A stretch of DNA of 49,333 nt from the NCBI GenBank assembly GCA_017391465.1, contig JAFOYH010000137.1:1-49333 (forward strand), given 5' to 3'. The notes under the pieces are model-generated. The model was not told the origin of the DNA, ran no database searches, and saw only the letters and a list, made by a program, of their open reading frames with translations. The translations under genes were made by a program, and so were the position numbers. Source of the stretch: Lachnospiraceae bacterium (GTDB lineage Bacteria > Bacillota_A > Clostridia > Lachnospirales > Lachnospiraceae). Shown in pieces: positions 1 to 49,333 of the stretch (position 1 is its first letter; every line of letters starts with the position of its first letter).

Positions 1-1158
1 TTCATCACGCACACCGCCCAGACTGATGCGCACATATTTTTTATTCAATGCACGGGCTACAGAGCGGGCAATCGAACTTTTACCGGTTCCAGGAGGTCCA
101 ACAAGACACACAATCGGACTTTCTCCTTTGCCTGTTAATAGACGTACGGATAAATATTCTAAAATACGTTCTTTCACTTTATTCAGACCATAATGATCTT
201 CATCCAGAATCTTCTGAGCATCTTTAAGGCTGACTTTCTCTTCATCACGTTTATCCCACGGCATAGAGAGAAGTGTCTCCACATATCCGCGAATAACACC
301 ATTTTCCGAAGCCATATTGGTGGAATTACGAAAACGATCAATCTCTTTCTGAATCTTTTCCTTCACTTCGTCGCTGGCTTCAAGTTCAGCAAGCTGGGCT
401 TCAAACTGTTCCGCATCATTCTGTGTGGAATCCTCACCCAATTCCTCTTTAATGACTTTCATCTGCTCTCTAAGGAAGTATTCCCGCTGATTTTTATCAA
501 TACGCTCTTTCACCTTTGTCTGAATCTCACGTGTAATTTGAATCATTTCAATCTCACGATTCATAAACTGACACAGTTTCTCGAAACGCATTTCCAGATC
601 CACACATTCAAGAAATACCTGACGCTGCTTGTAATCCATTGGAAGATTCGTACATAACTGATCCACCAACTTTAACAGATCCTGTTCTTCCATAAGTTTA
701 CGAACAAGCTCTCCACTGAAATTCGGATTCTGCATGGCATAATTTTCAAGAACTTCCTGAAGATAACGCACATATCCGGCTTTCTGAATATCACTGATCT
801 CACAAAGTGTTTTATCATAAACAGTGACCTCTGCCTTTAACATCGGTTCTGTCATTATCAAATTATCTAAATGGGCTCTATATGTGCCCTCTACCATCAC
901 ACGAAGGGAATCCTTTGGCAATTTCACAATCTGTTTGATCTTGGCTATTGTTCCAAACTCATACAAATTCTCTTTTCCCGGATCTTCAACTTCAATATCA
1001 TTCTGTGTCAAAAGAAAAATATTCTGATCTTTTAACATGGCAGCCTCAATGGCTCTTTTTGATTTATTGCGGCTCACTTCAAAATGAACGATCATATTTG
1101 GTAAAATGGATAATCCTCTTAAAGCGATTACCGGCAAATCCATAATCATCTGATTCAT
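1..1158 (-). CDS. lon: ATP-dependent protease Lon, N-terminal 386 codons (truncated by window edge)
   Basis: Cytoplasmic ATP-dependent serine protease that degrades misfolded and regulatory proteins. The reading frame stays open to base 1, so only the N-terminal half is present. The visible part has the Lon substrate-binding N-domain (begins MNQMIMDLPVIALRG, then an LPNMIVHFEV segment), a long helical region (LREQMKVIKEELGE, a family hallmark) and the start of the AAA+ module with Walker A GPPGTGKS at about residues 354-361. The Walker B, sensor and the Ser-Lys protease dyad would lie beyond the edge. Start: ATG at 1158, about 12 bases after an AGGAGT. It is the last visible gene of the tig-clpP-clpX-lon cluster, 102 bases after clpX. 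Identity is certain from motif and context; completeness cannot be judged. Confidence 0.96.
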   Translation of the reverse strand, partial: MNQMIMDLPVIALRGLSILPNMIVHFEVSRNKSKRAIEAAMLKDQNIFLLTQNDIEVEDPGKENLYEFGTIAKIKQIVKLPKDSLRVMVEGTYRAHLDNLIMTEPMLKAEVTVYDKTLCEISDIQKAGYVRYLQEVLENYAMQNPNFSGELVRKLMEEQDLLKLVDQLCTNLPMDYKQRQVFLECVDLEMRFEKLCQFMNREIEMIQITREIQTKVKERIDKNQREYFLREQMKVIKEELGEDSTQNDAEQFEAQLAELEASDEVKEKIQKEIDRFRNSTNMASENGVIRGYVETLLSMPWDKRDEEKVSLKDAQKILDEDHYGLNKVKERILEYLSVRLLTGKGESPIVCLVGPPGTGKSSIARSVARALNKKYVRISLGGVRDE

Positions 1159-1220
1159 CTTCTGTATATCACTCCTGTAATTCTTAACACTGTCATTATT
1201 TTCCATAAATAAACACAATA

Positions 1221-1244
1221 GGGCTGTACCTGCAGGTACAGCCC
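1221..1244 (-). terminator. Perfect inverted repeat between clpX and lon
   Basis: A 24-base perfect palindrome, GGGCTGTACC-TGCA-GGTACAGCCC. On the minus strand it lies just after the clpX stop and is followed by a T-rich but not pure tract (TATTGTGTTTATTT). It could be a partial terminator that lowers lon expression relative to clpX, or an RNA processing/stability hairpin. No clear separate lon promoter is seen in the remaining gap. Confidence 0.45.
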
Positions 1245-1260
1245 TCATTCATATCATCAC

Positions 1261-2568
1261 TTAGGCAATCTCATCACTGTTCACTGGAACAGAACGCTTA
1301 TTGCCGGTCACCCGTTTTACAGGTGTTTTTTCACCATAAGTCAGAATAGGTTCCGCTGTACCCAAAACCACATCTTTTGTGATTGTACAGGAATCTACGG
1401 ATTCTTCTGATGGAACACGATACATGATATCCATCATTGTCTCTTCAATGATGGCACGCAAACCTCTGGCACCGGTTTTCTGTTCAAAAGAACGGCGAGC
1501 CAATTCACGAACAGCATCCTCGTCAAAGTTCAAACGTACACCATCCAGCTCAAACAGTCGCTGATACTGTTTAACCAACGCACTCTTTGGCTCTGTCAAA
1601 ATACGTACCAGTGCATCTTCATCTAAAAGATCTAAGGCGACACATACCGGTACTCGTCCAACAAATTCCGGAATCAGACCAAATTTGATCAAATCCTGTG
1701 GAAGTGTCTGACGGAAAAGTTCTCCGATATTCTTTTCTGCTTCTGTTTCTTTCAAAGTGGAATCGAAACCGATTCCCTTCTGTCCAATGCGTCCCTGAAT
1801 GATCTTATCCAAACCATCAAAGGCACCACCACAGATAAATAGAATATTGGTTGTATCTAACTGAATGAATTCCTGATGCGGATGCTTACGTCCCCCCTGT
1901 GGTGGAACCGAAGCAACTGTTCCCTCGAGAATCTTCAGCAATGCCTGCTGAACGCCTTCACCGGAAACATCTCGTGTAATGGAAACATTCTCTGATTTTT
2001 TTGTAATTTTATCAATCTCATCGATATAGATAATACCATATTCAGCTCTTTCGACTTCATAATCTGCAGCCTGAAGAAGCTTCAATAAAATATTTTCTAC
2101 ATCTTCACCCACATAACCGGCTTCGGTCAATGTGGTAGCATCTGCGATAGCAAAAGGCACATTGAGCATCTTTGCCAGAGTCTGAGCCAACAGAGTCTTT
2201 CCAGAACCTGTCGGTCCGATCAAAAGCACATTGCTCTTCTGAAGTTCCACATCTGTATCTTTATCTGCCATAATTCGCTTGTAATGATTATATACAGCAA
2301 CAGCCAATGCTTTTTTTGCATCATCCTGTCCAATGATATAATCATCCAAAAAAGCTTTAATTTCCATCGGCTTCATCAACGTAATGCCGGCAGCAATATC
2401 TTCTTCGTACATCCCATCAAATTCTTCCATAATAATCTCTGAACAGATGCCAACACATTCATCACAAATATAAGCACCTGGTCCTGCGATCAATTTACGA
2501 ACCTGATCCTGCGTCTTATTACAAAACGAACATCTTGGAACTTTTTTGTCATCCATACGTCCTGCCAT
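1261..2568 (-). CDS. clpX: ATP-dependent Clp protease ATP-binding subunit ClpX
   Basis: AAA+ unfoldase that recognises substrates and threads them into ClpP. All family marks are visible in 435 residues, a normal length: an N-terminal zinc-binding domain ([10 protein letters not shown], then CDECVGIC), Walker A GPTGSGKT, Walker [11 protein letters not shown], the pore-loop region [11 protein letters not shown], and the IGF-type ClpP-contact loop (GQKGIGF). Start ATG at 2568 has GGAGGT seven bases upstream. It lies 25 bases downstream of clpP on the same strand and is surely co-transcribed with it, so the two partner subunits are made together. Nothing looks damaged. Confidence 0.98.
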
Positions 2569-2593
2569 TATGTTACCTCCGGCCTGTCATCTA

Positions 2594-3175
2594 TTATCTG
2601 CTTACGATCACACGATCGACAATACCATATGCTTTTGCCTCTTCAGCAGTCAAATAGTTATCACGCTCTGTATCTCTCTCGATAACTTCCAATGGCTGTC
2701 CTGTGTTTTCAGCAAGAATTTCATTTAACTTCTGACGCGTTTTCAAAATCTGTTCCGCAACAATCTTTATGTCGGAAGCCTGACCTTGCGCACCGCCAGA
2801 TGGCTGATGAATCATAATAGTGGAGTTTGGCAATGCGATACGTTTGCCCTTTGTTCCACCTGCAAGTAAGAATGCACCCATGCTGGCTGCCATTCCCATG
2901 CAGATTGTTGAAACATCACATTTTATATACTGCATTGTGTCATAAATTGCCATACCAGCTGTAACGGATCCACCTGGACTGTTGATATAAAGACTAATGT
3001 CTTTACCTGGATCCTCAGATTCGAGGAATAACAACTGGGATACAATCAGGTTTGCAGAAACATCTGTCACTTCCTCACCCAAAAAGATAATACGGTCTTT
3101 TAAAAGTCTGGAATAAATATCATAAGAACGTTCGCCTCTGCTTGTCTGTTCAATGACATAAGGTATTACACTCAA
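2594..3175 (-). CDS. clpP: ATP-dependent Clp protease proteolytic subunit ClpP
   Basis: Serine peptidase that forms the double-heptamer chamber used with ClpX. The 193-residue product carries the full catalytic triad at family positions: Ser98 in GMAASMGA, His123 in MIHQPSGG and Asp172 in ERDTERD. The oligomer-handle segment after the His ([10 protein letters not shown]) is present. Start ATG at 3175 follows an AGGAGG. The gene sits 31 bases downstream of tig and 25 bases upstream of clpX. The order tig-clpP-clpX-lon is the classic one in bacteria, which supports the assignment beyond motif evidence. Confidence 0.98.
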
Positions 3176-3206
3176 TTTAATTCCTCCTATTTAAATAGGG
3201 CTGATC

Positions 3207-4478
3207 TTATTTTTCAATTGCTGCTGCTGTAATAGCTTCAAGAGCTTTCTGAGCTGCAAAATCTTTCTTAACGTCTTCTTCGATAAGTTCTTTAACTTTG
3301 TCGAAATCCATCTTCCACATATCAGCCATCTTCTGAACTTCAGAATTGATATCTTCTTCTGTAACTACGATATTTTCTGCTGCTACGATTGCATCAAGAA
3401 CGAGACGGTTTTTGATGTTTGCAAGTGCCTGTGGTCTGAACTGTTCAGCTACCTGTGCTGGTGTAGCACCTGTGTACTGGAAGTAAACATCCATAGGGAT
3501 ACCCTGAGACTGAAGCTGCTGAGCCCACTGATTCATCATATCATCAACATTTTTCTGAACCATAGCATCTGGAATATCCATCTTCGCATTTGCAACAACG
3601 ATATCCATAACTTTCTGCTGTTTTTCAGCTGCTGCTGTTTCTTTTTTACCATCTGCAAGACGTTTTGCAAGATCTTCTTTGAATTCAGCTAATGTGTCAA
3701 AATCGGAAATATCCTGAGCAAATTCATCATCAAGCTCTGGAAGTTCTTTTGCTTTGACTTCATGTACTTTAACCTGGAATAAAGCAGCTTTTCCAGCAAG
3801 ATCATCTGCATGATATTCTTCTGGGAATGTAACGTTCACATCAACATCTGCACCTGCAGCAGCGCCAACAAGCTGATCTTCAAATCCTGGAATAAAAGAG
3901 TTGGAACCAAGTTCAAGTGGGTAGTTTTCTCCCTTACCACCTTCAAATTCAACGCCATCTACAGAACCTACATAGTCGATAACAACTGTGTCACCAAGTT
4001 CTGCTGCACGTTCAACAGTGATTTCTCTAGCCTGCTGATTCTGAAGTCTCTTAAGTTCTGCAGCCATATCTTCTTCTGTAACTTCTGTATCAACTTTTTC
4101 AATTTCTACACCCATGTACTGACCAAGTTCAACTTCTGGACGAACAGCTACTTCTGCTGTGAAGATAAAGTTTTTACCTTTTTCGATCTGTACAACATCG
4201 ATTGCAGGATAGGAAACGATATCTAAACCAGATTCTCTGGCTGCGTCACCATAAACTTCCTGAATCAAAGCATCTGCTGCATCTTCATAGAAGATACCTG
4301 CACCATACATTTTTTCAATGATTGCCTGTGGAGCTTTACCTTTTCTAAAGCCCTGAACATTGATCTGGTTTTTCTGCTTATTATAAACTTTTACTGTTGC
4401 AGCAACAAATTTTTCAGCTTCTACTTCTACTGTAAGTTTCGCCATATTTTTTTCTAATTTTTCTACCTGTACATTCAT
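3207..4478 (-). CDS. tig: Trigger factor, ribosome-associated chaperone and peptidyl-prolyl isomerase
   Basis: Binds the ribosome exit tunnel and shields nascent chains. At 423 residues it has the expected three-part layout: an N-terminal ribosome-binding domain with the signature loop GFRKGKAP (about residues 43-50), a central FKBP-type isomerase domain starting near GDTVVIDYVGSVDG, and a helical C-terminal chaperone domain. Start ATG at 4478 has AGGAGG upstream. It is the first gene of the tig-clpP-clpX-lon unit and has a good sigma-A promoter (4571-4599) in front of it. No CIRCE or obvious CtsR operator was seen in the leader, so heat regulation is not evident from sequence. Confidence 0.97.
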   Translation of the reverse strand: MNVQVEKLEKNMAKLTVEVEAEKFVAATVKVYNKQKNQINVQGFRKGKAPQAIIEKMYGAGIFYEDAADALIQEVYGDAARESGLDIVSYPAIDVVQIEKGKNFIFTAEVAVRPEVELGQYMGVEIEKVDTEVTEEDMAAELKRLQNQQAREITVERAAELGDTVVIDYVGSVDGVEFEGGKGENYPLELGSNSFIPGFEDQLVGAAAGADVDVNVTFPEEYHADDLAGKAALFQVKVHEVKAKELPELDDEFAQDISDFDTLAEFKEDLAKRLADGKKETAAAEKQQKVMDIVVANAKMDIPDAMVQKNVDDMMNQWAQQLQSQGIPMDVYFQYTGATPAQVAEQFRPQALANIKNRLVLDAIVAAENIVVTEEDINSEVQKMADMWKMDFDKVKELIEEDVKKDFAAQKALEAITAAAIEK

Positions 4479-4570
4479 TATTATCCTATTCCTCCTTATA
4501 ATAATTATGCTGTTTTCTATAGAAAACGCATATTACATGCATGAGAGCATTTTTGCGCACTTTAATCTAT

Positions 4571-4599
4571 AGTATATAATAATCATTTGGATATGTAAA
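4571..4599 (-). promoter_or_regulatory. Sigma-A promoter of the tig-clpP-clpX-lon unit
   Basis: On the minus strand, -35 TTTACA and -10 TATACT are separated by exactly 17 bases. The predicted transcript start is near 4564, giving a leader of about 85 bases that contains a small perfect hairpin (GTTTTC-TATA-GAAAAC, 4512-4527) before the ribosome site. No competing promoter is visible closer to tig. Confidence 0.7.
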
Positions 4600-4623
4600 T
4601 AGCTGATTTTGAAATTTTTCATC

Positions 4624-4652
4624 AAAAAAAGCCCTTAAAATGGGCTTTTTTT
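4624..4652 (-). terminator. Rho-independent terminator after the 3-hydroxyacyl-CoA dehydrogenase gene
   Basis: GCCC...GGGC stem flanked by runs of A and T on both sides, giving T-tracts in both directions. It follows the stop of the minus-strand dehydrogenase gene by 16 bases and sits upstream of the tig promoter, so it insulates the tig operon. Confidence 0.75.
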
Positions 4653-4667
4653 ATCTTTTTTTATTAT

Positions 4668-5600
4668 CTATAAATGCATGATTTTAATCATTTTTGAATC
4701 ACGGGCACGTTCTTCTTCTGCCGCTGACTCCGGTGTGTAGGAATAAAATCCCTCACCATTGGAAATACCATGTTTTCCGCCATCTACTAAAGCCTGAAGA
4801 AGGTTATTCTGAACCTTTTCATCACTCAATTCCGGATACACATATTTTGCAACCGAATTAAAGACATCGACACCCCCAAGGTCAACAATCTTAAACGGAC
4901 CGGAACATGTATAACGCAAACCATTACCGTATTTTAACACACGGTCGATATCTTCCGGTTCAGCGACACCGCTCTCAACAAGATAAGTCGCTTCACGAAG
5001 CAATGCGAACTGGAGTCGATTGGAAAGAAATCCTTTAACATCTTTTTTTAATTTTACCGGTTTTTTTCCCATATCTGTAAACACCTGATACAATTTATCC
5101 ACTGTATGCTGTGCCGTCAATTCGCCGCGTGTAATTTCAACCAAAGGAATAATGTGTGCCGGATTTAAATAATGTGTACCGCAAAAACGCTCTGGATGCG
5201 TCATATATTTTGCCAGTTCGTTAATGGAAATAGCCGATGTATTCGATGCAACGATACAGTCTGCAGGTATAATCTTACAAATCATTTCATAAAATGTTTT
5301 TTTAATCTGAATATTTTCCGGAATCGCCTCAATGACTAACTGCGCTCCACGGAAACATTCGGTGTCTGTTGTATAAACCAAAGCCTCCTGAATTGCTTTT
5401 GATTTCTCAACCGTCATAACACCATTCTCAATAAGTGCCGCATGACTATTCGCTACAATCTGTCGTGCACGTTCGAAATCCGCTTCACAGTTACTGTACA
5501 ATGTTGTATGTACATCATATTCCGGAAAGGATTGCGCAATAATTGCGCCCATAATGCCTGCCCCCGCAACAACAACCTTTCGAATATCTGGTTCTACCAT
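4668..5600 (-). CDS. 3-hydroxyacyl-CoA dehydrogenase family oxidoreductase
   Basis: NAD-dependent L-3-hydroxyacyl dehydrogenase fold, 310 residues. The N-terminal Rossmann motif is GAGIMGAIIAQ; downstream are the SNTSAISI segment, the catalytic His in GTHYLNPAH, the conserved VEITRG, and the C-terminal helical domain (GFLSNRLQFALLREA). The obvious candidate is 3-hydroxybutyryl-CoA dehydrogenase, but the loop NPAHIIPLVEI also resembles that of L-carnitine and L-gulonate 3-dehydrogenases, so the substrate is open. No crotonase, thiolase or acyl-CoA dehydrogenase lies beside it, which weakens a butyrate-pathway call. I chose ATG at 5600 rather than 5639: GGGGGCG precedes it and the predicted promoter places the transcript start between the two. 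Confidence 0.85.
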   Translation of the reverse strand: MVEPDIRKVVVAGAGIMGAIIAQSFPEYDVHTTLYSNCEADFERARQIVANSHAALIENGVMTVEKSKAIQEALVYTTDTECFRGAQLVIEAIPENIQIKKTFYEMICKIIPADCIVASNTSAISINELAKYMTHPERFCGTHYLNPAHIIPLVEITRGELTAQHTVDKLYQVFTDMGKKPVKLKKDVKGFLSNRLQFALLREATYLVESGVAEPEDIDRVLKYGNGLRYTCSGPFKIVDLGGVDVFNSVAKYVYPELSDEKVQNNLLQALVDGGKHGISNGEGFYSYTPESAAEEERARDSKMIKIMHL

Positions 5601-5629
5601 ATTTTCGCCCCCAATACTATGATAGTTTA

Positions 5630-5658
5630 ATTTTATCATTTTGTTTATATATTATCAA
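5630..5658 (-). promoter_or_regulatory. Predicted sigma-A promoter of the dehydrogenase gene
   Basis: -35 TTGATA and -10 TAAAAT with a 17-base spacer on the minus strand. The implied start near 5623 gives a short leader and excludes the longer reading-frame start at 5639. Confidence 0.5.
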
Positions 5659-5681
5659 TTATAGATTTTCTATTTTCAACA

Positions 5682-5725
5682 CAAAAACAGCCCCTAAAAA
5701 GGACATCTGCCTTTTCAGAGACTGT
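5682..5725 (-). terminator. Terminator of the small acid-soluble spore protein gene
   Basis: A 16-pair stem (arms 5687-5702 and 5710-5725, three G:U pairs on the minus strand) with a 7-base loop, followed by a run of T on the minus strand. It lies about 35 bases after the spore protein stop. Confidence 0.8.
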
Positions 5726-5759
5726 TCTCACCTAACCCTGAAGACTATCTGCCATACGA

Positions 5760-5987
5760 TTACTGCTGACCAGACATCTGTTCTTCCTGTTTACGGATCA
5801 TCTGACGAACCATTTCACCGCCAACAGAACCAGCTTCTCTGGATGTTAAATCACCATTGTAACCACGTTTTAAGTTAACACCAAGTTCATTGGCCACTTC
5901 CATTTTGAATTTATCCATCGCATCTTTTGCCTGTGGCACTTCCATACGACTTCCATTAGAACCTGTTCCGCTTGAATTGTTAGACAT
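5760..5987 (-). CDS. Alpha/beta-type small acid-soluble spore protein (SASP)
   Basis: DNA-coating protein of the dormant spore, 75 residues. It shows both family blocks: the germination-protease cleavage segment KMEVANELGV and the C-terminal DNA-binding block TSREAGSVGGEMVRQMI. A GTG at 5996 would extend the frame by three codons but lies inside the GGAGGTG ribosome site, so ATG at 5987 is the start. It is a single-gene unit with its own terminator. Expression is expected in the forespore under sigma-G, but I see only a poor match to that promoter (an AATACTA about 60 bases upstream), so this is not asserted. Its presence argues that the organism forms spores. Confidence 0.95.
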   Translation of the reverse strand: MSNNSSGTGSNGSRMEVPQAKDAMDKFKMEVANELGVNLKRGYNGDLTSREAGSVGGEMVRQMIRKQEEQMSGQQ

Positions 5988-6016
5988 ATCTTTCACCTCC
6001 AGATAAGATTACGAGT

Positions 6017-6031
6017 AAATCACTGTGATTT
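6017..6031. repeat. 15-base palindrome in the spore-protein leader
   Basis: AAATCAC-T-GTGATTT is a perfect inverted repeat located 18 bases upstream of the SASP ribosome site, in the gap between two divergent genes. It could be an operator or simply a leader hairpin. Confidence 0.35.
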
Positions 6032-6070
6032 GCTCTGGTCATAGTATTTGTAAGGATTTAAATATTATAA

Positions 6071-6099
6071 TGGAAATTTTTTGATGTTTTGCTTATACT
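6071..6099 (+). promoter_or_regulatory. Predicted promoter of the CYTH gene
   Basis: TGGAAA, 17 bases, TATACT. The -10 is a strong match; the -35 matches at four of six. Transcript start would fall near 6106, immediately before the AAGGAGG ribosome site, so the leader is very short. Confidence 0.5.
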
Positions 6100-6123
6100 A
6101 TATTGAAAAGGAGGCATTCTCTT

Positions 6124-6576
6124 ATGGAAATCGAACGCAAATATTTAATCAAAGATATTCTCTCTCTTCCATTCAATTTAAATGATTATCCACACCATGC
6201 AATTGAACAGGCCTATCTGAATACAGAACCTGTCATTCGTGTGCGCCGTCAGGATGACGATTATTATCTAACCTATAAATCAAAAGGACTTATGGCACGT
6301 GAAGAATACAACCTGCCACTCAACAAACCTGCTTACGAGCATTTACTCAAAAAAGTGGATGGCAATATTTTAACCAAAACACGTTATGAGATTCCTCTTG
6401 ATAATCATCTTATCATTGAATTGGATGTTTTCCATGGCAAATACGAAGGACTTATCCTTGCCGAAGTAGAATTTCCATCACTCGAAGAAGCCGAAAATTT
6501 TTCACCACCAGAATACTTCGGTAAAGATGTGACGTTTTCTACGGAATATCACAACAGTACGCTGAGTCAAAAATAA
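6124..6576 (+). CDS. CYTH-domain protein (triphosphate tunnel metalloenzyme family)
   Basis: 150 residues, the length of a single CYTH domain. The N-terminal signature EIERKYL (ExExK type) and alternating acidic/basic strands (VIRVRRQ, YYLTYKSKG, KTRYEIPL, IIELDVF, LAEVEF) match the beta-barrel that binds triphosphate chains. Members include tripolyphosphatases, thiamine triphosphatases and class IV adenylate cyclases; bacterial short forms are mostly polyphosphate or nucleoside triphosphatases, so the substrate is not fixed by sequence alone. A TTG at 6103 in the same frame lies in the AAGGAGG ribosome site, hence ATG at 6124. It is a stand-alone gene convergent with the MATE gene. Confidence 0.88.
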   Translation: MEIERKYLIKDILSLPFNLNDYPHHAIEQAYLNTEPVIRVRRQDDDYYLTYKSKGLMAREEYNLPLNKPAYEHLLKKVDGNILTKTRYEIPLDNHLIIELDVFHGKYEGLILAEVEFPSLEEAENFSPPEYFGKDVTFSTEYHNSTLSQK

Positions 6577-6593
6577 ACATTTTTCAACAAAAT

Positions 6594-6650
6594 AAAAAGC
6601 TAAGTTCATGAATGTGTTTTTCTTCATTCCGAAACTTAGCTTTTATTTTT
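6594..6650. terminator. Bidirectional terminator between CYTH and MATE genes
   Basis: Long stem with arms AAAAAGCTAAGTT (6594-6606) and AAACTTAGCTTTT (6632-6644), T-tract on both strands. It serves the plus-strand CYTH gene and the minus-strand MATE gene, whose stop codon touches its edge. Confidence 0.8.
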
Positions 6651-7995
6651 ATAATTTTTTTATTATCGTCCGGTGCATAGTCATATAACATGCCAATCCA
6701 CCGACAAAGTTTGAAATGGGTTCTGCCATAAATACACCTGCAACTCCAAGTATCGAAATCTTCGGCAGGCATATGGCCAACGGTACAACAATGATCGCTT
6801 TTCTGAAAATCGAAAAGAATACTGCATGTTTTGCTTTATTTAAAGCCTTAAACACACATTGTCCCGAATGTTGGAAAGCCATCATGAAAAATCCGAAGAA
6901 ATAAATATGTAAGGATGGTACAGCAACTTTAAGAAGATCCGCCTCCTGATTGAATATACGGATAAACAATTCCGGCATTACTGTAATTGCCCCCCAGATA
7001 ACCATGGAATATACCACGCACATGCGTGTCATAAAACTTATTGCCTGTTTCATTTGATCATATTTATTTGCACCATAGTTATAACTAATCACCGGTGATG
7101 AACCGTTAGTTATGGCAGCAACCGGAGTCTCTGCAATTTCCCGGACCGAATTGATGACGGTCATTGCACTGATATAAATATCTCCACCATACGTACTCAA
7201 CATGGAATTGCATACAATCTGCACGAGTCCATTGGTAAACGACATGACAAATGTAGAACTTCCCAATTTCATAATATCCCAAATGCAGGACATATCTAAT
7301 TTAAAATTCTTGAATCCCAGTGTCAGCTCAGCCTTTTTTCCCGTCAGAAACTTCAATACCCAAATTGCTGAAAACATCTGTGAAATAACTGTTGCAATGG
7401 CGGCGCCACGCACGCCAAGACCAAACCCAAATATAAAAACCGGATCCAGGATCAAATTACTCACTGCACCTACAGCAACCGTCTTCATTCCAATCTTAGC
7501 AAACCCCTGACTATTGATATACGGATTCATACCGAGAGAAATCATGACAAAAACCGTTCCGAGCAGATAAATAACCATATAACTCGCTGCATAAGGATAT
7601 GTCGCATCACTGGCACCAAAAAGATATAAAATCGATTTATGGAAAACAACCCCGAATGCAGTCAATATAAGACCAGTAATTATCAACATAACAAAGGCAT
7701 TATTCATGATCTTTCGAGCACCATCCATATCCTTCTTTCCTCTGGCAATGGAACATAAAGGTGCTCCACCAAGTCCATAAAGATTTGCAAAGGCTGTAAC
7801 CATGGTAATCACAGGAAAGCATAAACCAAGACCTGCCAGAGCAATGGTTCCTTCTCCGGGAATCTTTCCTATATAAACACGATCAATAATATTATAAAGC
7901 AAATTAACAAACTGAGCCACCAGCATCGGTGCTGCCACAGCCAATACATTGCGTCTGACATCTCCATTCTCAAAATCCACCTGTCCGGATGTCAT
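6649..7995 (-). CDS. MATE family multidrug/Na+ or H+ antiporter
   Basis: Inner-membrane exporter of the multi-antimicrobial extrusion family, about 448 residues with the expected twelve hydrophobic segments in two similar halves. Family marks include the N-terminal PMLVAQFVNLLYNIIDRVYIGKIPGEG stretch and its repeat near the middle (FVMSFTNGLVQIVCNSMLSTYGG). Substrate cannot be told from sequence; gut clostridia carry many such genes. The frame can be extended to ATG 8022, but no ribosome site precedes that codon, while ATG 7995 is preceded by AAGGGAAG and GGTG. The gene is transcribed alone, with a bidirectional terminator at its end. Confidence 0.9.
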   Translation of the reverse strand: MTSGQVDFENGDVRRNVLAVAAPMLVAQFVNLLYNIIDRVYIGKIPGEGTIALAGLGLCFPVITMVTAFANLYGLGGAPLCSIARGKKDMDGARKIMNNAFVMLIITGLILTAFGVVFHKSILYLFGASDATYPYAASYMVIYLLGTVFVMISLGMNPYINSQGFAKIGMKTVAVGAVSNLILDPVFIFGFGLGVRGAAIATVISQMFSAIWVLKFLTGKKAELTLGFKNFKLDMSCIWDIMKLGSSTFVMSFTNGLVQIVCNSMLSTYGGDIYISAMTVINSVREIAETPVAAITNGSSPVISYNYGANKYDQMKQAISFMTRMCVVYSMVIWGAITVMPELFIRIFNQEADLLKVAVPSLHIYFFGFFMMAFQHSGQCVFKALNKAKHAVFFSIFRKAIIVVPLAICLPKISILGVAGVFMAEPISNFVGGLACYMTMHRTIIKKL

Positions 7996-8088
7996 GTCAC
8001 CGCACTTCCCTTCTACACGCATTTACAAAATATATGTTTCTTTCCTGATAAAAAACTTTATTTTGCACTCATATATAGTTATAGCACA

Positions 8089-8126
8089 AAAAAATAAAGA
8101 CCGCTACGTAAAAACGCAACGGTCTT
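8089..8126 (-). terminator. Terminator of the lipoprotein gene
   Basis: Arms AAGACCG/CGGTCTT extended by a wobble-paired inner stem around a TTTT loop, followed on the minus strand by a T-rich tract (TTTATTTTTTT). It lies 13 bases after the lipoprotein stop. Confidence 0.75.
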
Positions 8127-8138
8127 ATTCGAATCAAA

Positions 8139-8957
8139 TTATTCTATAATCATTCCATTCGCATCAATTTCCGAAGCTGCTAAAGCTTCTTCTGGAATTT
8201 CAATAGAATCAATGGTATCAAAACCGATATAATCTGTAACAACCGAAAGTTCTGTAATGCTTATGGTTACTCCATCGGCTTCTGTGCTTATTCCATCTCC
8301 AGACATAACAACTTCCATAGACGCCGGATAACCTGTATCCTTATAAATCCATAATGTCATATCTGCCTGCATACTTGTGAGATCTACTTCACCCAGGCCT
8401 TCCATCATGGATTCTGCACTGGCAAGAACATCCTGGAGTTCAGCACCGGAAATAGTCCCTGTAATCACATAGGCTTCACCGCCATCCAACGTTTCTGTTT
8501 TTTCTGCCAGTTTTAGATTTGCAGGATCTCCAACATTCACTGTAATATTGTTCAAATTCATGTCATCACTCACTGGCTGTGATGTTTTCATCCATTCACC
8601 TGCCATACCCATATATGTAATTGCCTGATCGCCATCAATCTGTAAATACATATCCATGTCCATCGATAAGCCAAGTAAACTCATATCCATAGTCATATCC
8701 ATATGTGTAATCATCGGATCCATAACTGTTTCTGTATTCCCAGCCATACTCAGATCTATATCCATGCCAACACCCTCTGCTTCAACATTCATAGACATTC
8801 CCATATCCATGGCTGCTTCATAGGATTTTGTATTTTCGAGTTTTGCATTCATCTCTTCAACAAGACTTTGTGCGGTCACTTTTTTTCCGCATCCCCCCAG
8901 CAACGTTGTTCCAAACACCATTGTTCCAACAAGTAACCATGCCAATTTCTTTTTCAT
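8139..8957 (-). CDS. Secreted lipoprotein, methionine-rich, DUF6612-like
   Basis: 272-residue exported lipoprotein. The N-terminus MKKKLAWLLVGTMVFGTTLLGGC has a charged start, a hydrophobic core and the lipobox LGGC; the Cys would be lipidated and the mature chain anchored on the outer face of the membrane. The remainder is a beta-rich fold with a repeated Met-Asp pattern (MDMTMDMSLLGLSMDMDMYLQ) and a second half resembling outer-lipoprotein carrier-like folds (WIYKDTGYPASMEVVMSGDG). The closest label I can offer is the DUF6612 lipoprotein group; function is unknown. Start ATG 8957 follows GGAGGT; an in-frame TTG at 8975 lies at the edge of that ribosome site and is rejected. Confidence 0.8.
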   Translation of the reverse strand: MKKKLAWLLVGTMVFGTTLLGGCGKKVTAQSLVEEMNAKLENTKSYEAAMDMGMSMNVEAEGVGMDIDLSMAGNTETVMDPMITHMDMTMDMSLLGLSMDMDMYLQIDGDQAITYMGMAGEWMKTSQPVSDDMNLNNITVNVGDPANLKLAEKTETLDGGEAYVITGTISGAELQDVLASAESMMEGLGEVDLTSMQADMTLWIYKDTGYPASMEVVMSGDGISTEADGVTISITELSVVTDYIGFDTIDSIEIPEEALAASEIDANGMIIE

Positions 8958-9009
8958 TCGCAGTACCTCCGCCAAATCTATTTATTTAATAAGTATATCA
9001 CAAGAAAAA

Positions 9010-9046
9010 CTGAAAAAAAAGAGATTATCCACAAAATAATCTCTTT
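9010..9046 (-). terminator. Terminator of the fruK-ptsH pair
   Basis: Perfect 11-pair stem AAAGAGATTAT / ATAATCTCTTT (9018-9046) followed by a T-tract on the minus strand, 11 bases after the HPr stop. The loop happens to contain a DnaA-box 9-mer (9025-9033), which I regard as chance. Confidence 0.85.
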
Positions 9047-9057
9047 CATTCATCCAT

Positions 9058-9315
9058 TTAAAGTTGTTGTTTAAACAATTCTTCCAGTTTTTCTGCAGCT
9101 TTATCCTCGTCAGGACCTTCAATTCGAACAATAATCTCATCATCTTTTTTGACACACAACGCCATGACTCCAAAAATCCGTTTCAGGTCCCCTTTCTGTC
9201 CGCGTTTTAACATTGTAATCTGACTCTCAAATTCATTAGCCGCTTTTACCAAAACACCTGCCGGTCTTGCATGAATCCCTAATTCATCCTGAACCACATA
9301 TTTAAACTCTCGCAT
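9058..9315 (-). CDS. ptsH: HPr family phosphocarrier lacking the regulatory serine
   Basis: 85-residue phosphocarrier of the sugar phosphotransferase system. The active-site loop GIHARPAG places the phospho-accepting histidine at exactly residue 15. At position 46, where Gram-positive HPr has the HprK/P-phosphorylated serine (LKSIMGVMSL), this protein has arginine (LKRIFGVMAL). It should therefore accept phosphate from Enzyme I but not be phosphorylated at residue 46 for CcpA signalling. Start ATG 9315 has AGGAGA upstream. It lies 13 bases after the PfkB kinase gene, so the two are made together, as if this HPr belongs to a fructose-type pathway. A conventional Ser46 HPr probably exists elsewhere in the genome (inference). 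Confidence 0.92.
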   Translation of the reverse strand: MREFKYVVQDELGIHARPAGVLVKAANEFESQITMLKRGQKGDLKRIFGVMALCVKKDDEIIVRIEGPDEDKAAEKLEELFKQQL

Positions 9316-9328
9316 ACATTCTCTCCTG

Positions 9329-10237
9329 TCAACTAAAGTTATTATGAAACACCTCTAGTATCTCCGAACGTGTTGCTAAATATTCGGAAAATGCGCTGGC
9401 ACTGCCTGTAGCTATTCCCATATGGAAGGCCTTCTCATAATCTCCCGTTTCCAAATATTCTCCCAAAAAACCTGCAATCATGGAATCTCCTGAGCCAACC
9501 GAATTCTTAACTTTACCCCTTGGCGCATGACTTTCATGATATACTCCATTTTCGTCGAATAAAACAGCACCTTTGGAAGCCATTGAAACCAGGACATTTT
9601 GAGCACCCATTTCCTGAAGTTTTTTTGCATAAAATCTTGCTTCCTTTTTTGTCGAAATCTCCACACCAAAAAGCGCACCCAATTCATGATGATTTGGTTT
9701 AATTAAAAAAGGTCTGTATTTAAGCGTTCTCAAGAGACATTCTCCAGTCGTATCCACAATGATACGAACACCATATCCCATTAAACGTTCCATGAGTTTT
9801 TCATAAATATCCTCTGGAAATGAAGCCGGAACACTTCCTGAAAGAATAAGGACATCCCCAGCTTTTAATCGTTCCATCTGCAGGATTAACACCTGTACGG
9901 CCAATGGAGAAACTTCTGGTCCTCTTCCATTAATTTCTGTTTCATTTTTCCCTTTTATTTTCACATTAATGCGTGTCATACCACCATCAACAGAAATAAA
10001 ATCGCTCCGAATCTCGCGTTGCTGCAATTCCCGAATCAATTGATTGCCTGTAAATCCTGCAACAAATCCCAAAGCAAGAGAATCGTATCCCATATTTTTA
10101 AGGACTATTGAAACGTTAATTCCTTTCCCTCCAGGAAAGATTTTTTCACTCTCCGTACGATTCACTTTACCTGTATTTAATTCATCTACCCATACCACAT
10201 AATCCAACGCAGGGTTTAATGTTACTGTATAAATCAT
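9329..10237 (-). CDS. fruK: 1-phosphofructokinase family kinase (PfkB/FruK)
   Basis: PfkB-fold sugar kinase, 302 residues. It shows the FruK/LacC-type N-terminus MIYTVTLNPALDYVV, the substrate loop FPGGKGINVS, and the C-terminal PfkB signature with catalytic Asp in SVGSGDSMIAGF. Expected reaction: fructose 1-phosphate to fructose 1,6-bisphosphate; tagatose-6-phosphate kinase is the main alternative. No FruA permease or FruR regulator lies beside it. The HPr gene follows 13 bases later. I start at ATG 10237 (GGGAGT six bases upstream); the frame extends to 10318 but that extension runs through the upstream palindrome and the spoVG terminator region and has no ribosome site. Confidence 0.88.
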   Translation of the reverse strand: MIYTVTLNPALDYVVWVDELNTGKVNRTESEKIFPGGKGINVSIVLKNMGYDSLALGFVAGFTGNQLIRELQQREIRSDFISVDGGMTRINVKIKGKNETEINGRGPEVSPLAVQVLILQMERLKAGDVLILSGSVPASFPEDIYEKLMERLMGYGVRIIVDTTGECLLRTLKYRPFLIKPNHHELGALFGVEISTKKEARFYAKKLQEMGAQNVLVSMASKGAVLFDENGVYHESHAPRGKVKNSVGSGDSMIAGFLGEYLETGDYEKAFHMGIATGSASAFSEYLATRSEILEVFHNNFS

Positions 10238-10251
10238 AAATGACTCCCATC

Positions 10252-10266
10252 TAGTGTCTGACACTA
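10252..10266. promoter_or_regulatory. 15-base palindrome upstream of fruK, possible operator
   Basis: TAGTGTC-T-GACACTA is a perfect inverted repeat located directly upstream of the fruK ribosome site and inside the promoter region. Position suggests a repressor site; the cognate regulator is not in this window. Confidence 0.4.
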
Positions 10267-10318
10267 TTTTTTGAACAAAATGTCTTTCCCCCACTCCAAA
10301 TAGATACAGCTTTGTCAT

Positions 10319-10353
10319 GAAAAAAAGTGGGGAAAAGCATTGAACTTTTCCCC
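10319..10353 (-). terminator. Terminator after spoVG
   Basis: GGGGAAAAG / CTTTTCCCC stem with a 7-base loop and a seven-base T-tract on the minus strand, 22 bases after the spoVG stop. It closes the glgC-glgD-spoVG stretch and insulates fruK. Confidence 0.88.
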
Positions 10354-10375
10354 AAATGTAAATCCCATGTAATTC

Positions 10376-10657
10376 TTAGAGTACCGCTTCTGACTCACTT
10401 TCTAATACTGCAATTTCATATTTTTCCAAAATAATGTTCTGAATACGTTCTCTTGTTTCGGAATTAATCGGATGTGCAATATCTCTGTACTCACCATCCG
10501 CAGCTCTGCGGCTTGGCATAGCAATGAAAAGCCCCTTTTCACCTTCGATCACTTTAATATCATGAACAACAAATTCATTATCCAATGTAATGGAAACAAT
10601 CGCTTTCATTTTGCCTTCTTTAGTTACCTTGCGTACTCTTACATCTGTAATCTGCAT
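10376..10657 (-). CDS. spoVG: Septation/sporulation regulator SpoVG
   Basis: 93-residue SpoVG, starting [11 protein letters not shown] and containing the diagnostic segments [35 protein letters not shown] and the helical tail. SpoVG is a small site-specific nucleic-acid-binding regulator that affects asymmetric septation and many other genes. Start ATG 10657 follows GGGGAGGAC. It lies 79 bases after glgD on the same strand. A TATAAT (10680-10685, minus strand) sits in that gap, so it may have its own promoter, but I could not find a convincing sigma-H or sigma-A -35. The strong terminator at 10319-10353 ends the unit. Confidence 0.96.
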
Positions 10658-10736
10658 GTCTTATGTCCTCCCCAGGTACATTATATCATTCATGTCAATT
10701 TATTTTTGCGTCCGTCTTTCTCCCCTTGCGCACACA

Positions 10737-11861
10737 TTACAAAACATATCGATCGCTTTTCTCTACGACGATATTTACTTTGCTTTCCTCTCCTTTATAA
10801 GTAGAGTTTGCACGGATCGTATCACGGCTTTCCACGATACAGTTTTCAATGACCGCATTATCTCCAATATAAACATCATTTAAAATGATGGAATTTCTAA
10901 TGACACAATTGTTGCCAATGTAAACTTTCTTAAAAAGAATCGAATCTGAAACTTCACCATTAATAATGCAACCGCTGGCAATCAAAGAATTCTTTATGTT
11001 TGATCCCGGATTAAATTTAGCTGGTGGCAAATCATCAATCTTCGAATAAACATTCGGATATTCACGGAAGAAATAATCACGAACTTCTTTCTTCAGGAAA
11101 TCTTTATTTGCCTGTTCATAGGATTCAACCGTCGCAATATTCTTCCAATAACCTTCATGTTTGTATCCGAAGATTTTTTTGACATCTTTATATCGAACAA
11201 GGATATCCTTAACAAAATCTGTACGACCTTCTTCGTGAGCTCTCTGAATTAATTCTACCAACAATCGACGACGAATCACATAAACTCCAATAGATGCAGT
11301 GTTTGTCTGAGCAATTAACGGTTTTTCTTCAAAATTCACAATTCTGTTCTCTTCATCCATACGAATGATGCCAAAACGACTCAGATCATCGTCGCCTTCG
11401 TCCAGATCTTTCACAGCAACCGTGATATCTGCTTTCTTCTGGATATGATATTCCAAAAGCTTTTCATAGTCCATCTTATAAACACAATCCCCAGATGAAA
11501 TGATTACATATGGTTCATGGCATGTTCTCAGAAAATCCAAATTCTGATAAATCGAATCTGCTGTTCCCAAATACCATGAATTATTGTCTTCTGTAATATA
11601 TGGTGTAAGAACGTATAAACCACCTTGTTTACGTCCAAAATCCCACCATTTAGAAGAATTCAAATGTTCGTTCAATGATCTGGAGTTATACTGAGTAAGT
11701 ACAGCCACTTTCTGAACGTGAGAGTTACTCATATTACTTAATACAAAGTCGATGCAGCGATAGCTGCCGGCCAATGGCATCGCAGCAACTGCACGTCTCT
11801 TGGACAATTCGCCCATCTTATTATTGCTGCCTCCTGCTAATACAATTCCAACTGCTTTCAT
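10737..11861 (-). CDS. glgD: Glucose-1-phosphate adenylyltransferase subunit GlgD
   Basis: 374-residue regulatory partner of GlgC in ADP-glucose synthesis for glycogen. It has the nucleotidyltransferase fold (VLAGGSNNKMGELSKRRA) followed by a left-handed beta-helix of hexapeptide repeats at the C-terminus. Compared with GlgC, the loop RxxxLxxxxxKPAV is altered and the catalytic [10 protein letters not shown] has become SSGDCVYKMDY, as expected for a subunit with weak or no catalysis. Its ATG shares a base with the glgC stop (TAATG), so translation is coupled and the two proteins are made in fixed ratio. No terminator lies between it and spoVG. Confidence 0.95.
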   Translation of the reverse strand: MKAVGIVLAGGSNNKMGELSKRRAVAAMPLAGSYRCIDFVLSNMSNSHVQKVAVLTQYNSRSLNEHLNSSKWWDFGRKQGGLYVLTPYITEDNNSWYLGTADSIYQNLDFLRTCHEPYVIISSGDCVYKMDYEKLLEYHIQKKADITVAVKDLDEGDDDLSRFGIIRMDEENRIVNFEEKPLIAQTNTASIGVYVIRRRLLVELIQRAHEEGRTDFVKDILVRYKDVKKIFGYKHEGYWKNIATVESYEQANKDFLKKEVRDYFFREYPNVYSKIDDLPPAKFNPGSNIKNSLIASGCIINGEVSDSILFKKVYIGNNCVIRNSIILNDVYIGDNAVIENCIVESRDTIRANSTYKGEESKVNIVVEKSDRYVL

Positions 11862-13132
11862 TACATCTCACCTGCCTTAACTATTGCATGTCCGCTTGCA
11901 AGTAATCCATCCGGATAATCCGAAGTTTCTGTCTTGCCTACGATGGCTGTATTTTTACCAATTTTCACATTGGATGGAATTACAGAGTTTTCAGATACGG
12001 TTACCAGATCAAATGCATATACTTTCGGATTCAATGTACTTTCTGCATATTCGCCCACACTGAATTCCACATTATCACCAATAATAACTTTTTCTGCAAC
12101 GATACTTTTGTCAATGATACAATTCTTTCCAATCTTGGTACCATTCATAATAATGGAGTTCTTGACAACTGTACCTTCTCCAATAATAACATCGGAACCA
12201 ATCACACTATTGCTAATCTCTCCATAAATTTCAGAGCCTTCGCCAACAATACAACGATTCACTTTTGCATCCGTACCATAATAGAGCGGTGTCACCATAT
12301 CTGTATTGGTATAAATCTTCCAGAATTCCTCATATAAATTAAACTCAGGAATAATATCAATCAATTCCATGTTGGATTCCCAATATGAACCTAATGTTCC
12401 AACGTCTTTCCAATAACCATTAAATTCATAAGCATAACAATTTCCAGTCTTTTCATGAACATATGGAATCACATGCATACCAAAGTCACAACCTGGCTGA
12501 TCTTTTAATGTTAAAAGCGCTTCTCGCAATGTAGGCCAGTTAAAAATATAAATACCCATCGAAGCCAGATTACTGCTTGGTTTCTCCGGTTTTTCTTCAA
12601 ATTCACGAATATGTCCGATATCATCTGCAACAACAACACCAAAACGGCTTGCTTCTTCCCACGGAACTGGCATACAGGCAATCGTAATGTCTGCCTTTCT
12701 TGACTTATGGAAATCAAGCATCACTTCGTAGTCCATCTTATAAATATGATCACCACCCAGAATAAGAACATACTCCGGATTATATGCTTCAATAAATTCC
12801 AGATTCTGGAAAATGGCATTCGCTGTTCCAGAATACCAGTCTGCATTCTCACTGCCTTCATATGGCGGAAGCAATGTCACACCACCATGGTTACGATCTA
12901 AATCCCAAGGAATACCAATACCAATATGTGTATTCAATCTCAAATGACGATACTGTGTTAATACACCCACTGTATCGATACCCGAATTAATACAGTTACT
13001 TAAAGGAAAGTCTATAATACGGTACTTGCCGCCAAAAGCCACTGCCGGTTTCGCTACATGTGCCGTCAATACTCCCAGTCTGCTGCCTTGCCCCCCAGCA
13101 AGAAGCATAGCTATCATCTCTTTTTTTACCAC
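11861..13132 (-). CDS. glgC: Glucose-1-phosphate adenylyltransferase, catalytic subunit GlgC
   Basis: Makes ADP-glucose from ATP and glucose 1-phosphate, the committed step of glycogen synthesis. 423 residues with the pyrophosphorylase motif [22 protein letters not shown], the catalytic [10 protein letters not shown], the glucose-1-phosphate site FEEKP, and C-terminal beta-helix hexapeptides. The start is a GTG at 13132 preceded by AGAGGTG; the family commonly begins this close to the LLAGGQG motif. A strong promoter is found upstream (13165-13193). Together with malQ at 40.8 kb this shows the organism stores and remodels alpha-glucan. Confidence 0.97.
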
Positions 13133-13164
13133 GATATCACCTCTTGTTGTATATATGATATTTT

Positions 13165-13193
13165 ATTATAACACTTAAAAATCAAATTGTGAA
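13165..13193 (-). promoter_or_regulatory. Sigma-A promoter of glgC-glgD
   Basis: -35 TTCACA, 17-base spacer, -10 TATAAT on the minus strand. Predicted transcript start is near 13158, about 26 bases before the glgC GTG. Confidence 0.75.
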
Positions 13194-13319
13194 CAGTTTT
13201 ACTATATTTTCCCCATTTTAGATTTTTTTCATGTTCAATTTCACAATATCTTTTGATATCTTTCGACATTTTTATGCAATATATGCACAACTTATTTATC
13301 TCTTTTTTGTGCATATTTG

Positions 13320-13361
13320 TTTTCTTTTTTATAATCTTTATTTTCTTTTTTAGAATCTTTC
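13320..13361 (+). repeat. Two-copy 21-base T-rich tandem repeat upstream of murC
   Basis: TTTTCTTTTTTATAATCTTT followed by A, then the same unit with a single internal T-to-G change and a different last base. A third partial copy (TTTTTTCTGGAATTC) follows. The 21-base period equals two helical turns. Located about 80-120 bases upstream of the murC ATG. Confidence 0.6.
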
Positions 13362-13442
13362 TTTTTTCTGGAATTCGATATATAATATATTAATTAATAA
13401 GAAAGCTTTATATAACGAAATTATTAAGGAAGTGCGAATTTT

Positions 13443-14822
13443 ATGTATAAAATTGATTTCAACCGCCCGATCAAAATCCATTTTATGGGTATTGGCGGCA
13501 TCAGTATGAGCGGACTTGCTGAAGTCCTTCTGGAACGTGGTTTTATCATTACCGGTTCCGATATGAAAGCTTCTCCGATCACAAAAAAACTCGAAGCCCA
13601 TGGTGCTTCCATCATCTACGGTCAGAAAGCCGAAAATATTACAGATGATATGGACCTTGTTGTTTATACAGCAGCTATCCATCCGGACAATCCGGAATAT
13701 CAGGCCGTCATTGCTAAAAACATTCCGCACATGGACCGTGCAGAACTTCTTGGTCAGATGATGAACAACTATCAGAATTCCATCGCTGTTTCCGGAACAC
13801 ATGGAAAAACAACAACAACATCCATGCTTTCATTGATCATGCTTGAAGGGAATTGCGATCCGACCATTTCTGTCGGTGGTATATTAAAGGATATTGATGG
13901 CAATATCCGCGTGGGTCGTTCTGAAAACTTCATTACAGAAGCATGCGAATACACAAACAGCTTTTTAAAATTCAATCCACGTATTGAAATCATCTTAAAT
14001 GTAGAAGCCGATCACCTGGACTTTTTTAAAGATTTGGATGACATTCGCCATTCTTTCCGTCTTTTCTCTGAAAAGCTGAATAATGATGGTGTCCTGATCA
14101 TCAACAGTGATATTCCAAACGTAGATTACTTTATTAAAGACCATTCATATAAAGTATTAACCTATGGATTTAAAGAAAGCGATCATTTCACAGCCAAAAA
14201 CATTCAATTCAATGATATGGCCTGCGGAAACTATGATTTATATGTGAACGGTGAAATGGTGGATCATATTGCCTTAAATGTGACAGGTATGCACAATGTA
14301 TCCAACTCCTTATCTGCCATTGCAGCGGCTTTTGAACTTGGCATTTCCATGAAAGATATTAAAGCCGGATTGCTTAAATTCAAAGGTACGGATCGTCGTT
14401 TTGAATATAAAGGTGAAGTAAACGGCATGACCATCATCGATGATTATGCGCATCATCCAACAGAGATTGAAGCTACTCTGACCGCGGCTAAAAATTATCC
14501 ACACAACAAAGTATGGTGTGTTTTCCAGCCACATACCTATACACGTACCAAATCCCTGCTTCACGAATTTGCCGAAGCACTTATCCACGCTGATCATGTC
14601 ATCCTTGCAGATATCTATGCAGCACGTGAAGTGGATCCTGGAGATATTCACTCCCGTGATCTTCAGGCAGAAATCAAAAAACTTGGTACCGACGCAGATT
14701 ATTTTCCATCTTTTGCAGAAATCGAAACATTCCTTCTGGATAACTGTGAAACAGGAGATCTTGTAATCACTATGGGTGCTGGCGATATCGTCAATGTAGG
14801 AGAAGAACTTTTAAACAAATAA
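13443..14822 (+). CDS. murC: UDP-N-acetylmuramate--L-alanine ligase MurC
   Basis: Cytoplasmic peptidoglycan precursor enzyme that adds L-Ala to UDP-MurNAc using ATP. 459 residues in the three Mur-ligase domains: N-terminal UDP-binding fold with GIGGISMSG at 16-24, central ATPase with GTHGKTTTTSM from 118, and the C-terminal domain with DDYAHHPTEIEATL and the FQPHTYTRTK segment. Start ATG follows AAGGAAGTG. It is a single-gene unit closed by a strong terminator at 14837-14868. No residue of the catalytic set appears lost. Confidence 0.97.
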   Translation: MYKIDFNRPIKIHFMGIGGISMSGLAEVLLERGFIITGSDMKASPITKKLEAHGASIIYGQKAENITDDMDLVVYTAAIHPDNPEYQAVIAKNIPHMDRAELLGQMMNNYQNSIAVSGTHGKTTTTSMLSLIMLEGNCDPTISVGGILKDIDGNIRVGRSENFITEACEYTNSFLKFNPRIEIILNVEADHLDFFKDLDDIRHSFRLFSEKLNNDGVLIINSDIPNVDYFIKDHSYKVLTYGFKESDHFTAKNIQFNDMACGNYDLYVNGEMVDHIALNVTGMHNVSNSLSAIAAAFELGISMKDIKAGLLKFKGTDRRFEYKGEVNGMTIIDDYAHHPTEIEATLTAAKNYPHNKVWCVFQPHTYTRTKSLLHEFAEALIHADHVILADIYAAREVDPGDIHSRDLQAEIKKLGTDADYFPSFAEIETFLLDNCETGDLVITMGAGDIVNVGEELLNK

Positions 14823-14836
14823 AAAAATATTTACAG

Positions 14837-14868
14837 AAAAAAAGTACCGTATACATGGTACTTTTTTT
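14837..14868 (+). terminator. Terminator of murC
   Basis: AAAAAAAGTACC / GGTACTTTTTTT perfect stem with an 8-base loop and T-tract, 15 bases after the murC stop; symmetrical, so it can act in both directions. Confidence 0.88.
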
Positions 14869-14993
14869 ATATTATAATAAATATATACGAGAACTCTGTG
14901 TTTTTTACAAATATGATTTCAAACATTACAAAAGATAAACATCGAATAAATGGTTTCTTATTGACAATACTTTTTATGGAAGGATGTGTTATC

Positions 14994-15536
14994 ATGCCAT
15001 TACTCAAAGAGCAGCTTTATACCATTGAAGACATCTATAGATTACCCGATGGCGAACGTGCAGAATTGATCGATGGGCATATTTATTACATGGCACCACC
15101 AGGCCGAAAGCACCAACGAATCCTTGGTGAATTATTTACAGCCATTTACAACTATATCAAATCCAATAACGGCTCCTGCGAACCATATATTGCACCATTT
15201 GCCGTATATCTTAATAAAGATGACAAGAATTACGTTGAACCCGATATATCTGTTATTTGTGACAAATCCAAACTTGATGACAGAGGATGTAATGGTGCTC
15301 CCGACTGGATTATTGAAATTGTTTCTCCTTCCAGCAGGCGTATGGATTATTATACCAAGTTATTTAAATACCGTACTGATGGTGTAAGAGAATACTGGAT
15401 TGTCGATCCCGATAAAAATCGAATTATAATTTATAATTTCGAGTCCGAAGATACCATTGAATATTCTTTCTCAGATTCAATCAAAGCAGGTATTTACGAT
15501 GACCTGATCATTGATTTTTCAAAATTAGATATCTAA
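14994..15536 (+). CDS. Uma2 family protein (PD-(D/E)XK endonuclease fold, DUF820)
   Basis: 180 residues. The family layout is visible: an N-terminal YTIEDIYRLPDGERAELIDGHIYYMAPPG segment, the metal-site strand VEPDISVICDKSK, and WIIEIVSPSSRRMDYYTKLFKY with the downstream GVREYWIVDPDKNRIIIY, which together correspond to the PD-(D/E)XK nuclease core (Asp, then Glu-x-Val-Ser). No Uma2 cellular role is well established. The longest frame starts at 14898, but ATG 14994 is preceded by GGAAGG and begins at the conserved domain. It is transcribed alone between the murC terminator and its own terminator at 15546. The family is often scattered and multicopy, so it may be a recent arrival (inference). 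Confidence 0.85.
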   Translation: MPLLKEQLYTIEDIYRLPDGERAELIDGHIYYMAPPGRKHQRILGELFTAIYNYIKSNNGSCEPYIAPFAVYLNKDDKNYVEPDISVICDKSKLDDRGCNGAPDWIIEIVSPSSRRMDYYTKLFKYRTDGVREYWIVDPDKNRIIIYNFESEDTIEYSFSDSIKAGIYDDLIIDFSKLDI

Positions 15537-15545
15537 ACAACCTGC

Positions 15546-15577
15546 GCCCATATCCGTTTTGGAAATGGGCATTTTTT
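15546..15577 (+). terminator. Terminator of the Uma2 gene
   Basis: GCCCAT / ATGGGC stem with an inner TCC/GGA pairings, followed by ATTTTTT. Ten bases after the Uma2 stop. Confidence 0.75.
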
Positions 15578-15645
15578 CTTACATATTTTTACAAACACTT
15601 TACATAGCATCTTTATAAAAAATTTTTTTAAAAGATTCCACAAAA

Positions 15646-15883
15646 TTATCCACTTCCCGAATCCTTGATTTCACCACTGTTTTCTCCACTTATCCACATT
15701 ATCCACATACTTATTAACATTTTCCCGTTTTTCCACCTGTGGATAATTCCATTTACATAACATTTATCCACATCACCCACAATTCATCGCAAAACCCCTG
15801 TTTTTTCAGGGTTTTTCGACAATCCGATGTTTCCAGAAATAATTATGCAACAAAACTTATCCACATTATCCACACTTTCCACA
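15646..15883. promoter_or_regulatory. DnaA-box cluster upstream of the dnaD-dnaC operon
   Basis: Six exact TTATCCACA boxes occur within 185 bases: 15690-15698, 15699-15707, 15738-15746 (reverse), 15764-15772, 15857-15865 and 15866-15874. Near-consensus boxes are at 15646-15654 (TTATCCACT, one mismatch), 15682-15690 (TTCTCCACT) and 15875-15883 (CTTTCCACA). Two groups are stacked head to tail at 8-9 base steps (15682/15690/15699 and 15857/15866/15875). The last box ends 26 bases before the dnaD -35. This is known DnaA-binding sequence; regulation of the operon, or DnaA titration, is the inferred role. Confidence 0.9.
15791..15816 (+). terminator. Terminator-like hairpin inside the DnaA-box cluster
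   Basis: AAAAC-CCCTG / CAGGG-TTTTT stem with one bulged C, a TTTTTT loop and a T-tract on the plus strand. No annotated gene ends here; the nearest plus-strand gene already has its own terminator. It may block transcription entering the cluster or end a short unannotated RNA. Confidence 0.5.
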
Positions 15884-15909
15884 ATCTACTTACGCACAGG
15901 TCTGAACTA

Positions 15910-15938
15910 TTTTCATTCTGTTTAAAAAATGCTATACT
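15910..15938 (+). promoter_or_regulatory. Promoter of dnaD-dnaC
   Basis: TTTTCA, 17-base spacer, TATACT, with the extended -10 TGC directly upstream. Predicted transcript start near 15945. Lies immediately downstream of the DnaA boxes. Confidence 0.65.
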
Positions 15939-15969
15939 GATGTTCCAATATATTTTGAATACTTAACAA

Positions 15970-15985
15970 GCCCAAACGGATGGGC
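15970..15985 (+). promoter_or_regulatory. Small hairpin in the dnaD leader
   Basis: GCCCA-aacgga-TGGGC followed by AGTTTTG. It resembles a weak attenuator but the T-tract is short. The stem is far enough upstream of the GAGGT ribosome site not to hide it. Confidence 0.35.
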
Positions 15986-16026
15986 AGTTTTGAACATTTT
16001 ATTTTGTATATTTTGAGGTAATACCT

Positions 16027-17202
16027 ATGATGAATACGATCCAGTTACATACCGATATGCCTCGTCATATTACCATGATCCCCAACGCTTTTCTGGATCA
16101 TTATATGGCTGGTGCCAACGGTGAATTTTTAAAAATCTATCTTTATCTGCTCCGATGGGCAGGCTGTCCTGAATCCAACATTACGACAGCCTCCATTGCA
16201 GATTTTTTTAATATGACAGAGAACGATATCAAGCGTGCACTGCGTTTCTGGGAACAGGAGGATTTGCTGCATATCGCGTGGGACGATTCCGACAACATTG
16301 CCGCCATCTGTCTTCGACCGGTAACAGCTCCATATAACAGAGAAACACAGGGAATATCCAACGATTCCCCAAACACATTCTCTATGAATGCAGCACCATC
16401 CTCGATCGCATCCAAAAATACTGCCCCAACAAAAACAGGCACGCAGCATTTTGAAGAAACAAAATCAGACACTGCTTCCATTCCAGACCATCTTCCAGCT
16501 TATCCTGTGGAAGACCTGGATGACTTTATGACCAATCATCACGGAGATGAGCTTTTCTTTGTCATTCAGCAGTACACTGGCAAACCATTAAGTCCTACCG
16601 ACATGAATACCATTCTTTTCTTCTACAAAGAACTTGGCATGTCCATTGACTTAATTGAACATCTTTTTGAGCATTGCATATCTGGTGGACATCGTCGCAT
16701 GAACTATATTCAGACTGTTGCCATCAACTGGGCAACCAGTGGAATCACTACCATTGAAGAAGCCAAGTCCTATTGTTCCGGCTTCAATCAACTAAACAAT
16801 GCTGTTATTAGTGCTTTTGGCATTAAAAATCGTTATCTGACCGATGACGAACTCCAATTCCTCCGTAAATGGAGTAAAGAGATGCAGTTTTCTCAGGAAC
16901 TGATCGTTGAAGCCTGCAAACGCACGATTCTGACGGCTCATTCGGCCAGCTTTAAATATGCCCACTCCATTTTGGAACGGTGGAAGACCAACAATGTCCA
17001 ATCGATGGAAGATGTGCGTCGCCTGGATGAAGCTTTTGAAAAATCAAAAACCGAACGTGCAAAACACCAGGCACAAAACACAGCGACAACATCCGGGAAA
17101 AAACCTGCATCCCGTTTCCATAATTTCAATCAGCGTTCCTATGATTACGGAAAGATGGAGATGGAATTTGTCAAAAAACTTCAGGAACGTAAGCAACCTT
17201 AA
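16027..17202 (+). CDS. dnaD: DnaD-domain replication initiation protein
   Basis: Primosome protein that helps load the replicative helicase in Firmicutes. 391 residues: an N-terminal winged-helix region (about 1-100, with FLKIYLYLLRWAG and TTASIADFFNMTENDIKRAL), a low-complexity linker (about 105-165), then two copies of the DnaD/DnaB helical domain. Both copies keep the family YxxxIxxxW-type motif: YIQTVAINW and YAHSILERW. B. subtilis DnaD has a single such C-terminal domain, so the double arrangement is like DnaB or clostridial DnaD-like proteins. Two adjacent ATGs (16027, 16030) follow GAGGT. It is 25 bases from dnaC, and the DnaA-box cluster lies upstream. Confidence 0.92.
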   Translation: MMNTIQLHTDMPRHITMIPNAFLDHYMAGANGEFLKIYLYLLRWAGCPESNITTASIADFFNMTENDIKRALRFWEQEDLLHIAWDDSDNIAAICLRPVTAPYNRETQGISNDSPNTFSMNAAPSSIASKNTAPTKTGTQHFEETKSDTASIPDHLPAYPVEDLDDFMTNHHGDELFFVIQQYTGKPLSPTDMNTILFFYKELGMSIDLIEHLFEHCISGGHRRMNYIQTVAINWATSGITTIEEAKSYCSGFNQLNNAVISAFGIKNRYLTDDELQFLRKWSKEMQFSQELIVEACKRTILTAHSASFKYAHSILERWKTNNVQSMEDVRRLDEAFEKSKTERAKHQAQNTATTSGKKPASRFHNFNQRSYDYGKMEMEFVKKLQERKQP

Positions 17203-17227
17203 TCATTGATTTCAAGAGGATTTACAT

Positions 17228-18238
17228 ATGTTGAACAATTCACTTTATCAGACAATCATGCGTGATTTCAATCGCCGACAGGCCGATCAAAAACACCAAC
17301 AGGATCTACGCATACAAGAAATATATGAAACCATTCCTGAATATAGAACTTTAGATCAGGAAGTGGTGTCTCTTTGTGCCAAAGAAGCCCGAATGCGTAT
17401 TTTAAATCCGAGTGCTGATCACTCTGCAAGTGCAAAACAGCTTTCCGAACAGATTGAAACGATTAAACAATTGCAGCTTCAGCTTCTTTCAAGCGCGGGG
17501 TTTCCGAAAGATTATCCGGAACTTCATTCTATTTGTCCAATTTGCAAAGACACCGGCTTTGCCGGACACGATCTCTGTGAATGTTTCCGTCAGGAAGCTG
17601 CTAAAGTCATCTATGACCAATCACAGATTGCATCCATCATTGAAAAAGAAAATTTTGACACATTCCGTTTAGATTACTATTCCGAAGACATTGATCCACG
17701 CTTTGGTATCAGCCCTGCAGATAATATGCGTGCCGTTCTCAGCGAATGCAGACGCTATATCCGGGAATTTGATCAAACACATACGAATTTGTTCTTTACC
17801 GGAGATACGGGTGTTGGGAAAAGTTTTCTGACCCACTGCATTGCCAATGAGCTTTTAAAAGCATCACATACCGTTCTTTATCTGAGTGCTTTTGATCTCA
17901 TTGAAGCCTTCGAAAAACACACTTTTGGACGAGCTAATGCATGTGAAGAAGACTTCTATGAAGACACGCTGTTTGATTCCATTTTAAACTGCGATGCCCT
18001 GATTATTGACGATCTTGGAACTGAAACGGTCAACAATTTCACAGTATCTCAGTTATTCCTGTGTTTAAATCACCGTCAGGAACATCAAAAATCCACAATC
18101 ATTTCTACGAATCTTCCGGTAGAAGCCATTCAGGATATTTACAGTGAACGTATTTCTTCCAGAATCATCAGCTATTATCATATTTTTCTTCTATTTGGAG
18201 AAGATATTCGTATTCGGATTGCACGTTCCAGATTTTAA
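17228..18238 (+). CDS. dnaC: DnaC/DnaI-type helicase loader ATPase
   Basis: AAA+ ATPase that delivers the replicative helicase. 336 residues. The N-terminal part is helical and carries a cysteine cluster (Cys103, 106, 117, 119 in CPICKDTGFAGHDLCEC), matching the zinc-binding helicase-interaction domain of DnaI. The C-terminal AAA+ core has Walker A GDTGVGKS (192-199), Walker B DALIIDDLGTE and a box VII-type arginine near SERISSRI. Start ATG follows AGAGGA. It forms an operon with dnaD and is followed by no obvious terminator before the prs promoter. Confidence 0.93.
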   Translation: MLNNSLYQTIMRDFNRRQADQKHQQDLRIQEIYETIPEYRTLDQEVVSLCAKEARMRILNPSADHSASAKQLSEQIETIKQLQLQLLSSAGFPKDYPELHSICPICKDTGFAGHDLCECFRQEAAKVIYDQSQIASIIEKENFDTFRLDYYSEDIDPRFGISPADNMRAVLSECRRYIREFDQTHTNLFFTGDTGVGKSFLTHCIANELLKASHTVLYLSAFDLIEAFEKHTFGRANACEEDFYEDTLFDSILNCDALIIDDLGTETVNNFTVSQLFLCLNHRQEHQKSTIISTNLPVEAIQDIYSERISSRIISYYHIFLLFGEDIRIRIARSRF

Positions 18239-18285
18239 TACTCATTTTAGTATATTACTTTGTTGAACAATTTTCGACAATAAAC

Positions 18286-18315
18286 TTGACATCCTCACAA
18301 ACCATAGTCCATAAT
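18286..18315 (+). promoter_or_regulatory. Promoter of prs
   Basis: Consensus TTGACA, 18-base spacer, CATAAT. The leader of about 75 bases contains an ATTCGC/GCGAAT hairpin (18329-18351) followed by CGTTTTAT. No PurBox was recognised. Confidence 0.65.
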
Positions 18316-18396
18316 AAAAGTAGGTTATATTCGCTTTATGAATGGGCGAATCGTTTTATACATATTATTTTATTATCTAATTTACGGAGGTTCATC

Positions 18397-19584
18397 ATGA
18401 GTCAGAGTCCACTCAACATCGATTTCAAAGAAACTATCCCTGTAGCTCCATTAGGAATTATCCCTCTTCAGAGCAGTATGGAATTGGGACAGAAAGTAAA
18501 TGATTATATTGTTTCCTGGAGAAATGACCGTGAAAGCGATCATCATTCAAACATCCTTTTTAATGAATACAAAAAGGACAGTTACATTATTAATTCTAAA
18601 TGTTCCCGTTTTGGTTCCGGTGAAGCCAAAGGTGAAATCAGTGAATCCATTCGAGGTAAAGACTTATACCTGATTGTTGATGTTACAAACTATAGTCTCA
18701 CATACAAATTATGCGGTCATATTAACCGTATGTCTCCAGATGATCACTATTCCGATTTAAAACGTATCATCGCTGCAGCATCCGGTAAACCACGCCGTAT
18801 CAATGTTATTATGCCATTCCTTTATGAAAGCCGTCAGCACAAACGTTCCTCTCGAGAATCCTTAGACTGTGCAATTATGCTTCAGGAACTTAAAGGTATG
18901 GGCGTTGACAACATTATTACTTTCGACGCACACGATCCTCGTGTACAGAATGCTATTCCAATGAGCGGATTCGAAAGCGTCCAGCCAACATATCAGTTTA
19001 TCAAAGCCCTCTTCCGTTCCGTTGACGATTTAGTCATTGACAGAGATCATATGATGATGATCAGCCCGGATGAAGGTGCCATGAACCGTGTTGTATATTA
19101 TGCAACTATGCTCGGTATTGACATGGGTATGTTCTACAAACGTCGTGACTACTCCCGCGTTGTTAATGGACGTAATCCAATCGTTGCCCATGAATTCCTG
19201 GGTGCTTCTGTAGAGGGCAAAGATGTATGGATCATCGATGATATGATTTCTTCCGGTGAAAGTATGCTTGATACTGCAAAAATGTTAAAAGAACGTGGTG
19301 CTAAACGTGTATTTGTAGCTTCCACATTCGGTCTCTTTACAAATGGTCTTGCTATTTTTGATAAAGCTTACGAAGACGGTCTTATCAATAAAATCCTGAC
19401 AACAAACTGTATTTATCAGACACCGGAATTACTTTCCAAACCATGGTATGTGAATGTTGATATGAGTAAATATATTGCGCTTCTCATCGAATCCTTGAAC
19501 CACGATCATTCCATCAGTGAATTACTTGATCCGGTAGAACGTATTCACACACTTGTAGATACGTATAAAAAAACACATAATTAA
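18397..19584 (+). CDS. prs: Ribose-phosphate pyrophosphokinase (PRPP synthetase)
   Basis: Makes PRPP from ribose 5-phosphate and ATP for nucleotide, histidine and NAD synthesis. 395 residues, about 80 longer than the common class I enzyme, with insertions and an N-terminal extension typical of a longer clostridial form. Visible marks: SGEAKGEI and RGKDLYLIVD in the first domain, the RRINVIMPFLYESRQHKRSSRESLDC stretch corresponding to the ATP/ribose-phosphate loop, FDAHDPRVQ, MFYKRRDYSR, and the PRPP loop IIDDMISSGESMLD (usually VDDMIDTGGT). Start ATG 18397 follows CGGAGG; the frame extends upstream to 18286 but that would lie over the promoter. Confidence 0.92.
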   Translation: MSQSPLNIDFKETIPVAPLGIIPLQSSMELGQKVNDYIVSWRNDRESDHHSNILFNEYKKDSYIINSKCSRFGSGEAKGEISESIRGKDLYLIVDVTNYSLTYKLCGHINRMSPDDHYSDLKRIIAAASGKPRRINVIMPFLYESRQHKRSSRESLDCAIMLQELKGMGVDNIITFDAHDPRVQNAIPMSGFESVQPTYQFIKALFRSVDDLVIDRDHMMMISPDEGAMNRVVYYATMLGIDMGMFYKRRDYSRVVNGRNPIVAHEFLGASVEGKDVWIIDDMISSGESMLDTAKMLKERGAKRVFVASTFGLFTNGLAIFDKAYEDGLINKILTTNCIYQTPELLSKPWYVNVDMSKYIALLIESLNHDHSISELLDPVERIHTLVDTYKKTHN

Positions 19585-19595
19585 TCTATTCAATG

Positions 19596-19649
19596 AAAAA
19601 GGATCTGCCACACGAACTGTAAATTCGTTCGTGCGGCAGACCCTTTTTC
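19596..19649. terminator. Bidirectional terminator between prs and yhaN
   Basis: A long GC-rich stem (19601-19642; CTGCC-CACGAAC paired with GTTCGTG-GGCAG) bordered by AAAAAGG and CCTTTTT, giving T-tracts on both strands for the two convergent genes. Confidence 0.9.
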
Positions 19650-19700
19650 TATGCCTTTAAAACTGAGTTTTTTATCAACCCCATCGACGGAATTCAATTT

Positions 19701-21623
19701 TTATAAATAGATTGGATGATATTCCACACCCATCCGATCCATCAGAACCATCTCCCGTTTCTGACATGTAAAAATTAAAATCTGCTCATATCCCTGTCTG
19801 GACAACCATGACAAGATCCGTGCTAATCGACCGTCATCATAATACACAAAACTGTCATCAAACATGATCGGCATTTTTTTATCCGGATACAGCAAATTGA
19901 TCATAGCCAAACGCAGAACAAGATACAGCTGCTCTTTCGTTCCTGTACTGAATTGATCAGCTGATACAAATCCATTACCTGTATCTACTTTCAAGCCAAG
20001 TTCATTGTCTACAACCACATGACCATATTTGCCACCTGTAAGTTCTTGCATTAACTTAGACACTTCGCGATTCAAAGCCGGGCCAAAATCCGAATGAATT
20101 TCTTCAGAAAGCTCCAGAATTATATCCATACATTCCTGAATAATTTCCGCTTCCTCCTGACTATCTTTAACATTCTGTTTCAAATACGACATTTCTGTCT
20201 CAAGGTTTTCCAATTCCACATCCTGCTGTTCAAATGTTTCCTTCTGAACCAACAGACGTTCCAGAGATTTTAGAATTTTTGCTTCTTTTTCCCGTAAGAA
20301 CTCTACAGTATCTTCTTCTTCATCATCCACATCCAAAGATATATCATCCCCATATTTCTCAAGATACGGCTGCAGCGGCACCTGAATATGCTCATACTGA
20401 TCTCGCAGAAGATGAAGTTCGTCTTTTAATTGCTTCAACATGGCTTTATTTCCACGTCCAAACATATTTTGTTCCATGGCCTGCTGCATTTCCTGAAAAT
20501 GTTCTCTGGCAGCATCCACTTTACGTTTCATCCGTTTGCGCCCACTTCCAAGCAGTATCATAAGAACAAAAAGCAGTATGACCAGACCGCCTATGGCTGC
20601 CATACGAAACAGCATACTTCCTTTTAAGAAAAACATAGCAATTACCGGAATCATACCAAACATAAGAACCGAAAACATAATGGCGAGATTTCTCCCCTTC
20701 ATCTGACCATAACGGTCCGCAAGTTCTTCATAATCCACACTGGCTTCTGCCCATTGGTCTTTCAGTTCTTCAAAATCAACCTCTGACATCTCAGCTTTCA
20801 GTTGATCATACGCTGCCTTTTTCTGCTGATACTCAGCGGCAATTCGATTATTTTCCTCAATCAGACGTATAGCCTCCATACGTTCTTTCTGTTCAATACG
20901 ACGACTTTCTTTATCTGCCAAATTATGAGACTTAATCTCTGTCCTAACCTGATCCAGCATCTCCTGTCTTCTTGTAATTTCTTCGATAATCTGTTCACGT
21001 TCCACATCAAATACACGCATCGTATCCGACTGTTCCTGAAGTTTTTTTAATTGTTTTTCGGCTTCCGTATGCTGATACTTTTTCTTTTCTTTTTTCAAAT
21101 AATCAATTGTTGCACTAAGATCTACCGCCTGACTTTTTGTCTGTTCAATATTTGCCATATACGCCTGCAATGTCAGTCCGAATGTGGCATCAATTTGGGT
21201 TTCCATTTGAGAAATACTCAATGTATTTTTAAAATTTGTCTTGTTTAGCCCGCCAATCAATGTGTCCAACTGACCGTTCGTTAAAAACAGTTGCTTTCCT
21301 GTATCCAACTGCTCAATCTTAAAATATTCATCTTCTCGATAAAAATTTCGAATCAGACGATACACACGCCCCTCATGGGTAATCTCCATAGAGCCTTCGT
21401 AATTTTTCCCCTGTTCCCACGGCTTATAACGGGAGTATTCATCCTTTTTTGAACCTTTGCCTCGCAATCGTTCCACACCAAAAAGCATAGCTCCAATAAA
21501 ATGATGAATGGTTGATTTTCCAGCTTCATTTTCGCCATAAATCACATTAATTCCTGACTGAAGCTCCATACGCTTCTGATGAAAGCAACCAAAATGTGTC
21601 AAATACAAAGAATTGATTTTCAT
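19701..21623 (-). CDS. yhaN: YhaN/SbcC-like AAA ATPase with two membrane segments
   Basis: SMC/Rad50-type ATPase, 640 residues. The N-terminal half-ATPase has Walker A YGENEAGKST (29-38); long coiled coils follow (about 170-300 and 365-530); the C-terminal half carries the signature-like STGTKEQLYLVLRLA and the Walker B MPIMFDDSFVYYDD. Unlike SbcC, two hydrophobic helices interrupt the coil (about 313-333 and 338-359), so it is probably membrane-attached; B. subtilis YhaN has a comparable design. Its ATG overlaps the stop of the YhaO-like gene by four bases (ATGA), so the pair should work as an SbcCD-like complex. The precise role in DNA repair is inference. Confidence 0.85.
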   Translation of the reverse strand: MKINSLYLTHFGCFHQKRMELQSGINVIYGENEAGKSTIHHFIGAMLFGVERLRGKGSKKDEYSRYKPWEQGKNYEGSMEITHEGRVYRLIRNFYREDEYFKIEQLDTGKQLFLTNGQLDTLIGGLNKTNFKNTLSISQMETQIDATFGLTLQAYMANIEQTKSQAVDLSATIDYLKKEKKKYQHTEAEKQLKKLQEQSDTMRVFDVEREQIIEEITRRQEMLDQVRTEIKSHNLADKESRRIEQKERMEAIRLIEENNRIAAEYQQKKAAYDQLKAEMSEVDFEELKDQWAEASVDYEELADRYGQMKGRNLAIMFSVLMFGMIPVIAMFFLKGSMLFRMAAIGGLVILLFVLMILLGSGRKRMKRKVDAAREHFQEMQQAMEQNMFGRGNKAMLKQLKDELHLLRDQYEHIQVPLQPYLEKYGDDISLDVDDEEEDTVEFLREKEAKILKSLERLLVQKETFEQQDVELENLETEMSYLKQNVKDSQEEAEIIQECMDIILELSEEIHSDFGPALNREVSKLMQELTGGKYGHVVVDNELGLKVDTGNGFVSADQFSTGTKEQLYLVLRLAMINLLYPDKKMPIMFDDSFVYYDDGRLARILSWLSRQGYEQILIFTCQKREMVLMDRMGVEYHPIYL

Positions 21624-22684
21624 CGTTCACTTTCACCCCTTCCATGATACATCGCCTGAAGACCATAACTTAAAATCTGTTCCCGACGTTTTTCATCCAT
21701 TGGAACCTGATAAACCTTTTGAATAAACAGACCAATGAGATTATCCGCATTTTCATTGTAAATGCGTTCAAAATCAAACCATGGCAATGTCTCATCTTTC
21801 ATAAACACAATATTTCCCAGCTCAGATAATTTGTTCGAATCATAAACAATATCCGGATCCCTATAGCCTGTTAATGTTACATTATAAATATGTTCTCTGC
21901 CTTCAATGACCAGTTGCTGCAACATCCAGTCTTCCATCTCACCTTGCGTGATGTCCGTATCCGATTCAAGAATTAGATTTCGATATTCACGACAAGACAA
22001 CGGACAAAACTGAATTCGGGTACCTTTTTCCGTAATTTCTCCATAAACATAGCCATGTTCCCCCACATCCAAACGATCAATAGGCTCTAATGCACCTGCA
22101 TAAGCCATATTTCCAGAAATCAAATCCGGCTTATGGATATGTCCAAGTGCCACATAGTCAAAGCCAGCCTGTTCTAATTTTTTATGCTGAATCGGAATAT
22201 GTTTTTCATCGCCACCATGAGCCAGTAAAATATGATATCCCGGCTCATCATACGGTCTTGCAAGGTCATAAAGCGGCATGGTGATTTCTCTATGTTCATA
22301 ACTCAAACCATACACCCAGGTATCCAATACCTCCAGATAAAAGGCATCCATCATTTCTCTTTCAAAAAAATGTACATTTTCCGGCCATTCAAAACCTCTG
22401 TAATTGGAATGCTCGCCTATAAAATCATGATTTCCTGCCATGAATACGACTTCTGTCGGTGCAATGGATTCCAGACGATAACTGAGTTCTTTGAGTTCCC
22501 GTTTTAATGGTTGACGATGAAAAAGATCGCCTGAAATCAGAATCAGCTCCACCCCCTGCTTTCCTGCTTCTGAAAGAAGCCGATAAAACGTTGTACAAAT
22601 CTCTTCTTCACGTTTTTCGGACCATGGCTTACCTTTATCCGGTACAGCACCTAAATGAACATCCGCTATATGTATAAACCTCAT
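21620..22684 (-). CDS. yhaO: YhaO/SbcD-like DNA repair metallophosphoesterase
   Basis: 354-residue calcineurin-fold nuclease subunit related to SbcD/Mre11. The metal-site motifs appear in order: DVHLG at 8-12, GDLFHR near 52, GNHDF near 83, LAHGG near 153 and LGHIHKP near 180. The C-terminal third would form the capping/ATPase contact region. Partner is the overlapping downstream YhaN-like ATPase. It begins at ATG 22684 after AGAGGTG, 45 bases after the sulfatase gene, and may be read from the same transcript. Expected activity is Mn-dependent DNA end processing. Confidence 0.88.
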   Translation of the reverse strand: MRFIHIADVHLGAVPDKGKPWSEKREEEICTTFYRLLSEAGKQGVELILISGDLFHRQPLKRELKELSYRLESIAPTEVVFMAGNHDFIGEHSNYRGFEWPENVHFFEREMMDAFYLEVLDTWVYGLSYEHREITMPLYDLARPYDEPGYHILLAHGGDEKHIPIQHKKLEQAGFDYVALGHIHKPDLISGNMAYAGALEPIDRLDVGEHGYVYGEITEKGTRIQFCPLSCREYRNLILESDTDITQGEMEDWMLQQLVIEGREHIYNVTLTGYRDPDIVYDSNKLSELGNIVFMKDETLPWFDFERIYNENADNLIGLFIQKVYQVPMDEKRREQILSYGLQAMYHGRGESER

Positions 22685-22729
22685 GTATTCACCTCTTTTT
22701 TGGTTACAATCACATTTTCATGTATGACT

Positions 22730-24583
22730 TTATTCGTACCATGCGTCGTTACGTTGTTCTACATCAAATAAAGTATTATAATTCAACATCCAGTATTCCT
22801 GTAATTCATCCGGAACCGCCTCAATATTTCCAGTTCCGAAAAATCTGCCATCATCGTCATAGAAACCATTTGCAGATGTAATCGGATATTCTGTAATCAA
22901 ATCATCCATATAAAGCTGATAAGAGCTCTTCGGAAGGCCAGCTGCTTCCATAACCAATGTATTAAGATAGTTCATGCTAAGCATATCATACTCCGACGAA
23001 AGATAGTCCACCTGATTAAGAATCTCCTCTTCATCCATATCATAGTTTGACCAAAGTACAAACGGAACCATATAACGCTCCAGGGATTCAGACCATTCTG
23101 CTGTATCTGTTTGACCATTCATGCTATAAATCGGGCTTACCACCCAATCCGCCGGTTGATGATCACCAAACATTAGAATGACGGTCGGTTCATCCTGACT
23201 CTCAAAATACTTCACTAATGCTCCAAAAGCTGCATCCGATATTTTAATCAAAGACAAATATCGTTCCAAAAGCACATCATTTTCCGAACCGTACACCTCA
23301 ATATCCGGTGTGAAATTGTCATATTCTTTACTGTAACTACTGTGATTTTGCATAGTCACATCGAAAACAAACATAGGCTGTCCGTCTTCTTTGGTATGAT
23401 AAATGTCTACAATTTTCTGATAAGTGGATAAATCATCCACATACGTTCGTATCAGATTCGCATCACTAAAATCCGATTTAAAAAAACTCTGATCAAATCC
23501 AAAATATTCGTAAATATTGTTTCGATTCCATCCGGAAGCTCCATAAGGATGCATAGCATACGTTAAATATCCCTGTTCGTTTAACTGGCTTGCAAGTGTT
23601 GGCATCTCTCCACGAATATACTGCTGATAAGGAATGGAACCCACGGGCAGATATGCCATACTGTTTCCTGTTAAGAATTCATATTCCGCATTGGCTGTAT
23701 TTCCGCCTTTAACAGATGCAACCGCATATCCCTTGATGGCATTTTCTTCCATGGAATGGATAAATGGCATATAATCCATATTGGTTTCAAATTTCCCAAG
23801 TACGGATGGGTCTGAAAATGCCTCATTCATTATGACAATCACATTCGGCTTCTGCTTATTTTTATCACCAGCCAATGCTTCTTCTTCGCTTTCTTCAACA
23901 TATGGCTCCAATAAACGCTCAACCTGGTTGATATCATACCCCTCTGGTTCTTTCACTTCCAGATACTGCATATTCGATAAAAAGCTGACCATAAATCCAT
24001 TGATTCGATAAAAAGAAAGCGGGGTAAAGAGATATTCATAAAATCCTACAGCCTGATGAACGGCAGGTTTCTGAACAATTCCAGTATAAAGAGCAATCAT
24101 TCCCACACTCATCAAAGACAGTCCTATATGCAGATAACGTTTGCCGATCGTCAATTTCCAACGGGTCCAAAGTCCAACCAAAATAAGCATTAAAAATCCA
24201 AAAACCAACTTCATCGCCGATTCATCTAACGTATAATCAAAATTGCCGGCTACACTCGCCGCTGTTTTTAATGAGAAAAAATCCCATGGATAGATCGGTA
24301 TCGAACGAAACTCAATGACAAAATAATTTGCCAGACCAACCATCATAAAAAAGAGGCTTCCAATACTCAAACTGATCCAACTGCGCTTTGATATAACGAA
24401 AATCGTGCCATATATCAGATAATAAACGACCAGATTCAATGCAATCAACGGTGCATCCATATTTTCAGAAATCACATGGGTCAATGATTCCAGCAGATAA
24501 AAACTGATGGCTGGTGTTACAATCCAGATCAATGCACTTGGAATGGGTGGAATCCCCAAATTGTAAAATTTTTTTGTATTCAT
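22730..24583 (-). CDS. LTA synthase family sulfatase-fold membrane enzyme
   Basis: 617 residues. Five or so hydrophobic helices fill residues 15-180, then a linker and an extracellular alkaline-phosphatase/sulfatase-type domain. Metal and catalytic residues of lipoteichoic acid synthases are present: Glu254 in MNEAFSDP, the nucleophile Thr296 in KGGNTANAEYEFLTG, and FGDHQPAD. Likely a polyglycerol- or phosphoglycerol-transferase that modifies a cell-surface polymer; the exact acceptor is not deducible. It sits only 69 bases after asnS, just past the asnS terminator, with its GAGGGTG ribosome site directly after the T-tract, so it is either read-through from asnS or has a promoter hidden in the asnS 3' end. 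Confidence 0.87.
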   Translation of the reverse strand: MNTKKFYNLGIPPIPSALIWIVTPAISFYLLESLTHVISENMDAPLIALNLVVYYLIYGTIFVISKRSWISLSIGSLFFMMVGLANYFVIEFRSIPIYPWDFFSLKTAASVAGNFDYTLDESAMKLVFGFLMLILVGLWTRWKLTIGKRYLHIGLSLMSVGMIALYTGIVQKPAVHQAVGFYEYLFTPLSFYRINGFMVSFLSNMQYLEVKEPEGYDINQVERLLEPYVEESEEEALAGDKNKQKPNVIVIMNEAFSDPSVLGKFETNMDYMPFIHSMEENAIKGYAVASVKGGNTANAEYEFLTGNSMAYLPVGSIPYQQYIRGEMPTLASQLNEQGYLTYAMHPYGASGWNRNNIYEYFGFDQSFFKSDFSDANLIRTYVDDLSTYQKIVDIYHTKEDGQPMFVFDVTMQNHSSYSKEYDNFTPDIEVYGSENDVLLERYLSLIKISDAAFGALVKYFESQDEPTVILMFGDHQPADWVVSPIYSMNGQTDTAEWSESLERYMVPFVLWSNYDMDEEEILNQVDYLSSEYDMLSMNYLNTLVMEAAGLPKSSYQLYMDDLITEYPITSANGFYDDDGRFFGTGNIEAVPDELQEYWMLNYNTLFDVEQRNDAWYE

Positions 24584-24596
24584 TAAAAAACACCCT

Positions 24597-24635
24597 CAAA
24601 AATTACAAAGAGGGATTGCGAAACCACAACCCCTC
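24597..24635 (-). terminator. Terminator (possibly leaky) after asnS
   Basis: Arms GAGGGATTG and CAACCCCTC (24610-24635) pair with one wobble on the minus strand, followed by TTTGTAATTTTT. The T-tract is interrupted, and the next gene starts 14 bases beyond. Confidence 0.65.
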
Positions 24636-24652
24636 ATCAATTCACTTTTTAA

Positions 24653-26044
24653 TTAGATATCACAATTATTTACTGTTCTTGGGAATGGGATAACGTCACG
24701 AATATTACCCATACCTGTCAAGTACATGACACAACGTTCAAAGCCAAGACCATAACCTGCATGACGCGCAGAACCGTATTTACGAAGATCCAAATAGAAA
24801 TCGTAATCTTCTTCTTTTAAGCCGAGTTCCTTCATTCTTGCAACAAGTTTATCGTAATCATCTTCACGCTGGCTTCCACCGATGATTTCACCAATACCAG
24901 GAACAAGCAAGTCCATCGCAGCAACTGTCTTGTTGTCTGGATTCATCTTCATATAGAAAGCTTTGATTTCCTTTGGATAATCTGTTACGAAAACAGGACG
25001 TTTGAATACCTGTTCTGTGAGGTAACGTTCATGTTCTGTCTGTAAATCTGTACCCCATTCTACTTTATATTCAAACTTGTCATTATTTTTCATAAGAATT
25101 TCAACAGCTTCTGTATATGTTACATGACCAAATTCGGAATTTGCCACATGCTGAAGTCTTTCAATGAGACCTTTATCAATAAACTGGTTGAAGAATTTCA
25201 TCTCTTCCGGAGCATGTTCAAGAACATAATTGATAATGTACTTGATCATATCTTCTGCCAATGCCATGTTGTCATTAAGATCTGCAAATGCAATTTCCGG
25301 TTCGATCATCCAAAATTCTGCTGCATGACGTGTTGTGTTGGAATTTTCCGCACGGAATGTTGGTCCAAATGTATAAATGTTACGGAAAGCCATGGCATAT
25401 GTTTCACCATTAAGCTGACCGGATACTGTAAGATTTGTTTCTTTTCCAAAGAAGTCTTTGGAGTAATCGATTTTTCCATCTTCGTCCATTGGCATATTCA
25501 TTGGATCAAGTGTTGTAACACGGAACATCTCACCGGCACCTTCACAGTCACTGCCTGTAATGAGTGGCGTATGCACATAAACGAAATCTCTTTCCTGGAA
25601 AAATTTATGAATTGCATATGCTGCTAAAGAACGTACACGGAACACTGCCTGGAATGTATTTGTTCTCGGACGCAAATGAGACACTGTACGAAGATATTCC
25701 ATGGTATGACGTTTTGGCTGAATTGGATAATCCGGTGTGGACACACCTTCAATGATCACATTTTCCGCCTGAATTTCGAATGGCTGTTTTGCCTTTGGTG
25801 TTGCAACTAATGTACCTTCAACAATCACTGCCGCACCAATATTTAAATGTGCAATCTCATGAAAGTTTTCAAGTTTCTGATCAAATACAACCTGTAATGT
25901 CTGGAAGTATGTTCCATCATTAATCACAAGAAAACCAAATGTTCTGGAGTCACGAAGATTACGTACCCAGCCTCCGATTTTAACTTTCTGATCCACATAT
26001 TTTGAAGAATTACGATATAATTCTCTAATTGTTACAAATTCCAT
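24653..26044 (-). CDS. asnS: Asparaginyl-tRNA synthetase
   Basis: Class II aminoacyl-tRNA synthetase charging tRNA-Asn. 463 residues: N-terminal OB-fold anticodon domain ([25 protein letters not shown]), then the class IIb catalytic core with the asparagine-specific motif 2 region [20 protein letters not shown] and motif 3 [15 protein letters not shown]. The RHAAEFWM context and lack of a bacterial AspRS insertion distinguish it from AspRS. The frame extends to 26080, but ATG 26044 has AGAAGGAT upstream and begins at the conserved N-terminus. It has its own promoter (26095-26123). No T-box element was seen in the short leader. Confidence 0.96.
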
Positions 26045-26094
26045 ATCTATCCTTCTTTCTAAGTTTTTATTTCTAGTCATAGATTATCTTTTAT

Positions 26095-26123
26095 ATTTTA
26101 CCCTAAAATATTCCATTCGTAAA
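26095..26123 (-). promoter_or_regulatory. Promoter of asnS
   Basis: On the minus strand, TTTACG, 17-base spacer, TAAAAT. Predicted transcript start near 26088, about 45 bases before the asnS ATG, which leaves no room for a T-box leader. Confidence 0.6.
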
Positions 26124-26202
26124 GGGTGTTCTCCATTGAATTCATCCCATATCTTTGGTTTTTTCCAAAAATGTTCACGATATTCCTAATAATTCCTACC
26201 TA

Positions 26203-26231
26203 TGGACTTCTCTTTTCTTCAGTTGTATAAT
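26203..26231 (+). promoter_or_regulatory. Promoter of the aminopeptidase gene
   Basis: TGGACT, 17-base spacer, perfect TATAAT. The transcript start near 26238 is 32 bases before the ATG. Confidence 0.65.
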
Positions 26232-26269
26232 AAGACATAGTAAAATACAATCGAAAGGAATTTCAAACT

Positions 26270-27385
26270 ATGGACGAACGTATTAAAGTATTTGCACACA
26301 ATCTGATTCACAAATCACTTCAGGTTAAGGCTGGAGAAAAAGTATATATTCACTATATTGGCTCAGCCACAGAAGATCTGGCTCGTCAGTTGATCAAAGA
26401 AACTTATGCAATTGGCGCACTTCCTTTCCCACATTACACAAATCCTCGTGTAGAACGTGAAATGCTCTTAAACTGCAGTGAAGAACAGCTTAAAATCATG
26501 GCTGAAGTGGATGCTCTTGAAATGTCTAAGATGGACTGCTATCTCGGTATCCGCGGAAGTGACAATGTTTCCGAAAACTCCGATGTTCCTGCTGAAAATA
26601 TGAGCCTTCACAGCAAGTTTTATATGACACCGGTTCACCACGAAATCCGTGTACCAAAAACGCGCTGGTGTGTTATGAGATATCCGAACTATGCAATGGC
26701 ACAGCTCAACAACCAGAGTTTGGAAGCCTTCGAAGATTTCTATTTCGATGTTTGCTGTCTCGACTACGAAAAAATGAGCGAAGCCATGACTCCACTCATT
26801 GAACTCATGAACAAAACAGATAAAGTCCGCATTGAAGGCCCTGGCACAGATCTGACTTTCTCTATTAAAGATATTCCGGCTGTCAAATGCGCCGGCAACA
26901 TGAATATTCCGGACGGTGAAGTTTATACTGCCCCTGTCCGCGATTCCATCAACGGTACTTTAACTTATAATACACCTGCTGTTTATCAGGGCTTTACTTT
27001 TGAAAATATTTCTTTCACATTTAAAAACGGAAAGATCATTAAAGCGACTGCCAATGATACAGAAAGATTGAATCAGGTACTTGATACCGATGAAGGCGCA
27101 CGTTTTGTCGGCGAATTTGCTATCGGTGTTAACCCTTACATCTTAAAACCAATGAAGGATACCTTATTTGATGAAAAGATTATGGGATCATTCCACTTTA
27201 CACCGGGTAACTGCTATGATGATGCCTACAACGGCAACAGCTCTGCCATCCACTGGGATCTCGTATGTATCCAGACACCGGAATGCGGTGGCGGAAGCAT
27301 CTGGTTTGATGATGTGCTCATCCGCAAAGATGGTCGCTTTGTACTTCCTGAGTTAGAAGGACTGAACCCAGAGAATCTTAAATAA
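26270..27385 (+). CDS. M29 family metallo-aminopeptidase
   Basis: Cytoplasmic aminopeptidase of the AmpS/thermophilic aminopeptidase family, 371 residues (within the usual 370-410). The two-metal site residues are visible in the C-terminal half: Glu in NIPDGEVYTAP, Glu in VGEFAIGVNP, His in GSFHFTPGNCYDD, and His and Asp in AIHWDLV. The N-terminal domain carries VKAGEKVYIHYIGSATEDLARQL, typical of the family. Start ATG follows GAAAGGAA. The EFR1-type gene begins 39 bases downstream with no terminator between, suggesting one transcript. It probably recycles peptides; specificity is not visible from sequence. Confidence 0.92.
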   Translation: MDERIKVFAHNLIHKSLQVKAGEKVYIHYIGSATEDLARQLIKETYAIGALPFPHYTNPRVEREMLLNCSEEQLKIMAEVDALEMSKMDCYLGIRGSDNVSENSDVPAENMSLHSKFYMTPVHHEIRVPKTRWCVMRYPNYAMAQLNNQSLEAFEDFYFDVCCLDYEKMSEAMTPLIELMNKTDKVRIEGPGTDLTFSIKDIPAVKCAGNMNIPDGEVYTAPVRDSINGTLTYNTPAVYQGFTFENISFTFKNGKIIKATANDTERLNQVLDTDEGARFVGEFAIGVNPYILKPMKDTLFDEKIMGSFHFTPGNCYDDAYNGNSSAIHWDLVCIQTPECGGGSIWFDDVLIRKDGRFVLPELEGLNPENLK

Positions 27386-27423
27386 AAAGTAAATTTTTGA
27401 TCCACGTTGCAGGAGTTGATTTT

Positions 27424-28194
27424 ATGAAGATTTTTGAGATGATATTCAGCCCAACAGGCGGAACAAAGAAAGTTTCTGACATCATTTGCCATGCACTTGA
27501 TGAAAATATCGAAAACATTGAAATTGTTGATCTTATGCGTACAGATGTGAACTTTTCATCTGTAAATATTAAAGAAGATGATTTATGCGTGATTGCTGTT
27601 CCGGCTTACGGCGGCCGTGTTCCAGCACCGGCTGTTTCTCATATTGGCGCACTCTACGGCAATGGTGCAAAAGCCATTCTTGTTGCCGTTTTTGGTAATC
27701 GTGTTATTGATGAAACACTTTTAGAACTTCAGGATGTGTCAACTGCGGCCGGATTCAAACCTGTTGCCGCCATCGAGGCTGTTGCCGAACATTCTCTGGC
27801 TCGAGTTCATGGTGCAGGCCGTCCGGATGCAGATGATGAAAAAGAGCTCAAATCATTTGCAAAACAGATTTTCGAAAAATTGGATGTGTTAAATGGCACG
27901 GCACTAATCGTTCCGGGTGTTCGTCCATTCAAGGAATTTAAAGGTTCATCCGCCAAACCATCCGTTAAGAAAATCTGCACTTCCTGTGGACTTTGTGCCA
28001 CACAATGCCCGGTTAAAGCGATTCCAAAAGATGCTCCGGATATCACGGATAAAAACTTATGCATTTCGTGTATGCGTTGTGTAACTGTCTGCCCAAATCA
28101 GGCACGTTACGTTCCGGATGAAATCACAGAAACCATTACAAAGTTTCTTGCCCCATTATGTGCAGAGCGTAAACCGAACAAACTCTATATGTAA
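27424..28194 (+). CDS. EFR1-type flavodoxin/ferredoxin fusion protein
   Basis: 256 residues. The N-terminal half is a flavodoxin-like fold with the FMN phosphate loop FSPTGGTKKV; the C-terminal end has two [4Fe-4S] clusters of ferredoxin type, CTSCGLCATQCPVKA and CISCMRCVTVCPNQA. Such proteins are common in strict anaerobes and are presumed to carry electrons between ferredoxin pools and unknown partners. Start ATG 27424 has GCAGGAG upstream; the in-frame start at 27397 lacks one. It likely shares the aminopeptidase transcript. No terminator is obvious before the MFS promoter at 28205. Confidence 0.9.
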   Translation: MKIFEMIFSPTGGTKKVSDIICHALDENIENIEIVDLMRTDVNFSSVNIKEDDLCVIAVPAYGGRVPAPAVSHIGALYGNGAKAILVAVFGNRVIDETLLELQDVSTAAGFKPVAAIEAVAEHSLARVHGAGRPDADDEKELKSFAKQIFEKLDVLNGTALIVPGVRPFKEFKGSSAKPSVKKICTSCGLCATQCPVKAIPKDAPDITDKNLCISCMRCVTVCPNQARYVPDEITETITKFLAPLCAERKPNKLYM

Positions 28195-28204
28195 AGTTTT
28201 CGCT

Positions 28205-28233
28205 TTGACACGATCTCGTTTTTAAATTATAAT
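28205..28233 (+). promoter_or_regulatory. Consensus promoter of the MFS transporter
   Basis: Perfect TTGACA, 17-base spacer, perfect TATAAT, the best sigma-A match in the window. The predicted start near 28240 gives a leader of about 113 bases before the MFS ATG, long for this region. Confidence 0.85.
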
Positions 28234-28284
28234 GATTTCAGATGATAAAAGAAAGGACGTGAATCCCTGTTCAAATTATTTTTC

Positions 28285-28365
28285 ATGCACCGATATGCGG
28301 TTTTGCAGTCGTTGTATATTTTTATGAAAATCATTTTGAAAGGGAGTTTTTTATGTCTAAACTAA
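28285..28365 (+). other. Candidate 26-codon leader ORF overlapping the MFS start
   Basis: ATG at 28285 opens a frame (MHRYAVLQSLYIFMKIILKG...) whose stop lies 13 bases inside the MFS gene, a layout seen for leader peptides that control resistance or efflux genes by coupling. There is no ribosome site before it. A second overlapping frame from GTG 28259 to 28327 would give 22 residues with four Cys. Either could be chance. Confidence 0.25.
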
Positions 28366-29441
28366 AAAAACAATTATATTCTATTCTTGGCATCAGCGGT
28401 TTGAATGCTTTTCAGCTCGCCGGTGCTTCCTGGATTGCGTTACTCGCTGCCCGCGGATTCTCACTTGTCGAAATAGGCATCGCCGAAAGCTGCTTTCATG
28501 TCACCAGTCTGCTTTTCGAAATCCCATCCGGTGTTATATCGGATGTCTTTGGACGAAAAAAGTCTATGATCCTAAGTCAATGCATGTTTATCCTATCCGC
28601 ACTTTTGATGGCATTCTCGACCACCCTGACCAGTGTCTGTCTTGCATTGATTTTTAATGCGCTTGGCTACAACTTTGCCTCCGGTGCCAGAGAAGCTTTG
28701 ACCTATGACAGTTTAAAACAGTCCGGATATGAAGACCGCTATATGGAATTTTCTGCGTTTGATTTAAGTATTTACTATTTTGGAAAATCCAGTGCCGTTC
28801 TATGCGTAGGTCTAGCCCTTGCCATCGGCTACAAAAGTGCTTATCTTCTGGATGCATTTCTTAACATCGGCTGCCTGATCTTATCTCTTCAGTTAACCGA
28901 AATTCGTCTGGAAACCGGACAATTTGAAGGCCAAATTCGCCATCGCATATGGACTTGCTTTAAAGAAAGCTTTAACTTTATCATTCATAACGGACGTACG
29001 ATTGGTCTCATGCTCTGGAATTCTCTTGTTGGATGCATAGCCATTTTGACCGTATTCTTTTTGCAGGCACGTTTAATAGCCTGCGGCGTATCCAACACCT
29101 TACTTGGACCAACACTCTTTGTTGTAGCTCTTGGCGGAGTGATCGGACCACATCTTATTACAAAAACAAATCATTTATCTTACTCGGTTTTATCCGCAAT
29201 TTGTATTCTTGGTGTCATTTTTGGTGCTGTTTGTGGCGCAGGAACTCTTCCCCTCATGATGTGTATTGGTGGTTTCATCGCTAATCTTTGCGACAATCTC
29301 CTTCAGGTACGAACGGATGCCATCTTAAACAGCCGTTTCCATTCATCACAGAGAGCCACCATGAATTCCGTTGTCTCTCAGACCTTTTCCATCCTTATGA
29401 TTTTTTTATCACCGATTGCCGGATGGATGTTTTCAATATAA
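28353..29441 (+). CDS. Major facilitator superfamily transporter
   Basis: Integral membrane carrier, 362 residues with about 10-12 hydrophobic helices; slightly shorter than the typical 390-400. The motif-A-like loop GVISDVFGRKKSMIL between helices 2 and 3 and the charged central loop identify an MFS protein, and the EIPSG...FGRK pattern is frequent in drug-efflux-type members. Substrate unknown. ATG follows AAAGGGAG. It has a consensus promoter and a long leader, and its own terminator, so it is a single-gene unit that could be highly expressed or controlled in the leader. Confidence 0.88.
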   Translation: MSKLKKQLYSILGISGLNAFQLAGASWIALLAARGFSLVEIGIAESCFHVTSLLFEIPSGVISDVFGRKKSMILSQCMFILSALLMAFSTTLTSVCLALIFNALGYNFASGAREALTYDSLKQSGYEDRYMEFSAFDLSIYYFGKSSAVLCVGLALAIGYKSAYLLDAFLNIGCLILSLQLTEIRLETGQFEGQIRHRIWTCFKESFNFIIHNGRTIGLMLWNSLVGCIAILTVFFLQARLIACGVSNTLLGPTLFVVALGGVIGPHLITKTNHLSYSVLSAICILGVIFGAVCGAGTLPLMMCIGGFIANLCDNLLQVRTDAILNSRFHSSQRATMNSVVSQTFSILMIFLSPIAGWMFSI

Positions 29442-29445
29442 AACA

Positions 29446-29488
29446 AAAAAGAAGGGATTGTCGGTGAATACCGAATTTCAATCCTTTT
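29446..29488 (+). terminator. Terminator of the MFS gene
   Basis: Stem AAGGGATTG ... CAATCCTTTT with an inner CGGT/ACCG hairpin, directly after the MFS stop. Confidence 0.75.
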
Positions 29489-29503
29489 AACACATAAAAA
29501 TTT

Positions 29504-29540
29504 AGGGAGGGTGTGACTCGCTGTGAGTCACACCCTCCCT
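29504..29540 (-). terminator. Terminator of the pan-coa operon
   Basis: A perfect 16-pair GC-rich stem (AGGGAGGGTGTGACTC and its complement) with a 5-base loop; on the minus strand it is followed by TAAATTTTTATG. It lies 33 bases after coaX. A smaller GCTATC/GATAGC hairpin precedes it. Confidence 0.8.
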
Positions 29541-29573
29541 GTTCGATAGCTATCTATTTCCCGATAGCCCCTT

Positions 29574-30353
29574 TCATTTAGATTCATTTACATTTTTCTG
29601 ATAAATATACCATAAACCCTTTAGCAAAAGATTCGGCTCATATTTAATTTTGTGTTTACAATACGGAACAATCAGACCTGCAACACCTCCAGTTGCCAAC
29701 ACAGTGACTTTTCTGCCCAGCTCTTCCTGTATAATATCAATTAAACCATCCAGCATGGATGCATTGCCGTAGATTACGCCACTTTGCATACTCTCAACAG
29801 TGTTCTTTCCTATAATATGTTTTGGCTTCTCAAAACGTATATAGGGAAGTTGTGATGTTTTTTCTGATAATGCATCCTGTGATATTTTAATTCCAGGGAT
29901 AATCAGTGTCCCAAGATATGCCCGTTTCTCGTCAATCACAGAGCATGTTGTAGCCGTTCCCAAATCAAATATGATCAATGGTCCCTCATATTCTTCAGCA
30001 GCTGCTACAGCATCGACCACCAGATCCACCCCAAGGCTTGCCGGATGGTCCGTCGCAATACGTATGCCCGTTTTCATCCCCTGACCTACAACATAAGGAG
30101 TAAAGCCCGTCATCTGTTTCATACTTCTACGGACAACATCTGTGAGTCCTGGAACTACAGAAGATATAATCACGCCCCGAATTCCATCAAAACTAACATG
30201 ATAAATGTCCATCAATGTTTTTAACTCAATCATGAATTCTTCTTTTGTTTTTTGTCTGTCAGACCGTATTCGTCCCAAAAATTTCACCTTGCGTTCATTA
30301 TCCATGAATCCAATAACAATATTTGAATTTCCAATATCTACAGCAGCAATCAT
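29574..30353 (-). CDS. coaX: Type III pantothenate kinase
   Basis: Phosphorylates pantothenate in the first step of CoA synthesis; the type III enzyme is not feedback-inhibited by CoA and needs a monovalent cation. 259 residues with the family motifs: DIGNSNIVIGF at the N-terminus (phosphate loop), the HPASLGVDLVVDAVAAA segment containing the catalytic Asp, and FDLGTATTCSVI. Start ATG follows GGAGAGGGA. It is the last gene of the pan-coa operon, 16 bases after coaBC, and a strong terminator follows. Confidence 0.95.
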   Translation of the reverse strand: MIAAVDIGNSNIVIGFMDNERKVKFLGRIRSDRQKTKEEFMIELKTLMDIYHVSFDGIRGVIISSVVPGLTDVVRRSMKQMTGFTPYVVGQGMKTGIRIATDHPASLGVDLVVDAVAAAEEYEGPLIIFDLGTATTCSVIDEKRAYLGTLIIPGIKISQDALSEKTSQLPYIRFEKPKHIIGKNTVESMQSGVIYGNASMLDGLIDIIQEELGRKVTVLATGGVAGLIVPYCKHKIKYEPNLLLKGLWYIYQKNVNESK

Positions 30354-30369
30354 TGATGTCCCTCTCCTT

Positions 30370-31575
30370 CTAGATATTTTTCTCTTCCCATATCTGCTTT
30401 AAAGTATTTAAAAGTCTGTCTGCCGCATCCTCTTTCGACAAAAGAGGTAAATCATCAACAGCACTTTTCCTAATGAGCATCAAATGGTTCGTATCTGTTC
30501 CAAAGCCGGCACCTTCCTCTTTCAAACAATTTGCCGCAATGAGATCTGCATTCTTTTTTTCCAGCTTCGCTTTGGAATTCTCAAATACATCCATTGTTTC
30601 CATGGAAAAACCGCATAACACCTGATTATTCTTTTTATGCTTACCAAGCCATGCCAAAATATCTGTTGTTCGTTCCAGTGGGAGATTCATGATCCCATCA
30701 TTTTTCTTGATTTTTTCTGTCGCCCTATCTGCCGGCGTATAGTCTGCCACTGCGGCGGCTTTAATGATCATGTCCTGATCTTCCCAATGTTCACTGACTG
30801 CCCCGAACATATCTTTGGCACTCATCACAGGAATGACCTTCACGAATGGCGGCGGCACAATGGATACCGGTCCACTCACTAAAGTCACCTCAGCACCCCG
30901 GAGCATAGCCTGCCGGGCAATGGCATATCCCATTTTTCCAGTGGAATGATTGGTCAGAAAACGTACCGGGTCCACGGCTTCTCTGGTCGGTCCTGCCGTC
31001 ACCAGAATCTTTTTACCCCTTAAATCCTTTTCACAGCCAATCTCACGAAGAATATAATCCAATAAGACATCTTCCGAAGGCATTTTCCCATCGCCGTTCA
31101 CACCACAGGCCAGATACCCCTTTTCAGGGGGAATGATAATCTTTCCATAATCTTCCAGTTTTTTAAGATTATTCTGAACGACCGGATGATGGAACATATT
31201 CACATTCATTGCCGGTGAAATAATCACCGGGCATGTCATAGCCAATGCAGTGGTGCTAAGCATATCATCTGCAATGCCGTAAGCCATCTTAGCAATAATA
31301 TTAGCCGACGCGGGAGCTACAAGAAAAACATCTGCCCTGCCTGCCAAAGATACATGGGCTATATGAAACTGAAAATTACGATCAAAAGTATCTACCAAAC
31401 ATTTATTCCCCGTTAAGGATTCAAATGTGGTCGGAGAAATAAAATTTGTTGCATTTTTGGTCATAATCACATGTACATCCGCATGCAGCTTCACAAGACG
31501 GCTGGCCAGTCCCGCAATCTTATAGGCCGCAATACTGCCTGTCACACCTAAAACAACTGTTTTTCCTTTAAGCAT
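30370..31575 (-). CDS. coaBC: Bifunctional phosphopantothenoylcysteine decarboxylase / phosphopantothenate--cysteine ligase
   Basis: Two-domain CoA enzyme, 401 residues. The N-terminal CoaC flavoprotein has GSIAAYKIAGL, the active-site His in FHIAHVSLAGRADVFLVAPASANIIAKMA, PAMNVNMFHHP and the Cys in YLACGVNGDGKMPS. The C-terminal CoaB starts near VTAGPTREAVDPVRFLTNHSTGKMG and contains KAAAVADYTP with the conserved Lys and the ATP/CTP-type KIKK loop. Together they make 4'-phosphopantetheine from 4'-phosphopantothenate and cysteine. Its ATG directly abuts the panD stop (TAG-ATG). Confidence 0.96.
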   Translation of the reverse strand: MLKGKTVVLGVTGSIAAYKIAGLASRLVKLHADVHVIMTKNATNFISPTTFESLTGNKCLVDTFDRNFQFHIAHVSLAGRADVFLVAPASANIIAKMAYGIADDMLSTTALAMTCPVIISPAMNVNMFHHPVVQNNLKKLEDYGKIIIPPEKGYLACGVNGDGKMPSEDVLLDYILREIGCEKDLRGKKILVTAGPTREAVDPVRFLTNHSTGKMGYAIARQAMLRGAEVTLVSGPVSIVPPPFVKVIPVMSAKDMFGAVSEHWEDQDMIIKAAAVADYTPADRATEKIKKNDGIMNLPLERTTDILAWLGKHKKNNQVLCGFSMETMDVFENSKAKLEKKNADLIAANCLKEEGAGFGTDTNHLMLIRKSAVDDLPLLSKEDAADRLLNTLKQIWEEKNI

Positions 31576-31977
31576 CTATTCTACCTCATCCATTTCGGAT
31601 AAAAGTCCATGCTTTTCATAGCGGGTAATACATTTAATTTTGTTTGTATTATCAACAAAAACCACCTTTGGCGCATATCCATCCATCTCATCCGATGTCA
31701 TACCGCAATAGCACATAATAATGATCTTATCACCCACCTGAACCATGCGAGCTGCCGCCCCATTCAAACAGATCATTCCGCTGTTTTTCTCTCCGGCAAT
31801 AACATAGGTTTCAAATCTCTTGCCATTATTGACATCCACAATCTGTACCTGTTCATATTCAGTGATACCTGAAGCTTCCATCAAAGCTTCATCAATTGTA
31901 ATACTGCCTACATAATCAAGTTCAGCCTGAACTACCGTCGCACGGTGAATTTTTCCTTTTAACATTGTCATTACCAT
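31576..31977 (-). CDS. panD: Aspartate 1-decarboxylase precursor
   Basis: Makes beta-alanine from aspartate for pantothenate. 133 residues, one domain. The self-cleavage site is at the exact family position, Gly24-Ser25 in YVGSITID, from which the pyruvoyl group is formed. Other marks are [16 protein letters not shown] at the N-terminus and [33 protein letters not shown] around the conserved Tyr and Asn/Gly. Its GGGAG ribosome site overlaps the 3' end of panC, six bases upstream. The processing factor PanZ/PanM is not expected in Firmicutes and none is visible. Confidence 0.96.
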
Positions 31978-31983
31978 AGCTGT

Positions 31984-32826
31984 CTACTCCCATATAAAGT
32001 TGTCAATTAATCTCGTTTTGCCTATATACACTGCCATGGCCACCAAAACCGGACAATCCACTTTGTGATAAATTTCAATCGTGTCCCATTGCACCATTTC
32101 CACATAGTCGATACGAGCTAAAGGTTCTTCAGAAATCATTTCTCTCATTCTGTTTAAAATTTTATCCCCATCGGTTTCACCTGCTGCCACCAAAGCTTTC
32201 CCTTCAAAGATTGCTTTGCTCAATACAAGTGCCGCTTTTCGCTCTTCGGGAGATAAATAAGTATTTCTCGAACTTTTTGCCAGGCCATCTGCCTCTCTTA
32301 TGATTGGACAGCCCACAATGTTCACGTTCATATTCAAATCCCGGACCATACGACGGATAACTGCCAGCTGCTGGGCATCTTTTTCACCAAAATATGCTCT
32401 GTCCGGAGTTACAATATTAAAAAGTTTATTTACAACGGTACAAACACCTCTAAAATGAATCGGACGGCTTTTTCCACATAGCTCATCACTCACACCACTC
32501 ATATCCACAAATGTTGAAAAATCTTTCGCGTACATTTCAGAATCTTCCGGTGCAAAAATCAATGCGGCACCTGTATTCTTGCAAAGTAACGCATCCGCTT
32601 CAAGGTCTCTTGGATAACTTTCCAGATCCTCCGTTGGCCCAAACTGAATCGGATTAACGAATATACTGACAACAACTCTGTCATTTTCCTTTACTGCGCG
32701 ATCAATGAGACTTTTATGACCTTCATGAAGATAACCCATGGTTGGCACCAGACCAACACTTAAACCTTCTTTTTTCCAAGCCTGAACCTGCGCTTTCACG
32801 CGGTCAACTCTTTTTTCTATCTGCAT
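31984..32826 (-). CDS. panC: Pantothenate synthetase
   Basis: Joins pantoate and beta-alanine with ATP. 280 residues. The nucleotidyltransferase HIGH-type motif is LHEGHKSLIDRA following VGLVPTMGY; also visible are IFVNPIQFGP, YFGEKDAQQL and the KMSKS-equivalent LAKSSRNTYLS. The GGAGG ribosome site fits ATG 32826 better than the adjoining GTG at 32829. Gene order panB-panC-panD is the same as in most bacteria; spacing to panB is about 12 bases. Confidence 0.96.
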   Translation of the reverse strand: MQIEKRVDRVKAQVQAWKKEGLSVGLVPTMGYLHEGHKSLIDRAVKENDRVVVSIFVNPIQFGPTEDLESYPRDLEADALLCKNTGAALIFAPEDSEMYAKDFSTFVDMSGVSDELCGKSRPIHFRGVCTVVNKLFNIVTPDRAYFGEKDAQQLAVIRRMVRDLNMNVNIVGCPIIREADGLAKSSRNTYLSPEERKAALVLSKAIFEGKALVAAGETDGDKILNRMREMISEEPLARIDYVEMVQWDTIEIYHKVDCPVLVAMAVYIGKTRLIDNFIWE

Positions 32827-32838
32827 CACAATTGCCTC

Positions 32839-33666
32839 CTAATATAATTTCTCGATAACTTCATTGGAAATACTATAACCATGCTCGGTCTTCGGGAATA
32901 TACCCTCGCTCACTTCAGCAATATACGTGCGAAATGCTTCCCTCATGGCTTCACCAATGTTTGCATATCGTTTAACAAATTTAGGAGTAAAGTCAGAAAA
33001 CATCCCCAACATATCCTGGTAGACAAGAATCTGACCATCGCAGCCTGCACCTGCACCAATTCCAATCGTTGGCACATCAACAGCCTTCGTGATCACCTCT
33101 GCCAAAGCAGATGGAACACATTCAAGTACAATGGAAAAAACCCCTGCCTCTGCAATGGTTTTCGCATCTTCCAGGAGTTTCTGGGCAGCAGACTCATCCT
33201 TTCCCTGTACTTTATATCCACCAAGGGCATTAATTGATTGAGGTGTCAGACCCAAATGTCCCATAACGGGGATACCTGCCTGAACAATCGCTTTAATCTG
33301 TGGTGCCACTTCTTTTCCGCCCTCAAGCTTAACCGCATTTGCTCTGCCCTCTTTCATCAGACGCCCCGCATTATTCAATGCATCGTACACTGACCCCTGA
33401 TAAGACATAAATGGCATATCCACAACAACAAGGGCATTTTTAGCACCTCTTGAAACTGCGGCTCCATGGTGAATCATATCTTCCATCGTCACAGAAATCG
33501 TATCCTCATAACCAAGAATAACATTTCCAAGGGAATCTCCAACAAGAATTCCATGAATACCTGCTTCGTCCAAAAGACTTGCAGTTGAATAGTCATATGC
33601 TGTCAGCATTGACAATTTTTTTCCTTCTTCCTTCGCCTTACGGAAGGTTGCAACTGTGTTTTTCAT
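32839..33666 (-). CDS. panB: 3-methyl-2-oxobutanoate hydroxymethyltransferase
   Basis: Adds a hydroxymethyl group from methylene-tetrahydrofolate to ketoisovalerate, giving ketopantoate. 275 residues forming a TIM barrel. Motifs include [37 protein letters not shown] (metal-binding Asp), [25 protein letters not shown] and the catalytic Glu in IVLECVP, then [22 protein letters not shown]. Its ATG overlaps the stop of the upstream DUF2520 gene by four bases, which ties the two steps together. Confidence 0.97.
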
Positions 33667-34520
33667 TTCAAACTCTCCATTCCTTTCAAATACTGGGATA
33701 AAACACCGTAATCCCGTTCCGGATGTTTCCGTTTTGCAATGTCTGTCAGTACTTCTGACAATCGTATGTAAATTTCACGCTCACGTTCCGGCAATACTGC
33801 CAGATGTTTTTGTATAGTTTTTTCATCTGCCCGTTCCACCGGTCCTGTCAGAGCATCCTTGGCCCCTACCCTGGACACGGAAAGACAATTGTGTAAAAAC
33901 AGTGGTTTTAATGCGGATTCCCCGCTTTCTCTGTCAAAACCACATTCCATCAAAAGATGAACACCTGTTTCAAAAAGTCCCGTAACCATATTGCTGGCAA
34001 ACACTGCTGCACTGTGGTAAAGCACTTTCTGTTCAGCACGAATTACGCGTACCGGATTACCAAGATTTTCAAAAAAATCCTGCCAATAATGAATGTACTC
34101 TTTTGATCCCTCGATTGTAAAAAAAGCTTGTGAAATTTCCTGATACGATTGCAGCTTACTATGGACTGCAAACAAAGGATGGATAGAATAACCAAATGCT
34201 CCCATCTGGTCAATCTCAGAAAAGACAGCGGACGTCATAACGCCGCTACAGTGACAAATAAACTTGCCTGTCAAAGAATATGTTTTTATAGAATTCCATA
34301 CATTTTCAATGGCCCCATCTGGAACCGTCAAAAATAGAGCATCACTAGACTCAATAATTTCTTCCAACGTCTCGTAATACTTTGATTGTGTAAAAACAGA
34401 TGCCTGCCTGGCCGACTCTAACTCTCTGCTATAATATCCGGATACACACACGTTGCGTTCCGACATGTATTTTCCCAAAGAAAAGCCAACTTTTCCTGCA
34501 CCAACAAATCCAATTCTCAT
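33663..34520 (-). CDS. panG: Rossmann/DUF2520 protein, probable ketopantoate reductase (PanG-like)
   Basis: 285 residues in two parts: an N-terminal NAD(P)-binding fold ([19 protein letters not shown], with FLTVPDGAI and ICHCSGVM) and a C-terminal helical DUF2520 domain (SIHPLFAV...[21 protein letters not shown]...LTGPVERAD). I recall that a DUF2520-type protein, PanG, was reported as an alternative ketopantoate reductase in Francisella with relatives in clostridia. Here it overlaps panB by four bases and no panE or ilvC is present, so it would supply the missing pantoate-forming step. Start ATG 34520 follows GGAAGGTG; the frame reaches 34616 but without a ribosome site. Confidence 0.75.
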
Positions 34521-34593
34521 CTTATCACCTTCCTTCCAGGTGATGCTCTCTTTAGAATCCCGTTCACTAAGGATACAAGTTCCATACAGATTC

Positions 34594-34726
34594 AATGACA
34601 AATTGCGGATTTGCAAACAAGTTTATAATAACACCGGTATGCCCATAGGGCATCCTTAAAAAAGGTATAGTTTCTTCTGAGGAATACTATCCGGCATTAT
34701 TATAACATATTATATTTTCATGTAAA
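34594..34726 (-). promoter_or_regulatory. Promoter and structured 5' leader of the pan-coa operon
   Basis: Minus-strand promoter TTTACA, 16-base spacer, TATAAT at 34699-34726, just after the vut stop. The predicted transcript begins near 34692 and at once enters an imperfect hairpin (about 34665-34693) followed by six T (34659-34664), then a second compact hairpin ATGCCC-TAT-GGGCAT (34639-34653). The first has bulged adenines and a T-run and could be an attenuator or the vut terminator. About 170 untranslated bases separate the start from panG. The published pan RNA motif also lies in front of pan genes and has bulged A residues, but I cannot confirm a match. Confidence 0.45.
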
Positions 34727-34734
34727 GTTAAATT

Positions 34735-35517
34735 TTACGACATTCTACGTATGCCCTTATGAGATAAATATTCCTCGCCTACTTTCTGTTCTTTCCATCG
34801 CATCAGGATTCTATAGCCTAAAGGAGAGAACAAAATCTCCATGATCAATTCAGCTATCGCGCCAGTCAAAGCACAGGTTGCACATTGCAAAACTGTCCAA
34901 TGAAATCCGTCCCAGAAAATCGGTGCAAAGAAAACAAATACAATAATTGAGAAAATGATGTTATCCATGAATTGACCTACAAAAGTAGAAATGTAGGTTT
35001 GAGTTGCATACGCAAGTTTTCCGTCCGGATTATTATGAAAGGCTTTTCCAATCATCCAGTTCAGAACGTTGTTTATAACTGCGGATGTGAGAAAAGCGAT
35101 CGTACTTCCCAATAGGATAAACCATGTTCCACCAAAAATTTCATTAAAAGCAGTGTAGTCGTTTGCCTGTGATGGGATAATGCTCGCAATGTAGAAGATC
35201 ATACAAGTGAGTAGGTTAATGGATGCAGCCAGAATAGCAATTTTATTGGATGCCTTGGGTCCGAAATATTTTGTGATGATGTCCATACACATAAAAGACA
35301 ACCACGATATTAAAATTCCTCCATCTAATGCAATCCAGTCTGTTTGAATAAGGGTTTTGTTGGCAAGCAAGTTCATACAAATGACACTCACCACAAACAA
35401 CGAAACAACCGTCGCAGGGATACTGCAAAGCAAGATGTCCATCTCTTCTTTTTCTTTCACAATCCAATTTCTAATTGATGTGAAATAATTTTCTGTTCCT
35501 ACTTTCACGCTCATCAT
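34735..35517 (-). CDS. yhhQ: VUT family queuosine precursor transporter
   Basis: Membrane carrier proposed to import preQ0/preQ1 or related 7-deazaguanines for tRNA queuosine. 260 residues with about six hydrophobic helices. Family features: LLANKTLIQ, GGILISWLSFMCMDIITKYFGPKASNKIAI (the conserved D...YG/FG segment after helix 2), and TQTYISTFVGQFMDNIIFSIIVF with a conserved QxxD. The assignment is strengthened by a preQ1-I riboswitch in its leader. AGGAGG precedes two adjacent ATGs (35517, 35514). Transcribed alone; the pan promoter follows its stop. Confidence 0.9.
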   Translation of the reverse strand: MMSVKVGTENYFTSIRNWIVKEKEEMDILLCSIPATVVSLFVVSVICMNLLANKTLIQTDWIALDGGILISWLSFMCMDIITKYFGPKASNKIAILAASINLLTCMIFYIASIIPSQANDYTAFNEIFGGTWFILLGSTIAFLTSAVINNVLNWMIGKAFHNNPDGKLAYATQTYISTFVGQFMDNIIFSIIVFVFFAPIFWDGFHWTVLQCATCALTGAIAELIMEILFSPLGYRILMRWKEQKVGEEYLSHKGIRRMS

Positions 35518-35561
35518 ATTTCCTCCTAAAATGATTTACAAAGCACAAAACTACTCCTAAT

Positions 35562-35589
35562 AAAAAAAGGCATTGCAAAATGCAAAGCC
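35562..35589 (-). terminator. Riboswitch-controlled terminator in the vut leader
   Basis: GGC-T-TTGCA / TGCAA-T-GCC stem with a TTT loop and seven T on the minus strand. An upstream competing pairing is visible: CCA..ACTAC in the aptamer tail (about 35615-35624) with GTAGTTGG (about 35587-35594), which shares the GG of the terminator 5' arm. Binding of ligand would lock the tail in the aptamer and let the terminator form. Confidence 0.75.
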
Positions 35590-35617
35590 AACTACCACAA
35601 CATTATTATGAATCGTA

Positions 35618-35661
35618 GTCCTGGTTTTGTTTAACGACAGGATGGTACAAACGAACTGTCG
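35618..35661 (-). promoter_or_regulatory. preQ1-I riboswitch aptamer
   Basis: Read on the minus strand: P1 stem CGACAG / CTGTCG enclosing the loop TTCGTTTGTACCATC, then the A-rich tail TTAAACAAAACCAGGAC. The order P1, UUC, variable loop, ACC, P1', A-rich tail ending near AGG is that of class I preQ1 aptamers, and the tail closely resembles the UUAACAAAACAAGG of the Thermoanaerobacter tengcongensis aptamer as I remember it. GUUU of the loop can pair with AAAC of the tail (pseudoknot). Transcription starts right at its 5' end and the next gene is a queuosine-precursor transporter. Confidence 0.82.
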
Positions 35662-35670
35662 ATGTTTTGT

Positions 35671-35699
35671 ATTATATATTAATGAGCAAAAATAAACAA
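35671..35699 (-). promoter_or_regulatory. Promoter of the preQ1-vut unit
   Basis: TTGTTT, 17-base spacer, TATAAT on the minus strand; predicted start near 35664, three bases before the aptamer. Confidence 0.7.
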
Positions 35700-35728
35700 G
35701 ACCTGATGATCATTTTCTCTGATATAAC

Positions 35729-35777
35729 AAAGCCGTGAATGCACTGTCTGAGTTTACGAGTTTGCATTCACGGCTTT
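35729..35777 (-). terminator. Terminator of the 854-residue gene
   Basis: A perfect 15-pair stem AAAGCCGTGAATGCA / TGCATTCACGGCTTT with a 19-base loop. On the minus strand it is followed by GTTATATC, so the T-tract is weak. Confidence 0.65.
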
Positions 35778-35829
35778 AAATAAGTGCCGAAACCAAATAT
35801 ACATTTTCGACGAGTTTCGCTCAAACGCT

Positions 35830-38394
35830 TTATCGAAGGTAACTATAAATTACATTTCCCGATGAAGCGATACCTTCAATAACCGAATCACGATTATAAC
35901 GCACCGTTGTTCCATCTTTTGGATCGGCAACTTCGATATAACCGTTACTGTAACCCGATGCAACGCACCATGTTCCTTCACTGTTTTTTACAATCAGAGG
36001 ATACCCATAGGAAATCATAGTTAATGCACGATTCAAAGGCATGCCGGATAAATTGACAAATTCATATTCCGGTAATGTAGCTTTCAAGTTCTCAAACATA
36101 CTCGTACTTTCAAGTACCGGCTCTCCAGCTGCTTTCTCGAATGTTAACAGCCATTCCAGTACTGCTCCCTGCTGTTCCATCACATCATCGCCAACAGATT
36201 CTATATCCGGTCCATTCAAATTCTTCTGGCTCTCTCGGACAATCGGTCTCATTAGCAACTGCCCCTGATAATTCAGAATATTACACTCATTCTCGTATGC
36301 AAATGTGTATGCTTCTTTAAATGTCGTACATTTAATTAACTGATCGTTATATTTTACATAATAACCCATATAACGTTCACTTTCTGTATGGAAAGCGACC
36401 TCTGTATCGTTATAGGATTCAATACCTCTTGCATAATAAACAATAGGCGCATCATTTCCAACTGTTTCTGTGGTAAGCCAGGTTTCTCGCATTCTAAGTG
36501 CCTGGTGTACATTGTAAGTTTCTATGGAATTCATTTTTGGTTCATTATAAATCAGATAATCCGATTCCATATCTGTATGATCCGCATTCCGTCGCCAAAT
36601 CTGAAGAACATTTCCTTCTCTTACTTCTGCATCACTAATATATCCGCCGGAAACGGTATATTCTTTCAATATATTCAGATCAAAATCTACAATATAAAGT
36701 GTATCCATACGTCCATTCTGAACATCTGAACTTGCCACACCATAAACAAGATTGCTGGATAACATACCTATCATATATAAGGATCGATTATTTGCCTGAA
36801 TCTTTCGCACCTCGCCTGTATCCAGATTGGCCCATTCAATTTCGGTCACCTGACTTGTATCATTTCTATGACTGATGACAACACTTTTTCCATCATCAGA
36901 AATAATACAATCCCTCGACTCAGCATCTTCCAAAAGAACCGCATATTCTTTTGTAATCGTATCAATCTGATACACCTTATCTTCAAGATATAAATAAAAA
37001 CGACCGGCTTTGTCTACAAAGCCCATCTTTTCCATACCCAGATCTAACAATTCAAAATTCTTATCATACGGAATAAATACAAGTTCAGAATAAGTGGCCG
37101 CCATACGATTATATTCATTAATCTGAATTCCAAAACGGCCTTCATTATCGCCATTATACATATATCCGTAAACGGCAAAAATCAAATCTCCATTGTCTTT
37201 TGTCTGCAAAACTTTGACTCCATGATTCAGATAACTGCTATCCCGTGAACTTGTCTGATTTTTATGTTCGAAGCCAAATGCCTGTGTCAGCATATTATCC
37301 TTTGTGTTATATACCCACAAAGCGCCATCCGCAACAAAACTGATATAAGTGTTATATTCATCTTCTTCTTCTGCCTCTGTCTCATCCGAAGTTTCTTCCT
37401 GAATTTCCTCTTCTGCAGGTTCTTCCTTACCATAGACATTTAAATCCAAATCATTTTCATTGACAATCCCCAGACGAAGTTCTCCATTATTAAAATAAAA
37501 AGAATGTTCATTTAATATTTCGTCCATGGTACGGGAATATCCAATCAGATTCATGGAACTTCCACGTGTTGATACATCAAAGTATTCTTTAACCATATAA
37601 TTATAGTTATTTCCTTCTTCGTCACTTGCCACAATTTCATAGATCAACTGAATCTGGGCCGTCTCACTGTCGGCATGTAATACCGTAACATCCACATCGC
37701 CAACAACTTGCGGTGCAAGATCTCCCCATGTAACCGTTTCACTATCTGTATAAATACTTACTTTACGAAAATCACTACTATTCGAGTTCGAAGAATAGGA
37801 CAAATATTCTGCCAAATCGGTTGTTGCTGACTTTGAAAAAGATGCCTTATGGAAATCCAGAGCAAATTTCAATTTATCATACATCTTTAAGTTCGTTCCA
37901 TAAACCACACGTGTATAATAATGCAATTTATTCCCCGCATTGTCATCTACCGTCAAATTCAGACAATACTCCTGTCCTTCTTTTAAATTCGATTTAAATT
38001 CAATCTCTGTCTGACGTTCGCCTTCCACACGTTGAATATCCGGACACTCGCCTTCTTCCAATACTTCCGTATTGGTATCATCCATCAATTGATAATGAAT
38101 CTTTTCAACACTGGCTTCAGGTTCAGACATCTGAATGACCAGTTTTTTTGTTTCCGAAACCGGTGTTACACTCAAACGGAGATAGGAAGCATCCATTTCC
38201 TCCACATAGGCATCCATCTCATTAATCTTCATACTGCTGTTTTTTACATAAAGTCGGATCAATGTTGTGTCCCCTTGATTTTTCGCCGGATGCGTACGTT
38301 CATAGTTCAACATATAATTAGCAACAAAATAAGTGATAAAAAATGTTAAAATATAAAATCCCAGAATATATCTTATCTTTTTCTTACTTTTCAT
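35830..38394 (-). CDS. Large membrane-anchored extracellular protein of unknown function
   Basis: 854 residues. A single N-terminal transmembrane helix (about 9-29, YILGFYILTFFITYFVANYML) after a KSKKK cluster points to an uncleaved signal anchor with the rest outside. Then come a beta-rich domain (30-320), a very acidic linker (about 323-346, EEPAEEEIQEETSDETEAEEEDE), a region of repeated short strands resembling a beta-propeller (350-640), and a C-terminal segment (about 755-854) whose PLNRALTMISYGYPLIVK...WCVASGYSNGYIEVADPKDGT pattern recalls a C39-like peptidase half without an evident catalytic Cys/His pair. I do not recognise a named family. Its start overlaps the end of the methyltransferase gene by 11 bases. 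Confidence 0.75.
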   Translation of the reverse strand: MKSKKKIRYILGFYILTFFITYFVANYMLNYERTHPAKNQGDTTLIRLYVKNSSMKINEMDAYVEEMDASYLRLSVTPVSETKKLVIQMSEPEASVEKIHYQLMDDTNTEVLEEGECPDIQRVEGERQTEIEFKSNLKEGQEYCLNLTVDDNAGNKLHYYTRVVYGTNLKMYDKLKFALDFHKASFSKSATTDLAEYLSYSSNSNSSDFRKVSIYTDSETVTWGDLAPQVVGDVDVTVLHADSETAQIQLIYEIVASDEEGNNYNYMVKEYFDVSTRGSSMNLIGYSRTMDEILNEHSFYFNNGELRLGIVNENDLDLNVYGKEEPAEEEIQEETSDETEAEEEDEYNTYISFVADGALWVYNTKDNMLTQAFGFEHKNQTSSRDSSYLNHGVKVLQTKDNGDLIFAVYGYMYNGDNEGRFGIQINEYNRMAATYSELVFIPYDKNFELLDLGMEKMGFVDKAGRFYLYLEDKVYQIDTITKEYAVLLEDAESRDCIISDDGKSVVISHRNDTSQVTEIEWANLDTGEVRKIQANNRSLYMIGMLSSNLVYGVASSDVQNGRMDTLYIVDFDLNILKEYTVSGGYISDAEVREGNVLQIWRRNADHTDMESDYLIYNEPKMNSIETYNVHQALRMRETWLTTETVGNDAPIVYYARGIESYNDTEVAFHTESERYMGYYVKYNDQLIKCTTFKEAYTFAYENECNILNYQGQLLMRPIVRESQKNLNGPDIESVGDDVMEQQGAVLEWLLTFEKAAGEPVLESTSMFENLKATLPEYEFVNLSGMPLNRALTMISYGYPLIVKNSEGTWCVASGYSNGYIEVADPKDGTTVRYNRDSVIEGIASSGNVIYSYLR

Positions 38395-39580
38395 GTTTCT
38401 CTTCTGCCTCTTTTTCTACCTCAGGAAACAGCAGATGATACAATGTCAAATCTCCATGAATGGCTTTCGCACATGCCTTATAAGCTTCCAGACCTTTTTC
38501 TGTATCCCGCTTTCCAAATCCAGATTTCACTGCCCGAATAAGAATATTTTTCGGCGTATGTTCCATATCAATAAATTCTAAAATCTGGGTTTTATATCCC
38601 ACAACTTCCAATAACTGTCCACGCAGCCCATCTGTTAAAAGCGCTGCCATTCGTTCTTTCAGTAAACCATACTGAAGCACCGCATTCATGGTTTCATTCG
38701 AAATCTGTCCATTCAGTTCATGTTGACAACATGGTACAGACAAAATAACTTTTGCATTCCACTGAATGGCTTTATAAAGGGCGTAATCCGTTGCCGTATC
38801 ACAGGCATGCAGTGTGACAACCATATCCACTGCATCGGCTCCTTCGAAATCCGCGATATCACCGTGAATAAACTTCAAGTGTTCATACCCATACTTATCA
38901 GCGAATTCATTGCAATGACGAATAACATCCGATTTCAGGTCGAGACCAATCATACGTACATCATACCCCATCAAAACATTCAAATAATAATACATGGCAA
39001 ACGTAAGATAGGATTTTCCACAACCAAAATCAATAATTGTCAGCGGACGGTTTTTCGGAAGTTCCGGCAAAACATCCTGAATAAACTCTAAAAAACGATT
39101 AATCTGACGATATTTGTCGTATTTCGTTCGAACAATCTTACCTTCCGAGGTCATAACCCCAAGATCCACAAGAAACGGAACTTTAGTTCCTTCCGGCAAA
39201 ATGTAAGTTTTTTTGCGATTATGTGAAAGATCCTTTTTCGTCGGCTTTTCACATGCATTTAATGGACGCTCTTTAATCGTCACATTCCCTTTCTTTCCGG
39301 ACAAAATTGTATATTCCTTATCCGTACATCGAATCTGAGTTTGCTTAAACTCATTCTCAATCAATGACTGAACCCACGATTCAATCGCATGTTCTTCTAT
39401 ATTTTTATGAAAAACCTGTGTCTTTGTATACTGGGCTGCCTGAAATACCAACCGATCTTTAATCACAACCGGACGAATTTTTATTTTCTGAATATCGCCT
39501 GCACATTTTCGATTACTCAAAGTCATATCCGATAATTCCCAGTTCAGAACAGCTTTTAAAACTTCTTCTAAATGTTTCAT
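38384..39580 (-). CDS. SAM-dependent methyltransferase (Methyltransf_32-like)
   Basis: 398 residues. About 180 N-terminal residues without a recognised motif precede a class I methyltransferase domain: motif I IIDFGCGKSYLTFA (about 182-195), motif II-type GLDLKSDVI, HGDIADFEGADAVDMVVTLHACDTATDYAL and a Cys-containing SVPCCQHEL loop. The LHACDTATDYAL and PCCQH pattern matches the Methyltransf_32 group (GSTCD/RRNAD1-like), whose bacterial substrate is not established; RNA is plausible. ATG 39580 lies seven bases after AAGGA; an in-frame TTG at 39586 is within the ribosome-site spacer. It is co-transcribed with, and overlaps, the anchored 854-residue gene. Confidence 0.85.
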   Translation of the reverse strand: MKHLEEVLKAVLNWELSDMTLSNRKCAGDIQKIKIRPVVIKDRLVFQAAQYTKTQVFHKNIEEHAIESWVQSLIENEFKQTQIRCTDKEYTILSGKKGNVTIKERPLNACEKPTKKDLSHNRKKTYILPEGTKVPFLVDLGVMTSEGKIVRTKYDKYRQINRFLEFIQDVLPELPKNRPLTIIDFGCGKSYLTFAMYYYLNVLMGYDVRMIGLDLKSDVIRHCNEFADKYGYEHLKFIHGDIADFEGADAVDMVVTLHACDTATDYALYKAIQWNAKVILSVPCCQHELNGQISNETMNAVLQYGLLKERMAALLTDGLRGQLLEVVGYKTQILEFIDMEHTPKNILIRAVKSGFGKRDTEKGLEAYKACAKAIHGDLTLYHLLFPEVEKEAEEKHEK

Positions 39581-39645
39581 TTGCAATTCCTTTCTTTTTT
39601 AAGGCATATATATGAAATTTTAACACGTTTCTTTTCTCTTCACAA

Positions 39646-39668
39646 GGGGCGGTATATCCGCCCTTTTT
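39646..39668 (+). terminator. Compact GC hairpin between the methyltransferase and the small gene
   Basis: GGGCGG-TATAT-CCGCCC followed by TTTTT on the plus strand. It directly follows the stop of a minus-strand gene, but on the minus strand the downstream tract is CTTGTG, so as an intrinsic terminator it is better oriented for plus-strand (antisense) transcription. Confidence 0.5.
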
Positions 39669-40043
39669 CTATCTTGGATATAAACGCTGTTTAAATTCTT
39701 TTCTCCGACATCGTCGATAACATACTTCGTTATACAATAAACTTTTCATAAGTTCTTTCACCCACATTTCCGGTTCTGGACGACCTGCCTTATCATAGGC
39801 TTTTGCCACCATTTTTTCAAGAGACATGATATCCGGATATTCATCATACATAGGACTGCCATCATATTCCTGCGCATCGCATATATCCTCAATCCACGGC
39901 ATTAACTCACGACTTTGCTGTGCACAAAACTTTTTCATATACTCCCTGTCTTTTGAAAATTCATCCGCCTGTGACCATGGACTCTCTCCAAAAACATCAT
40001 ATAAATTCATTTGATGTAAGCTGCGATAATTCATTTCCATCAT
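39669..40043 (-). CDS. Conserved small hypothetical protein
   Basis: About 122-124 residues, starting near MMEMNYRSLHQMNLYDVFGESPW. I do not recognise the family. It is hydrophilic and helical, with acidic stretches (DICDAQEYDGSPMYDEYPD) and a basic C-terminus (CYRRCRRKEFKQRLYPR), and has no signal or membrane helix. The frame opens upstream to 40190, overlapping the divergent carboxypeptidase gene, but a ribosome site (AGG) only precedes the ATG cluster at 40034-40043. Candidate role: none can be given. The neighbours on each side do not suggest an operon beyond possible read-through into the methyltransferase. Confidence 0.6.
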   Translation of the reverse strand: MMEMNYRSLHQMNLYDVFGESPWSQADEFSKDREYMKKFCAQQSRELMPWIEDICDAQEYDGSPMYDEYPDIMSLEKMVAKAYDKAGRPEPEMWVKELMKSLLYNEVCYRRCRRKEFKQRLYPR

Positions 40044-40148
40044 CCTGACTTTCTCTTTCTCACTATGATATGCCAAAGGTGTCTCCCTGTGCCTGCACCT
40101 TTTTATATCTTTTACATAAACTAAAAGAAAATATCGGAGTTTAATGTT

Positions 40149-40766
40149 ATGTTTTCTGAATCCGTTGATCTTCTTGTTAATCGCACGCACCCTTTAGACG
40201 CATCTTATGTCCCATCCGATCTTATTCCTGTCAATATCCCCTTTGCTTATATAGGAAATGATGATCGAAATTATCTGCGAACACCTGCTGCCCAGGCACT
40301 GGAAAAAATGTTTGCTGATGCTAAAAACTCCAATTTGTCCCTAATCGGTGTATCCGGCTATCGTTCCTATGATCGTCAAAAAATGATCTACGAACAAAAT
40401 CTGGCCGTTAAAGGTGAAGAACATACCAACCTTTACTCTGCAAAGCCTGGTCAAAGTGAACATCAGACGGGACTTGCCATCGATCTATCCACTCCCTCTA
40501 TTTTTTCAGCTTTAACAACAGATTTTGAAAATACTCCCGAAGGCATTTGGCTGAATGATAATTCCCATCGTTACGGCTTTATTCTTCGCTATCCGTCAGG
40601 AAAAGAACATATTACCGGATACGCCTATGAACCCTGGCATTTTCGCTATGTGGGTATTCCTCTTGCCACTTATCTAAAGAACAACAATTTAACACTCGAA
40701 GAGTATGACGCACGACTGACCCGACCCATCAAAAATGCATCTGAAACCTTGCATTATGTCCCTTAA
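40149..40766 (+). CDS. M15B D-alanyl-D-alanine carboxypeptidase family protein (VanY/DdcY-like), no signal peptide
   Basis: 205 residues covering just the zinc peptidase domain. The VanY motif set is complete: GYRSYDRQ, SEHQTGLAIDLS (zinc His and Asp) and the catalytic/zinc EPWHFRYVG. Such enzymes trim the terminal D-Ala of cell-wall stem peptides. The N-terminus (MFSESVDLLVNRTHPLDASYVPSDL) starts at the domain edge with no signal peptide or membrane helix, and CGGAG lies before it, so the predicted product is cytoplasmic. It could act on cytosolic precursors or on recycled muropeptides (inference). It diverges from the small hypothetical gene. Confidence 0.88.
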   Translation: MFSESVDLLVNRTHPLDASYVPSDLIPVNIPFAYIGNDDRNYLRTPAAQALEKMFADAKNSNLSLIGVSGYRSYDRQKMIYEQNLAVKGEEHTNLYSAKPGQSEHQTGLAIDLSTPSIFSALTTDFENTPEGIWLNDNSHRYGFILRYPSGKEHITGYAYEPWHFRYVGIPLATYLKNNNLTLEEYDARLTRPIKNASETLHYVP

Positions 40767-40778
40767 ATCGTGTATGAT
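40749..40778 (+). promoter_or_regulatory. Promoter of malQ-plsC
   Basis: TTGCAT, 18-base spacer, TATGAT. The -35 is inside the 3' end of the carboxypeptidase gene; predicted start near 40785. Confidence 0.55.
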
Positions 40779-40811
40779 AAGGGTAGTATTTTTACTTGGA
40801 GGTAATAACTT

Positions 40812-42428
40812 ATGGAACAAAAGATAACAGCACCAAGACGTCTAAGTGGTATTCTTGTCCATCCAACATCCTTCCCAAGCCCTTATGGCATTGGTGATCT
40901 TGGGCAAACTGCTTATGACTTCATTGACTTTCTGAAAAAAGCAGGCCAGTCCCTCTGGCAATGTCTGCCTTTAGGACCTACTGGTTTCGGCGATTCCCCT
41001 TATCAGGCATACTCCGCTTTTGCAGGTCAGCCACTGCTGATCAGTCCGGATAAATTAATTGAATTAAACTTATTATGTAAAGATGATGTTGCCAATGTTC
41101 CTGAATGGAATAAACATAAAGTTGAATACACTCGCATCGTCGAATTTAAAACAAAGCTTTTAAAAATCGCCCATGAAAACTTTCTCAGAACATCTGATGC
41201 CATTTTAATGAACGAATACGAAACTTTTTGTAAAGAACATGATTTCTGGCTGACGGATTACGCCCTTTTCATGGCATTAAAAGACCACCAAAATGGCAAA
41301 AAATGGACAGAATGGGACATCAAATACAAAACTCCAACTGAATCTACAAAAAAACAGGCTTTCATTGAACTTGAACCTTCAGTTAACTACTATTGTTTTG
41401 TTCAGTTTATCTTCTTCAAACAGTGGTATGAGCTAAAAAAATATGCCAACGCCAATGATATCCAGATTATCGGTGATATCCCAATCTTCGTATCTCCAGA
41501 CAGTGCAGATGCCTGGGCGAATAAAGAATTATTTCAGTTGGATGATGATGGCTATCCAACCGTGATTGCCGGTGTTCCACCGGATTATTTCAGTAAAACC
41601 GGTCAGATGTGGGGCAATCCATTATACAATTGGGAATATCATAAAAAAACCGGTTACACATGGTGGATTGCACGCATTCGTCACCAGTTAACACAGACCG
41701 ATATTTTCAGGATCGACCATTTCCGCGGTTTTGAAGCTTACTGGGCTATCCCGGCCAATGCTGAAACAGCCATTAGCGGCAAATGGATTAAAGGTCCGGG
41801 AAATGATTTCTTCGATCACATTCTCGAATCGTTCGAAGGTGAAACGCTTCCGATTATTGCAGAAGACCTTGGTATTATTACGCCAGAGGTTGAAGCTTTA
41901 CGTGATGCTTATGATCTTCCCGGCATGAAGATCTTGCAATTCGCATTTAACGAACTTGGCGATGGTGCTTATTATCCATACAATTATGTTGAAAACTGTG
42001 TTTGCTACACAGGTACTCATGACAATGATACAACCGTTGGCTGGTACTGGAATGCCACTCCACAATCTCAGGATAAAGTCCGCCGTTACTTAAGCTGTGA
42101 TGGTAAAAACATCCACTGGGACATGATCCGCCTGGCGATGGGTTCCGTTGCCCGCTATGTTGTCTTCCCTCTTCAGGATGTTCTTGGGCTTGGCAGTGAT
42201 TGTCGTATGAATACTCCAGGCATCGGTATTGGCAACTGGGCCTGGCGTTTCCAGAAAGAGGATCTGAAAGACTGGATGAGCAGTTACTTAAATGATATGT
42301 CCCAAGTATTCTGGCGTAATCAGAAACCTGCCATCACAAAAGCTAAAGATGATCCAGATGATGTTACAGATTCGGCTGGAAAAGATAATCCGGAAAAAAT
42401 TCAGATTGAGGAGGAAACAAACGCATGA
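40812..42428 (+). CDS. malQ: 4-alpha-glucanotransferase (amylomaltase), GH77
   Basis: Transfers alpha-1,4-glucan segments between chains and releases glucose; used in glycogen and maltodextrin handling. 538 residues. The GH77 signatures are visible: HPTSFPSPYGIGDLG, QCLPLGPTGFGDSPYQAYSAFAGQPLLI, the nucleophile Asp in FRIDHFRGFEAYW, acid/base Glu in IIAEDLGIITPEV and the third carboxylate in GTHDNDT. After the catalytic core there is a 30-residue acidic tail (KDDPDDVTDSAGKDNPEK...). ATG follows GGAGGT. The plsC gene overlaps its stop by four bases. It connects functionally with glgC/glgD at 11-13 kb. Confidence 0.96.
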   Translation: MEQKITAPRRLSGILVHPTSFPSPYGIGDLGQTAYDFIDFLKKAGQSLWQCLPLGPTGFGDSPYQAYSAFAGQPLLISPDKLIELNLLCKDDVANVPEWNKHKVEYTRIVEFKTKLLKIAHENFLRTSDAILMNEYETFCKEHDFWLTDYALFMALKDHQNGKKWTEWDIKYKTPTESTKKQAFIELEPSVNYYCFVQFIFFKQWYELKKYANANDIQIIGDIPIFVSPDSADAWANKELFQLDDDGYPTVIAGVPPDYFSKTGQMWGNPLYNWEYHKKTGYTWWIARIRHQLTQTDIFRIDHFRGFEAYWAIPANAETAISGKWIKGPGNDFFDHILESFEGETLPIIAEDLGIITPEVEALRDAYDLPGMKILQFAFNELGDGAYYPYNYVENCVCYTGTHDNDTTVGWYWNATPQSQDKVRRYLSCDGKNIHWDMIRLAMGSVARYVVFPLQDVLGLGSDCRMNTPGIGIGNWAWRFQKEDLKDWMSSYLNDMSQVFWRNQKPAITKAKDDPDDVTDSAGKDNPEKIQIEEETNA

Positions 42429-43144
42429 TTCGATTTATAATCGCCGTCACATTTTTAGCACTTTTCTGTTTATTTAGCTGGCCTCTATTTGGCATTGTTA
42501 ATATCATAGGAAAGTTTAACCCACAAAAGAAAGTGACTGTTTCACAGAATATTGCTGTATGGGGATTTAAAGTCATCTTAAAGCTCTGTGGAACAACTAT
42601 GGATGTAAAAGGTCTTGAAAATGTTCCTGAAGACGTCCCTGTACTCTATGTAGCCAACCATCGAAGCTATTTTGATATTGTAACATGCTATACATTGGTG
42701 AAAAACAACACTGGATTTATTGCAAAAAAATCCATGGAGAAATTCCCTTCGGTCAATCGCTGGATGAAATATATTAACTGCCAGTTTTTAGATCGTGATG
42801 ATGTGCGTCAGGGTTTAAAAGTCATTTTAAAATGTATCGATCTGATCAAAGAGGGGACTTCTATTTTTGTTTTCCCTGAAGGCACACGTTCCCTTGGCGG
42901 CGAAATGATTCCGTTTAAAGAAGGTTCTTTCAAAATTGCGACAAAGACTGGATGTCCAATCATTCCAATTGCTATCAAAGACACAGAAAAAATTTTTGAA
43001 GCCCATCTTCCAAGAGTTGAAAAACGAACCGTCTCTATTGAATTTGGAAAACCGATTTATCCATCCGAACTTTCTGCTGCCGAGAAAAAATTTATTGGTG
43101 CAACTGTTCAGGATAAAATTCGTCAGATGCTGGACGAAAAATAA
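42425..43144 (+). CDS. plsC: 1-acyl-sn-glycerol-3-phosphate acyltransferase
   Basis: Membrane-attached lysophosphatidate acyltransferase that makes phosphatidic acid. 239 residues. An N-terminal hydrophobic helix (IAVTFLALFCLFSWPLFGIV) precedes the catalytic NHRSYFD (motif I), the acceptor-binding FPEGTRS (motif III) and the PIIPIAI segment. It overlaps malQ by ATGA, so it is translationally coupled, although the two pathways have no obvious link. Ribosome site GAGGA precedes the ATG. Confidence 0.93.
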   Translation: MIRFIIAVTFLALFCLFSWPLFGIVNIIGKFNPQKKVTVSQNIAVWGFKVILKLCGTTMDVKGLENVPEDVPVLYVANHRSYFDIVTCYTLVKNNTGFIAKKSMEKFPSVNRWMKYINCQFLDRDDVRQGLKVILKCIDLIKEGTSIFVFPEGTRSLGGEMIPFKEGSFKIATKTGCPIIPIAIKDTEKIFEAHLPRVEKRTVSIEFGKPIYPSELSAAEKKFIGATVQDKIRQMLDEK

Positions 43145-43167
43145 TATAAAATCTTTTATTTTAGCTA

Positions 43168-43196
43168 TTCATTTTTAAGTCAAACCATGATACAAT
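43168..43196 (+). promoter_or_regulatory. Promoter of the small anchored protein gene
   Basis: TTCATT, 17-base spacer, TACAAT with an extended TGA just upstream of the -10. Predicted start near 43203. Confidence 0.5.
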
Positions 43197-43230
43197 GGAC
43201 AAAGACTGAAATTTTAAGGAGGAAACAACG

Positions 43231-43683
43231 ATGTCTACATCTACGATCATTCTGATTGTCATCCTCGTAGTCGTAATTGCTGCTCTTGTTGGTCTTACAT
43301 GGTGGGGCAACAAACAGCAGAAAAAAGCTGAATCTGCTCAGCAGCAGATGGAGGCTTCCGCACAGCCTATGACTATGTTAGTAATCGACAAGAAGATTAT
43401 GAAACTTACAGAATCCGGTCTTCCAAAAATTGTCATAGATTCTACACCAAAGCTTTACCGTCGTTCGAAAATTCCTGTAGTAAAAGCTAAAATTGGTCCA
43501 AGAATTATGACATTAACAGCGGATGAAAAAGTATATGACATGATTCCTGTAAGACAGGAAGTCAAAGCAATGGTAAGTGGTATCTACATCTTAAGCGTTA
43601 AGAGCTTACGTGGACCAGCATTAACACCACCACCAAAGCTTACATTTTTCCAGAAAATGAAAAAGAAATTTACTGGCAAATAG
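43231..43683 (+). CDS. Small membrane-anchored hypothetical protein
   Basis: 150 residues. One N-terminal transmembrane helix (IILIVILVVVIAALVGLTWWG, about 5-26), a short Gln/Ala-rich helix (QQKKAESAQQQMEAS) and a soluble basic domain of strands (MLVIDKKIMKLTESGLPKIVIDSTPKLYRRSKIPVVKAKIGPRIMTLTADEKVYDMIPVRQEVKAMVSGIYI) with a Lys-rich tail. The N-terminal helix with few positive charges before it and a KQQKK just after suggests an N-out, C-in topology with the domain in the cytoplasm. I do not recognise a family. AAGGAGG precedes the ATG; it has its own promoter and a strong terminator. Confidence 0.75.
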   Translation: MSTSTIILIVILVVVIAALVGLTWWGNKQQKKAESAQQQMEASAQPMTMLVIDKKIMKLTESGLPKIVIDSTPKLYRRSKIPVVKAKIGPRIMTLTADEKVYDMIPVRQEVKAMVSGIYILSVKSLRGPALTPPPKLTFFQKMKKKFTGK

Positions 43684-43696
43684 GACGCACAATTTT

Positions 43697-43734
43697 AAAA
43701 AGCATTGAAAACACTATGTTTTCAATGCTTTTTT
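43697..43734. terminator. Bidirectional terminator between the anchored protein and cca
   Basis: Perfect 16-pair stem AAAAAGCATTGAAAAC / GTTTTCAATGCTTTTT with a 5-base loop and T-tracts in both directions. Confidence 0.9.
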
Positions 43735-43761
43735 AGATTTACCGAGTCCATTACCTGAATA

Positions 43762-45132
43762 TTACTTTTCAAAGAAGTATTCTTTTTCGTCAAAAATGTT
43801 CGGACTGTCCTTCATCTCCTGTGCCTTCTCCAAAAGCAGCTCCTTTCTATTTCGTTCCGGATCATCAATGACCCATTCAACTAACTGCTCTAAAACTGCT
43901 CCAAGCAAAGGTCCTGGCTTAATACCCGACTGTATAAGATCCCGCCCATTCACTGCCAGCATTTTCACTTCGAAACAATCGCCCCGCTCCATCACACGAT
44001 GATAGATAGCTTCTTTCTCTTTTAAAAGTACCAGTTTTTCAGGAACAACTTTCGGATTTTTTGCAGAGATATCTGCTCTCTGAACTTTAATAAACGCATC
44101 AAAAATATCCTGCCCCACACGATTTAATGCGCGTCGAACACTTCGATCATTTGGCAAATACTTAAGTCCATGCCACTTTACAAGTCGACAAACACGGTCC
44201 AATGTGTAATTATCAAATTTTAGTCGTTTTAAAATTTCTTTACATATTGCTGCGCTGACTTCCGGATGTTTATAAAAAATGTCCCTGCCATCATCCTGTT
44301 TTTTTACAATTGGCTTCCCAAAATCATGGAGGAGCATGGTCAAACGTAATATAGGGTCTGCTTCCACATTTTGAAGTGCCCGAATTGTATGTTCTTCCAC
44401 GTCATAAATATGATTCGGTGTATGCTGCTCAACACCAACAATAGTGTCATATTCCGGCAATACAACCTTCGTCAATCCCAGTCGTTGTGCCTCACGAATC
44501 TTTTCCGGATGCTTAGAAACTAACAACTTGACCAACTCAACTCGAATACGTTCAGCACTGACATCCCTCAAAGTTTCTGCTTTTTCAGTCATGGCCTCTT
44601 TGGTCATGTTATCTATTTCAAATCCAAGCTGAGCCGAAAATCGAATGGCACGTAATATACGTAATGCATCTTCATCAAAACGTTCTCTTGGATTCCCCAC
44701 ACAACGTATGATCTTTTTATTCAAATCATCAATACCTTCAAAGATATCCACAAGCCCGGTCTGGGGATTATACGCCATAGCATTAATGGTAAAATCCCTT
44801 CGTTTTAAATCTTCCTCCAAACTAGCTGTGAATGTGACTTCTTTAGGATGTCTGTGATCTTCATATTCTCCATCGACACGATAGGTTGTCACCTCATAAG
44901 CTTCTTTATCGATCAAAACAGTGACTGTTCCATGCTCAATCCCTGTATCCACTGTTCGATGAAAAATCTGTTTCACCTGTTCTGGTTTTGCAGAAGTTGT
45001 AATATCCCAGTCTTCGGGTTCACGCCCCAACACACTATCACGAACACAGCCTCCAACTGCATAAGCCTCAAAACCATGGGCCATCAATTCACGAATAATC
45101 CATTCCACATTTTCCGGAATCCACATATTCAT
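43762..45132 (-). CDS. cca: CCA tRNA nucleotidyltransferase (class II poly(A) polymerase family)
   Basis: Adds or repairs the 3' CCA end of tRNAs. 456 residues. The nucleotidyltransferase head has YAVGGCVRDSVLG and EDWDITTSA (catalytic Asp pair), followed by the RRDFTINAMAY block, the basic-rich FDEDALRILRAIRFSAQLGF that reads the incoming base, and an HD domain with LLHDFGKP. The HD domain may give phosphatase activity as in E. coli. Two ATGs (45132, 45126) follow GGGGGG. Expressed as a single gene toward the bidirectional terminator at 43.7 kb. Confidence 0.95.
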   Translation of the reverse strand: MNMWIPENVEWIIRELMAHGFEAYAVGGCVRDSVLGREPEDWDITTSAKPEQVKQIFHRTVDTGIEHGTVTVLIDKEAYEVTTYRVDGEYEDHRHPKEVTFTASLEEDLKRRDFTINAMAYNPQTGLVDIFEGIDDLNKKIIRCVGNPRERFDEDALRILRAIRFSAQLGFEIDNMTKEAMTEKAETLRDVSAERIRVELVKLLVSKHPEKIREAQRLGLTKVVLPEYDTIVGVEQHTPNHIYDVEEHTIRALQNVEADPILRLTMLLHDFGKPIVKKQDDGRDIFYKHPEVSAAICKEILKRLKFDNYTLDRVCRLVKWHGLKYLPNDRSVRRALNRVGQDIFDAFIKVQRADISAKNPKVVPEKLVLLKEKEAIYHRVMERGDCFEVKMLAVNGRDLIQSGIKPGPLLGAVLEQLVEWVIDDPERNRKELLLEKAQEMKDSPNIFDEKEYFFEK

Positions 45133-45281
45133 CTAATCCCCCCATATCCATTGTTTAATATATCAGACCCTAAGTACATATATAACTCATATTAAATCCT
45201 CAAATTTTTATATAGTCCTATTTTATCATCTTCCGTCTAAAATCAAAACTCTTTTTCATTTATTTGTCAAAAAATTATCTA

Positions 45282-45310
45282 TTGAACAATTCGATCGAAT
45301 AGCGTATAAT
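45282..45310 (+). promoter_or_regulatory. Promoter with an internal palindrome, upstream of the 129-residue gene
   Basis: TTGAAC, 17-base spacer, TATAAT. The spacer holds the perfect 12-base palindrome ATTCGATCGAAT (45289-45300), the right place for a repressor that blocks polymerase. Confidence 0.7.
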
Positions 45311-45343
45311 GTGACTAATTGATTAGATTAGGAGCTGATACAT

Positions 45344-45733
45344 ATGAGTATTAATTTAAAAGATCCCATCAACACACCGGAGTCTTATGAAAAATGGCTA
45401 AAGATTTTAATTGTGTTAACTGCTGTCTTTGGTATAATAACAGCCATATCTTTTTATAAAGTATTTACTGGCACCGGAGATGCCGCCTTGTCAATTCTAT
45501 TGGCCTTTACAACGGCTATTTTCTTTTTTGCATATCGAGAAAAGTCCGCTGGACCACGTCCTGGAAGTCCTGAATACGAAGCGATCAAACGTCAGCATCA
45601 GGCACAGGTTGATGCCGGTAAAGAGCGACGTTATCTCAAACAACATCCTCATCAGGTTGCCCGTAACCTTGTTAAATCAAACAAAGTTGCAAATCGTATT
45701 TCCTATCAGGATGAAATGAAAAACAAAAAATAA
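45344..45733 (+). CDS. Small two-helix membrane hypothetical protein
   Basis: 129 residues. Two transmembrane helices (about 19-41, WLKILIVLTAVFGIITAISFYKV, and 47-64, ALSILLAFTTAIFFFAYR) lie close together with a short outside turn, then a long basic cytoplasmic tail (KRQHQAQVDAGKERRYLKQHPHQVARNLVKSNKVANRI). The tail has a positive charge excess that could contact nucleic acid or lipid headgroups, but I recognise no family. AGGAG precedes the ATG. Promoter and terminator are both clear, so it is an independent unit. Confidence 0.7.
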   Translation: MSINLKDPINTPESYEKWLKILIVLTAVFGIITAISFYKVFTGTGDAALSILLAFTTAIFFFAYREKSAGPRPGSPEYEAIKRQHQAQVDAGKERRYLKQHPHQVARNLVKSNKVANRISYQDEMKNKK

Positions 45734-45769
45734 TTATACATAAATATATTTATTATTATGTACACATAC

Positions 45770-45809
45770 AAAAGGTCCATGGCTCATCATTAGCCAAGGA
45801 CCTTTTTTT
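45770..45809. terminator. Bidirectional terminator overlapping the end of the phosphoesterase gene
   Basis: AAAAGGTCCATGGCT / AGCCAAGGACCTTTTTTT stem. It closes the plus-strand small membrane gene; its right arm contains the last codons and stop of the minus-strand phosphoesterase, an economical shared design. Confidence 0.85.
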
Positions 45810-46296
45810 CTATTGCATCAAATGCTATCGGCTTATATTCCGTACGTTCCACACATACACATACAGATTGCCTGCTGCAATCTTTATATATCGGATTCGC
45901 ATGAACATGTCCATAGATATTTGCATAAGGCATATTTTGATTGATATAAAGCGGTTCATGAGATAGGATCCAAAACCCTTTATAAATGATAGGCCATGGA
46001 CTTACTTCCGTAAATCCACACTGACGGTACCATTCGGGTTCGTTTGTATCGTGATTTCCTATAATAAGAATCTTACGCCCGTTTAATAATTTACACAAAC
46101 GAATGGTATCCTCTTTGGAATCACTCATTCCAAAATCACCCAGAATATACACCGTATCTTCTGGACTTACCGTATCATTCCAGTTTTTAATCAGGACATC
46201 CTCCTGCTCTCTTATGTCTTTAAATGGGCGATTTTCATAACGAATAATAGCCTCATGTCCGAAATGTGTATCTGCAATAAAATAATCCTTTGCCAT
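45790..46296 (-). CDS. Calcineurin-like metallophosphoesterase
   Basis: 168 residues, a minimal single-domain phosphoesterase. Metal-site motifs appear in order: ADTHFGH (8-14), GDFG (about 53), GNHD (about 80), LSHEPL (about 110) and GHVHANP (about 128). Similar small proteins hydrolyse cyclic or bis-phosphates in vitro, but no specific substrate can be given. The last coding bases form an arm of the shared terminator. The hydroxyacid dehydrogenase gene ends 29 bases upstream, so the two may be one transcript. Confidence 0.88.
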   Translation of the reverse strand: MAKDYFIADTHFGHEAIIRYENRPFKDIREQEDVLIKNWNDTVSPEDTVYILGDFGMSDSKEDTIRLCKLLNGRKILIIGNHDTNEPEWYRQCGFTEVSPWPIIYKGFWILSHEPLYINQNMPYANIYGHVHANPIYKDCSRQSVCVCVERTEYKPIAFDAIEKKVLG

Positions 46297-46325
46297 TTTT
46301 TCACCTTTTTATTCATTACTTGAAG

Positions 46326-47240
46326 TTATCGATATTGTTCAGATTCTTTGTCAAGGCGTTCAATCACGCCTCGAACCACCGCCATTCCCACACGTCGAAG
46401 TGCTTCATCCGTATTTGCACCCAAATGTGGCGTTCCAACAAAATTGTCAAATTTCGTTAATCGATTCAATTTTGTTAATGGTTCCTGGATAAAAACATCA
46501 CACGCCGCCCCTGCAATCTTTTCATCACGCAGAGCTTCATACAAAGCTGTTTCGTCCAATATCGCACCTCTGGTTGCATTAATCAAAAATGCACTCTTTT
46601 TCATCTTATCAAACTGATTTTTTCCAATGAGACCACGGGTAGAATCATCCAATGCAAGTCCAATAATAACGACATCCGCCTGCTCAAAAACTGAATCCAT
46701 CGTCTCGCAGCGTATCATATTTAAATTTGCAGCTTCGCTATCGGATAAATGTCTGGACCAGGCAATCACCTTCATTCCAAAACCATACTGACAGATGTGT
46801 GCCGTACGTTTACTAATATCACCCACACCGATGATTCCTAAAGTCTTTCCAAAAAACTCTGTTCCCTGAAGATCAGCGAAAAAACTTGTACTCTTATCGG
46901 AAAGCTTTCGATCCGCCAGAACAACTTTTCTTCCTAATGCCAACATAAGTGCCACATTCATTTCTGCTACTGACTGAGCATTTTGATGGGGTACAGAAAA
47001 AACTTCCACATTATGACGCTTTGCCGCTTCAAGATCTACATCATCTGTGCCTGTTCCATGAATCCCTATAACTTTCAATCGTTTTGTCCGACTTAAAACT
47101 TCTTCTGTTATTTTGAAATTACGATCAATAACTGCATCTGCTTCAGCAAATCGATCCCATGTATTCACGATTTCAACATGTTCTTTCAAATAAGCATAGG
47201 CATCTGGATGAATGTATTCACATAAAAATACCTTTTTCAT
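46326..47240 (-). CDS. D-isomer specific 2-hydroxyacid dehydrogenase
   Basis: NAD-dependent enzyme, 304 residues, related to 3-phosphoglycerate and hydroxypyruvate/glyoxylate reductases. The catalytic trio is visible: Arg in INATRGAILDE, Glu in FIQEPL and His in GTPHLGANTDEA. The nucleotide loop reads GIIGVGDISKRTA, with Ser in place of the third Gly of GxGxxG. No serine-pathway neighbours (serC, serB) are present, so a phosphoglycerate role is not supported by context; a 2-keto acid reductase is as likely. ATG 47240 follows AGGAGCG. Confidence 0.87.
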   Translation of the reverse strand: MKKVFLCEYIHPDAYAYLKEHVEIVNTWDRFAEADAVIDRNFKITEEVLSRTKRLKVIGIHGTGTDDVDLEAAKRHNVEVFSVPHQNAQSVAEMNVALMLALGRKVVLADRKLSDKSTSFFADLQGTEFFGKTLGIIGVGDISKRTAHICQYGFGMKVIAWSRHLSDSEAANLNMIRCETMDSVFEQADVVIIGLALDDSTRGLIGKNQFDKMKKSAFLINATRGAILDETALYEALRDEKIAGAACDVFIQEPLTKLNRLTKFDNFVGTPHLGANTDEALRRVGMAVVRGVIERLDKESEQYR

Positions 47241-47268
47241 ATTCGCTCCTTTTTTCTTCCCGCAAATT

Positions 47269-47526
47269 TTATTCGATTTCTTCTTCTCCCGAAATTGTTA
47301 CTGTTACTGTATAAACACTACCCTCATCTGTAACAGATTTTACAACACCTTCCAAATGCTGTAATCGTTTGGGTGTATTATTGGACATGGCAATTGCGTC
47401 ATTAATTGTATAATAATACATCGTTCCAGATAATGTTTTCAAAATGGATTCTGTCATCGTCACATGTTGCCCTTCTGTTACAAGTCCTGCACGTTCCATG
47501 CGAAAGTCCAAATCACGTTCTGCCAT
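47269..47526 (-). CDS. Small hypothetical protein, likely beta-stranded
   Basis: 85 residues (MAERDLDFRMERAGLVTEG...). Predicted helix at the start, then short strands with a repeated VTV pattern (GVVKSVTDEGSVYTVTVTISGEEEIE). No signal peptide, membrane helix or Cys. I do not recognise the family. ATG 47526 has GAGGAGTG upstream; the longer ATG at 47541 would put that ribosome site inside the gene. It is 53 bases after the CofE-like gene and 28 bases before the dehydrogenase gene on the same strand, so it may belong to that run. Confidence 0.65.
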   Translation of the reverse strand: MAERDLDFRMERAGLVTEGQHVTMTESILKTLSGTMYYYTINDAIAMSNNTPKRLQHLEGVVKSVTDEGSVYTVTVTISGEEEIE

Positions 47527-47579
47527 TGTCTCACTCCTCAATTTCTTTTCCTTTTATCTTATATCTAATGCTTATGATA

Positions 47580-48371
47580 TCATAATTTAGCCTTTGGAAC
47601 AAATCTTTCTTCTATGTCTTGTCCAATATCACGTATAAGCACAAAAGGCGTACATTCATCATCCTGTCCCGCTGGATTATCCTTAATAAAATCAGCTAAA
47701 CATTCATCGGATAATGTTTTCAGCTTTGGACTCTTTCCCAAAATAACAACATTAATATCATTGGCATCTACAATCATTGTAGGTATTCCTGTTTTCTCTT
47801 CGATACGTTTGCATACCTGATACGGATGTTTTGGTGTCAATGTCGCCATCTTGCGGTAGGTTTCAAAAGCTGAATGTTCATAGAAACCATCTATTCCAGA
47901 GGATTCTATGCCTACAATTTTATAAAACCATCCACGTTTACCCATGAGTTTACCAATAGCTCCTATGATTGCCGCTATAATCACTTTCATTCGTCCATTC
48001 ATTTCTATCATCAACTGTAATTTATGTGCTTCTGTTACACCAATCCCACTTTTTGTCTTTTTTCCAAATTTACACAAGCATTTCGCAAGCCACGATGGCT
48101 TTACATCTTCCATATAAACTGTATTTTCCTGACACATGGATATGACTTTCTCGCTAATCGATAAAATATCTCCTTTTTCATATAAGGGAATGACATATTG
48201 CTTTATTAATTCGATATAAGATTCTCCCTCCTCAATAAAATGCGTTTGAATTCCATAACGTTCCATGCGCTTTCCATGCGTCTTACGAAGTCCACGTATG
48301 TAATAAATAATACCATTTTTTTCCCGACAATTTGCCGTTTCATTTAAATTGCCTTCATACCAGTAATCCAT
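47580..48371 (-). CDS. F420-0:gamma-glutamyl ligase-like (CofE-domain) protein
   Basis: 263 residues. The region from about residue 35 resembles CofE, the ligase that adds glutamates to coenzyme F420: GDILSISEKVISMCQ, a central WFYKIVGIESSGIDGFYEHSAF and IPTMIVDANDINVVILGKSP (the metal/GTP-site area of the family). F420 is not expected in this kind of organism and no other F420 gene is seen, so it is probably an orphan ligase joining Glu or another amino acid to a different small molecule. ATG 48371 follows GGAGGT. It lies downstream of the structured-RNA candidate, beyond a strong terminator. Confidence 0.72.
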   Translation of the reverse strand: MDYWYEGNLNETANCREKNGIIYYIRGLRKTHGKRMERYGIQTHFIEEGESYIELIKQYVIPLYEKGDILSISEKVISMCQENTVYMEDVKPSWLAKCLCKFGKKTKSGIGVTEAHKLQLMIEMNGRMKVIIAAIIGAIGKLMGKRGWFYKIVGIESSGIDGFYEHSAFETYRKMATLTPKHPYQVCKRIEEKTGIPTMIVDANDINVVILGKSPKLKTLSDECLADFIKDNPAGQDDECTPFVLIRDIGQDIEERFVPKAKL

Positions 48372-48496
48372 ATATTTACCTCCAAACTGTTTTATGTAAG
48401 TTATTTCTTATCATTCTATGGCAAATATATGAAAAATATTCGATATTTATGTGTACATTTTTTTATTTTTTTGTGTTCAATTTATGTCTAAAATAT

Positions 48497-48530
48497 AAAA
48501 AAACGGAATCCATAAAGGATTCCGTTTTTT
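48497..48530 (-). terminator. Strong symmetrical terminator upstream of the CofE-like gene
   Basis: CGGAATCC-ataaa-GGATTCCG flanked by seven A and six T, so a T-tract on each strand. On the minus strand it would end the lactate permease transcript or the RNA candidate, or act as an attenuator for the CofE-like gene. Confidence 0.85.
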
Positions 48531-48560
48531 AGGATATTCTAGTATCATGAATGATTATAT

Positions 48561-48684
48561 GAACTCCACATGAGTGGCAAGCTCTCAGACAAACAGGCAA
48601 AGTATTTAGGGTTGCGACTATTTTTATATACAGCAAAGCAGTTTCTTTTTTGTACACTACCTTGCCTGCTCATCTTGGGAGTTC
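48561..48684 (-). ncRNA. Unassigned structured RNA candidate (long interrupted hairpin)
   Basis: Three nested helices are visible: GAACTCC (48561-48567) with GGAGTTC (48678-48684); ATGAG (48570-48574) with CTCAT (48669-48673); and CAGGCAAAGT (48594-48603) with ACCTTGCCTG (48659-48668, one wobble on the minus strand). The last two stack directly on one side and leave a 19-base bulge on the other (48575-48593). An apical TACA/TGTA pairing is possible. The layout (about 125-190 bases, rod-like, followed by a terminator on the minus strand) suggests 6S-type RNA or a leader RNA of the CofE-like gene; I could not match it to a known family. The orientation is inferred from the terminator. Confidence 0.42.
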
Positions 48685-48763
48685 CTATGTATTTAACCTG
48701 ATAGGAAGGGATCAGAGCCCATCAGGATTAAAACCATAATAATTTATTAAAATATATAAAATA

Positions 48764-49333
48764 TTATGCGATTGGATTAAATCCTGCAAGAATTAAACCA
48801 CCAAGGATAAGTACTGTAAGTGTAGCGTAGATCAAACATGGAACTACGTTAGATCTCATTAAGCTACCTTCACGTCCTACTGTACCACATGTAGCACAAG
48901 CAGATACGATGTTGTTTACACATACCATGTTACCCATAGCACCACCCATTACCTGCATAGCAAGGATAAGCATTGGAGCCAATGCAAGTCTGTTTGCTGC
49001 TGCGAACTGTAATGTGGAGAATAATGTACAGGATACTGTAGCGGAACCGGAGATGAACGCACCGATTACACCGATAATTGGAGCTACTACGATGTATGCT
49101 GTACCAAAGAGGTCAGCTAAGCCGTTTGCCATAACGATAAGCATGGAATCCATACCGGAGTTGTTGAACTGTGCACCAGACATCTTGAAGAGCTGTACCA
49201 TTGCAATACCGAAGAATAATGCGATAGCTGCACCTGTTACCATGCTGATTGTTGTTTTCCAAGCAGCTTTAACTGCATCACCTTTCATCTTGTGGATTGG
49301 GATGATTAAGAATGCTACAAGGATGAATGGAAG
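48764..49333 (-). CDS. lldP: L-lactate permease, C-terminal 189 residues (truncated by window edge)
   Basis: Lactate/proton symporter. Only the last third is inside the window; the frame continues past base 49333 with no stop (LPFILVAFLIIPIHK precedes the first in-window Met). About five hydrophobic helices are visible. The family hallmark FISGSATVSCTLFSTLQFAAA, followed by PMLILAMQVMGGAMGNMVCVNNIVSACATCGTVGREG, matches LctP/LldP closely. It ends NPIA with TAA at 48764-48766. The codon use is smoother and more biased than in its neighbours, suggesting high expression (inference). Confidence 0.9.
   Translation of the reverse strand, partial: LPFILVAFLIIPIHKMKGDAVKAAWKTTISMVTGAAIALFFGIAMVQLFKMSGAQFNNSGMDSMLIVMANGLADLFGTAYIVVAPIIGVIGAFISGSATVSCTLFSTLQFAAANRLALAPMLILAMQVMGGAMGNMVCVNNIVSACATCGTVGREGSLMRSNVVPCLIYATLTVLILGGLILAGFNPIA

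What the first reader, a model, noticed from the sequence alone, without database searches (positions are those of the whole stretch)
15646..15883. Dense DnaA-box cluster directly in front of the helicase-loader operon
Six perfect TTATCCACA boxes in 185 bases plus three near matches, arranged in two head-to-tail triplets at 8-9 base steps and with one reverse box, immediately upstream of the dnaD-dnaC promoter. This suggests that the initiator DnaA controls the supply of helicase loader, or that the site is a DnaA reservoir like the B. subtilis DnaA-box clusters. It is unlikely to be the chromosomal origin: dnaA/dnaN/gyrB are absent and gene direction does not switch around it.
Basis: partly seen in the sequence, partly recalled or inferred. 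Interest (0 to 1): 0.75.

Follow-up and report, generated by a model that had tools for sequence, protein, structure and literature searches.

The report
DnaA-controlled promoter of helicase-loader genes
In many bacteria of one large family, two tight groups of binding sites for DnaA, the protein that starts chromosome copying, sit at helix-matched distances from each other and from the promoter of the helicase-loading genes, which suggests that DnaA itself controls the supply of the next replication proteins.

Summary
The cluster is real: six perfect TTATCCACA boxes in 185 bases (15690-15874), where 200 resampled windows never gave more than two, just before dnaD-dnaC. It is not oriC: skew does not switch here, while relatives switch at dnaA. 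The element is conserved: in 172 of 348 genomes of a relative's family a head-to-tail box pair is followed by an extended -10, and 132 of 140 fetched hits have dnaD or dnaC downstream. The new result is geometry. The distance from the promoter-proximal array to the -10 falls in steps of about one helical turn (48-50, 57-60, 66-70, 78-80 in 112 of 123 loci; period 10.3). The distance between the two arrays (59-171 bases) has period about 11.2, a repeat of the size seen for DNA loops in cells. Both signals survive phylogenetic pairing and thinning; three control distances show none. The loop period was confirmed in 21 loci not seen before. Best reading: DnaA at the two arrays forms one complex, probably looped, that touches RNA polymerase at the dnaD promoter. 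No binding or expression data exist here.

The parts
13443..14822 (+). murC; its 3' end was recognised shortly upstream of dnaD in 66 of 97 regions
   Evidence: TIGR01082 murC 476.9 bits
14898..15536 (+). Uma2-family gene lying between murC and the arrays in the window
   Evidence: PF05685; in many relatives the first array follows the murC stop directly
15690..15707 (+). distal array: two abutting perfect DnaA boxes (9-base step), preceded by TTCTCCACT at 15682
   Evidence: 149 bases from the proximal array
15738..15746 (-). reverse perfect DnaA box; pairs with the box at 15699 as an RNA hairpin without a T-run
   Evidence: -11.9 kcal/mol, z -5.74
15764..15772 (+). single perfect DnaA box between the arrays
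15796..15811 (+). terminator-like hairpin with T-run between the arrays; its tail holds TTCGACA (15815)
15857..15883 (+). proximal array: two perfect abutting boxes plus CTTTCCACA
   Evidence: ends 49 bases before the -10
15910..15938 (+). predicted dnaD promoter: weak -35 TTTTCA, extended -10 TGCTATACT
   Evidence: (alignment of 122 loci)
16027..17202 (+). dnaD
   Evidence: PF07261, TIGR01446
17228..18238 (+). dnaC-type AAA+ protein, probable helicase loader
   Evidence: NF005304 338.9 bits ('ATP-binding protein'); PF01695

Best explanation
The cluster is a two-site DnaA control region for the dnaD-dnaC operon. DnaA fills an abutting array whose promoter-side edge lies at distances from the -10 that differ by whole helical turns between species (near -61, -71, -81 or -91 if transcription starts 12 bases after the first base of the -10), and a second doublet 59-171 bases further up. 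The two assemblies lie on matching faces and most likely touch each other by looping the DNA between them; the proximal one faces RNA polymerase at a promoter with a weak -35 and an extended -10. The likeliest output is class-I-like activation by free DnaA, so that initiator and loader rise together; the loop could tune or reverse this. Shown here: conservation, near-exclusive link to dnaD, helical phasing.
For: 172 of 348 family genomes hit by the array-plus-promoter pattern, against 3 hits of the reversed control pattern in the two searches; 94 of 100 and 38 of 40 fetched hits have dnaD or dnaC downstream. Array-to--10 distance: 38 of 42 first loci at 48-49, 56-60, 68-70 or 79; helical steps noted as hypothesis before the pattern searches; 123 loci then give best period 10.3, R 0.70, 112 of 123 on-mode; R 0.884 for 63 three-box arrays, 0.658 for 57 two-box arrays. 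Array-to-array distance, 84 loci: best period 11.25, R 0.73; R 0.25 at 10.5. Independent tree pairs: 33 pairs, 0 of 2000 nulls as good; 29 pairs, p 0.003; three control distances p 0.66, 0.13, 0.62. Loop phase stated beforehand and met in 21 newly fetched loci, p about 2e-5 without correction for kinship. One tip per cluster at threshold 1.0: mean R 0.76 (n 93) and 0.72 (n 69).
Against: No binding or expression data. 70 of 86 distal arrays also look like one arm of a terminator behind murC, so the distal boxes may be kept partly for that. 61 of 97 homology-found loci, some from other families, miss the strict array-plus-promoter rule. 11 of 123 loci lie off the modes (38, 46 three times, 55, 56, 61, 72, 88, 91, 99). 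The 66-67 class (18 loci) is about 3 bases off the 69-70 mode, and 16 of those 18 carry a further box just downstream of the counted array (11 of 105 in the rest), so its true edge lies closer to the promoter and out of this simple register. A 10-12-of-12 style promoter scan does not single out the promoter. Phasing is expected for a repressing loop as well.
Confidence: 0.6

Rival explanations
1. Repressing loop: DnaA joins the two arrays and shuts the dnaD promoter when DnaA is abundant (negative feedback).
For: The 11.2-base period between arrays is of the size reported for repression loops in cells (about 10.9 for lac, passage in PMC1831498); several B. subtilis DnaA targets are repressed (PMC4447404 passage).
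Against: In the 42 loci, where any distance below 110 was allowed, the smallest array-to--10 distance was 44, so the array does not cover the promoter (later rules looked only beyond 25 bases); the -35 is weak, which suits an activator.
Confidence: 0.3
2. DnaA reservoir (like B. subtilis DnaA-box clusters or E. coli datA): the boxes titrate DnaA and are doubled soon after initiation because they lie near oriC; any effect on dnaD is secondary.
For: 11 of 14 relatives with both genes placed have dnaD within 300 kb of dnaA, median 183 kb. B. subtilis has six clusters outside oriC whose deletion causes early initiation (passage in PMC13220808).
Against: A reservoir needs no fixed helical phase to one promoter and no fixed gene partner.
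Confidence: 0.2
3. The boxes are not read by DnaA: they are terminator arms behind murC or sites of another factor.
For: 77 of 86 distal arrays have a reverse TGTGGAT within 60 bases, 70 of 86 with a T-rich tail; strong hairpin in the window.
Against: The phased proximal array needs no such partner; in the window a separate gene lies between murC and the boxes and the hairpin has no T-run, yet the boxes are perfect. The consensus equals the DnaA box.
Confidence: 0.06
4. A second or relic replication origin.
For: Dense DnaA boxes beside replication genes.
Against: Skew is -0.07 to -0.32 in the bins within about 8 kb on both sides; relatives switch at dnaA, where they have their own box clusters. 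Same-strand box steps at dnaA loci are 11 or 12 in 18 of 32 cases, before dnaD 9 in 210 of 282.
Confidence: 0.02

Closest known systems
B. subtilis DnaA regulon (sda, ywlC, vpr and others) and oriC-proximal DnaA-box clusters
   Same: DnaA boxes in regions outside oriC; DnaA activates sda and represses others (PMC4447404 passages); clusters affect initiation (PMC13220808 passage)
   Different: dnaD is not in the list of direct targets in the passage read; abutting 9-base arrays and paired helical phasing are not described in the passages read
Caulobacter dnaB (replicative helicase) with predicted DnaA boxes
   Same: A helicase gene in the DnaA regulon (PMC8203912 passage)
   Different: Gene for the helicase, not the loader; another phylum; no phased arrays in the passage
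Class I CRP-activated promoters
   Same: Activator site centred at -61.5 or further upstream, contact to the alpha-subunit C-terminal domain (PMC2859248 passage); that workable positions go by helical turns is recalled
lac and ara repression loops
   Same: Effect of the spacing between two sites oscillates with the in-cell helical repeat (about 10.9 bases for lac in the PMC1831498 passage; 11.1-11.3 recalled)
   Different: Seen here as an evolutionary pattern of natural spacings, not as measured repression

Membership tests
DnaA-regulated promoter | consensus DnaA boxes at the promoter, more than chance | tested here: met
DnaA-regulated promoter | boxes conserved at the same gene in relatives | tested here: met
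   52 of 66 murC-linked regions with a perfect forward box, 0.4 expected; 172 of 348 genomes by pattern; 94 of 100 before dnaD
DnaA-regulated promoter | site position tied to the promoter | tested here: met
   helical phasing
DnaA-regulated promoter | DnaA binds and changes transcription | not testable with these tools
   needs footprint and expression
Chromosomal origin | GC-skew switch at the site | tested here: not met
Chromosomal origin | dnaA beside it | tested here: not met
   no dnaA among the 15 distinct window proteins scanned (other window genes not scanned); dnaA 47-713 kb from dnaD in 14 relatives
DnaA reservoir (datA / DnaA-box cluster) | many boxes outside oriC, on the oriC side of the chromosome | tested here: inconclusive
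   met in relatives; the window's own genome is not held
DnaA reservoir (datA / DnaA-box cluster) | deletion advances initiation | not testable with these tools
   experiment
DNA-loop regulation | two sites at helically phased distance | tested here: met
   period 11.2-11.25
DNA-loop regulation | physical loop | not testable with these tools
   experiment

The most novel reading that the evidence does not exclude
DnaA works here as a looping, class-I-like transcription factor: abutting 9-base box arrays form two short assemblies that are kept in register with each other at the helical repeat of looped DNA and with RNA polymerase at that of linear DNA, giving a family-wide circuit in which the initiator directly sets the supply of the helicase loader.
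Probability: 0.4. Interest if true: 0.85.

Novelty: new variant of a known kind. Interest (0 to 1): 0.72.

Why it matters
If right, it links the two steps of replication start, origin opening and helicase loading, through one regulator across a large bacterial family. It also offers a natural experiment: evolution has tried many spacings and kept mostly those in helical phase, which gives sharp, cheap bench tests (insert 5 or 10 bases) of whether DnaA loops DNA and contacts RNA polymerase.

Tried and rejected
A reverse near-box 62 bases before the first array in many relatives looked like a conserved origin element; read by eye it is the 3' end of murC (LLITMGAGD coding) and was dropped.

A CCTTG...GG-TTT element near the promoter: a loose pattern finds it in 15 of 123 loci only, dropped.

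The idea that the 9-10 base steps come from gain or loss of one box: tested by extending arrays over degenerate boxes (up to 2, 3 or 4 mismatches) and by using only three-box arrays; the best period stayed 10.3. It is not fully excluded for the 66-67 class.

What is prospective and what is not: the helical-turn idea came and was noted before the pattern searches. The array-to--10 distances of all 180 hits were visible, so the later sets are no blind test of that distance. The array-to-array period came from then on discovery and first later set together; only the 21 loci were a fresh test, with the phase noted. In one search the nulls searched periods on a coarser grid than the data, a small bias towards significance. 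The full-sample R of the three control distances was 0.17, 0.21 and 0.35.

Rows dropped: one search took 100 upstream regions (window, 43 of 44 loci, 56 of the matches), 97 usable; L036 and L142 are the same locus, and without it the counts are 52 of 66 and 7 of 30; 6 of 100 fetched hits had no dnaD/dnaC; 36 of 97 homology-found and 87 of 94 verified new loci met the rule; 2 of 123 lacked a usable DnaC; one search used 120, of which 84 with a distal array; 2 of 40 had no dnaD (both stretches cut by a contig end), 3 no promoter by the rule, 3 an array over the mismatch limit. L003 and L192 are the same locus, removed without effect; 2 of 16 genomes left out (dnaA and dnaD on different contigs); G008 is kept although its dnaD has no box pair.

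Full report
Observation. The window holds six perfect DnaA boxes in 185 bases before dnaD-dnaC. Resampling gives 0.8 perfect boxes per 49-kb window on average and never more than two in 185 bases (200 resamplings). The boxes form a distal doublet (15690-15707), a reverse box (15738), a single box (15764) and a proximal triplet (15857-15883) that ends 49 bases before an extended -10 (TGCTATACT, 15930-15938).

Not an origin. GC skew is -0.07 to -0.17 in the 2-kb bins over the cluster and negative in all bins of the window except two far away (+0.004 at 27-29 kb, +0.022 at 41-43 kb); there is no switch at the cluster. In three of the four relatives whose dnaA neighbourhood I read (L146, L147, L149) the skew goes from about -0.2 to about +0.2 at dnaA, with box clusters before and after the gene; in the fourth (L148) the change is weak, about -0.1 to +0.05. 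Same-strand box steps up to 20 bases at dnaA loci are 11 or 12 in 18 of 32 cases (some loci overlap and count twice); before dnaD they are 9 in 210 and 12 in 40 of 282. The dnaD set was partly chosen by a 9-base pattern, but the loci, found by DnaC homology alone, also show the 9-base step often.

Conservation. DnaC homologs were found in 44 loci and in 61 of 61 relatives of G001. Of 97 usable upstream regions 60 have a perfect box within 450 bases. Where a murC end was recognised, 52 of 66 intergenic regions hold a perfect forward box against 0.4 expected and 39 of 66 an abutting doublet against 0.0; in the rest 7 and 2 of 31 (one duplicate among the 31). The titled loci are mostly Lachnospiraceae; the Peptoniphilus, Tepidibacter and Dethiosulfatibacter loci have no box in 600 bases. 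In 348 genomes drawn from the family of G001 (68% DnaC identity to the window; the closer G019, 77%, is among them; the family's name is not told), TCCACA-N3-TCCACA followed at 35-96 bases by TGNTATANT hits 172 genomes (88 and 99 in the two searches; reversed control pattern 2 and 1). In the order of Dethiosulfatibacter (G016), 3 of 120, gap 36-66 only. Of 100 hits drawn at random, 94 have dnaD downstream and 92 dnaC; of 40 more, 38 have one of them.

Helical phasing to the promoter. In 42 homology-found loci the array-to--10 distance was 48-49 (11), 56-60 (8), 68-70 (15) or 79 (4), with four others at 44, 46, 75 and 100. In 123 loci the best period between 4 and 20 bases is 10.3, R 0.70; 112 of 123 fall at 48-50, 57-60, 66-70 or 78-80. 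Three-box arrays alone give R 0.884 (n 63), two-box arrays 0.658 (n 57). If the steps came from losing 9-base boxes one would expect 49, 58, 67, 76; the many at 69-70 and 79 do not fit, and the period stays when degenerate boxes are counted in. The 66-67 class (18 loci) fits less well: 16 of 18 have a further box just downstream of the counted array.

Helical phasing between arrays. 84 loci have a distal doublet by the rule; its distance to the proximal array runs from 59 to 171 bases, about ten turns, and keeps phase with period 11.25, R 0.73; at 10.5 R is 0.25. A period above 10.5 is what looping in cells gives: about 10.9 bases for lac in PMC1831498 (passage); 11.1-11.3 for other systems is recalled.

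Controls. On a DnaC+DnaD tree phylogenetically independent pairs that differ by at least 4 bases give mean cosine 0.624 for 33 pairs (0 of 2000 jittered nulls as good) and 0.456 for 29 pairs (p 0.003), period left free. The distances -10 to start codon, proximal array to start codon and distal array to start codon show nothing (p 0.66, 0.13, 0.62). Discovery and later loci agree in phase (7.1 and 6.8 at 10.3; 2.25 and 2.26 at 11.2). I noted the expected phases and fetched 40 more hits: 32 usable for the first distance (already seen, so not blind; phase 6.95) and 21 for the second (not seen before; phase 1.87, p about 2e-5 at the stated phase, not corrected for kinship). Keeping one tip per cluster at threshold 1.0 leaves mean R 0.76 (n 93) and 0.72 (n 69).

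Promoter. Aligned on the -10, 122 loci show TRTGNTATAMT (TG and TATANT were required by the search; the T and R before TG and the A/C inside were not) and a -35 of which only TT is strongly kept. That, and array edges near -61, -71, -81 and -91 if transcription starts 12 bases after the first base of the -10 (assumed), resemble class I activation (PMC2859248 passage). The sign is inferred, and a repressing loop is a live rival.

Position. In 14 relatives with both genes placed, dnaD lies 47-713 kb from dnaA (median 183 kb, 11 within 300 kb), and in 12 of 14 it is transcribed toward dnaA. One of the 14 (G008, 713 kb) has no box pair before dnaD. The window fits: dnaD lies on the C-rich strand. 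This would suit a reservoir role as well.

Second use of the distal boxes. In 70 of 86 distal arrays a reverse TGTGGAT with a T-rich tail follows, so the second box is probably also an arm of a terminator behind murC. In the window the hairpin is strong (z -5.74) but has no T-run, and a Uma2 gene separates murC from it.

Literature. By the titles and abstract starts listed, searches showed no paper on DnaA control of dnaD or of a helicase loader in Clostridia and none on phased DnaA arrays; only open-licence papers are held, so this is weak evidence of absence. Read as passages only: PMC8203912, PMC4447404, PMC7561715, PMC1831498, PMC13220808, PMC2859248.

Noticed in passing
window 15752-15760 and relatives: TTTACATAA occurs between murC and dnaD in 18 of 66 murC-linked regions (0.5 expected) and also in some dnaA loci; its reader is unknown.
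   Followed up: partly
window 15815-15821: TTCGACA, reverse complement of a Spo0A-box-like TGTCGAA (motif recalled), is in 12 of 66 regions against 1.5 expected; it may be only a terminator tail.
   Followed up: partly
window 14898-15536: A Uma2-family gene sits between murC and the arrays, where many relatives have the array right after the murC stop.
   Followed up: no
14 relatives: dnaD-dnaC is transcribed toward dnaA, against the fork, in 12 of 14; essential genes usually run with the fork (recalled).
   Followed up: partly
L046, L058, L055, L059: Two assemblies (G006, G014) have two genes with a DnaA C-terminal domain; in G014 one is short, 374 aa.
   Followed up: no
L004 and L034: One Roseburia MAG has two contigs with the same box pattern before dnaD-dnaC, perhaps an assembly duplicate.
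   Followed up: no
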